Source: Pseudomonas sp. A-1
Lineage (GTDB): Bacteria; Pseudomonadota; Gammaproteobacteria; Pseudomonadales; Pseudomonadaceae
Assembly (NCBI RefSeq): GCF_004801855.1
Contig: NZ_SSTC01000035.1
Coordinates: 1 to 44,128 of the forward strand
DNA: 44,128 bases
Direction of reading: 5' to 3'
Each line of letters opens with the position of its first letter. Position 1 is the first letter of the stretch. Position numbers and translations under genes: made by a program. The notes beneath the pieces are model-generated. The model was given only the letters and a program-made list of their open reading frames with translations, had not been told where the DNA came from and made no database searches. Positions 1-44,128 of this stretch are shown here, in pieces.

Positions 1-391
1 CGCGCTGGGCGGTCTGTGCCGCCGGCGCGGCGGCGGCCTCGGAGGCGGCCGCACGCGGCTGCGGCAGCAGTTGCACCAGCGCCGCGAGGGCCAGGGCGAG
101 CAGGCACAGCAGCACCGCCGGCTGGCCGCCTAGGCTGTCCAGCGGCACCAGCAGGGTCAGGCTCTGCAGGATCACGGCAAGCAGCAGCAGGGCGCTGGCC
201 AGGCGCTGCAGGCGCACGCGCGTGGTATCGGCCAGGGGGGCGACCAGCAGGTTGGCCAGGCCGGTGAAGGCCAGGTACAGGGCGTCGGGCTGCTGCAGCC
301 AGGGCAGGGCGTCGGCGCGCAGGCTGGGGACGAACGACAGCAGCAGGGCGGCCGCGCCCGATAGGAGATGGACGGTTTTCAATATGCTCAA
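1..391 (-). CDS. Uncharacterised membrane protein, 5' part only
   Basis: The reading frame is open from a TTG at 391 to the window edge (130 codons visible; the 3' end is missing). I chose TTG 391 because an AAGGTGAG ribosome-binding site lies just upstream on the minus strand; TTG 382 and GTG 400 are alternatives. The visible part is very rich in Leu and Ala, with about four hydrophobic segments (roughly residues 8-25, 40-52, 65-82 and 92-110) and then an Ala-rich stretch. It is divergent from aspS across a long gap. From memory, some pseudomonads carry at this position a protein with an N-terminal membrane part and a C-terminal cold-shock domain; the sequence needed to test that lies outside the window. 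I assign no function. Confidence 0.55.
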   Translation of the reverse strand, partial: MSILKTVHLLSGAAALLLSFVPSLRADALPWLQQPDALYLAFTGLANLLVAPLADTTRVRLQRLASALLLLAVILQSLTLLVPLDSLGGQPAVLLCLLALALAALVQLLPQPRAAASEAAAAPAAQTAQR

Positions 392-942
392 AGAACTCAC
401 CTTGGTAACGACGGATACTGACGATGGCGTCCGGGCGTGACGGGGGCGAAGCGGGAAGGGGAACGCCCGGAGAGGGGCGTACAGGTCAGGCCGGACGGCG
501 CCGCGACGGCCTCGGCGAGAAATTGACGCGAGCGGTGCGGACGCGGCGGCTATTTAACCGTAAAGGCAGGCAGCGCTCAATTGCGCCGTTGGGCAAAGGC
601 GCTCGCCTGGCGGGGTGGGGACCTGCAGGTGCGCTGTGCGGAGCGGCTGCCGGTGCGCCGAGGGTGGCAGCCTTCCGGCGGGCTGCGGCCAGGCGGCATT
701 CTCGCGCGCCAGCATGATGCGCGGGCCGGGAAAAGCGCCGCCGGCGATGGCGCCAGCGGCGGGCCGCAGGGCCTGCGCCGCGTGATTGTTTCAGGCTATA
801 ATCCCCGCCCTTTATCACGGCAAGGCCTGCTGCCCGCGTGCCTGCGTCGCGCCGGCGGCCGTGGCGGCAGCGGTTGCCCACGGCAACCGCGGAGCGACCG
901 CCGCCGGCAATCCACGACTGACCTTTGAGAAGCGAACCGACC
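392..942. other. Long intergenic region between the partial membrane gene and aspS
   Basis: These 551 bases contain no convincing gene. The open frames here have no ribosome-binding site and no recognisable protein. The only clear signal is a TATAAT box near position 800, about 140 bases before aspS, which would give a long aspS leader. No known riboswitch or T-box-like structure was recognised in the leader. Confidence 0.5.
797..802 (+). promoter_or_regulatory. Candidate -10 box for aspS
   Basis: A perfect TATAAT hexamer in GC-rich surroundings, about 140 bases upstream of aspS. No good -35 hexamer lies at the standard 17-base spacing, so this is a promoter by its -10 element only. Confidence 0.4.
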
Positions 943-2718
943 ATGATGCGCAGCCACTATTGCGGCCAACTCAACGAAAGCCTGGACGGCCAGGAAGTCA
1001 CCCTGTGCGGCTGGGTCCATCGCCGTCGCGACCACGGCGGAGTGATCTTCCTCGACATCCGCGACCGCGAGGGGCTGGCCCAGGTGGTGTTCGACCCGGA
1101 TCGCGCCGAGACCTTCGCCAAGGCCGACCGCGTGCGCAGCGAGTACGTGGTGAAGATCACCGGCAAGGTGCGCCTGCGCCCGGCCGGTGCGGTCAACCCG
1201 AACATGGCCTCCGGCGCCATCGAGGTGCTGGGCTACGAGCTGGAAGTGCTCAACCAGGCCGAGACCCCGCCGTTCCCGCTGGACGAGTACAGCGACGTCG
1301 GCGAGGAGACCCGTCTGCGCTACCGCTTCATCGACCTGCGTCGCCCGGAGATGGCCGCCAAGCTGAAGCTGCGCTCGCGCATCACCAGCAGCATCCGCCG
1401 CTACCTGGACGACAACGGCTTCCTCGACGTCGAGACGCCGATCCTCACCCGCGCCACCCCGGAAGGCGCGCGCGACTATCTGGTGCCGAGCCGCACCCAC
1501 GCCGGCAGCTTCTTCGCCCTGCCGCAGTCGCCGCAGCTGTTCAAGCAGCTCCTGATGGTCGCCGGCTTCGACCGCTACTACCAGATCGCCAAGTGCTTCC
1601 GCGACGAGGACCTGCGCGCCGATCGTCAGCCGGAATTCACCCAGATCGACATCGAGACCAGCTTCCTCGACGAGCAGGACATCATGGGCCTGACCGAGAC
1701 CATGATCCGCAACCTGTTCAAGGAAGTGCTGGACGTCGAGTTCGGCGAGCTGCCGCACATGACCCTGGCCGAAGCCATGCGCCGCTACGGCTCGGACAAG
1801 CCGGACCTGCGCATCCCGCTGGAGCTGGTGGACGTCGAGGACCAGCTCAAGGATGTCGAGTTCAAGGTGTTCGCCGGCCCGGCCAACGATCCCAAGTGCC
1901 GCGTCACCGCCCTGCGCGTACCGGGCGGTGCGAGCATGCCGCGCAAGCAGATCGACGACTACACCAAGTTCGTCGGCATCTACGGCGCCAAGGGCCTGGC
2001 CTACATCAAGGTCAACGAGCGCGCCAAGGGCGTCGAGGGCCTGCAGTCGCCGATCGTCAAGAACATCCCGCTGGACAACATCAACGTGATCCTCGATCGC
2101 GTCGGTGCGGTGGATGGCGACATCGTGTTCTTCGGCGCCGACAAGGCGAAGATCGTTTCCGAAGCCCTCGGCGCCCTGCGCGTCAAGCTGGGCCACGACC
2201 TGAACCTGCTGACCTGCGAATGGGCCCCGCTGTGGGTGGTCGACTTCCCGATGTTCGAGGAAAACGACGACGGCAGCCTGACCGCCATGCACCACCCGTT
2301 CACCGCGCCGAAGTGCAGCCCGGAGGAACTGGAGGCCAACCCGGCTGCCGCGCTGTCGCGCGCCTACGACATGGTGCTCAACGGCACCGAGCTGGGCGGT
2401 GGTTCGATCCGCATCCACAGCAAGGAAATGCAGCAGGCCGTGTTCCGCGTGCTCGGCATCAGCGAGGAAGAGCAGCAGGAGAAGTTCGGCTTCCTGCTCG
2501 ATGCACTGAAGTTCGGCGCGCCGCCGCACGGTGGCCTGGCCTTCGGCCTGGATCGCCTGGTGATGCTGATGACCGGCGCCAGCTCGATCCGCGAAGTGAT
2601 CGCCTTCCCGAAGACCCAGAGCGCCGCCTGCGTGATGACCCAGGCGCCGGGCGTGGTCGACGCCAAGCAGCTGCGCGAACTGAACATCCGCCTGCGCGAG
2701 CAGCCCAAGGCCGAATAA
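943..2718 (+). CDS. aspS: Aspartate--tRNA ligase (AspRS)
   Basis: A cytoplasmic class II aminoacyl-tRNA synthetase of 591 residues, the length I expect for Pseudomonas. It begins with an OB-fold anticodon-binding domain (about residues 1-105, with [11 protein letters not shown]). The catalytic core follows: motif 2 ([16 protein letters not shown], about residues 220-237) and motif 3 ([12 protein letters not shown], about 530-542), with the bacterial GAD insertion between. ATG 943 is preceded by GAGAAG; ATG 946 and TTG 925 are alternatives. Pseudomonas AspRS is known to be non-discriminating, also charging tRNA-Asn for later amidation by GatCAB; this is family knowledge and cannot be read here. 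A strong hairpin follows the stop, so the gene is probably transcribed largely alone. Confidence 0.97.
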
Positions 2719-2727
2719 GCCGACACA

Positions 2728-2756
2728 GGAGCCTGGTTAAGCCAGGCTCCTTCAGT
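2728..2756 (+). terminator. Terminator-like hairpin after aspS
   Basis: A perfect 9-bp stem (GGAGCCTGG at 2728-2736 pairs with 2742-2750) with a TTAAG loop, ten bases after the aspS stop. The T-rich tail is short and interrupted. Confidence 0.65.
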
Positions 2757-2806
2757 TTCGGCGCGGCAAAAGTACAAGATCCACCAGCAACACGACGGAG
2801 AGAGTC

Positions 2807-3556
2807 ATGGCAGGTCATTCCAAATGGGCCAACATCAAGCACCGCAAGGAACGTCAGGACGCCAAGCGCGGCAAGATCTTCACCAAGCTGATCCGCGAAC
2901 TGACCGTCGCGGCCAAACACGGTGGCGGCAACCCGGCTGACAATCCGCGCCTGCGCCTGGCGGTGGACAAGGCCCTGACTGCCAACATGTCGCGTGACGT
3001 CATCGAGCGCGCCATCGCCCGCGGCGCCGGCACCAACGAAGCCGACAACATGGTCGAGCTGAGCTACGAGGGCTACGCGCCGAGTGGCGTGGCGATCATC
3101 ATCGAGGCCATGACCGACAACCGCAACCGCACCGCGGCCGAAGTGCGCCATGCCTTCAGCAAGTGCGGCGGCAACCTCGGCACCGACGGCTCGGTGGCCT
3201 ACATGTTCGACCGCAAGGGGCAGATCAGCTTCGCCCCGGGCGTCGACGAGGACGCCCTGATGGAGGCGGCGCTGGAAGCCGGCGCCGACGACGTGGTCGC
3301 CGAGGAGGATGGTTCGGTCGAGGTGTACACCTCCTTCGCCGACTTCCTGTCGGTCAACGAGGCGCTGACCGCCGCCGGCTTCAAGGGCGACGAGGCCGAG
3401 GTGGCGATGATCCCGTCGATCACCGCGCCGATCACCGACCTGGAGACCGCGCAGAAGGTGCTCAAGCTGATCGACATGCTGGAAGACCTCGACGACGTGC
3501 AGAACGTCTACCACAACGCCGAGATCCCCGACGAGATCATGGAGCAGCTCGGCTGA
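2807..3556 (+). CDS. yebC: YebC/PmpR family DNA-binding regulator
   Basis: A 249-residue protein starting [14 protein letters not shown], the hallmark N-terminus of the YebC/TACO1 family, in its own transcription unit between two hairpin terminators. A GGAGAG site precedes the ATG. In P. aeruginosa the orthologue (PmpR) negatively regulates the pqsR quorum-sensing gene; more recent work on the family links YebC proteins to ribosome function during translation of difficult motifs. Which role dominates here cannot be told from sequence. Acidic residues are concentrated in the second half. Position next to ruvC is the usual one in proteobacteria. Confidence 0.95.
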
Positions 3557-3578
3557 GGCCAGGTGTCGGTGTGACCCG

Positions 3579-3616
3579 AGCCGGAAGGAGGCCTGTCCCT
3601 TCCGGCTTTGTTTTTG
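3579..3616 (+). terminator. Intrinsic terminator after yebC
   Basis: A perfect 10-bp stem (AGCCGGAAGG at 3579-3588 with 3598-3607) followed by TTGTTTTTG. A strong rho-independent terminator separating yebC from ruvC. Confidence 0.85.
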
Positions 3617-3646
3617 GGCGCGTCGTCATGCTCCGGCGTGTCGGGC

Positions 3647-3675
3647 GTGACGACGCGGCAGGGGGCACCTATACT
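3647..3675 (+). promoter_or_regulatory. Candidate sigma-70 promoter for ruvCAB
   Basis: GTGACG (3647-3652), 17 bases, then TATACT (3670-3675), ending 57 bases before the ruvC ATG and downstream of the yebC terminator. Good spacing and two near-consensus hexamers. Confidence 0.55.
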
Positions 3676-3732
3676 CGCGGCTGGATAAATAGCCAGTGAG
3701 TGACGCTGGCGGACAAGGCGGATGACCCCTGC

Positions 3733-4257
3733 ATGACCCTGATCCTCGGCATCGACCCCGGTTCGCGCATCACCGGTTACGGCGTGGTGCGCGACACCGG
3801 GCGCGGCTGCGAGTACATCGCCTCCGGCTGCATCCGCACCGGCGACGGCCCGCTGCCCGAGCGCCTGCAGAAGGTCTACCGTGGCGTGCGCGAGGTGATC
3901 CGCCTGCACGGACCGGTGATGCTCGGCATCGAGCAGGTGTTCATGGCGCGCAACGCCGACTCCGCGCTCAAGCTCGGCCAGGCGCGCGGCGCGGCGATAG
4001 TCGCGGCGGTGGAGGAGGGGCTGAGCGTCGCCGAGTACACCGCCAGCCAGGTCAAGCAGGCGGTGGTCGGCAGCGGCGCGGCGGACAAGCAGCAGGTGCA
4101 GCTGATGGTCATGCACCTGCTGGGCCTGCTGCAGAAGCCGCAGATCGACGCCTCCGACGCCCTGGCCATCGCCCTCTGTCACGCCCACCACCGGCAGAGC
4201 CTGATTCCCCATGGCCTGGCCACCGCCCGCCGGCGCGGCGGGCGCCTGCGCCTGTAA
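3733..4257 (+). CDS. ruvC: Holliday junction resolvase RuvC
   Basis: The endonuclease of the RuvABC resolvasome, cutting Holliday junctions symmetrically during recombinational repair. It has 174 residues from ATG 3733, the usual length. The RNase H-like fold carries four acidic catalytic residues at the expected places: Asp8 (GIDPGSR), Glu67 (GIEQVF), Asp139 and Asp142 ([16 protein letters not shown]). An in-frame GTG at 3700 would add 11 residues before the conserved start and is rejected. It leads ruvC-ruvA-ruvB, with 15 bases to ruvA. Confidence 0.97.
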
Positions 4258-4272
4258 CCCGAGGAGCCCATC

Positions 4273-4878
4273 TTGATCGGACGTTTGCGCGGTACCCTGG
4301 CGGAGAAGCAGCCGCCGCACCTGCTGGTCGACGTCAATGGCGTCGGCTACGAGCTGGAGGTGCCGATGACCACCCTGTACCGCCTGCCGGGCGTCGGCGA
4401 GGCGCTGACCCTGCACACCCACCTGGTGGTGCGTGAGGACGCCCAGCTGCTCTACGGCTTTGCCGAGAAGCGCGAGCGCGAGCTGTTCCGCGAGCTGATC
4501 CGCCTCAACGGCGTCGGTCCCAAGCTGGCCCTGGCGCTGATGTCCGGCCTCGAGGTGGACGAGCTGGTGCGCTGCGTGCAGGCCGGCGACACCAAGGCGC
4601 TGACGCGGGTGCCGGGGGTCGGCAAGAAGACCGCCGAGCGTCTGCTGGTGGAACTCAAGGACCGTTTCCAGGTCTGGGCAAGCATGCCGGCCATCGCCCC
4701 GCTGGTGGTGGAGCCGGCGCGTGCACCGGCGGTTTCCAGCGCCGAGGCCGATGCGGTCAGCGCCCTGGTGGCGCTGGGCTTCAAGCCGGCCGAGGCCAGT
4801 CGCGCCGTCAGTCTGGTGGACGCTGCCGACCTGTCCAGCGAAGAACTGATCCGCCGTGCCCTCAAGGGCATGGCCTGA
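4273..4878 (+). CDS. ruvA: Holliday junction DNA helicase subunit RuvA
   Basis: The DNA-binding tetramer that holds the four-way junction and loads RuvB. It has 201 residues from a TTG start, supported by GAGGAG just upstream and by the canonical N-terminus MIGRLRGTL. Three domains are visible: an N-terminal OB fold, two helix-hairpin-helix motifs ([15 protein letters not shown] and [16 protein letters not shown], about residues 76-125), and a C-terminal RuvB-binding three-helix domain after a flexible Pro/Ala linker. It lies 18 bases before ruvB. Confidence 0.97.
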
Positions 4879-4896
4879 ACCCGTGGGTGAATCCCG

Positions 4897-5946
<1,050 letters not shown>

Positions 5947-5999
5947 CGGAAAAAATAGTTGCCACGACCGTTGGCAACCGGGGGAGCCGGGACTAGAGT

Positions 6000-6443
6000 A
6001 TGCGCGCGCAAAACAAGAGCCAGCCGTTCAGCCACCGTTGTCGGGTCTATTACGAGGACACCGATGCCGGTGGCGTTGTCTATTACGTCAACTACCTCAA
6101 GTTCATGGAGCGGGCCCGCACCGAGCGGTTGCGTGCGTCGGGCCTTGCCCAGTCGCAGCTGGTCGGCGAGAACCTGCTGTTCGTCGTGCATTCGGCCGAG
6201 GCCCGCTACCTGGCGCCGGCCCGGCTCGACGACGAGCTGTCGGTCAGTGCCGAGGTGGTGGAACTCAATCGTGCCAGTCTGGTCTTTCGCCAGCAGGTGC
6301 GCCGCATGTGCGACGATGCACTGCTCTGTGAAGGGCGTATCACGGTGGCCTGCGTGCGCGCCGACAGTTTCAAACCCCGGGCCATTCCCGAAGCGCTGCG
6401 AGCAGCCTTCGCCGGGCCGGGTCCAATCCCTGCAGGAGAGTAA
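6000..6443 (+). CDS. ybgC: Acyl-CoA thioesterase YbgC, Tol-Pal associated
   Basis: A 147-residue hotdog-fold thioesterase. The 4-hydroxybenzoyl-CoA thioesterase motif [13 protein letters not shown] is at about residues 17-29, with catalytic Asp22. E. coli YbgC acts on acyl-CoA and associates with phospholipid-synthesis enzymes at the inner membrane; its place at the head of tolQRAB is conserved in most proteobacteria. ATG 6000 gives the N-terminus typical of pseudomonads, although the only Shine-Dalgarno-like run (GGGGGAG) is rather far upstream. The stop is separated from the tolQ GTG by two bases, so coupling is likely. Confidence 0.93.
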
Positions 6444-6445
6444 GC

Positions 6446-7141
6446 GTGGAAGCCAACGCCGTTGACCATATGTCGATGTGGAGCCTGATCAGCAATGCCA
6501 GTTTCGTGGTGCAACTGGTGATGCTGGCCCTGGTCGCCGCCTCGGTCACCTCGTGGATCATGATCTTCCAGCGCAGCAGCATGCTGCGTGCCGCCAAGAA
6601 GGGGCTGGACACTTTCGAGGAGCGCTTCTGGTCGGGCATCGACCTGTCCAAGCTGTACCGCCAGGCCGGCAGCAACCCCGACCCGGACTCCGGCGTCGAG
6701 CAGATCTTCCGCGCCGGCTTCAAGGAGTTCTCCCGCCTGCGCCAGCAGCCCGGCGTCGACCCGGATGCGGTGATGGACGGCGTCAACCGTGCCATGCGCG
6801 TGGCCATCTCCCGCGAGGAGGAGAAGCTCGAGCAGAGCCTGCCGTTCCTCGCCACCGTCGGCTCGACCAGCCCGTACGTCGGTCTGTTCGGCACCGTGTG
6901 GGGCATCATGAACTCGTTCCGCGGTCTGGCCCAGGTGCAGCAGGCCACCCTGGCCACCGTGGCGCCGGGCATCGCCGAGGCGCTGATCGCCACCGCCATC
7001 GGCCTGTTCGCCGCGATTCCGGCGGTGATCGCCTACAACCGCTTCTCCGCCCGCGGCGAGATGCTGATCAACCGCTACTACACCTTCGCCGACGAGTTCC
7101 AGGCCATCCTGCACCGCAAGGTGCACACCAGCGACGATTGA
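6446..7141 (+). CDS. tolQ: Tol-Pal inner-membrane protein TolQ
   Basis: A 231-residue MotA/TolQ/ExbB-family proton-channel subunit that, with TolR, harvests proton-motive force to energise TolA. It starts at GTG 6446, with AGGAG nearby. Three membrane helices are visible: about residues 14-38, 135-160 (after LPFLATVGSTSPYVGLFGTVWG) and 170-195 (IAEALIATAIGLFAAIPAVIAYN). The cytoplasmic loop is charged. The order tolQ-tolR-tolA-tolB-pal-cpoB is canonical. A 67-base gap before tolR is the longest inside the tolQRAB part. Confidence 0.97.
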   Translation: MEANAVDHMSMWSLISNASFVVQLVMLALVAASVTSWIMIFQRSSMLRAAKKGLDTFEERFWSGIDLSKLYRQAGSNPDPDSGVEQIFRAGFKEFSRLRQQPGVDPDAVMDGVNRAMRVAISREEEKLEQSLPFLATVGSTSPYVGLFGTVWGIMNSFRGLAQVQQATLATVAPGIAEALIATAIGLFAAIPAVIAYNRFSARGEMLINRYYTFADEFQAILHRKVHTSDD

Positions 7142-7208
7142 CGCCGTCTCCGGCCGCGCCCAGTACGGCGCCGCCGGATCCGCTTTTCCGACAGGTTCGA
7201 TTCAAGAC

Positions 7209-7660
<452 letters not shown>

Positions 7661-7661
<1 letters not shown>

Positions 7662-8737
7662 TGCAGCAGCGTGAGCGCTCTCCTTCGGAAAGCTACTTCT
7701 GGCCGAGCATCTGGGCGGTCGGCCTGCATGTGCTGATCTTCGCCATGCTGTTCGTCAGCTTCGCCATGACCCCGGAGCTGCCGCCGTCGCGGCCGATCGT
7801 CCAGGCCACCCTGTACCAGCTCAAGTCGCAGAGTCAGGCGAAGGTGCAGACCAACCAGCGCATCGCCGGCGAGTCGCAGAAGACGGCGGCGCCGCAGTAC
7901 GAAACCGAGCAGATGGAGCAGAAGAAGGCCGAGCAGCAGAAGCTCGCGGCGGCCAAGGCTGCGGAACAAAAGCGCGCCGAGGAGGCTCGAAAGGCGGAGC
8001 AGGCCAAGGCTGCCGAGGCGCAGAAGCAGAAGGAAGCTGCCGCGGCCAAGGCCGAGGCGCAGAAGAAAGAGGCTGCCGCCAAGGCCGAGGCCGAGAAGAA
8101 GGCTGCCGAACAGAAGCAGCAGGCCGACATCGCCAAGAAGAAGGCCGCCGAGGAGGCAGCTAAGAAGAAGGCTGCCGAGGAGCTCGCCAAGAAGAAGGCG
8201 CAGGAGGAGGCCGCGAAGAAGAAAGCCGCCGAGGAGGCCAAGAAGAAGGCCGCCGAGGAGCAGGCGAAGAAGGCTGCCGAAGAAGCCAGGAAGAAGGCTG
8301 CCGCCGAGGAGGCGAAGAAGAAAGCCGCCGCCGAGGCCGCCCGCAAGGCGCAGGAGGACAAGAAGGCCGCCGCGCTGGCCGAGCTGCTCGCCGACGACGT
8401 GCAGCATCAGCAGGCGCTGGCCGACGAGGTCGGCGACAAGGTGGCCGGCAACCTCGATGACCTGATCATCAACCTGGTCAGCCAGCAGTGGCGGCGGCCG
8501 CCGTCGGCGCGCAACGGCATGAGCGTGGAGGTACTGATTCAGATGCTGCCGGACGGCACCATCACCAACGCCAGCGTGAAACGGTCCAGCGGCGACGTGG
8601 CCTTCGACAATTCGGCGGTAGCCGCGGTGCGCAACGTCGGCCGCATCCCGGAAATGCAGCAACTGGACCGCGCGACCTTCGACAAGATGTACCGTCAGCG
8701 TCGCATCATTTTCAAACCGGAGGACTTGAGCCTGTGA
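7661..8737 (+). CDS. tolA: Tol-Pal envelope-spanning protein TolA
   Basis: A 358-residue protein linking the TolQR motor to TolB and Pal at the outer membrane. It has a short cytoplasmic N-terminus and one membrane helix (about residues 15-36). A very long Ala/Lys/Glu-rich helical domain (about 85-245) spans the periplasm, followed by a globular C-terminal domain (about 250-358). The repetitive helix is encoded by imperfect repeats on the DNA. It overlaps tolR by one base and tolB by four bases (GTGA), so the three are coupled. The role in outer-membrane constriction at division is family knowledge. Confidence 0.96.
7915..8370 (+). repeat. Low-complexity Ala/Lys/Glu repeat region inside tolA
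   Basis: Many imperfect in-frame copies of short AAG/GCC/GAG units encode the TolA helical domain (KKAAEEA-type repeats). It is a protein-coding repeat, not a mobile or CRISPR repeat. Such DNA can change length by slippage in multiples of a codon. Confidence 0.85.
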
Positions 8738-10035
8738 ACACCCTGATCCGCATGGCCCTGCTGGGCCTGGCGCTGCTCGCCGGTGTGGCGAAAGCGGCCG
8801 ACCCGCTGGTGATCTCCAGCGGTACCCCTCGCGCCACTCCCATCGCCGTGGTGCCGTTCGCCTCGCAGGGCGGCGCCGTGCTGCCCGAGGACATGGCCGA
8901 GATCGTCGGCAACGACCTGCGCAACTCCGGCTACTTCGAGCCGATTCCGCGGCAGAACATGATCAGCCTGCCGAGCCAGGCCGGCGAAGTGATCTACCGC
9001 GACTGGAAGGCCCTCGGCGCGCAGTACGTGCTGACCGGCAGCATCGTGCCCGGCGGCGCCGGCGTGCAGATCCAGTACGCGCTGTTCAACGTCACCACCG
9101 AGCAGCAGATGCTGACCGGCAGCGTCGGCGGCAGCACCGCCCAGCTGCGCGACATGGCGCACTACATCGCCGACCAGTCGTTCGAGAAGCTCACCGGCAT
9201 CAAGGGCGCCTTCTCCACCAAGCTGCTGTTCGTCACCGCCGAGCGCTTCTCGGCCAACAACACCCGCTACACCCTGCAGCGCGCCGACTACGACGGCGCC
9301 CGCGCGGTGACCCTGCTGCAGTCGCGCGAGCCGATCCTGTCGCCGAGCTTCGCCCCGGACGGCCGGCGCATCGCCTACGTGTCGTTCGAGCAGCAGCGCC
9401 CGCGCATCTTCGTGCAGCACATCGACACCGGCCGTCGCGAGCAGGTCACTAACTTCGAGGGCCTCAACGGTGCGCCGGCCTGGTCGCCGGACGGCAGCCG
9501 CCTGGCCTTCACCCTGTCGCGCGACGGCAACCCGGAGATCTACGTGATGGACATGGGCAGCCGCCAGGTGCGCCGCGTGACCAACAGCCCGGCGATCGAC
9601 ACCGAGCCGTTCTGGGGCAAGGATGGCCAGACCATCTACTTCACCTCCGACCGGGGCGGCAAGCCGCAGATCTACAAGACCAGCATCGGTTCGGGCGGCG
9701 CGGAGCGGGTGACCTTCATCGGCAACTACAACGCCAACCCGAAACTGTCCGCCGACGAGAAGACCCTGGTAATGGTCCATCGCCAGGACGGCTTCACCGT
9801 GTTCCGCGTGGCAGCCCAGGACCTGCAGCGCGGCACCCTGCGCGTGCTCTCCGCGCAGACCAGTCTGGACGAGTCGCCCACTGTCGCGCCCAACGGCACC
9901 ATGCTAATCTACGCCACCCGTCAGCAGGGCCGTGGAGTGCTGATGCTCGTCTCCACCAACGGACGCGTTCGTCTGCCGTTGCCTGCAGCTCAGGGTGAAA
10001 TCCGCGAGCCTTCCTGGTCGCCCTACATTCAGTGA
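8734..10035 (+). CDS. tolB: Tol-Pal periplasmic protein TolB
   Basis: A 433-residue periplasmic protein. The GTG start at 8734 overlaps the tolA stop (GTGA) and gives a clear signal peptide ([21 protein letters not shown], cleaved before ADPL; the M is encoded by GTG). The N-terminal alpha/beta domain is followed by a six-bladed beta-propeller with repeated blades such as [33 protein letters not shown] and [20 protein letters not shown]. It binds Pal and is released by TolA. The frame stays open upstream into tolA, but that extension is only overlap. The gap to pal is 74 bases. Confidence 0.97.
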
Positions 10036-10109
10036 GGGCGCGCTGCTGCTCGTTTTAATGCGTTGTCCTGAACAAGTTGTTTTTGAACACACCACTGGGG
10101 TTTTGAAAG

Positions 10110-10610
10110 ATGGAAATGCTGAAATTCGGCAAGTTTGCTGCGCTGGCTCTGGCTATGGCAGTTGCCGTGGGTTGCTCGTCCAAGGGTGGCGACGCCGCTG
10201 GCGAAGGCGCTGTTGATCCGAACGCCGGCTACGGTGCCAACGCCGGTGCCGTCGATGGCAGCATGAACGGTGAAGAAGCCGCTCTGCGCGCCATCACCAC
10301 CTTCTACTTCGAGTACGACAGCTCCGACCTGAAGCCGGAAGCCATGCGCGCCCTGGACGTCCATGCTCGCGACCTGCAGGCCAACGGCGCCCGCGTCGTC
10401 CTGGAAGGCCACGCCGACGAGCGCGGCACCCGCGAGTACAACATGGCTCTGGGCGAGCGTCGCGCCAAGGCCGTGCAGCGCTATCTGGTCCTGCAGGGCG
10501 TTTCCCCGGCCCAGCTGGAGCTGGTGTCCTACGGTGAAGAGCGTCCGCTGGCCGCTGGCAGCGGCGAAGAGAGCTGGGCGCAGAACCGTCGCGTCGAGCT
10601 GAAGAAGTAA
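10110..10610 (+). CDS. pal: Peptidoglycan-associated lipoprotein Pal (OprL)
   Basis: An outer-membrane lipoprotein of 166 residues. The lipobox is AVAVGC with lipidated Cys22, followed by SSKG. A Gly/Ala-rich linker leads to an OmpA-like peptidoglycan-binding domain (about residues 60-166) with [16 protein letters not shown] and the conserved GERRA segment that binds meso-DAP. It tethers the outer membrane to the wall and is moved by Tol. In P. aeruginosa it is known as OprL. It is six bases from cpoB. Confidence 0.97.
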
Positions 10611-10616
10611 GAAGCC

Positions 10617-11411
10617 ATGCGCAAGCACTCCCGTCTCCTGACCCTGCTGGCCCTGGCCGCGCCCCTCTCGACCTGGGCCCAAGTGCCCGTCATGGAGGGC
10701 AGCAGCGGTTATCCGCCGTCCGGCTACGGGGCGACGGGGGCTGCTTACGCCGGTGGCGCGGCGCCTGCCGCGACCACCTCGGCGCAAGGCGAGCTCTTCC
10801 TGCAGCTGCAGCAGCTGCAGGAAGAGGTTGCCCGCCTGCGCGGCACCCTGGAAGAGCAGCAGTACGAGATCCAGCAGCTCAAGCAGCAGAGCCTCGAGCG
10901 CTATCAGGACCTCGACAGCCGGCTGTCCGCCGCACCCCAGGCTCCCGCCCAGGCACCGGTGGCACCTGCCGTCGGCGCATCGGGCGCCGCTCCTGCCGCC
11001 CAGGCTCCGGCTGCCAATGCCGCACCGGGGGATCCGGCCAAGGAGAAGCTGTTCTACGACGCCGCCTTCGACCTGATCAAGGCGAAGGACTTTGCCAAGG
11101 CCGATCAGGCCTTCACCGCATTCCTGCGCAAGTATCCGAGCAGCCAGTACGCCGGCAACGCCCAGTACTGGCTGGGTGAGGTCAAGCTCGCCCAGGGCGA
11201 CCTGCAGGGCGCCGGCCGCGCCTTCGCCCAGGTCAGCCAGAGCTATCCGCAGCACCAGAAGGTGGCGGACTCGCTGTACAAGCTGGCCGATGTCGAGCAG
11301 CGCCTCGGCAACGCCGCCAAGGCCAAGGGCATCCTCCAGCAGGTGGTCGCCCAGTATCCGGGCACCTCGGCCGCCCAGCTGGCCCAGCGCGACCTGGCCC
11401 GCCTGCCCTGA
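10617..11411 (+). CDS. cpoB: Cell division coordinator CpoB (YbgF)
   Basis: A 264-residue periplasmic protein. A signal peptide ends near TWA-Q (about residue 21). Next come a Gly/Ala/Pro spacer, a trimerising coiled coil (about 60-105, with repeated leucine/glutamine heptads such as LQQLQEEVARLRGTLEEQQ), an Ala/Pro-rich linker (about 105-140) and three TPR repeats (about 143-264). E. coli CpoB coordinates PBP1B and Tol during septation. It closes the tol operon and is followed by a strong terminator. Confidence 0.95.
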   Translation: MRKHSRLLTLLALAAPLSTWAQVPVMEGSSGYPPSGYGATGAAYAGGAAPAATTSAQGELFLQLQQLQEEVARLRGTLEEQQYEIQQLKQQSLERYQDLDSRLSAAPQAPAQAPVAPAVGASGAAPAAQAPAANAAPGDPAKEKLFYDAAFDLIKAKDFAKADQAFTAFLRKYPSSQYAGNAQYWLGEVKLAQGDLQGAGRAFAQVSQSYPQHQKVADSLYKLADVEQRLGNAAKAKGILQQVVAQYPGTSAAQLAQRDLARLP

Positions 11412-11430
11412 CGGCAGGCGTTGTCGATGA

Positions 11431-11456
11431 AACCCGCGCCTGGCGCGGGTTTTTTC
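11431..11456 (+). terminator. Intrinsic terminator after cpoB
   Basis: An 8-bp GC-rich stem (AACCCGCG at 11431-11438 with 11444-11451), loop CCTGG, then a run of Ts. It ends the tol-pal transcription unit. Confidence 0.85.
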
Positions 11457-11529
11457 GTTAAAATCGTCGTCCTTTTCCACATCCTGCAACGGAGGCGGTT
11501 GGCCTGTTTCGCCAGCACGCCCGGGGCTT

Positions 11530-12177
11530 ATGAATCAGACTCTGCGTATCACCGAAATCTTCTATTCGCTGCAGGGCGAAGCGCGTACCGTCGGCCTGCC
11601 GACCGTGTTCGTCCGCCTCACCGGCTGTCCCCTGCGCTGCGGCTACTGCGATACCGCCTACGCCTTCAGCGGTGGCGAGCTGATGACCCTCGAGGAAATC
11701 CTCGCCCGGGTCGCCAGCTACCGGCCGCGCCATGTCTGCGTGACCGGCGGCGAGCCGCTGGCGCAGCCCAACTGCATCCCGCTGCTCGCCGCGCTCTGCG
11801 ATGCCGGCTACCAGGTGTCGCTGGAGACCAGCGGCGCGCTGGACATCGCCCCGGTGGACACCCGGGTCAGCCGGGTGGTCGACCTGAAGACCCCGGGCTC
11901 GGGCGAGGTCGGCCGCAACCGCTACGAGAACCTGGCCGAACTGACCCGCAACGACCAGGTCAAGTTCGTGATCTGCTCGCGCGAGGACTACGACTGGGCG
12001 GTGTCGAAGCTGATCGAGTACCGCCTCGACCAGCGCGCCGGCGAGGTGCTGCTGTCGCCCAGCCACCAGCAGCTGCAGCCTCGCACCCTGGCCGAGTGGA
12101 TCATCGCCGACAACCTGCCGGTGCGCCTGCAGCTGCAGCTGCACAAGTACCTGTGGAACGACGAGCCGGGGCACTGA
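11530..12177 (+). CDS. queE: 7-carboxy-7-deazaguanine synthase QueE
   Basis: A radical-SAM enzyme that turns CPH4 into 7-carboxy-7-deazaguanine on the way to preQ0 and queuosine in tRNA. It has 215 residues. The cluster motif CX3CX2C is present as CPLRCGYC (Cys33, 37, 40), with N-terminal substrate region [10 protein letters not shown] and a TGGEPL motif. Two bases separate it from queC. I looked in the 70-base leader for a preQ1 riboswitch and did not see a convincing one. Confidence 0.95.
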
Positions 12178-12179
12178 AC

Positions 12180-12854
12180 ATGAGCGACAAGAAAGCGGTC
12201 ATCCTGCTGTCCGGCGGCCTCGACTCCGCCACCGTGCTGGCCATGGCCCGCGCCGAGGGCTACGCCTGTTACACCATGAGCTTCGACTACGGTCAGCGCC
12301 ACCGCGCCGAGCTGCAGGCCGCCGAGCGGGTGGCGCGCCAGCTGGGCGCCATCGAGCACAAGGTGGTCGGCATCGACCTCAACGGTATCGGCGGCTCGGC
12401 GCTGACCGACGCCAGCATCGCCGTGCCGGAGACGCCGGGCGAGGGCATTCCGGTGACCTACGTGCCGGCGCGCAACACCCTGTTCCTGTCGCTGGCGCTG
12501 GGCTGGGCCGAGGTGCTGGGCGCGCGCGACATCTTCATCGGCGTCAATGCGGTCGACTACTCGGGCTACCCGGACTGCCGCCCCGAGTTCATCGACGCCT
12601 TCGAGCGCCTGGCCAACCTGGCGACCAAGGCCGGGGTGGAGGGCGAGGGCTTCCGCATCCGTGCGCCGCTGCAGTACCTGTCGAAGGCCGAGATCATCCA
12701 GGCAGGCATCGCCCGCGGGGTGGATTTCGCCCTGACCGTGTCCTGCTACCAGGCCGATGCCGACGGCCGCGCCTGCGGGCGTTGCGACAGCTGCCGCCTG
12801 CGCGCCGAGGGCTTCGCCAGCGCCGGGATCGCCGATCCGACCCGCTACGTTTGA
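12180..12854 (+). CDS. queC: 7-cyano-7-deazaguanine synthase QueC
   Basis: An ATP-dependent amide/nitrile synthetase converting 7-carboxy-7-deazaguanine to preQ0. It has 224 residues. The N-type ATP pyrophosphatase loop SGGLDS is at 11-16, and the zinc-binding cysteine set near the C-terminus reads [20 protein letters not shown] 12180 follows the queE stop by two bases. The frame is open far upstream through queE, but that is only overlap. An AT-rich inverted repeat immediately follows the stop. Confidence 0.96.
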
Positions 12855-12874
12855 ACTTTTTTTCGGAAAAAGTT
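12854..12874. other. AT-rich inverted repeat between queC and tRNA-Lys
   Basis: AACTTTTT (12854-12861) is complementary to AAAAAGTT (12867-12874), with loop TTCGG. It begins inside the queC stop codon and overlaps the -35 box of the tRNA promoter. It may act as a weak bidirectional terminator or as promoter upstream structure. Confidence 0.45.
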
Positions 12875-12900
12875 GAAATTCCGAATTAAATCAGTATGAT
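12873..12900 (+). promoter_or_regulatory. Promoter of the tRNA-Lys pair
   Basis: TTGAAA (12873-12878), a 16-base AT-rich spacer, then TATGAT (12895-12900), eleven bases before the first tRNA-Lys. This is one of the strongest promoter matches in the window. Confidence 0.75.
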
Positions 12901-12911
12901 GCGCAGGCGTT

Positions 12912-12986
12912 GGGTCGTTAGCTCAGTGGTAGAGCAGTTGGCTTTTAACCAATTGGTCGTAGGTTCGACCCCTACACGACCCACCA
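12912..12986 (+). tRNA. tRNA-Lys (anticodon TTT), copy 1
   Basis: A 75-base tRNA with encoded CCA. The acceptor stem GGGTCGT pairs with ACGACCC. The anticodon arm TTGG-CTTTTAA-CCAA carries anticodon TTT, and a TTCGA T-loop is present. It is identical to the copy at 13060. Confidence 0.96.
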
Positions 12987-13059
12987 CTTTTTCCAAAGCC
13001 CCGAGTTGGCCGTCACAGCATGGCTGTTCGGGGTGAAGCAGCAAGATGTAGATGTTCCT

Positions 13060-13134
13060 GGGTCGTTAGCTCAGTGGTAGAGCAGTTGGCTTTTAACCAA
13101 TTGGTCGTAGGTTCGACCCCTACACGACCCACCA
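13060..13134 (+). tRNA. tRNA-Lys (anticodon TTT), copy 2
   Basis: A perfect 75-base duplicate of the tRNA-Lys at 12912, including CCA, 73 bases downstream. No separate strong promoter is seen in the spacer, so both are probably processed from one transcript. Confidence 0.96.
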
Positions 13135-13240
13135 CTTTCCCCGCTGTTCCCCGTTCCACCTCCCGCTCGTTATCCCGTCTGGTGCTCTGGATCGGGTGTA
13201 TACTCCGGTTCCCGCACCCTAACCTTCAGGTGCAGCGAAC

Positions 13241-14299
13241 ATGACGCAGATCTCCGAACGACTCCTCGTCCAGGCCCATCTCGACGCCAAACAGCCGCGC
13301 GCGCTGACCGCCGAGGAAGTCGCCGACTACCGCCAGGCCATCGCCGCCGAACTCAAGGCGCGTGACGCCGTGCTGGTCGCCCACTACTACACCGACCCGA
13401 TCCTCCAGGCGCTTGCCGAGGAAACCGGCGGCTGCGTGGCCGACTCGCTGGAGATGGCCCGCTTCGGCAGCCAGCACCCCGCCTCGACCATCGTGGTCGC
13501 CGGCGTGCGCTTCATGGGCGAGACGGCGAAGATCCTCAATCCGGAAAAGCGCATCCTGATGCCGACCCTGGAGGCGACCTGCTCGCTGGATCTGGGCTGC
13601 CCGGTGGAGGAGTTCTCCGCCTACTGCGACCAGCATCCCGAGCGGACCGTGGTGGTCTACGCCAACACCTCGGCGGCGGTGAAGGCGCGCGCCGACTGGG
13701 TGGTGACCTCCAGCTGCGCTTTGGAGATCGTCGAGAGCTTGATGGACAACGGCGAGAAGATCCTCTGGGCGCCGGACCAGCACCTGGGCCGCTACATCCA
13801 GCGCGAGACCGGTGCCGACATGCTGCTGTGGGAAGGCGCGTGCATCGTCCACGAGGAGTTCAAGACCAAGCAGCTGCAGGACCTCAAGGCGCTGTATCCC
13901 GAGGCGGCGGTGCTGGTGCATCCGGAGTCGCCGGAGTCGGTGGTGGAGCTGGCCGATGCGGTGGGCTCCACCAGCCAGCTGATCAAGGCGGCGCAGACCC
14001 TGCCCAACCAGATCTTCATCGTCGCCACCGATCGCGGCATCCTCTACAAGATGCAGCAGCTGTGCCCGGGCAAGTCGTTCATCGAGGCGCCCACCGCCGG
14101 CCAGGGCGCAACCTGCCGCAGCTGCGCGCACTGCCCGTGGATGGCGATGAACACCCTGGAGCGCACCCTGCAGTGCCTGCGCGAGGGCAGCAACGAGATC
14201 CACGTCGATCCGGTGCTGATCCCCAAGGCGGTCAAGCCGCTCAAGCGCATGCTCGACTTCACCCAGGCGGCGCGCCTGAAGGCGACCGGCAACGCCTGA
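13241..14299 (+). CDS. nadA: Quinolinate synthase NadA
   Basis: Condenses iminoaspartate and dihydroxyacetone phosphate into quinolinate, the second step of de novo NAD synthesis, using a 4Fe-4S cluster. It has 352 residues. Family features: [10 protein letters not shown] near residue 45, cysteines in [10 protein letters not shown] and ACIVHEEF, and the C-terminal [13 protein letters not shown]. Its partner nadB is not in the window. A TATACT box at 13199-13204 lies 36 bases before the ATG. A terminator shared with the convergent bepA follows. Confidence 0.97.
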
Positions 14300-14319
14300 G
14301 GGTGTCCCCCTGAATGCAG

Positions 14320-14348
14320 AAGGCCCGGCTTGCGCCGGGCCTTCGCGT
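14320..14348. terminator. Bidirectional terminator between nadA and bepA
   Basis: A perfect 10-bp stem (AAGGCCCGGC at 14320-14329 with 14334-14343) and a 4-base loop, placed between two convergent genes. Its T tails are short. Confidence 0.75.
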
Positions 14349-14361
14349 TTCTGCGCGGCGC

Positions 14362-15795
14362 TCAGCGCAGCAGCTTGTCGATCATCCGCTTCTCCTCGGC
14401 CAGCTCCTGATAGCGCGCATCGATGCGCGCAGCCAACTGGAAGTTGTCGCTGGCGCGGCGGCGGGCGAAGTCGAGCTGTTCCAGTGCCTGGTCGTAGTCG
14501 CCGGTCAGGGCGAAGTATTCGGCGCGGGCCTGATGCACGCCGACGATGTTGCCGGACAGGCCGCGGGTCTCGGCCTGCTGGTACCACAGCTCGGCATCGC
14601 CGGGGCGCTCGGCGAGCAGGCGATCAAGCAGGCGCTCGGCATCGGCCGGACGGTTCTGCTTGCGCAGCAGCTCGCTCTGGTACTGGCGCAGCGGGTAGCT
14701 GGACGGGTACAGGCCGAGCAGGCGCTGCAGGCGCTGGCCGGCGGCGTCCAGGCGGTTGGCGGCGAGGTCGAGGTCGACCTGGGCGAGGTTGTAGGTGATG
14801 TCGTTGGGTGCCTTGGCCAGCAGCGGCTGCAGGGTCTTGGCGGCCGCCTCCAGCTGGCCGCTGCGGGTCTGCGCCAGCGTCAGGCCGTAGCGCGCTGCAT
14901 CCAGCTGCGGATTTTCCTCGAGCAGGGCGCGGAAGCGCTTGGCGGCCAGCCCCGGCGAGTTCTCGTAGTTCAGTTGCACGCGGGCGCGCATCAGCTGGTA
15001 GCGCAGGCTGTCGCGGTTTCCGCCGTTGCTGAACTGCTCGGCACGGTTGCGCGTGTCGGCCACCCGCGATTCGCTGAGCGGGTGGGTGAGCAGGAATTCC
15101 GGCGGCGCCTGGGTGTAGCGGTACTGGCGCATCAGGCGCTCGAACATGCTCGGCATGGCGCTCGGGTCGTAGCCGGCCTGCTTGAGGTTGAGAATGCCGA
15201 TGCGGTCGGCTTCCTGCTCGTTCTGCCGCGAGAAGCGTCGCTGCGCCTGGATGGCGGCGGCCTGGGTCGAGGCGATGGCGGCGATGCCGGCGTCGCCGGC
15301 GCCGGCCGCGGCGGCCACCACGCCGGCGAGCATGGCCGCCATCAGCGGCACCTGCATGCGCTGCTGCTCCTCGAGGCCGCGGGCGAAGTGGCGCTGCGAC
15401 AGGTGCGCCAGTTCGTGGGCGAGCACCGAGGCGTATTCGGCCTCGCTCTGCGCGTGGAGGAACAGGCCGGCATTGACCCCGATCACCCCGCCGGGGGCGG
15501 CGAAGGCGTTGAGCTGCGGGCTGTCGAGCAGGACGAAGACCAGGCGGCGGTCCTCGAGCTGGCTGGTTTCCGCCAGACGGTAGACGCTGCTCTCGACGAA
15601 GTCCTTGAGCTGCGGGTCGGACAGACTCTTCACCTGGCCGCGCAGCACGCTGAGCCAGGCGCGGCCGAGCTGGTGCTCCTGGTCGGCGGAGACGATCGCC
15701 GAGCTGGCATCGCCCAGCGACGGCAGCTCGCTGGCGAGGACCGGGGGCGCCAGCAGGCAGGCCAGCGTCAGCAGGGTGGGGCGCAGGATCTTCAT
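14362..15795 (-). CDS. bepA: Outer-membrane-assembly metalloprotease/chaperone BepA (M48, TPR)
   Basis: A 477-residue periplasmic M48 peptidase that in E. coli helps LptD and other outer-membrane proteins mature and degrades stalled ones. ATG 15795 gives a signal peptide (MKILRPTLLTLACLLAPPVLA). An upstream in-frame ATG at 15816 would put charged residues before it and is less likely. The zinc motif HELAH is at about residue 128, with the third ligand Glu in NEQEADRIG. The C-terminal half (about 270-477) is TPR-like, with repeats such as LLAERPGDAELWYQQAE. It is divergent from the TusA-like gene. Confidence 0.93.
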   Translation of the reverse strand: MKILRPTLLTLACLLAPPVLASELPSLGDASSAIVSADQEHQLGRAWLSVLRGQVKSLSDPQLKDFVESSVYRLAETSQLEDRRLVFVLLDSPQLNAFAAPGGVIGVNAGLFLHAQSEAEYASVLAHELAHLSQRHFARGLEEQQRMQVPLMAAMLAGVVAAAAGAGDAGIAAIASTQAAAIQAQRRFSRQNEQEADRIGILNLKQAGYDPSAMPSMFERLMRQYRYTQAPPEFLLTHPLSESRVADTRNRAEQFSNGGNRDSLRYQLMRARVQLNYENSPGLAAKRFRALLEENPQLDAARYGLTLAQTRSGQLEAAAKTLQPLLAKAPNDITYNLAQVDLDLAANRLDAAGQRLQRLLGLYPSSYPLRQYQSELLRKQNRPADAERLLDRLLAERPGDAELWYQQAETRGLSGNIVGVHQARAEYFALTGDYDQALEQLDFARRRASDNFQLAARIDARYQELAEEKRMIDKLLR

Positions 15796-15900
15796 CGCTC
15801 GGGCTCGTTGCGGCAAAGTCCTACTCTAGCCGCTGCCCGGCCCGGCTGGCCAGTGATGCGCCGGCTTGGGTATGCTGCGTGGCATTTGCGGAGAGTGACG

Positions 15901-16152
15901 ATGAGCGAACCCTGCGGGCCGGTGCCGGCCCATGACGCCGAGCTGGACGCCAGCGGCCTGAGCTGCCCGCTGCCGCTGCTCAAGGCCAAGCTGGAACTCA
16001 ACCGCCTGCCCAGCGGCGCGGTGCTCAAGGTGACCGCCACCGATGCCGGCTCGCAGCGCGATTTCCGTGCCTTCGCGCGGCTGGCCGGTCACGCGCTGCT
16101 GCGCGAGGAAGAGGAGGGCGGCTGCTTCCGTTACTGGCTGCGCAAGGCCTGA
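15901..16152 (+). CDS. TusA-family sulfur carrier (PA1006-like)
   Basis: An 83-residue sulfur-carrier protein. The TusA signature LDASGLSCPLPLLKAK holds the persulfide cysteine Cys22 and the CPxP motif (CPLP). A GCGGAGAG site precedes the ATG. Its genomic place between bepA and bcp matches P. aeruginosa PA1006, which has been shown to carry a persulfide and to be needed for molybdenum cofactor homeostasis and nitrate respiration. I therefore favour that role over tRNA 2-thiouridine synthesis, but this is inference from position and similarity. Confidence 0.9.
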   Translation: MSEPCGPVPAHDAELDASGLSCPLPLLKAKLELNRLPSGAVLKVTATDAGSQRDFRAFARLAGHALLREEEEGGCFRYWLRKA

Positions 16153-16164
16153 CGGCCCGCTGCG

Positions 16165-16638
16165 TCAGCCGGCGTTCAGCGCCCGGGCGGCGGCCAGCAC
16201 GGTGTCGACGTGGCCCGGCACCTTCACGCCGCGCCATTCCTGGCGCAGCACGCCATCGCGGTCGATGAGGAAGGTGCTGCGCTCGATGCCCAGGTACTCC
16301 TTGCCGTACAGCTTCTTCGGCTTGATCACTTCGAACAGCCGGCACAGCTGCTCGTCGGCATCGGAGATCAGCTCGAAGGGGAACTCCTGCTTGCACTTGA
16401 AGTTCTCGTGCGACCTCAGGCTGTCGCGCGACACGCCGAACACCAGGGTGTTGGCGGCGGCGAATTCGCCGTGCAGGTCGCGGAAGTTCTGGCCCTCGGT
16501 GGTGCAGCCCGGGGTGCTGTCCTTGGGGTAGAAGTACAGCACCACCTGCTTGCCGCGCAGCGCGCTGAGCACGACCTGCTGGCCGCTGGTGGCCTGGACC
16601 TGGAAGTCGGCGACGGGCGAATCGATGGCTACGGGCAT
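16165..16638 (-). CDS. bcp: Thioredoxin-dependent thiol peroxidase Bcp (PrxQ)
   Basis: A 157-residue cytoplasmic peroxiredoxin reducing H2O2 and organic hydroperoxides. The peroxidatic Cys45 is in the motif DSTPGCTTEG. The E. coli-type resolving cysteine five residues later is absent (it is Gln). Cys82 in ENFKCKQEF is the probable resolving residue, as in Xylella/Xanthomonas BCP. It ends 12 bases from the convergent TusA-like gene and lies 24 bases downstream of gcvR, with which it probably forms an operon. Confidence 0.94.
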   Translation of the reverse strand: MPVAIDSPVADFQVQATSGQQVVLSALRGKQVVLYFYPKDSTPGCTTEGQNFRDLHGEFAAANTLVFGVSRDSLRSHENFKCKQEFPFELISDADEQLCRLFEVIKPKKLYGKEYLGIERSTFLIDRDGVLRQEWRGVKVPGHVDTVLAAARALNAG

Positions 16639-16662
16639 GGGGCTCTCCTTGGACGCATGGGG

Positions 16663-17220
16663 TTACGGGTTCTGCGGGCGCCACGGCTCGATCAGGGCGT
16701 CGAGGTTGAGGGCGTCGGCGAAGTCGAGGAACTGGTCGCGCAGCCAGCTGATCTGGGTGCCCGGCGGCAGGGTCACGGTGATGGTGGCGTTGAGCAGCAG
16801 GGCGCCGGTCTGCGGTGCCTGGTAGGTGTCGCAGGTGATGTTTTCCAGCTCGACGCGGTGGTCGCTGAAGAACTGGCACAGCTCGCCGAGGATGTCCGGA
16901 CGATAGGCGGCGCTGACGTAGACCACGTAGGGCAGGGCGTTGGGCCGCTCCACGGCGGCGGCGCTGCGGATCACGTTGAGGCTGAACTTGTGGCGCTTGG
17001 CCAGGGCGCCGAGGCCGGCTTCCAGGCGCGCCAGGCCGTCCCAGCTGCCGCTGAGCTGCAGCACCAGGGCGCTGTACTCGCCGTGGCGGGTCAGGCGGCT
17101 GCTGACCACGTTGCAGCGGCTTTCCTGGGCGGCGCGACAGAGTACGCTGGTGAGCTCCATGGGCGAGGCTCCCAGGGCGCTGATCACGAGAAACTGTTCA
17201 CGGGGTGGAATGGTCGACAT
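16663..17220 (-). CDS. gcvR: Glycine cleavage system regulator GcvR (two ACT domains)
   Basis: A 185-residue protein starting MSTIPPREQFLVISALG at ATG 17220, with AGGAATCC as ribosome-binding site. Two ACT-type domains are seen (about residues 8-85 and 95-175; the second begins YVVYVSAAYRPDILGELCQFF). E. coli GcvR binds GcvA and represses the glycine cleavage operon; in pseudomonads the position divergent from dapA is conserved. Upstream in-frame starts lie in the dapA leader and are rejected. No DNA-binding domain is visible, consistent with action through a partner. Confidence 0.85.
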   Translation of the reverse strand: MSTIPPREQFLVISALGASPMELTSVLCRAAQESRCNVVSSRLTRHGEYSALVLQLSGSWDGLARLEAGLGALAKRHKFSLNVIRSAAAVERPNALPYVVYVSAAYRPDILGELCQFFSDHRVELENITCDTYQAPQTGALLLNATITVTLPPGTQISWLRDQFLDFADALNLDALIEPWRPQNP

Positions 17221-17390
17221 GCAGGATTCCTGGAGCAAAGAAGTGGCGGCAGAACGGCTGCCGGCAAAGGCGGGAAGGGTAGCGAAAAGCGCCGACCAGG
17301 GGAATGGCCGGCCCGCCGCCGCCAGCTTGTGCAAGGCCGGTGGCGCCAGTAACATTACGCCTTTCTTTATATAGCGGCAGGAGTGGTTGC

Positions 17391-18269
17391 ATGATTGCGG
17401 GCAGTATGGTGGCACTGGTCACGCCCATGGATGCACAGGGCCGTCTGGATTGGGACAGCCTGACCCAGCTGGTCGATTTTCAACTCCGGGAAGGCACCAA
17501 CGCCATAGTCGCGGTCGGCACCACGGGTGAGTCCGCGACGCTGGACGTCGAGGAGCACGTGGCGGTGATCCGTCACGTGGTCAAGCAGGTCGCCGGGCGC
17601 ATCCCGGTGATCGCCGGCACCGGCGCCAACTCCACCCGCGAGGCCATCGAGCTGACCGCCGCCGCCAAGGAGGCCGGTGCCGACGCCTGCCTGCTGGTGA
17701 CCCCGTACTACAACAAGCCGACCCAGGAAGGCCTGTACCTGCACCACAAGGCCATCGCCGAAGCGGTGGCCATCCCGCAGATCCTCTACAACGTGCCGGG
17801 GCGTACCGCCTGCGACATGCTGCCGGACACCATCGCCCGTCTCTCCGAAGTGCCGAACATCATCGGCGTCAAGGAAGCCACCGGCGACCTGGTCCGCGGC
17901 AAGGAAGTGCTGGACAAGGTCGCCTCGGGCTTCCTGACCTTCTCCGGTGACGACGCCACCGCCGTCGAGCTGATGCTGATGGGCGCCAAGGGCAACATCT
18001 CGGTGACCGCCAACGTCGCCCCGCGCGCGATGAGCGAGCTGTGCGCCCTGGCCATGCGTGGCGAGGCCGAAGCCGCCCGTGCCATCAACGAACGCCTGAT
18101 GCCGCTGCACCAGAAGCTGTTCTGCGAGGCCAACCCGATTCCGGTGAAGTTCGCCCTGCACGAAATGGGCCTGATTCCCGAAGGCATCCGCCTGCCCCTG
18201 ACCTGGCTCAGCCAGGGCTGCCAGGAGCCGCTGCGCCAGGCCATGCGCCAGGCCGGCGTGCTGGCCTGA
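17391..18269 (+). CDS. dapA: 4-hydroxy-tetrahydrodipicolinate synthase DapA
   Basis: Condenses pyruvate with aspartate semialdehyde, the committed step to DAP and lysine. It is a 292-residue TIM barrel with the Schiff-base Lys161 (GVKEATGD), catalytic Tyr133 and Arg138 (YNVPGRT) and the Thr44-Thr45 proton relay (GTTGES). GGCAGGAG precedes ATG 17391. It is divergent from gcvR and 21 bases before bamC; dapA-bamC is an ancient linkage also present in E. coli. Confidence 0.97.
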
Positions 18270-18290
18270 CCCGACGGAGAGAGAACACGC

Positions 18291-19007
18291 ATGAAGCGAC
18301 TGGCCGGATTTTCCGCGCTCGCCCTGAGTATCGCTGCCAGCAGCGGATGCGGCTGGATCTGGGGCGACAACGGCTACTTCCGTGATCGCGGCAGCGATTA
18401 CCTGACGGCCCGCGAGGCGGCGCCGATGCAGCTGCCGCCGGATGTCCAGGCGCGCCCCCTCGAGCCGCTGTTGCCGGTGCCGGCCGCGGTGCCGACGCCG
18501 AGCGCCGAGGGCAAGTTCGAGGTGCCGCGTCCGCGCGCCCTGCGCGCCGGCGAGATCGCCTCCGCTGGCGATGCGCCGGGTGGCAGCGTATCGCTGCTGG
18601 CCGATCGCAGCTTCGACGCTCCTGCACGCGTCAGTCTGGGCCAGGACGGCAGCGGCAACCCGCTGCTGACCCTGGCCAGCGACTTCGATCGCGCCTGGTC
18701 GGCCGTCGGCCGGGCGCTGCAGGATGCCGACGTGCGCGTCGACGACATGAACCGCAGTCTCGGCGTCTACTACATCAACCTTGCGGAGGAGGCGAAGCAG
18801 CCGGACGAGGAGCCGGGCTTCTTCTCTCGTCTGCTCGGCGGCAAGGACGAGGCCGAGGACATCGAGGCGCGTGCCGAGCGCTATCAGGTACGCCTGACCA
18901 GCGTCGGCGGCAGCGTGCAGGTGTCGGTAGACAAGGGCATCGACGCCGTGGCACCGGCCGACGTGGCGCGCCGCGTGCTGGAGCTGATCCAGGATAAACT
19001 CGGCTGA
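18291..19007 (+). CDS. bamC: Outer-membrane assembly lipoprotein BamC, short form
   Basis: A lipoprotein of the BAM complex, 238 residues. Signal peptide with Cys20 in ASSGC, then the BamD-binding lasso ([21 protein letters not shown], split as residues 28-48). A Pro-rich linker (PRPRAL, about 79-84) runs directly into [15 protein letters not shown] and one C-terminal helix-grip domain (about 125-238). E. coli BamC (344 residues) and the pseudomonad forms I remember (about 370) have two helix-grip domains. The first one appears to be missing here in frame, around bases 18543-18581. The reading frame is otherwise intact. It follows dapA closely. Confidence 0.85.
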
Positions 19008-19038
19008 GCAGGGCCTTCGGGCTCCAGCCATCCACCGC

Positions 19039-19076
19039 GACAGGCGAAACCCCTCGGGTTTCGCCTGTCTTGCTTA
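19039..19076 (+). terminator. Intrinsic terminator after bamC
   Basis: A perfect 14-bp stem (19039-19052 with 19056-19069) with a 3-base loop, followed by TTGCTT. It ends the dapA-bamC unit 21 bases before the purC start. Confidence 0.8.
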
Positions 19077-19096
19077 CCAGAAACGGAAATGCCGCT

Positions 19097-19966
19097 ATGA
19101 GCACACCCACCACTCTGAGCCTGAAGAAGATCTACTCGGGCAAGGTCCGCGACCTCTACGAAATCGACGACAAGCGCATGCTGATGGTGGCCACCGATCG
19201 TCTCTCGGCCTTCGACGTCATCCTCGAGCAGCCGATCCCGGAGAAGGGCAAGATCCTCACCGCCATCTCCAACTTCTGGTTCGACAAGCTCAAGGGCCTG
19301 GTGCCCAACCACTTCACCGGCGACCGGGTCGAGGACGTGGTGCCGGCGGCCGAGCTGCCGCTGGTGGAGGGCCGCGCGGTGGTCGCCAAGCGCCTCAAGC
19401 CGGTGCCGGTGGAGGCCATCGTGCGCGGCTACCTGGTCGGCTCCGGCTGGAAGGAGTACCAGAAGAGCGGCACCGTCTGCGGCATCGCCCTGCCGGCCGG
19501 CCTCAAGGAGGCGGCCAAGCTGCCGCAGCCGATCTTCACCCCCTCGACCAAGGCCGCCGTCGGCGATCACGACGAGAACATCTCCTTCGCCCAGTGCGAG
19601 GCGATCATCGGCGCCGAGCTGGCCGCCAAGGTGCGCGACACCGCCATCGCCCTGTACAGCGCGGCGGTCGAGTACGCCGCGACCCGCGGCATCATCATCG
19701 CCGACACCAAGTTCGAGTTCGGCCTCGACGAGGACGGCACCCTGACCCTGATGGACGAGGCGCTGACCCCCGACTCCAGCCGCTTCTGGCCGGCCGACAG
19801 CTACGCCGAAGGCAGCAATCCGCCGAGCTTCGACAAGCAGTTCGTGCGCGACTGGCTGGAGTCCACCGGCTGGAACAAGCAGCCGCCGGCCCCGGCGGTG
19901 CCCGTCGAGGTGGCGCAGAAGACCGCCGACAAGTACCGCGAGGCGCTGACCCGGCTGACCCGCTGA
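19097..19966 (+). CDS. purC: SAICAR synthetase PurC, long form
   Basis: Phosphoribosylaminoimidazole-succinocarboxamide synthase, step 8 of purine synthesis. The ATG 19097 start gives 289 residues, beginning [25 protein letters not shown]-site motif SGKVRDLYE, substrate segments DRLSAFDVI and [27 protein letters not shown], and C-terminal [17 protein letters not shown] are all present. This is the longer form common in beta-proteobacteria and related to the yeast Ade1 type, not the roughly 236-residue form I remember for P. aeruginosa and E. coli. The in-frame start at 19070 lies in the terminator tail and is rejected. Confidence 0.95.
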
Positions 19967-20042
19967 GCATCGCCGCGGCGCGCAAGTTGCTGATCCGGCG
20001 CGAAAAAAACTCTCGAGGGGGCTTCGCCAAACGGATTCTAGC

Positions 20043-20051
20043 TGGTATCAT
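20043..20051 (+). promoter_or_regulatory. Extended -10 promoter of tRNA-Ser
   Basis: TGGTATCAT: an extended -10 element (TG, one base, TATCAT at 20046-20051), 13 bases before the tRNA. The -35 region (TTCGCC) is weak, as is usual with extended -10 promoters. Confidence 0.55.
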
Positions 20052-20064
20052 GTGCGCCGACTTG

Positions 20065-20154
20065 GGGGAGATGCCGGAGTGGTCGAACGGGACGGATTCG
20101 AAATCCGTTGTATCCGCGAGGGTACCTAGGGTTCAAATCCCTATCTCCCCGCCA
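20065..20154 (+). tRNA. tRNA-Ser (anticodon CGA)
   Basis: A 90-base class II tRNA with encoded CCA. Acceptor GGGGAGA pairs with TCTCCCC. The anticodon arm GGATT-CGA-AATCC gives anticodon CGA (20099-20101), reading UCG. A long variable arm (TATCCGCGAGGGTA) and a GGTTCAAATCC T-arm are present. Confidence 0.96.
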
Positions 20155-20161
20155 TATTCAG

Positions 20162-20193
20162 GCCCCGGAAGCTTCGGCTTCCGGGGCTTTTTC
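20162..20193 (+). terminator. Terminator after tRNA-Ser
   Basis: A perfect 11-bp stem (GCCCCGGAAGC at 20162-20172 with 20177-20187) closed by a TTCG tetraloop and followed by TTTTTC. A textbook intrinsic terminator. Confidence 0.92.
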
Positions 20194-20406
20194 ATTTTGC
20201 GGGGAAAGCTTTCCTCCCCGGTCGTGGCCGGCCTGTCCTTTCCGTGCTTTTCGTCCGTCGGCGGGAGCGCGTGCACGCTGGCTTTCGCGAGAAAAGGCCC
20301 TGTGATTCGCGCGCTCTTCTGAAGGCTGTCCATGGCTGTCGCTGCGCCAGGGGAAACCGCGGCGGGCGACCACAACGCTATCTACCCATCGAATGGATCT
20401 CGCACC

Positions 20407-21462
20407 GTGAAGAAATGGATCATGGCGCCGCTGCTGGCGTTCGCGCTGTCCCCCGTCCACGCCCAGCCCCTGAATGTCGCCAACTGGAACGACTACATCG
20501 ATCCTGCGGTGCTGGCGGATTTCACCCGGGAAACGGGGATCGAAGTCAATTACCGGACCTACGACAGCGATCAGGAAGTCTACGCGCTGCTGAAGCAGGG
20601 CGAGGCCCTGGATGTCGTGGTGCCCTCCACGGACAACTTCGGCAAGCTGATCAGGGAGGGATTGCTGCGGCCCTACGCGGCGGCCAGTCTGCCGGGGTTC
20701 GAGGCGCTCGAGCCGCTGATCATGGCGCGCGTGGCCGGCCATGATCCGACCCACGAGTACGGCGTGCCCTACCTGTGGGGCAGCATCGGCCTGGCGGTGA
20801 ACGTGCCGCAGGCTGAAGCCGCGCTGGGCGGCCCGGTGCCCAATACCTGGGGGCTGGTCTTCGACAAGGCCCTGCTGGCCAGGTTGTCCGCCTGCGGGGT
20901 GACCCTGCTCGATTCGGCCAACGACGTGACCAGCCTGCTGGCCAACTACCAGGGGCGTAGCCTCGGAACGGCCGGCGAGGCCTATGTCTCGCGGGTGCTG
21001 GAGCAGCTCGGGCGGTTGCGCCCGCATTACCGCTACATCGACAGCAGCCGCTACGTCGACGATCTGGGCAGCGGCAAGCTTTGTGTGAGCATGGCCTGGA
21101 CCGGCGATGCCCTGGCCGCTGCGGCCAAGGGGCTGCCGGTGAAGTTCATGGTGCCGGAGGAGGGCAGCCTGGTGTTCGTCGACATCCTGGCGATTCCTGC
21201 CGCCGCAAAGAACCCCGAGGAGGCGCAGGCCTTCATCCGCTACATGCTGCGCCCCGAGGTTTCCGCGCGCATTGCCCGGGCCACCTACTACCAGACGCCG
21301 AACGCCAGGGCGCGTCAGGCGCTGGAGGCGGAGGGCGGCAGCGTGCAGGCGGCGCGACTGAGTGCCGACATGTTCGGCTACCAGGCGCCGCGCGAGGAGG
21401 TCGGCAAGCTGATCGACGACTTCTGGCCGCGCCTGCTGGAGAATCGGGTAGGCGGCCGCTGA
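20407..21462 (+). CDS. Periplasmic polyamine-type substrate-binding protein (PotD/PotF/SpuD family)
   Basis: A 351-residue periplasmic binding protein. The GTG start at 20407 gives a signal peptide (MKKWIMAPLLAFALSPVHA, the M encoded by GTG, cleaved before QPLNV). An upstream in-frame ATG at 20332 has a better ribosome-binding site but would place 25 residues before the signal. Family features: NVANWNDYIDPAVLADF at the start of the mature part, DVVVPSTDNFGKLI, and AWTGDALAA followed by VFVDILAIP. Relatives bind putrescine, spermidine or similar amines for ABC uptake. No permease or ATPase gene is nearby, so it is an orphan. Codon use is somewhat less biased than in neighbours. Confidence 0.85.
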   Translation: MKKWIMAPLLAFALSPVHAQPLNVANWNDYIDPAVLADFTRETGIEVNYRTYDSDQEVYALLKQGEALDVVVPSTDNFGKLIREGLLRPYAAASLPGFEALEPLIMARVAGHDPTHEYGVPYLWGSIGLAVNVPQAEAALGGPVPNTWGLVFDKALLARLSACGVTLLDSANDVTSLLANYQGRSLGTAGEAYVSRVLEQLGRLRPHYRYIDSSRYVDDLGSGKLCVSMAWTGDALAAAAKGLPVKFMVPEEGSLVFVDILAIPAAAKNPEEAQAFIRYMLRPEVSARIARATYYQTPNARARQALEAEGGSVQAARLSADMFGYQAPREEVGKLIDDFWPRLLENRVGGR

Positions 21463-21478
21463 CGCCTTCGCCGCCCCA

Positions 21479-21506
21479 GCCCAGCCCGGCACAGTCCGGG
21501 CTGGGC
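21479..21506. terminator. Hairpin between the binding-protein gene and the convergent GH17 gene
   Basis: A perfect 11-bp stem (21479-21489 with 21496-21506) and loop CACAGT, lying between convergent stops. There is no T-run on either side, so intrinsic termination is uncertain. Confidence 0.5.
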
Positions 21507-21556
21507 ATGTCCTGCCGGACCGAGCGGCCGGGCTTTCCGCGGCGCGGGCGGGCGAC

Positions 21557-23140
21557 TCAGGCGCGCGCCGGCAGTTCCGGCAGGCTGGGCATGCCCGACG
21601 GCTGGCGGCTGCGCCACAGCACGGCGACCAGCAGCAGGCCGACCAGTCCCCAGCCCGCGGCCTGGATGTTGAGTAGGGTTTCCTGCCAGAGCATGATCGG
21701 CAGGCCGATGCCGATCAGCACGGCGAGCAGGCCGAGTTCGTCGCGCGGTCCGCGCGACGGCCAGAGGAAGAAGCTCAATGCCGGCAGCAGCATGGCGAAG
21801 GTGGGGAAGCTGCGATAGCGGGGGTCGAACACCTGGGCCATCATCAGCCAGGCGCCGGCCAGCGCAATGGCCAGCAGCAGCGTGCTGGAGCGGCTCGCCA
21901 GCCAGGTGGCCAATCGGGCGCGCCAGCCTGCCGCCGGCGGGTTGAGGTGCAGCAGCCCGCGCGCGGCGCTCAGCAGGCTCAGCAGGAGCAGGGCGCCGTG
22001 CCACAGCCACTCGCCCGGATGGCGGCTGTCCAGGCGCATCTGCTCGGCCCACAGGGTGATGACGGCGGCGGCGATGCCGGTGGCCAGCGGCAGTTGCCAG
22101 GCGGATGGCCGGGCGAGCGGAGCGCCGCCCAGCAGCAGGCCGCCGCCCAGCAGCAGGATGCTCAGGCCCAGCCAGTGCTGCCAGTCCGGCAGGTTGGATA
22201 CCGGTCCGGCCAGCACGCCCTTGTCGTTGCGGTGGGCGTCGAGCAGTCCCCAGTAGCCGCCGACGGTCCCTTCGCTGATGCGCTTCCAGGGCTGGTCGAA
22301 GGCCTCGATCAGGTTGTACTGCCAGCCGTTCTGCTCGGCCATGTCGATCACGCCGCGCATGAATCGCGCCTCGTTGACCCGGCTGGGGCGTGCATCCTCG
22401 CGCTGGCGGCCTTCGCTCGGCCAGCCGGTCTCGCCGATGAAGATCGGCTTGGGCGCATATCTTTCCTCGAACTCGTCGTGCACGCGCCTGACCTGCGCCA
22501 GTGCGCCGTCGATGCCGGTAGGGTCGTCCTCCCAGTAGGGCAGCAGGTGGATGGTGATGAAATCCACCGCCGGGGCGATCTCCGGGTGGCGCTCCCAGAA
22601 CTCCCAGACGTCGGCGTAGGTCACCGGCTGCTCGACGCGCGACTTCACCTCCTCGATCAGCGCGGTCAGGTGGCTGGCGCTGATCTCGCGGCGCAGCAGC
22701 GCCTCGTTGCCGACGATCACCGCGCTCACCACGTCCGGGTGGGCGTTGGCCATGCGGATCACCCGCTCGATCTCGCGGCGGGTCGCCTTGGGTTCGCGGC
22801 TCACCCAGGCGCCGATCATCAGCTTGAGGCCATGCTGGCGGGCCAGGTCGGGCAGGTAGTCGAGGCCGGTCACCGAGTAGGTGCGCAGGCAGTCGAAGCG
22901 CTCGGCGAGCAGGGCGACGTCGGCCTCGACGCGCTCGCGGCGGATGTTCAGCGGCTTGTTGAACGGCGACTGGTCGTGGTCGAACGGGCTGTAGGACGCG
23001 CATTGCAGCTTGTCGCTGGCCAGTTGCGGGTCGGGCAGCGGCTGCTCGCGGCCAAGGCCGTACCACAGGCCGGCGAGGGCGATCAGGGTGAACAGCAGGG
23101 ACAGGCAGTACAGCGGGAGGCAGCGCGATCGGGCGGTCAT
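21557..23140 (-). CDS. GH17-family membrane beta-glucan glycosyltransferase/glucosidase
   Basis: A 527-residue protein. An N-terminal membrane anchor (about residues 9-29) leads to a TIM-barrel GH17 domain (about 44-300), then a Trp/Leu-rich C-terminal block (about 320-520) with some seven membrane helices. Both GH17 catalytic glutamates are visible: acid/base Glu146 in VIVGNEALL and nucleophile Glu237 in FIGETGWPSEG. Related bacterial GH17 enzymes from Pseudomonas, Azotobacter and rhizobia (NdvC-like) are beta-1,3-glucan transglycosylases that build branched or cyclic glucans. That activity, probably on the periplasmic face, is the most likely one here. No NdvB-like synthase is adjacent. Confidence 0.85.
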   Translation of the reverse strand: MTARSRCLPLYCLSLLFTLIALAGLWYGLGREQPLPDPQLASDKLQCASYSPFDHDQSPFNKPLNIRRERVEADVALLAERFDCLRTYSVTGLDYLPDLARQHGLKLMIGAWVSREPKATRREIERVIRMANAHPDVVSAVIVGNEALLRREISASHLTALIEEVKSRVEQPVTYADVWEFWERHPEIAPAVDFITIHLLPYWEDDPTGIDGALAQVRRVHDEFEERYAPKPIFIGETGWPSEGRQREDARPSRVNEARFMRGVIDMAEQNGWQYNLIEAFDQPWKRISEGTVGGYWGLLDAHRNDKGVLAGPVSNLPDWQHWLGLSILLLGGGLLLGGAPLARPSAWQLPLATGIAAAVITLWAEQMRLDSRHPGEWLWHGALLLLSLLSAARGLLHLNPPAAGWRARLATWLASRSSTLLLAIALAGAWLMMAQVFDPRYRSFPTFAMLLPALSFFLWPSRGPRDELGLLAVLIGIGLPIMLWQETLLNIQAAGWGLVGLLLVAVLWRSRQPSGMPSLPELPARA

Positions 23141-23246
23141 GGTGGCACGGGGCGATAGGCGAAGCCGCGGATATTAAAGATCGCCCCGCCCGTGCGCCAG
23201 AGGCGTGCACGTTCTGTAACAGGCTGCGCGGAACATGCAGCGGTGC

Positions 23247-23471
23247 TCAGGCGTGCCGGTGCTGCCAGCGCGCTGCGGAGGATTGCTGCCTGTCGGTCTG
23301 CCGATGCTCCACGCGCTGCCAGATCTTCTCGTGCAGGAAGAAGCCGACCGAGTTGCACAGCGGTTCGACGATGGCCAGCAGGCTGCCGACGGCCAGGCTG
23401 CCGGTCAGGGCATAGGCCACGCCGAAGGCGATGCAGAAGTGCATCAGGGTGAAGGTCATGGTCTTGAGCAT
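23247..23471 (-). CDS. DUF2061 small membrane protein
   Basis: A 74-residue protein starting MLKTMTFTLMHF at ATG 23471, with GGAGG seven bases upstream. Two hydrophobic segments (about residues 5-22 and 24-42) hold the DUF2061 pattern: MHFxIAFxVAYALTGSLAVGSLLAIVEPLxN, then FFLHEKIWQR. An upstream start at 23519 has no ribosome-binding site. Its function is unknown. It lies about 106 bases upstream of the GH17 gene on the same strand and may share its transcript. Confidence 0.75.
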   Translation of the reverse strand: MLKTMTFTLMHFCIAFGVAYALTGSLAVGSLLAIVEPLCNSVGFFLHEKIWQRVEHRQTDRQQSSAARWQHRHA

Positions 23472-23651
23472 GGTGCACCTCCGCGTGGTTGAACGAGATC
23501 GGTTGTCGCCTGGTAGCAAGCATGGCTCGCGGCGGGAGGTCTGGGAAATGGCTGTCGTCGATGGATCAAATAGGTGATCTCAATCAAAAGTCGAATTGTC
23601 ACCAGTTTTTTCCGTCAAGGCCGCAGGCGCTCAAGATCAAGGGTTTGGGGC

Positions 23652-23692
23652 ACGACTAAAGTCGTCTGGTGTTCGTCGGTGGGGGTCATAAA
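23652..23692 (+). promoter_or_regulatory. Palindromic activator site and promoter of yjcH-actP
   Basis: ACGACTAAAGTCGT at 23652-23665 has perfect 6-bp arms around AA. A weak -10 (CATAAA, 23687-23692) lies so that the -35 region starts at the palindrome's edge, the geometry of a class II activator site. In pseudomonads acetate genes are activated by the LuxR-type response regulator CrbR/ErdR; assigning this site to it is inference. Confidence 0.5.
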
Positions 23693-23743
23693 GTAGCGTA
23701 CATGCCACCCAGTGGGAGGCTCGACAGACGTTGGAGACTAATA

Positions 23744-24058
23744 ATGAACAATGAAAACGTGTACCGGCAGATCTATGCCAACCCACGCTTCCAGGAACTG
23801 GTCGCCAAGCGCGGTCGTTTCGCGTGGATCCTTTCGACGATCATGCTGGTGGCCTACTTCGCCTTCATCCTCGTGATCGCCTTCGATCCGAAGGTGTTCG
23901 GCATTCCGCTCGGCCCGGATACCGTCACGACCTGGGGCATCCCGGCTGGCCTGGGCCTGATCTTCCTGGCCATCGCCCTGACCGGTGTCTACGTGCAGCG
24001 TGCCAACGGCGAGTTCGATCGCATCAACCAGGAAATCCTCAACGAGGCCCAAAAATAA
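23744..24058 (+). CDS. yjcH: DUF485 membrane protein YjcH
   Basis: A 104-residue inner-membrane protein that accompanies ActP in many proteobacteria. It has two membrane helices (about residues 27-47 and 62-84), and the DUF485 segments [16 protein letters not shown] and [16 protein letters not shown] 23744 gives the conserved [10 protein letters not shown] start. Its TAA overlaps the actP ATG (TAATG), so translation is coupled. Its precise function is not established. Confidence 0.92.
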
Positions 24059-25716
24059 TGATTGCTCGTTTCCTGAGCGCTGCAGCCCTGCTGGCAGCCT
24101 CCCCGATGCTGCTGGCGGGCGAAGCCCTGACCGGCGAAGTCCAGAAGCAGGCGACCAACTGGACCGCCATTTCCATGTTCGTGATCTTCATCGTCCTGAC
24201 GATGGGCATCACCAAGTGGGCGGCCAAGCGCAACACCTCCACCGCCGACTACTACACCGCCGGCGGCAGCATCACCGGCTTCCAGAACGGCCTGGCGATC
24301 GCCGGTGACTACATGTCCGCGGCGTCCTTCCTGGGTATTTCCGCCCTGGTGTTCACCAGCGGCTTCGACGGCCTGATCTACTCCATCGGCTTCCTGGTCG
24401 GCTGGCCGCTGATCCTGTTCCTGATGGCCGAACGCCTGCGCAACCTGGGCAAGTTCACCTTCTCCGACGTGGCGTCCTACCGTCTCGGCCAGACCCAGAT
24501 CCGCGTCCTGTCGGCCCTGGGCTCGCTGACCGTGGTCGCCTTCTACCTGATCGCCCAGATGGTCGGTGCCGGCAAGCTGATCCAGCTGCTGTTCGGTCTC
24601 GACTACTACGTCGCGGTGATCCTGGTCGGCGTGCTGATGGTCTGCTACGTGCTGTTCGGCGGCATGCTGGCCACCACCTGGGTGCAGATCATCAAGGCGG
24701 TCCTGCTGCTGTCCGGTGCCAGCTTCATGGCGCTGATGGTGATGAAGCACGTGGGCTTCGACTTCGGCTCCCTGTTCTCCGAAGCCGTGAAGATCCACAC
24801 CAAGGGCGAGGCCATCATGAGCCCCGGCGGCCTGGTGACCGATCCGGTTTCCGCGATCTCCCTGGGTCTGGCCCTGATGTTCGGTACCGCCGGTCTGCCG
24901 CACATCCTGATGCGCTTCTTCACCGTGTCTGACGCCAAGGAAGCCCGCAAGAGCGTGTTCTACGCTACCGGCTTCATCGGCTACTTCTACATCCTGACCT
25001 TCATCATCGGCTTCGGCGCGATCCTGCTGGTCAGCACCAACCCCGAGTACAAGGACGCCACTGGCGCCATCATCGGCGGCACCAACATGGTGGCCATCCA
25101 CCTGGCCAACGCCGTCGGCGGCAACCTGTTCCTCGGCTTCATCTCCGCCGTGGCCTTCGCCACCATCCTGGCGGTGGTTGCCGGTCTGACCCTGGCTGGC
25201 GCCTCGGCCGTGTCCCACGACCTGTACGCCTGCGTGATCAAGAAGGGCAAGGCCAAGGAAGAGGACGAGATGAAGGTGACCAAGCGCACCACCCTGGCTC
25301 TGGGTGTGGTCGCGATCCTGCTGGGTATCGCCTTCGAGAAGCAGAATATCGCCTTCATGGTGGGTCTGGCCTTCTCCATCGCCGCCAGCTGCAACTTCCC
25401 GGTCCTGTTCCTCTCCATGTACTGGAAGAACCTGACCACCCGCGGCGCGCTGATCGGTGGTGCACTGGGGCTGTTCACCGCGCTGGTCCTGACCATCCTC
25501 AGCCCGACCGTCTGGGTGCAGGTGCTGGGCAACGCCGAGGCGATCTTCCCGTACTCCTACCCGGCGCTGTTCTCGGTGGCTGTTGCCTTCATCGGCATCT
25601 GGTTCTTCTCGATCACCGACAAGTCCAAGATGGCCAGCGACGAGCGCGAGCGTTTCTTCCCGCAGTTCGTGCGTTCGCAGACCGGCCTGGGTGCCACTGG
25701 TGCGGTAGCGCACTAA
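24058..25716 (+). CDS. actP: Cation/acetate symporter ActP
   Basis: A sodium:solute symporter-family permease (552 residues) for acetate and related short monocarboxylates. It has an N-terminal signal-like segment (about residues 1-21) followed by about 13 membrane helices. Family motifs seen: [35 protein letters not shown] and [22 protein letters not shown]. It overlaps yjcH by one base. It follows an activator-like palindrome and ends with a strong terminator, so yjcH-actP is a two-gene operon. Acetyl-CoA synthetase (acs) is not in the window. Confidence 0.96.
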
Positions 25717-25743
25717 GCGGCACGCTCAACCGAGCCAAGCAAG

Positions 25744-25775
25744 AAGGGGCAGCCTGCGGGCTGCCCCTTTTTGTT
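25744..25775 (+). terminator. Intrinsic terminator after actP
   Basis: A perfect 11-bp stem (AAGGGGCAGCC at 25744-25754 with 25759-25769), loop TGCG, then TTTTGTTTGTT. Confidence 0.92.
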
Positions 25776-25869
25776 TGTTGGCGGCTTTTCTCCGCCGCCA
25801 TGGCGCAGTTCCTTTCCTGCCGCCGGTCGCTGTGATAGAAGGCGGGCCTGTCATTTCAGGAGTGTCCGT

Positions 25870-26298
25870 GTGGATCCGGAATCCATCGTTTACGGTTGCA
25901 TCCGCGACTGTCCGGACGGCGATCCGCAGGAGCGGCGCGTTCGCCGGCTGCACAACCGGCGCATGCTCGACGAGCTGCCGGATATCGGCGCGCTGGCGCT
26001 GCTCAGCCGGCCGATGTTCTCCTTCTGTCGCTTCGAGGGCGATGGCCTGTACCAGACCCAGGTGATCCATTTCGGCGCCAGTTACCGTGCCGTGGAATAC
26101 GAGTGGGTGGCCTGGCTGAAGCAGTTCGAGGCCCTGCTCGGGCGACTGTACTGGTCCAGTGCGGTGGTGCACCTGGATACCGAGCTGCGCGGTTTCCACA
26201 CCTTCCGCTGGGAAAGCGAACAGGGCTGCCATCATCCGGGCGAGGGCGTGCTGCGCATGCGCTGCGCCTGGGAGCACGAGGGTGGCGTGCGCGGCTGA
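25870..26298 (+). CDS. Unknown protein, 142 residues
   Basis: I do not recognise this protein. The GTG start at 25870 follows AGGAG at good spacing, and the frame has the strong GC3 bias of real genes here. It is predicted soluble, without signal peptide or membrane helix. It begins MDPESIVYGCIRDCPDGDPQ and is rich in aromatic and acidic residues, with five cysteines (residues about 10, 14, 53, 120 and 131) and a CHH triplet near the C-terminus. A CX3C pair near the start and the Cys/His cluster near the end could bind a metal, but that is speculation. It is transcribed away from actP, after its terminator, and is convergent with yheU. Confidence 0.7.
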   Translation: MDPESIVYGCIRDCPDGDPQERRVRRLHNRRMLDELPDIGALALLSRPMFSFCRFEGDGLYQTQVIHFGASYRAVEYEWVAWLKQFEALLGRLYWSSAVVHLDTELRGFHTFRWESEQGCHHPGEGVLRMRCAWEHEGGVRG

Positions 26299-26324
26299 GG
26301 CGGGGAGGGGGCTGGGCGCGGCGC

Positions 26325-26552
26325 TCAGTCCAGCCATTCGGCCGGGGCGTCGCGGCGCAGCATCAGCTGGCACTGCTGGCTGTCCGGGTCGAAGGCGATG
26401 ATCGCCTCGCCGCGCTGCAGGGCCTGGCGCACCCGCGCGACGCGGGTGTCCAGCGGCGTGTCGTCGCCGTTGTCGGTGCCCTCGCGGGTGACGAAGTCCT
26501 CGATCAGGCGGGTCAGGGTGGCGGGCTCGAGCAGGTCGTGGGGAATCAGCAT
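26325..26552 (-). CDS. YheU family protein (UPF0270)
   Basis: A 75-residue protein starting MLIPHDLLEPATLTRLIEDF at ATG 26552, the canonical YheU N-terminus; VTREGTDNGDDTPLD is also typical. The function of the family is unknown. The longer frame up to 26588 would add twelve unrelated residues and is rejected. It lies 55 bases downstream of the CsoR-family gene on the same strand and may be the third gene of that unit. Confidence 0.88.
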   Translation of the reverse strand: MLIPHDLLEPATLTRLIEDFVTREGTDNGDDTPLDTRVARVRQALQRGEAIIAFDPDSQQCQLMLRRDAPAEWLD

Positions 26553-26607
26553 GGGGCATCTCGGCGACGCAGCGTCCCTGCTGCTCACGGGCGATCCTGG
26601 CGGGCGT

Positions 26608-26874
26608 TCAGGTGTATTTGGTGAAGATCGCGCGCACCCGGCTGAGGGTCGCGCGGCTGTCCTGTTCGGGATCGAGCACCGCCTCCTCCAGCAGGCACGC
26701 GAGCATTTCCTGGTAGGCGCGGTCCAGTGCCTTGCGCGCCGCGGCGAATTGCTGGGCGATCGCCTCGCAGTCCTCGCCGCGGCGGATCATCGCCTGCAGG
26801 CCGCGGACCTGACCCTCGATACGGGCCAGGCGCTTGAGCATGGCGTCCTGCTGGTGGGGGGGCGTGTCACTCAT
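26608..26874 (-). CDS. CsoR/FrmR/RcnR-family (DUF156) transcriptional repressor, unusual ligand set
   Basis: An 88-residue all-helical repressor. The core LKRLARIEGQVRGLQAMIRRGEDCEAIAQQ (residues 13-42, in parts) is diagnostic. Members sense Cu(I), Ni/Co, formaldehyde or persulfide through a conserved Cys on helix 2 plus ligands about 25 and 29 residues later. Here Cys36 is kept, but the position 25 residues on (His in CsoR, FrmR and RcnR) is Leu61. A second Cys is at 60, and position 65 is Ala. So the ligand pattern is neither CsoR, RcnR nor CstR, and the effector is unknown. The start overlaps the end of the heme-protein gene by 8 bases, showing tight coupling. Confidence 0.9.
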   Translation of the reverse strand: MSDTPPHQQDAMLKRLARIEGQVRGLQAMIRRGEDCEAIAQQFAAARKALDRAYQEMLACLLEEAVLDPEQDSRATLSRVRAIFTKYT

Positions 26875-27424
26875 TCGGGGTATCCAGGGTTCGACGCAGG
26901 GTGAAGGCGCCGCGCAGCTCGCCGAGGGCGAAGCCGCGGGCCTGGTCCTGCGGATAGCGTTGATCGATCACTGCGGCCAGTTCCGGCTTGAGCTTGCTGC
27001 CGTGGCAGGCCAGGCAGGGCTCGCCGGTGGGGATGGCCTTCATCAGGCGGAATTCGCCATCGACCACCTCGGCATGCCTGAGTTCGGCCACCGGCTCGCC
27101 GGCGGCGGCACGCGCGGCGAACTGCTCCAGCACCTGGCGCTCCCAGGCGTCCGGCGCGTTGTTCGGGTTGCGCACCTTCAGCGCGGTACGGCCGACCCGC
27201 CATGGCGCCTGGCTGTGCTGGGCGGCGATCTGCGGTGCGAGCAGCTGGCAGGCTTCCACGGCCTTGACCGGGCCACCATCCTGCATGGCTGCCTTCACGG
27301 TGTCCAGCAGCTGCTGCTGGAACGGCGGAATCAGTGCGGCGCCCTCGGCGGCGAGCTGCTGGGTGTCGGCGGCCATGGCCGGAGCGGCGAGGGTGGCGAG
27401 CAGGGCGAGACTGGCAATGCGCAT
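26867..27424 (-). CDS. Periplasmic monoheme c-type DUF3365 protein
   Basis: A 185-residue exported protein. It has a signal peptide (MRIASLALLATLAAPAMA, cleaved before ADTQQL), a helical N-terminal part with Cys59, and a DUF3365/Tll0287-like domain. One CXXCH heme-attachment site, CLACH, is at residues 137-141 in the context PTGEPCLACHG. AGGAG precedes the ATG. DUF3365 domains are often fused to sensor kinases, and stand-alone versions are thought to sense redox state or small ligands; here it stands alone. It is first in a unit with the CsoR-family repressor and possibly yheU, behind a promoter that carries an operator-like inverted repeat. Confidence 0.85.
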   Translation of the reverse strand: MRIASLALLATLAAPAMAADTQQLAAEGAALIPPFQQQLLDTVKAAMQDGGPVKAVEACQLLAPQIAAQHSQAPWRVGRTALKVRNPNNAPDAWERQVLEQFAARAAAGEPVAELRHAEVVDGEFRLMKAIPTGEPCLACHGSKLKPELAAVIDQRYPQDQARGFALGELRGAFTLRRTLDTPNE

Positions 27425-27454
27425 GGAGAACTCCTGTAGGTGGCGCTTTCAAGG

Positions 27455-27468
27455 TACTGTGGGGAGTA
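27455..27468 (-). promoter_or_regulatory. Candidate operator of the CsoR/RcnR-family repressor
   Basis: TACTGTGGGGAGTA (as read on the plus strand): TACT and AGTA arms around a G-rich six-base core. It resembles the RcnR/FrmR operator form TACT-G(n)-N-AGTA. It covers part of the predicted -10 box of the heme-protein promoter, so binding would block transcription of the repressor's own operon. Confidence 0.55.
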
Positions 27469-27493
27469 TCTTGGGGCGGCCGGCCAAAAGCAA
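27465..27493 (-). promoter_or_regulatory. Candidate promoter of the heme protein-repressor operon
   Basis: On the minus strand: TTGCTT (27488-27493), a 17-base spacer, GATACT (27465-27470). The -35 hexamer overlaps the tail of the mnmC terminator. Confidence 0.45.
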
Positions 27494-27516
27494 TCGCCGG
27501 GAGTCGCTCCGGCGAT
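27488..27516 (-). terminator. Terminator of mnmC
   Basis: ATCGCCGG (27493-27500) pairs with CCGGCGAT (27509-27516) around an 8-base loop. On the minus strand it is followed by TGCTTTTGG, some 20 bases after the mnmC stop. Confidence 0.65.
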
Positions 27517-27536
27517 GTATGGCGCTGGCGCGGCCG

Positions 27537-29498
27537 TCAGCGACCGCGGATCAGTTCGCGCAGCAGGAAGCGGCTGGGGTGGCAGGCTTCGGCGACCGGG
27601 CGCGGCAGCGGCAGCGGTTCGTCGTCCAGCCAGGCGGCGATCAGCTCGCCGGACAGCGGCGCACTGATCAGGCCGCGTGAGCCGTGGCCGCAATTGACGT
27701 ACAGGCCTTCCAGCCAGGGCGCCGGCGTATCGATGGGGCGGCTGGCGTCCTTGCCCAGGGCTGCGTAGGCGGCGCGGAACGCGCCGGCGTCGACCAGCGG
27801 GCCGATCAGCGGCAGGTAGTCGGCGCTGGTGCTGCGGAAGGCCGCGCGCCCGCCCAGGGCCGCCGGGTCGAGCCGGTCGCAGTGCAGGGCCTCGCTCAGG
27901 ACGGGGGAGATCTGCCTGAGCATGCCGAGGTTGTCGAGGTGCTCCTCGGTCGACAACGCCAGGTCGTCGCGCTGGAAGTTGAAGCTGGCGCCCAGGGTAT
28001 GCTCGCCGCCGCGTACCGGTGCGACGTAGCCCTCGGCGCACAGCACGGTCTTCAGCGCGCGGCTGGCTGCGGTGGCCGGCAGGCGGCTGATCTGCCCGCG
28101 GATGCGCTTGAGCCTGAGGTGGGCGGCGGCGGCGAAGCGGCCGATCTCGCTGGCGGTGCACAGCACCGCGACCGGCGCCTCGGCCAGCAGGCACTCGCCC
28201 TGCCAGGCCTGCCAGCGGTCGTCGATCCGGCGCAGTTCGAGGGCTTCGAGGTGGGGCAGCACGCGGATCGCGGGATGGTCGGCGAGCCGGCGGCACAGTG
28301 CGGGCGGATGCACCCAGCCGGCCTCGGCGAACCACAGGCCGCCCTGCGCCAGCGGCAGGCCGGCAAGTTGGCTGGCCTCGGCGGCATCCACCGCGCGCAG
28401 CAGGTCCGGCGGGAAGGCGGCGGCCAGGCGCTGCTGGCGCTCGGCTTCCTTGCCGTCGAAGGCCAGCTGCAGCACGCCGCAGGCGCTCCAGTCGTCGCCT
28501 GCCTGCAGGCGCTCGAGCAGGCGGCGGGTATGGCCGAAGCCGCCGACCACCAGCTGCGACAGGGCGGTGCCGTGGGCGGAAAGCTTGAGGTAGAGCACGC
28601 CCTGGGGGTTGCCCGAGGCCTCCTCGGCCAGTGCGCCGTGGCGCTCCAGCAGGGTGACCTGCCAGCCGCGCATGGCCAGGCTGGCCGCGGTGGCGCAGCC
28701 GGCCAGGCCGCCGCCGACCACCAGCACCTGACGGCTGCCCGGCGGCTGCGGCGGGCGGGCGTACCAGGGCTTGCCGGCTGCGGCGGGGGAACCCCGGAAG
28801 TCGCCGGCGAGCATCTCGCGCTTGTGGCCGAAGCCCTGGACCTTGCGCATGGCGAAACCGGCCTCGCCGAGGCCGCGGCGCACGAAACCGGCGCAGGTGA
28901 AGGTGGCCAGGCTGGCGCCGGGGGCGGACAGCCGGGCGAGCTGGGCGAACAGCGCCGGCGTCCACATCTCGGGATTCCTGGCCGGCGAGAAGCCGTCGAG
29001 GAACCAGGCGTCGACCCGCGCATCCAGCTGCGGCAGGCAGTCGAGCACATCGCCCACCAGCAGGGTCAGGATCACCCGACCGCCGGCGAAGGCCAGACGC
29101 TGGAAGCCCGGGTGCAGCGCGAGGTACTGCGCCTGCAGCTGGCTGCTCCAGGGCGCCAGCTCCGGCCACAGGGCCAGGGCGCGCTCGAGGTCGCTGCGGG
29201 TCAGCGGATACTTCTCGACGCTGACGAAGTGCAGGCGGGCATCGGCCGGCGCCGTCTGCTCGAACAGCTGCCAGGCGCAGAGGAAGTTGAGGCCGGTGCC
29301 GAAGCCGGTCTCGCCGATCACCAGGCGCCCGCCGGCCGGCAGGGCGGCGAAGCGCTCGGCCAGCCGGTTGTGGGCGAGGAACACGTGGCGGGTCTCCTCC
29401 AGCCCCGAGGCGCGGGAGAAGTAGACGTCGCCGAAGGTGCGCGAGTGCGGCTGGCCCTGTTCGTCCCAGTCGAGCTGGGCATGCGGTTGGTCGGTCAT
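27537..29498 (-). CDS. mnmC: tRNA 5-methylaminomethyl-2-thiouridine biosynthesis bifunctional protein MnmC
   Basis: A 653-residue bifunctional enzyme finishing the wobble uridine modification mnm5s2U34 in tRNAs such as Lys, Glu and Gln. The N-terminal methyltransferase (about residues 1-235) has the SAM motif VIGETGFGTGLNFLCAW and the DUF752 segment DAWFLDGFSPARNPEMW. The C-terminal FAD oxidoreductase (about 255-640) starts with the Rossmann motif VVGGGLAGCATAASLA and ends with NCGHGSRGLISAPLSGE. Both halves look intact. It is divergent from pap; a TAGAAT box lies at 29529-29534 on the minus strand. Confidence 0.96.
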   Translation of the reverse strand: MTDQPHAQLDWDEQGQPHSRTFGDVYFSRASGLEETRHVFLAHNRLAERFAALPAGGRLVIGETGFGTGLNFLCAWQLFEQTAPADARLHFVSVEKYPLTRSDLERALALWPELAPWSSQLQAQYLALHPGFQRLAFAGGRVILTLLVGDVLDCLPQLDARVDAWFLDGFSPARNPEMWTPALFAQLARLSAPGASLATFTCAGFVRRGLGEAGFAMRKVQGFGHKREMLAGDFRGSPAAAGKPWYARPPQPPGSRQVLVVGGGLAGCATAASLAMRGWQVTLLERHGALAEEASGNPQGVLYLKLSAHGTALSQLVVGGFGHTRRLLERLQAGDDWSACGVLQLAFDGKEAERQQRLAAAFPPDLLRAVDAAEASQLAGLPLAQGGLWFAEAGWVHPPALCRRLADHPAIRVLPHLEALELRRIDDRWQAWQGECLLAEAPVAVLCTASEIGRFAAAAHLRLKRIRGQISRLPATAASRALKTVLCAEGYVAPVRGGEHTLGASFNFQRDDLALSTEEHLDNLGMLRQISPVLSEALHCDRLDPAALGGRAAFRSTSADYLPLIGPLVDAGAFRAAYAALGKDASRPIDTPAPWLEGLYVNCGHGSRGLISAPLSGELIAAWLDDEPLPLPRPVAEACHPSRFLLRELIRGR

Positions 29499-29621
29499 CG
29501 GTGTGGTGCGCGGAAAAGTGGGGCGCGTATTCTAGCCGATCGGCGGGAAGCGGCCGACAAACCCCTTGCGCGACTCCCCCGCCCATCGGCTAGTCTGCGC
29601 GCATCGCCAGGGAGAGCTTGC

Positions 29622-31112
29622 ATGTTCGAATCCGCCGAAATCGGCCACCAGATCGACAAGGAAACCTACGACGCCGCCGTGCCCGAGCTGCGCGAGGCGC
29701 TGCTCGAGGCGCAGCTCGAGCTGCGCCAGCAGGCGCGCTTTCCGGTGATCATCCTGCTCAATGGCATCGAGGGCGCCGGCAAGGGCGAGACGGTCAAGCT
29801 GCTCAACGAGTGGATGGACCCGCGGCTGATCCAGGTCGAGACCTTCGACCAGCAGACCGACGAGGAGCTGGCGCGTCCGCCGTTCTGGCGCTACTGGCGG
29901 CGCCTGCCGCCCAAGGGGCGCACCGGCGTGTTCTTCGGCAACTGGTACAGCCAGATGCTGCAGGGGCGGGTGCACGGGCGCATCGACGATGCCCGGCTCG
30001 ACCAGGCCATCGGCACGGCGGTGCGCTTCGAGCGCATGCTCTGCGACGAGGGCGCGCTGATCTTCAAGTTCTGGCTGCACCTGTCGAAGAAGCAGATGAG
30101 GGCGCGCCTGAAGACCCTGCAGGACGACCCGCTGCACAGCTGGCGGATCAGCCCGCTGGACTGGCAGCAGTCGAAGACCTACGACGACTTCGTGCGCTAC
30201 GGCGAGCGGATGCTGCGCCGCACCAGCCGCGACTACGCGCCCTGGTATGTGGTCGAGGGCAGCGACGAACGCTACCGCAGCCTGACCATCGGCCGCATCC
30301 TGCTCGAAGGGCTGCAGGCGGCGCTGCAACTGCAGGAGCGCCCCAAGCGCCAGCCGCATGCCGCCCCGGTCGCCGCCAGCATCGACAATCGCGGGCTGGT
30401 CGACAGCCTGGACATGACCCAGAGCCTGGACAAGGACAGCTACCAGCAGCAGCTGGAGGCCGAACAGGCGCGCCTGGCGCGGCTGCTGCGCGACAAGCGC
30501 ATGCGCCGCCATGCACTGGTGGCGGTGTTCGAGGGCAACGATGCGGCGGGCAAGGGCGGGGCGATCCGCCGGGTGACCGGCGCGCTGGACCCGCGCCAGT
30601 ATCACATAGTGCCGGTGGCGGCGCCGACGGAGGAGGAGCGGGCGCAGCCCTACCTGTGGCGCTTCTGGCGGCACATCCCGGCGCGCGGCCGCTTCACCAT
30701 GTTCGACCGCTCCTGGTACGGCCGCGTGCTGGTCGAGCGGGTCGAAGGCTACTGCTCGTCGGCCGACTGGCTGCGCGCCTACAACGAGATCAACGACTTC
30801 GAGGAGCAGCTCACCGACGCCGGCGTGGTGCTGGTGAAGTTCTGGATGGTGATCGATCAGCAGACCCAGCTCGAGCGCTTCAAGGAGCGCGAGCAGACCG
30901 CGTTCAAGCGTTTCAAGATCACCGAGGACGACTGGCGCAACCGCGACAAGTGGGCGCACTACATCGATGCGGTGAACGACATGGTCGACCGCACCAGTAC
31001 CGAGATCGCGCCCTGGACCCTGGTCGAGGCCAACGACAAGCGCTTCGCCCGGGTCAAGGTGCTGCGCACCCTCAACGAGGCGCTGGAGGCGGCCTTCGCG
31101 CGCAAGCGCTGA
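29622..31112 (+). CDS. pap: Polyphosphate:AMP phosphotransferase (Pap, two-domain PPK2)
   Basis: A 496-residue class II PPK2 that makes ADP from AMP and polyphosphate. It consists of two fused PPK2 domains. The N-terminal domain has Walker A GIEGAGKGET, but the Walker B/lid segment reads FFGNWYSQML without the Asp. The C-terminal domain has GNDAAGKGGAIRR and an intact FDRSWYGRVLVERVEG. As in the characterised Acinetobacter and P. aeruginosa enzymes, the C-terminal half should be the catalytic one. ATG 29622 is preceded by GGGAGAG. It converges on the small gene at 31123 with a 10-base gap. Confidence 0.94.
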   Translation: MFESAEIGHQIDKETYDAAVPELREALLEAQLELRQQARFPVIILLNGIEGAGKGETVKLLNEWMDPRLIQVETFDQQTDEELARPPFWRYWRRLPPKGRTGVFFGNWYSQMLQGRVHGRIDDARLDQAIGTAVRFERMLCDEGALIFKFWLHLSKKQMRARLKTLQDDPLHSWRISPLDWQQSKTYDDFVRYGERMLRRTSRDYAPWYVVEGSDERYRSLTIGRILLEGLQAALQLQERPKRQPHAAPVAASIDNRGLVDSLDMTQSLDKDSYQQQLEAEQARLARLLRDKRMRRHALVAVFEGNDAAGKGGAIRRVTGALDPRQYHIVPVAAPTEEERAQPYLWRFWRHIPARGRFTMFDRSWYGRVLVERVEGYCSSADWLRAYNEINDFEEQLTDAGVVLVKFWMVIDQQTQLERFKEREQTAFKRFKITEDDWRNRDKWAHYIDAVNDMVDRTSTEIAPWTLVEANDKRFARVKVLRTLNEALEAAFARKR

Positions 31113-31122
31113 GCCGCCGGCC

Positions 31123-31317
31123 TCAGTGCCTGCGCTGCAGGTTGCTCATGTGGACTACGTAGCGGTTGGCTGCCTGCTGAGCGTCGACGCGGGTGTAGAA
31201 GGGGCCTTCCAGCGTGCCTTCGCGGGTGGCGAAGAAATACTGGCCGTTGACAGCGCTGATGCGATCCGTGCGGTAGTAGCTGCCGGGGGCCATATCCTGC
31301 TGTCGCTTGCCGATCAT
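31123..31317 (-). CDS. Small DUF6316-like protein
   Basis: A 64-residue protein starting MIGKRQQDMAPGSYYRTDR at ATG 31317, with GGGAGAG six bases upstream; the codon just before it is a GTG that could be an alternative start. It contains the pattern NGQYFFATREGTLEGPFYTR, which I remember from small conserved Pseudomonas proteins annotated DUF6316. No signal or membrane segment is present. Function unknown. Confidence 0.65.
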   Translation of the reverse strand: MIGKRQQDMAPGSYYRTDRISAVNGQYFFATREGTLEGPFYTRVDAQQAANRYVVHMSNLQRRH

Positions 31318-31428
31318 CACGAACTCTCCCGCAGGGGTGTGGACTCGTTAAGTCTAGTCGCTGCAGGCGGCGCGGCGCCCGCAGGCGACCGGTGGCGCCG
31401 CCGGCTGTCGCCCGGAGCGCGCCAGGTC

Positions 31429-31434
31429 TAGAAT
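31429..31434 (+). promoter_or_regulatory. Candidate -10 box for the EamA transporter gene
   Basis: TAGAAT, 36 bases before the ATG at 31471. The -35 region (TGTCGC at 31406-31411) is a poor match. Confidence 0.3.
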
Positions 31435-31470
31435 GCGGCGCTTCCCCATCCTGCCCGGCGTGACTCTCCC

Positions 31471-32409
31471 ATGCATGTTTCCAGTGGCCGCTGGCTGTAC
31501 GGCCTGTTCCTGTCCCTGATCACCGTGGTGCTCTGGGGCATCCTGCCGATCCAGCTCAAGCAGGTGCTGCAGGCGATGGACCCGGTCACCGTCACCTGGT
31601 ACCGGCTGGCCAGCTCGGGGCTGATCCTGCTGGCCTGGCTCGGCGCCACGCGTCGGCTGCCGTCGCTGCGCCCGCTGGGGCGGCGTGGCGGCGCCCTGCT
31701 GGCGCTGGCCATCGGCGGGCTGACCGCCAACTACGTGCTCTACCTGCTGGGCCTCGAGCGCCTCAGCGCCGGCACCACCCAGCTGCTGATCCAGACCGCG
31801 CCGATCATGCTGCTGCTGGCCAGCCTGCTGGTGTTCCGCGAGTCCTTCGGCCGCGTTCAGGGCGTGGGGCTGGCCGTGCTGCTGCTGGGCTTCGGGCTGT
31901 TCTTCAACCAGCGCCTGGGCGAGCTGTTCGGCTCCCTCGGCGACTACACCCTCGGCGTGCTCACCGTGCTGGCCGCGGCGCTGGTCTGGGTGTTCTACGG
32001 TCTGGCGCAGAAGCAGCTGCTGACCCAGTGGAGTTCGGCGCAGATCATGATGGTCATCTACCTGGCCTGTGCGGCGCTGCTGACGCCCTGGGCCCAGCCG
32101 GCCCAGCTGCTGGCGCTGAGCCCGCTGCAGGCCTGGCTGCTGCTGGCCTGCTGCCTGAACACTCTGGTGGCCTACGGCGCCTTCGCCGAGGCGCTGGCCC
32201 ACTGGGAGGCGTCGCGGGTCAGCGCCACCCTGGCGCTGACCCCGCTGGTCACCCTCGGCGCGGTGGCCGCGGCCGCCAGCCTGTGGCCGGCGCTGGTGCC
32301 GGCCGAGGAGCTCAACCTGCTGGCCTACGGCGGCGCGCTGCTGGTCGCCGGCGGCTCGGCGCTGGTGGCGCTGGCGCCCTCGCTGCTCGCCGGGCGCCGC
32401 CGGGGCTGA
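31471..32409 (+). CDS. EamA/DMT family transporter
   Basis: A 312-residue inner-membrane protein with about ten helices in two EamA halves (about residues 8-145 and 155-305), the drug/metabolite transporter layout. The start region LSLITVVLWGILPIQLKQVL is typical. Relatives export amino acids or metabolites; the substrate cannot be read. Its stop lies inside a 15-base inverted repeat shared with the convergent fumC stop, with only three bases between the genes. Confidence 0.88.
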   Translation: MHVSSGRWLYGLFLSLITVVLWGILPIQLKQVLQAMDPVTVTWYRLASSGLILLAWLGATRRLPSLRPLGRRGGALLALAIGGLTANYVLYLLGLERLSAGTTQLLIQTAPIMLLLASLLVFRESFGRVQGVGLAVLLLGFGLFFNQRLGELFGSLGDYTLGVLTVLAAALVWVFYGLAQKQLLTQWSSAQIMMVIYLACAALLTPWAQPAQLLALSPLQAWLLLACCLNTLVAYGAFAEALAHWEASRVSATLALTPLVTLGAVAAAASLWPALVPAEELNLLAYGGALLVAGGSALVALAPSLLAGRRRG

Positions 32410-32412
32410 GCC

Positions 32413-33807
<1,395 letters not shown>

Positions 33808-33974
33808 CGGCTGGTCTCCGCGGTGGCTCGGCTCCCTCAGTCTAGGCGGCCACTGTCCGCGGGGCGCTCCGTCCGTCCAGCCGCTGCGACAGTCCTGCGC
33901 TTGAGCGGGCCGGGCGATGCGCGGAAAATGGCGGCATTCCCGGGCGTCGCCCGAAACCATTGCGGAGCATTCCC

Positions 33975-34286
33975 ATGTCGATGCAGGAACAGATCAGCCA
34001 GGCGCTCGCCGCCGCCTTCGCACCGCAGCACCTGGAGGTGGTCAACGAGAGCCACATGCACAGCCGCGGCCAGGAGAGCCACTTCAAGGCGGTAGTGGTC
34101 AGCGACGCCTTCACCGGCCTGCGCCCGGTGCAGCGCCACCAGAAGGTGTATGCCGCGCTCGCCGAGCTGATGCCGCAGTTCCACGCGCTGGCCCAGCATA
34201 CCTACACCCCCGAGGAGTGGGCCGCGCTGGGCGTGGCGCCGGACTCGCCGGCCTGCCTGGGCGGCAGCAAGCACGACCGCCACTGA
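33975..34286 (+). CDS. bolA: BolA family protein
   Basis: A 103-residue BolA-type protein. The class II KH-like fold is marked by [27 protein letters not shown] and [13 protein letters not shown]. The conserved His in the RH segment is the likely Fe-S ligand when paired with a monothiol glutaredoxin. E. coli BolA also acts as a morphology and stress regulator. ATG 33975 is preceded by GCGGAG. It is divergent from fumC. The C-terminal Gly-Gly-Ser-Lys-His tail is unremarkable. Confidence 0.92.
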
Positions 34287-34473
34287 GTCGCCGGCCCGCC
34301 GCGCCGCCGGCTGTTCGACAAGCCCGGCGGACTGCGCCAACCTCTGAGCAAGGGAGTCTGCCGGGGGCCGGGCCGTGCCCGTCGAATCCCCCGGGCCGCA
34401 GGGCCCGTCCTTGACCCCGGTGCGCAGGGCGCACCCCCACCGGCCGGCGCCTGCCCGGCCAACAGGAGCCCGG

Positions 34474-35109
34474 ATGAACGCCCGCCTGCTCTATGTGATG
34501 GACCCCATGTGTTCCTGGTGCTGGGGCTTCGCCCCGGTGTTCGACGCCCTGGCCGCCCAGGCCCAGAAAGCCGGCATGGCCCTGCATCTGGTCGCCGGCG
34601 GCCTGCGCCCGGGCAGCGCGCAGGCGCTGGACGGCGGCACCCGCGACTACATCCTCCGCCACTGGCGCGCAGTGGCCGAGCGTACCGGCCAGGCGTTCCG
34701 CTTCGAGGATGCCCTGCCGGATGGCTTCATCTACGACACCGAGCCGGCCAGCCGCGCCCTGGTGGCGGTGCGCAGCCTGGCGCCGGAGAAGGTCTGGCCG
34801 CTGGTGCGGGCGATCCAGCAGGCGTTCTACGTCGAGGGGCGCGACGTCACTCGGCCGGCGCTGCTGGTCGAGCTGGCCGAGGCGGTCGGCGTGCCGCGGC
34901 CAGCCTTCGCTGCGGCCTTCGACAGCCCGGTCCAGCGCGCGGCGACCCAGGCCGATTTCGAACGGGTGCAGAACCTCGGCATCGCCGGCTTTCCCACCCT
35001 GCTGGCCGAGCGCAACGGCCAGCTGGCGCTGCTGACCAACGGCTACCAGCCGCTGGACGCCCTGGCGCCGCTGCTCGACCGCTGGCTGGAGCGTCGCGCC
35101 CGTGGCTGA
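34474..35109 (+). CDS. DsbA-family thioredoxin-fold oxidoreductase (FrnE-like)
   Basis: A 211-residue protein with a thioredoxin fold and helical insertion. CXXC active site CSWC at residues 13-16 (MDPMCSWCWGF) and cis-Pro region GIAGFPTLL. There is no signal peptide, so it is probably cytoplasmic, like FrnE and other DsbA-like isomerases. The 187-base stretch upstream shows no gene. GGAG is close to the ATG. Its last codons overlap the start of the ABC exporter gene by 8 bases. Confidence 0.85.
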   Translation: MNARLLYVMDPMCSWCWGFAPVFDALAAQAQKAGMALHLVAGGLRPGSAQALDGGTRDYILRHWRAVAERTGQAFRFEDALPDGFIYDTEPASRALVAVRSLAPEKVWPLVRAIQQAFYVEGRDVTRPALLVELAEAVGVPRPAFAAAFDSPVQRAATQADFERVQNLGIAGFPTLLAERNGQLALLTNGYQPLDALAPLLDRWLERRARG

Positions 35110-36895
35110 GCCGACCGGCGGCGACCGGCTGGGCTGGGCGGAGATCCGCCGCCTGGCCCTGCGCCATCGCCGTCCCCTGCTGCTCGCCAACCTGCTGGCG
35201 GTGCTGGCCACCCTGTGCAGCGTGCCCATCCCGCTGCTGCTGCCGCTGCTGGTCGACGAGGTACTGCTCGGCCAGGGCGATGCCGCGCTGCGGGTGATGG
35301 ACCGTTTCCTGCCGGCGGCCTGGCAGCAGGCGGCCGGCTACATCGGCCTGATGCTGCTGGTGACCCTGCTGCTGCGCGGCGCCGCGCTGGCGCTCAACGT
35401 GCTGCAGGCGCGGCTGTTCGCCGGGCTGTCCAAGGACGTGGTGTATCGCCTGCGCCTGCGCCTGATCGAGCGCCTCAAGCGCATCTCCCTCGGCGAGTAC
35501 GAGAGCCTCGGCAGCGGCACGGTGACCGCGCACCTGGTCACCGATCTGGACACCCTCGACAAGTTCGTCGGCGACACCCTGAGCCGTTTCCTGGTGGCGC
35601 TGCTGAGCCTGGCCGGCACCTCGGCGATCCTGATCTGGATGCACTGGCAGCTGGCACTGCTGATCCTGCTGTTCAACCCGCTGGTGATCTACGCCACCGT
35701 GCTGCTCGGCAAGAAGGTCAAGCACCTGAAGAAGCTGGAGAACGACAGCACCGCGCGCTTCACCCAGGCGCTCGGCGAGACCCTCGAGGCGATCCAGGAG
35801 ATCCGCGCCGGCAACCGCCAGGGCTTCTTCCTCGGCCGCCTCGGCGGCCGCGCTCGTGAGGTGCGCGACTACGCGGTGGCCTCGCTGTGGAAGAGCGACG
35901 CCGCCAGCCGCGCCAGCGGCCTGCTGTTCCAGTTCGGCATCGACGTGTTCCGCGCCGCCGCCATGCTCACCGTGCTGTTCTCCGACCTGTCGATCGGCCA
36001 GATGCTCGCGGTGTTCAGCTACCTGTGGTTCATGATCGGCCCGGTCGAGCAGCTGCTCGGCCTGCAGTACGCCTACTACGCCGCCGGCGGCGCGCTGAGC
36101 CGGATCAACGAGCTGCTCGCCCGCGCCGACGAGCCGCAGCATGCCGGCGGCGTCGATCCCTTCGCGGGGCAGACCACGCTGGGCATCGAGGTGCGCGGCC
36201 TGCGCTTCGCCTACCGCGATGAGCCGGTGCTCGACGGCCTCGACCTCTCCATCGCGGCGGGCGAGAAGGTGGCTATCGTCGGCGCCTCGGGCGGCGGCAA
36301 GAGCACCCTGGTGCAGCTGCTGCTCGGCCTCTACACGCCGCAGGCCGGGACCATCCGCTTCGGCGGCGCGACCCTCGAGGAGATCGGCCTGGAGCGGGTG
36401 CGCGAGCAGGTGGCGGTGGTGCTGCAGCATCCGGCGCTGTTCAACGACACGGTGCGCGCCAACCTGAGCATGGGCCGCGACTGCAGCGACGCCGAGTGCT
36501 GGCGCGCCCTGGAGATCGCCCAGCTGGCCGACACCGTGCGCGCCCTGCCGCAGGGCCTGGACAGCGTGGTCGGCCGCTCCGGCGTGCGCCTCTCCGGCGG
36601 CCAGCGCCAGCGCCTGGCCATCGCGCGGATGATCCTCGCCGAGCCCAAGGTGGTGATCCTCGACGAGGCCACCTCGGCGCTGGACGCCGCCACCGAGTAC
36701 GCCCTGCACCAGGCGCTGGGCGCCTTCCTCAAGGGGCGCACCACGCTGATCATCGCCCACCGCCTGTCGGCGGTGAAGCAGGCCGACCGCGTGCTGGTGT
36801 TCGACGGCGGGCGCATCGCCGAGCAGGGCGAGCACCAGCAACTGATCGCCGAGGGCGGCCTGTATGCGCGCCTGTACGGCCATCTGCAGCACTAG
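35102..36895 (+). CDS. ABC exporter, fused permease-ATPase (MsbA/MdlB type)
   Basis: A 597-residue half-transporter working as a homodimer. An N-terminal six-helix transmembrane domain (about residues 20-320) is followed by an ATPase domain (about 350-590). Walker A GASGGGKST (about 394-402), signature LSGGQRQRLAIAR (about 497), Walker B VVILDEATSALD (about 517) and H-loop IIAHR (about 550) are intact. It starts at a GTG inside the end of the preceding gene. The substrate (lipid, drug or peptide) cannot be read; coupling to a thiol-disulfide protein is notable because CydDC exports thiols, but resemblance to CydDC was not established. Confidence 0.9.
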   Translation: MAEPTGGDRLGWAEIRRLALRHRRPLLLANLLAVLATLCSVPIPLLLPLLVDEVLLGQGDAALRVMDRFLPAAWQQAAGYIGLMLLVTLLLRGAALALNVLQARLFAGLSKDVVYRLRLRLIERLKRISLGEYESLGSGTVTAHLVTDLDTLDKFVGDTLSRFLVALLSLAGTSAILIWMHWQLALLILLFNPLVIYATVLLGKKVKHLKKLENDSTARFTQALGETLEAIQEIRAGNRQGFFLGRLGGRAREVRDYAVASLWKSDAASRASGLLFQFGIDVFRAAAMLTVLFSDLSIGQMLAVFSYLWFMIGPVEQLLGLQYAYYAAGGALSRINELLARADEPQHAGGVDPFAGQTTLGIEVRGLRFAYRDEPVLDGLDLSIAAGEKVAIVGASGGGKSTLVQLLLGLYTPQAGTIRFGGATLEEIGLERVREQVAVVLQHPALFNDTVRANLSMGRDCSDAECWRALEIAQLADTVRALPQGLDSVVGRSGVRLSGGQRQRLAIARMILAEPKVVILDEATSALDAATEYALHQALGAFLKGRTTLIIAHRLSAVKQADRVLVFDGGRIAEQGEHQQLIAEGGLYARLYGHLQH

Positions 36896-36936
36896 CCGGC
36901 TAGAATGGCCGCTTCCCGACCACCGGAGTGCCACCC

Positions 36937-37242
36937 ATGTTCCTTGCCATGAACCGCTTCAAGATCGCCCGCGGCCACGAGGAGACCTTCGTCGAGCACT
37001 GGCGCCAGCGCGAGAGCTACCTCGACGAGGTGCCCGGCTTCCTGCGCTTCCACCTGCTCAAGGGGGCGCAGACCGAGGAGTACACCCTGTTCTCCTCCTA
37101 TTCCGAGTGGGAGTCGGCCGCGGCCTTCGAGGCCTGGACCCACTCCGAGTCGTTCCGCAAGGCCCACGCCAACGCCGGCAAGAGCCCGCGCGAGATCTAC
37201 CTCGGCCCGCCGCAGCTGGAACTGTTCGAGTCGGTGCTGTAA
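36937..37242 (+). CDS. ABM-domain monooxygenase (antibiotic biosynthesis / IsdG-like fold)
   Basis: A 101-residue ferredoxin-like alpha/beta protein of the ABM superfamily: MFLAMNRFKIARGHEETFVEHW at the start, GFLRFHLLKGAQ, and TLFSSYSEWESAAAFEAWTHSESFRKAH. Members include quinol and heme monooxygenases; a His in HSESFRKAH is placed like the heme ligand of IsdG/HmoA-type proteins, but heme use is not shown. ATG 36937 with GGAG upstream is preferred over GTG 36928. A TAGAAT box at 36901-36906 suggests its own promoter after the ABC gene. Confidence 0.8.
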   Translation: MFLAMNRFKIARGHEETFVEHWRQRESYLDEVPGFLRFHLLKGAQTEEYTLFSSYSEWESAAAFEAWTHSESFRKAHANAGKSPREIYLGPPQLELFESVL

Positions 37243-37592
37243 CCGCCGGCGGGCGCGGCGGGGCAGGGTGTCGACAATCCGCCTCGGCGCCGCCTGCCCG
37301 GCCTGCCGTCCGTCCGCCTGCTGTAGTGCCCGGGCGGCGTGTCCTACCGCCAGCGCCGGGGCGGCGCCGGTTGGTGCCGCGTTGACGCAAATCCCTGCCT
37401 CAGACGGATTTTTGGCGTAAACCAAAGCTGCCACTGGCGCTGCGCGACGCACATCGTTAGCATTGCGCCGCCTTCGCCTGCCCCCTTGCCCGGGGTCTTC
37501 CGGGGAGCGTGTAGTACTTTTGTCGGACGGGCTACAGTACGTTCTGTAGACGATCCGCGGTAAAATGCGGAACCTGTGTCTCAGGAGCATGA
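37243..37592. other. Intergenic region upstream of mqo
   Basis: These 350 bases show no gene with coding bias or ribosome-binding site. The last 60 bases hold the mqo promoter and a palindrome. The rest is GC-rich with a more AT-rich island at about 37385-37470. Confidence 0.5.
37532..37566 (+). promoter_or_regulatory. mqo promoter with flanking palindrome
   Basis: CTACAGTACGTTCTGTAG (37532-37549) has perfect 6-bp arms around six bases. A TAAAAT -10 box is at 37561-37566. With a 17-base spacer the -35 hexamer falls exactly on the palindrome's central six bases (37538-37543), so a bound regulator would sit on the -35 box. It is not a LexA box. The regulator is unknown. Confidence 0.5.
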
Positions 37593-39095
37593 ATGATGCA
37601 AACTGGTGGTGATCAGCCGGATCTGGTATTCGTCGGGGCAGGCGTCATGAGCGCGACCCTCGCGGTACTGCTGAAAGAGCTCGACCCGAGCCTCAAGATC
37701 GAAGTCCTGGAGCAACTCGAATCCGGGGCCGCCGAGAGTTCCTTCCCGTGGAACAACGCGGGAACCGGCCATGCCGCACTCTGCGAACTGAACTATACCC
37801 CCGAAGGTCCGGACGGCTCGGTCGGCATCGCCAAGGCCGTGAACATCAACGCGATGTTCGAGGTGTCCCGCCAGCTGTGGGCCTACCTGGTCGAGCAGGG
37901 TTACTTCAAGTCGCCGAAGGACTTCATCAACCCGGTTCCGCACATGAGCTTCGTGCGCGGCGAGAAGGGCGTCGCCTTCCTGCGCAAGCGCTTCGAGGCG
38001 ATGAAGGCCCATCACTGCTTCCGTGACGACCTCGAGTACACCGAGGACCGCAAGGTCATCGGCGAGTGGGCGCCGCTGCTGATGCAGGGCCGCACCAGTG
38101 ACGAGCCGCTGGCGGCCACTCGCGCCATGGGCGGCACCGACGTCAACTTCGGTGCGCTGACCCGCAAGCTCCTCCAGCACCTCGAGCAGAGCCAGGGCTG
38201 CAAGGTCCTCTACAACCAGAAGGTCAGCGACGTGCGTCGCGACGCCGACGGCCGCTGGCGCCTGTCGGTCGACGACCTGGCCCGTGGCGGCAGCCGCGAG
38301 GTGACCGCGCGCTTCGTGTTCCTCGGCGCCGGCGGCGCCGCGCTGACCCTGCTGCAGAAGTCCGGCATCGAGGAAGGCAAGGGCTTCGGCGGCTTCCCGG
38401 TCAGCGGTCAGTGGCTGCGCTGCGACAATCCGGAAATCGTCAGGCAGCACCAGGCCAAGGTCTACAGCCAGGCCGACATCGGCGCGCCGCCCATGTCCGT
38501 GCCGCACCTGGACACCCGCGTGGTCGACGGCGGCAAGTCGCTGCTGTTCGGACCGTTCGCCGGCTTCTCCACCAAGTTCCTCAAGACCGGCTCGTTCCTC
38601 GACCTGCCGCTGTCGATCCGCCCGAACAACATCGGTCCGATGCTGGCCGTGGCGCGCGACAACATGGACCTGACCAAGTACCTGATCAAGGAAGTGCTGC
38701 AGTCCGAGGACCAGCGCCTCGACGCCCTGCGCAAGTTCTTCCCGGACGCCAAGAAGGAAGACTGGCGCCTGGAGATCGCCGGCCAGCGCGTGCAGATCAT
38801 CAAGAAGGACGCCAAGAAGGGCGGCATCCTGCAGTTCGGCACCGAGATCGTCGCCGCTGCCGACGGCTCCATCGCCGCGCTGCTGGGCGCCTCGCCGGGC
38901 GCCTCGGTGTCGGTGTCGGTCATGCTGGAAGTGATCGAGCGCTGCTTCCCCGAGCAGTACAAGAGCGCCGCCTGGCAGGAGCGCCTGGGCAAGATCTTCG
39001 AGGCCAGCGAGAAGGCCCTGGAGACCGATGGCGAGCTGCTGCGCCGCGTGCGCGCGCGCACCAGCGACGTCCTCGAGCTGCAGCAGCCGAGCTGA
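37593..39095 (+). CDS. mqo: Malate:quinone oxidoreductase (MQO)
   Basis: An FAD-dependent peripheral membrane enzyme oxidising malate to oxaloacetate and passing electrons to quinone; in Pseudomonas it largely replaces NAD-malate dehydrogenase. It has 500 residues. FAD motif [17 protein letters not shown] (about residues 11-27), [20 protein letters not shown] (about 49-68, family hallmark), and the C-terminal [16 protein letters not shown]. The start MMQTGG is at ATG 37593, with CAGGAG upstream. It probably stands alone behind a promoter with a palindromic site. Confidence 0.96.
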
Positions 39096-39418
39096 TCCGC
39101 GCCCGGTCCCGCCGCACGCGCTGCGGCGGGCGACAACGCCGCGTCAGAGGCCCCGCAAGGGGCGTTCTGCCGCGGCGTTTGCGTTTGCGGGTGGCCTGTC
39201 ACGGGCACAGGACGACGACCGCCGCAGGGGCGCCCCGTGGCCGGCGGCGGAGCCGGTCCGGGGCTGGCGGGGTGGGAGGGGGGGGGAGGCGGGCGGCTCC
39301 GTCCGGACGGGTTTTTTTGCCCCTTTTTGGTGCATTTTTCGGCGATACCAGTTAAATTGCCGGCCCGCCCACAACGTCCGCCTAGCCTTGCGCCTGCAAT
39401 CCGGCCAGACTGCCGTCC
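39096..39418. other. Intergenic region between mqo and argR
   Basis: These 323 bases hold no gene. They contain a nested hairpin (39135-39179), a tract of several G-runs (39260-39293) and two T-rich blocks (39312-39340). An AT-rich stretch TTAAAT just before argR may hold its promoter, but no confident -35/-10 pair was found. Confidence 0.5.
39135..39185 (+). terminator. Nested hairpin after mqo
   Basis: AACGCCGCG (39135-39143) pairs with CGCGGCGTT (39171-39179), enclosing a second hairpin CCCC-GCAA-GGGG (39151-39162). TTTGCGTTTG follows. A probable terminator of mqo; a T-run at 39312-39318 may be a second one. Confidence 0.5.
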
Positions 39419-40393
39419 ATGACTCCCATACAGCTCGCCTTTCTCTACTGGCCGGACGTCCGTCCGCTCACCCTGACCCTGGTCGACGAGGTCCTGCAGC
39501 TGGCCGCCCGCCTGCATCCCGAGGCGGGCTACCAGGTCAGCTACCTGCAGGCCGCGCCGCCGGTGGCCGGCGCCTGGCCGCTGCCCGGCCAGCCCTGGCG
39601 CGGCCAGCTGCAGGCCGGACAGCGCCTGTTCCTGCTCGCCGAAGAGGTTCCCGCTCCGGATGACGAGCTGGACGCCGCCCTGCGCCAGGCCGGACGCAAC
39701 GCCAGTCTGCTCGGCGCGGTGGGCGCCGGCCTGTATCCGCTGGCCCGGCTCGGCCTGCTCGACGGCCATCGCGCGGCGCTGCACTGGCGCTGGCAGGACG
39801 ACTTCGCCGAACGCTTCCCCCAGGTGGCGGCCAGCAACCACCTGTTCGAGTGGGACGGCGAGCGGCTGACCGCCTGCGGCGGCCTGGCCGTGCTGGACAT
39901 GCTGCTGGCGATGCTGGCGCGCGATCACGGCGCCGAGCTGGCCGGGGCGATCGCCGAGGAGCTGGTGCTCGAGCGCATCCGCGACGGCAGCGAGCGCCAG
40001 CGCGTGCCGCTGCGCAACCGCCTGGGCGCCACCCACCCCAAGCTGACCCAGGCGGTGCTGCTGATGGAGGCCAACATCGAGGAGCCGCTGACCACCGACG
40101 AGATCGCCCAGCAGGTCTGCGTGTCGCGTCGCCAGCTGGAGCGCATCTTCAAGCAGTTCCTCAACCGGGTGCCCAGCCAGTACTACCTGGAACTGCGCCT
40201 GAACCGTGCGCGCCAGCTGCTGCAGCAGACCAGCACCTCGATCATCCAGATCGGCCTGTCCTGCGGCTTTTCCTCCGGTCCGCACTTCTCCAGCGCCTAC
40301 CGCAACTTCTTCGGCGTCACCCCGCGCGAGGATCGCAACCTGCGCCGCAGCGCCGCCGCCGAGATGCCCGCGGGCGCCGGCGAGCGCGAGTGA
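39419..40393 (+). CDS. argR: Arginine-responsive AraC-family regulator ArgR
   Basis: The Pseudomonas ArgR (unrelated to E. coli ArgR), 324 residues. The N-terminal DJ-1/PfpI (GATase1-like) sensing domain (about residues 1-190) includes LLDGHRAALHWRW and SNHLFEWDGERLTACGG. The C-terminal AraC double helix-turn-helix (about 215-315) includes VSRRQLERIFKQFL and QIGLSCGFSSGPHFSSAYRNFFGVTP. In P. aeruginosa it activates aruCFGDBE and represses arginine synthesis genes; there it is the last gene of the aotJQMOP operon. Here mqo lies upstream instead and aruC downstream, with an ArgR half-site in front of aruC. Confidence 0.95.
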   Translation: MTPIQLAFLYWPDVRPLTLTLVDEVLQLAARLHPEAGYQVSYLQAAPPVAGAWPLPGQPWRGQLQAGQRLFLLAEEVPAPDDELDAALRQAGRNASLLGAVGAGLYPLARLGLLDGHRAALHWRWQDDFAERFPQVAASNHLFEWDGERLTACGGLAVLDMLLAMLARDHGAELAGAIAEELVLERIRDGSERQRVPLRNRLGATHPKLTQAVLLMEANIEEPLTTDEIAQQVCVSRRQLERIFKQFLNRVPSQYYLELRLNRARQLLQQTSTSIIQIGLSCGFSSGPHFSSAYRNFFGVTPREDRNLRRSAAAEMPAGAGERE

Positions 40394-40416
40394 CCGGGTC
40401 GCCCGGCAAGGGGGCT

Positions 40417-41820
<1,404 letters not shown>

Positions 41821-41851
41821 CGACAACCGCGACAACCAAGGAGAGACACCG

Positions 41852-42868
41852 ATGCTGATCATGCGCCCCGCCCGGATGGGCGACCTGCCGGAGGTCCAGC
41901 GCCTGGCCAAGGACAGTCCCATCGGTGTCACCTCCCTGCCGGACGACCGCGAGCGGCTGGCCGAGAAGATCCGCGCCTCGGAGGCCTCGTTCGCCGCCGA
42001 GGTGAGCTTCAACGGCGAGGAGAGCTACTTCTTCGTCCTCGAGGATACTGGCAGCGGCCGCCTGGTCGGCTGTTCGGGCATCGTCGCCACCGCCGGCTTC
42101 TCCGAGCCGTTCTACAGCTTCCGCAACGAGACCTTCGTGCACGCCTCGCGCGAGCTGAACATCCTCAACCGTATCCACGTGCTGTCGCTGTGCCACGACC
42201 TGACCGGCAACAGCCTGCTGACCAGCTTCTACATGCAGCCCGAGCTGGAGAACTCCCAGTGGGCCGAACTCAACTCGCGCGGCCGCCTGCTGTTCGTCGC
42301 CAGCCATCCCGAGCGCTTCGCCGAGGCCATGGTGGTCGAGGTGGTCGGCTACAGCGACGAGCAGGGCGACGCGCCGTTCTGGGACGCCATCGGCCGCAAC
42401 TTCCTCGCCATCAATTACGCCGAGGCCGAGCGCCTGTGCGGGCTGAAGAGCCGCACCATGCTCGCCGAGCTGATGCCCAGCTACCCGATCTACGTGCCGC
42501 TGCTGCCCGACAGCGCCCAGGAGGCCATGGGCCAGGTGCACCCGCGCTCGCAGGTGTCCTTCGCCATCCTGATGCGCGAGGGCTTCGAGACCGAGCACTA
42601 CGTCGACATCTTCGACGGCGGGCCCACCGTGCACGCGCGCACCTCGGGGATCCGCTCGATCGCCCAGAGCCGTCTGGTGCCGGTGCGCCTCGGCGCGCCG
42701 GCGCAGGTCGGCCGGCCCTACCTGGTGGCCAACAACCAGACTCTGGACTTCCGCGCGCTGATCGCCGAGCTGGACTGGGAACCCGGCCAGCCGCTGACCC
42801 TCACCCCGGCGGTGGCCGAGGCGCTCGGCGTCGGCGAGGGCGGCAGCGTGCGGGTGGTGGCGGTCTGA
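41852..42868 (+). CDS. aruF: Arginine/ornithine N-succinyltransferase subunit alpha AruF
   Basis: One subunit of the heteromeric arginine and ornithine succinyltransferase, the first step of the AST pathway. It has 338 residues, AstA-family fold related to GNAT acyltransferases: MLIMRPARMGDLPEVQRLA at the start, then GNSLLTSFYMQPEL, QGDAPFWDAIGRNF and GFETEHYVDIFDGGPTVHA. It resembles AruG along its length (paralogous pair, for example DxTGNS/DLTGNT, APFWxxxGRxF and YVDIFDGGP). AAGGAGAG precedes the ATG. Confidence 0.95.
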   Translation: MLIMRPARMGDLPEVQRLAKDSPIGVTSLPDDRERLAEKIRASEASFAAEVSFNGEESYFFVLEDTGSGRLVGCSGIVATAGFSEPFYSFRNETFVHASRELNILNRIHVLSLCHDLTGNSLLTSFYMQPELENSQWAELNSRGRLLFVASHPERFAEAMVVEVVGYSDEQGDAPFWDAIGRNFLAINYAEAERLCGLKSRTMLAELMPSYPIYVPLLPDSAQEAMGQVHPRSQVSFAILMREGFETEHYVDIFDGGPTVHARTSGIRSIAQSRLVPVRLGAPAQVGRPYLVANNQTLDFRALIAELDWEPGQPLTLTPAVAEALGVGEGGSVRVVAV

Positions 42869-42965
42869 TCCCGTCCGACCCGATTGGAGCAAGCCGCCGG
42901 CCTGCGGCGGCGCGATGCCGCGCCAGCCGGCGCTCCGGCCCTCGCGGCCGTCAACAGGAGGCACC

Positions 42966-43994
42966 ATGATCGTTCGTCCCGTTCGCAGCACCGACATGCC
43001 CGCGCTGATCGCCATGGCGCGCAGCACCGGTGCCGGCCTCACCTCGCTGCCGGCTAACGAGGAACGCCTGGCCCAGCGCGTGGCCTGGGCGGAGAAGTCC
43101 TTCCACGGCGAGGCCGAACGCGCCGACGCCGACTACCAGTTCGTGCTGGAGACCGACGACGGCCAGGTGGTCGGCATCAGCGCCATCAACGGCGCAGTCG
43201 GCCTGCGCGAGCCCTGGTACAACTACCGGGTCGGCCTGACCGTCAGCGCCTCGCGCGAGCTGGGCATCCACCGCGAGAACCCGACCCTGTTCCTGGCCAA
43301 CGACCTGACCGGCAACACCGAGGTCTGTTCGCTGTTCCTCGACGCCCGCTACCGCCACAGCGGGCTCAGCGGGCGCCTGCTGTCCAAGGCGCGCTTCCTG
43401 TTCATCGCCGAGTTCCGCGAGCTGTTCGCCGACAAGGTGATCGCCGAGATGCGCGGCATCTCCGACGACAACGCCCGCGCGCCGTTCTGGGAAAGCCTCG
43501 GCCGGCACTTCTTCAAGATGGAGTTCTCCCAGGCCGACTACCTGACCGGGGTCGGCAACAAGGCCTTCATCGCCAAGCTGATGCCCAAGTTTCCGCTGTA
43601 CACCTGCTTCCTCAGCGAGGAGGCGCGCGCGGTGATCGGCCGCGTGCACCGCGACACCGAGCCGGCGCTGACCATGCTGCGCGCCGAGGGCTTCAGCTAC
43701 CAGGGCTACATCGACATCTTCGATGGCGGCCCGGCGCTGGAGTGCGAGACCGGCAACATCCGCGCGGTACGCGACAGCCAGACCCTGGTGCTGGCCATCG
43801 GCACCCCGGGCGAGGAGGCGCCGCAGTTCCTCATCCACAACCGCAAGCGCGAGGACTGCCGGATCACCGTCGGCCAGGCGCGCCCGGCCTCCGGCACCCT
43901 GGTGGTGGATGCCGTCACCGCCAAGCGCCTGCGCCTTTCCGCCGGCGCCCAGGTGCGCGCGGTGCCGTTGTCGGCGCAGGTCGGCTGGCGATGA
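42966..43994 (+). CDS. aruG: Arginine N-succinyltransferase subunit beta AruG
   Basis: The second succinyltransferase subunit, 342 residues, AstA family. Start MIVRPVRSTDMPALIAMARS, then NDLTGNTEVCSLFLDARYR, DNARAPFWESLGRHFFKMEFS and YQGYIDIFDGGPALECE. AACAGGAGG precedes the ATG at close spacing. Its stop overlaps the aruD start (ATGA), so the two are translationally coupled. The 97-base gap to aruF shows no terminator. Confidence 0.95.
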   Translation: MIVRPVRSTDMPALIAMARSTGAGLTSLPANEERLAQRVAWAEKSFHGEAERADADYQFVLETDDGQVVGISAINGAVGLREPWYNYRVGLTVSASRELGIHRENPTLFLANDLTGNTEVCSLFLDARYRHSGLSGRLLSKARFLFIAEFRELFADKVIAEMRGISDDNARAPFWESLGRHFFKMEFSQADYLTGVGNKAFIAKLMPKFPLYTCFLSEEARAVIGRVHRDTEPALTMLRAEGFSYQGYIDIFDGGPALECETGNIRAVRDSQTLVLAIGTPGEEAPQFLIHNRKREDCRITVGQARPASGTLVVDAVTAKRLRLSAGAQVRAVPLSAQVGWR

Positions 43995-44128
43995 GCTTGT
44001 ACCTCGGCGGCCAGTGGCTGGCCGGGGAGGGCGAGGCACTGGTCTCGCTTGATCCCTGCGACCGCCAGCTGCTCTGGCAGGGCCGCGCGGCCAGCGCCGC
44101 GCAGGTCGCCGCCGCCGCCCGCGCCGCG
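43991..44128 (+). CDS. aruD: N-succinylglutamate 5-semialdehyde dehydrogenase AruD, 5' part only
   Basis: The first 46 codons (MSLYLGGQWLAGEGEALVS...) of an AstD/AruD-type NAD-dependent aldehyde dehydrogenase, cut by the window end. The N-terminus YLGGQWLAGEG and DPCDRQLLWQGRAAS are typical of AstD, which oxidises succinylglutamate semialdehyde to succinylglutamate. It overlaps aruG by four bases. The catalytic Cys and Glu lie beyond the window. Confidence 0.88.
   Translation, partial: MSLYLGGQWLAGEGEALVSLDPCDRQLLWQGRAASAAQVAAAARAA

Follow-up and report, generated by a model that had tools for sequence, protein, structure and literature searches.

Genes and promoter of the operon

The window, the whole 44,128-nucleotide stretch of Pseudomonas sp. 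A-1 DNA that we analysed, carries on its minus strand, in this order, mnmC, a gene for an exported mono-heme protein, a gene for a CsoR-family repressor and yheU. The features of the region are as follows:

27537-29498, minus strand: mnmC, the neighbour upstream of the heme gene (Pfam)
27493-27516, minus strand: hairpin resembling a terminator, lying between the mnmC and heme genes and touching the -35 hexamer (hairpin scan)
27488-27493, minus strand: -35 hexamer TTGCTT, followed by a 17-base spacer (sequence)
27465-27470, minus strand: -10 hexamer GATACT (sequence)
27455-27468, minus strand: predicted operator TACTCCCCACAGTA (TAC-N8-GTA), overlapping the -10 hexamer (sequence pattern)
26867-27424, minus strand: gene for an exported mono-heme c protein of 185 aa, PF11845 (DUF3365/Tll0287-like, sCache_heme) (Pfam, 79.6 bits)
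27248-27250, minus strand: codon of Cys59, the predicted axial thiolate ligand (Cys in 97/97 homologues)
27002-27016, minus strand: CLACH heme c attachment motif (CxxCH in 97/97 distinct homologues spanning the site)
26608-26874, minus strand: gene for the CsoR-family repressor, PF02583, 88 aa, two-cysteine CstR-like clade (Pfam, 74 bits)
26767-26769, minus strand: codon of Cys36, the first predicted sensing thiol (54/54 distinct relatives at >=65% identity)
26695-26697, minus strand: codon of Cys60, the second predicted sensing thiol (54/54 relatives; alignment to InrS and other PDB chains)
26325-26552, minus strand: yheU/UPF0270, the downstream neighbour (NCBIfam PRK00304, 148.5 bits; PF06794)

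The sequence-only reading had described an exported heme gene overlapping a CsoR-family gene by 8 bases, and this is borne out by the shared bases 26867-26874 and by the profile matches of both products, PF11845 at 79.6 bits (cut-off 24.1) and PF02583 at 74 bits (cut-off 22.8), the latter placing the repressor in the CsoR/RcnR (DUF156) family. Its placement of yheU 55 bases beyond the repressor stop also holds if translation starts at 26552, which is the probable start since the profile aligns only from residue 13 onward of the open reading frame. Among the loci read, yheU adjoins the pair only within the window's genus (L002-L009 and L028/L147), and we therefore set it aside as a part of the system; it is probably a downstream neighbour outside it. 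The upstream gene, mnmC, marks a common site of the heme gene, which follows it in 21 additional loci with the repressor located elsewhere. Two terminator-like hairpins were found in the region, against 0.4 expected.

The promoter reported earlier, TTGCTT-17-GATACT (27493-27465, minus strand) with TACTCCCCACAGTA lying over its -10 hexamer, is likewise present, and a strict sigma-70 scan found no promoter at this site. Across genomes a TTG box stands 16-18 bases upstream of the -10 in 9/16 heme-first promoters (0.54 expected) and 6/17 repressor-first promoters (0.45 expected) that contain the strict element. The 44-kb window holds three TAC-N8-GTA sequences with a G/C-rich centre, and among these a stretch of four consecutive G or C is unique to TACTCCCCACAGTA. 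As a pattern, this putative operator has the pseudopalindromic form, a G/C tract between TAC and GTA ends, that is a mark of the CsoR family.

The heme protein and the sensor residues of the repressor

The heme protein consists of a single domain, with no further Pfam family above cut-off in its 185 aa, behind an N-terminus that resembles a signal peptide (judged by eye). It has a single CLACH (residues 137-141) and, as a PF11845 match with CxxCH, belongs to sCache_heme; its only sequence match in the PDB is Tll0287 (chain 5b82, E 4.7e-12). The counts of 97 homologues given above cover matches that span residues 59 and 141, the others having been left out. By its sequence the protein fits Cluster 1 of sCache_heme (stand-alone, axial Cys), and Cys/His ligation of the heme is predicted. 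Such Cys/His-ligated c-hemes recur in sulfur enzymes, for example SoxXA, TsdA and DsrJ.

The closest described counterpart is a stand-alone homologue from P. putida, of the same family and likewise with CxxCH and Cys at position 59, which in the available text of a preprint (PMC12889525) is a low-spin c-heme protein with Cys59 as axial ligand, redox-like behaviour and weak NO binding, and whose spectra are altered by the C59A exchange. That text gives the P. putida protein no pathway and no link to sulfur metabolism ('operon' and 'thiosulfate' occur 0 times and 'sulfur' only inside a species name). Our literature survey, which covered mainly openly accessible papers, found no title or abstract start in which sulfide or a CsoR-family regulator is connected with the DUF3365/Tll0287 hemes, and in the accessible part of PMC9230427 DUF3365 and rhodanese appear only as separate table rows.

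In the repressor, alignment to PDB chains places Cys36 at the first cysteine position of CsoR, but puts Leu61 at the position of the metal-site His and Ala65 at that of the second Cys; by this alignment the repressor lacks the Cys-His-Cys ligand set of the Cu/Ni-sensing CsoR and InrS proteins. All 54 relatives at >=65% identity keep Cys36 and Cys60 and are without the metal-site His and second Cys. At 45-65% identity the same pattern is seen in 12/20 relatives, a further 6/20 keep Cys36 and not Cys60 (four of the six with metal-type His and Cys), and in the remaining two (L134, L135) both cysteines are lost. The count took only matches spanning residues 36-65, which left out two Salinisphaera loci (L050, L051) where Ser replaces Cys60. 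The NCBIfam models for FrmR, RcnR and RicR score 36, 33 and 34.1 bits against cut-offs of 133, 138 and 175. Of the 'thiol- or metal-responsive' repressor suggested from the sequence alone, the thiol half is thus upheld by the two conserved cysteines, whereas the metal half finds neither the His nor the second Cys of the metal site. In L134 and L135 (genomes G112 and G098) the orthologues that have lost Cys36 and Cys60 together lie near cydAB; the joint loss suggests that these cysteines may act as a pair.

In appearance the repressor is CstR-like, a probable regulator of (per)sulfide oxidation. CstR (CsoR-like sulfurtransferase repressor) of Staphylococcus aureus and YrkD of Bacillus licheniformis are also CsoR-family proteins with two conserved cysteines and are linked to sulfurtransferase, SQR and dioxygenase genes (PMC9774590, PMC9918477, as far as their accessible text goes). 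Persulfide causes Cys31 of one CstR subunit and Cys60 of the next to be joined through di- to tetrasulfide bridges (PMC9774590), and YrkD no longer binds DNA once exposed to elemental sulfur (PMC9918477). The cysteine geometry differs, since the second Cys comes 29 residues after the first in CstR (PMC9774590) and 24 in the window repressor, where Cys60 directly precedes the metal-site His position and lies five residues ahead of the second Cys of CstR. In chain 7mq1 that Cys aligns with Ala65; the chain is identical in sequence to 7mq2, which is named CstR in PMC9774590. The repressor would work like CstR, yet by its cysteine positions it is no member of CstR.

Occurrence of the element, the repressor and the heme gene

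Scanning the window's own genome with the degenerate pattern TACYCCNNNNRGTA gave 11 rows, or nine distinct sites, one being the window promoter. A backwards-read control gave 16 matches against these 11 rows; the raw number is not enriched, and the evidence is the placement of the sites. Two of the nine precede dioxygenase genes, and three more precede rhodanese, OsmC and CydP genes, five in all. Contig C163 has two of them. One is followed by a pair of rhodanese genes and a gene of the YgaP type and is flanked on its other side, at ~60 bases, by the start of a CydP gene; the other is followed by a Blh-type dioxygenase gene, a peroxiredoxin gene and a flavoprotein gene. The site on C235 is upstream of a dioxygenase, a sulfurtransferase-SQR and a SulP-like ORF (SulP by eye), that on C55 is upstream of OsmC, and that on C166, close to where the contig ends, precedes a second CydP gene by ~120 bases. 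Another, on C1 (L236:3033), is upstream of FixG-, FixH- and cation-transport-ATPase-type genes and may be due to chance or to a link with cbb3 oxidase assembly; two of the nine lie inside ORFs. The small module proposed in the earlier reading is therefore not upheld as an isolated one, the same element standing before OsmC, CydP and three operons (two with dioxygenase and one with rhodanese genes), and orthologues of the repressor lying near sulfur genes.

Both CydP genes, which code for small cytochrome oxidase subunits (L232:137-442, L235:3187-3408), are close to operator-like sites (~60 and ~120 bases), hinting that the bd oxidase may be in the regulon. The genome encodes only two PF02583 proteins, and the promoter of the second, which adjoins a cation-efflux (PF01545) gene, contains another kind of C-tract, ATACCCCCCTATA (L001:1380-1500).

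Our counts across the family, which throughout take no account of phylogeny, show that the element at dioxygenase genes goes with the repressor. Among the matches listed, the strict element is found in 41/48 dioxygenase promoters of repressor-bearing genomes (0.62 expected) and in 0/40 of genomes without the repressor (0.35 expected), a difference with a Fisher value of 4e-18 that ignores kinship, the 88 promoters having been hand-picked among the matches listed and the 48 including two from the window's genome. Each of these 41 elements lies 36-49 bases before the aligned start of the dioxygenase protein. In the six genera where both states occur among the matches listed, the element is present in 32/37 promoters with and 0/18 without the repressor; a seventh genus (g9) has it in 0/2 and 0/5. 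A spacing of 8 stands out, as other spacings from 4 to 13 reach at most 3/48 and 2/40 in the same promoters. Among the seven exceptions, four (G070, G093, G126, G140) have a dioxygenase gene that follows the repressor gene, with the element in the promoter of the latter, and three (G099, G123, G139) have neither the element nor such an arrangement. These sequence comparisons support the inverted repeat as a conserved element tied to the presence of the window repressor.

At the heme gene, TAC-N8-GTA with a G/C-rich centre is present in 16/16 adjacent heme-first promoters (0.12 expected from shuffles), or in 17/18 once L009, which has it, and L029, which is without it, are added; the gene caller had missed the heme genes of these two loci, so that the first count looked only upstream of the repressor there, and some of the 18 genomes are close relatives and not independent cases. 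In repressor-first loci the strict element precedes the repressor in only 17/47 (0.29 expected), the 47 including L009 and L029, which are really heme-first. These promoter counts dropped loci with identical repressor DNA and those with repressor identity <58%. Of the heme genes that lie at a distance from the repressor, 2/27 examined (34 exist) have the strict element in their promoters. A one-mismatch form occurs in 20/21 mnmC-linked unlinked heme copies (0.22 expected), a figure that describes more than it tests, given that the form was defined after these promoters had been viewed; it occurs in 0/6 other copies and in 0/12 heme copies of genomes without the repressor.

Repressor orthologues were found in 89/298 genomes of the window's family (E 2.4e-28 or better). 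At least one match to queries for MBL-fold (persulfide) dioxygenase, rhodanese, YeeE, SulP, TauE or sulfurtransferase-SQR lies within 3 kb of the repressor in 43/68 distinct loci, against 0/62 control pieces, a contrast favoured by queries drawn largely from the same loci and by controls that are the heme loci of other families minus the rhodanese- or repressor-bearing L189, L191, L193 and L195. L183-L186 and L222 also fell outside the control range used, and loci with identical repressor DNA or repressor identity <55% were dropped. The 25/68 loci with none of these sulfur genes within reach include all eight of the window's genus, seven of which are short (~3.2 kb).

The heme gene is present in 53/89 genomes with the repressor and 13/207 without it (Fisher 1.7e-22, kinship ignored; the 207 are 296 minus 89 and assume that all 89 are among the 296, the repressor having been surveyed in 298 genomes and the heme gene in 296). 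The expectation that the gene pair and the inverted repeat would be conserved was hence partly realised, with the element conserved and tied to the repressor and the pair conserved in part of the family. Four of the 53 genomes (G063, G123, G196, G200) have heme remnants or broken copies beside the repressor. At L128, L130, G200:C10:36251-36710 and G123:C1:895052-895159 such remnants or broken copies directly precede a repressor gene free of stops, which suggests that the pair was once wider and that the repressor can outlive the heme gene. In the repressor-less genomes, the heme gene lies near sulfur genes in 10/12 of those examined (13 exist, G073 being left out as its gene is at a contig edge), with YeeE and a dioxygenase in three, TauE in five, ArsR-YeeE in two and none in two.

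Beyond the family, we sampled 40 heme loci of 76 matched genomes at the level of the order (one locus, L222, belongs to the window's family). In 7/40 a rhodanese gene lies within ~0.3 kb, and in five of these seven the stretch also holds cydAB; 1/40 has a relative of the repressor, and the other 32/40 showed none of the queried genes in stretches of up to ~5 kb on each side. One of the seven rhodaneses and one OsmC following it, both in L184, were checked by profile. The strict element was found within 450 bases upstream of the heme gene in 2/40 (L189, L222), and in L193 (G321) the element is followed first by the repressor gene, then by a gene for 75 aa and then by the heme gene. Five loci of family f38 (L184, L185, L186, L191, L195) have the order cydA-cydB-rhodanese-heme, in several with an OsmC-like gene next, and no repressor of the window clade in 10 kb. 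At L198, L201, L206, L215 and two further order-level loci the heme homologue is near an opposite-strand gene of ~150 aa, whose L201 copy has a weak likeness to desulfoferrodoxin (PF01880, 21.7 bits, under the 22.2 cut-off).

In a sample of 350 genomes of the class, 10 have the repressor (E up to 1e-10) and 98 have the heme gene (E up to 1e-12). Two of the eight repressor genomes from outside the window's family have the heme gene, neither adjacent to the repressor (in G601 they are ~10 kb apart on one contig), and as the sample held no adjacent pair in these outside genomes we set aside a general spread of the pair beyond the family.

Proposed regulation, alternatives and implications

We consider it likely that the repressor is a persulfide-sensing, CstR-like protein that derepresses the heme protein together with sulfur genes. 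The reduced repressor oligomer would bind TAC-N8-GTA elements, one of them overlapping the -10 of its own heme-repressor operon and others upstream of persulfide-dioxygenase, sulfurtransferase-SQR, rhodanese, OsmC and CydP genes. On a build-up of persulfide or polysulfide, Cys36 and Cys60 would react, probably to form a di- to tetrasulfide bridge, and the modified repressor would leave the DNA, allowing sulfur-oxidation enzymes, the exported heme protein and more repressor to be made. The heme protein, with its predicted Cys59/His ligation, may then act as a periplasmic redox partner in the handling of sulfide, sulfane sulfur or sulfite; its part is the least certain step. Since the same element stands at sulfur genes and orthologues have sulfur-gene neighbours, the trigger is more likely to be persulfide than Cu, Ni or formaldehyde.

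That the repressor instead senses a metal (Cu, Ni/Co) or formaldehyde, the heme protein serving metal or aldehyde stress, appears improbable to us. The CsoR-family fold would suit such a role, as would the RLAR stretch, which matches the RLXR mark of CsoR proteins in the accessible text of PMC3902906, the C1 site before FixG-, FixH- and cation-ATPase-type genes, and the likeness of the element to Streptomyces CsoR sites and to the TACT-Gn-AGTA form of RcnR and FrmR (TACT-G6-N-AGTA for RcnR). The element is, however, one base shorter than the RcnR site (N8, not N9; PMC3902906), and RcnR and FrmR differ from the window repressor in sensor residues and neighbours. Against a metal or formaldehyde sensor are also the replacement of the ligand positions by Leu61 and Ala65, with both ligands missing from all 54 close relatives, the sub-threshold scores of the FrmR, RcnR and RicR models, and the fact that 5/8 sites found in this genome beyond the window precede sulfur or CydP genes. 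Still more improbable, in our judgement, is binding of the heme promoter by the second PF02583 protein or another regulator; the former is likewise of the CsoR family and has the C-tract ATACCCCCCTATA, which is similar to the one-mismatch sites of unlinked heme genes, but TAC-N6..12-GTA was not found in the 600 bases around its gene start and, across genomes, the element tracks the window repressor.

A different objection grants the repressor its sulfur regulon and takes the heme protein for a general redox or NO-linked cytochrome unrelated to sulfur, sharing the operon for the sake of autoregulation or through the mnmC position. We think this rather unlikely, although it would fit the redox character and weak NO binding of the P. 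putida homologue (PMC12889525), the 32/40 order-level loci with none of the queried genes, and the class sample, in which the repressor is rare and the heme gene common. It sits less well with the heme gene lying near YeeE and a dioxygenase, TauE or ArsR-YeeE in most of the repressor-less genomes examined, or with the rhodanese genes that adjoin it in seven order-level loci, five with cydAB. Persulfide-responsive control that includes the heme protein remains our preferred reading.

Compared with CstR and YrkD, this system has an exported heme protein encoded in the repressor's own operon, its element also stands at genes far from the repressor, and its host belongs to a Pseudomonas-type family. 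A closer parallel in scope is TTHA1953 of Thermus thermophilus, a two-cysteine CsoR-family protein that controls dispersed sulfur-oxidation genes, including those of c-type cytochromes, and so provides a precedent for such control within the family (PMC10318464, on its accessible text). It differs in its cysteines (Cys39/Cys68, spacing 29), in a 20-base operator, TACNNTACNNNNGTANNGTA, without a G-tract, in a Sox and not an SQR-dioxygenase pathway, and its binding did not drop with NaHS (PMC10318464).

Our data suggest that CsoR-type sulfur control reaches Pseudomonas-type bacteria; the Gram-negative sulfur sensors named in the accessible part of a review are of the ArsR and FisR types (PMC9774590). 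The repressor clade would carry out the chemistry of CstR with a second arrangement of its cysteines, and the element is simple enough for regulons to be mapped over many genomes. A broader proposal, to which we give roughly even chances, is both that a separate persulfide-sensing CsoR-family clade, its second cysteine moved by five residues, acts in many Pseudomonadaceae as a master switch for the oxidation of sulfide, and that stand-alone Tll0287/DUF3365 cytochromes are a new periplasmic (per)sulfide/sulfite component which it turns on. Stand-alone Tll0287-type heme proteins are widespread and without a pathway in the literature surveyed, and their tie to a persulfide-type regulon would offer a direct test of their role.
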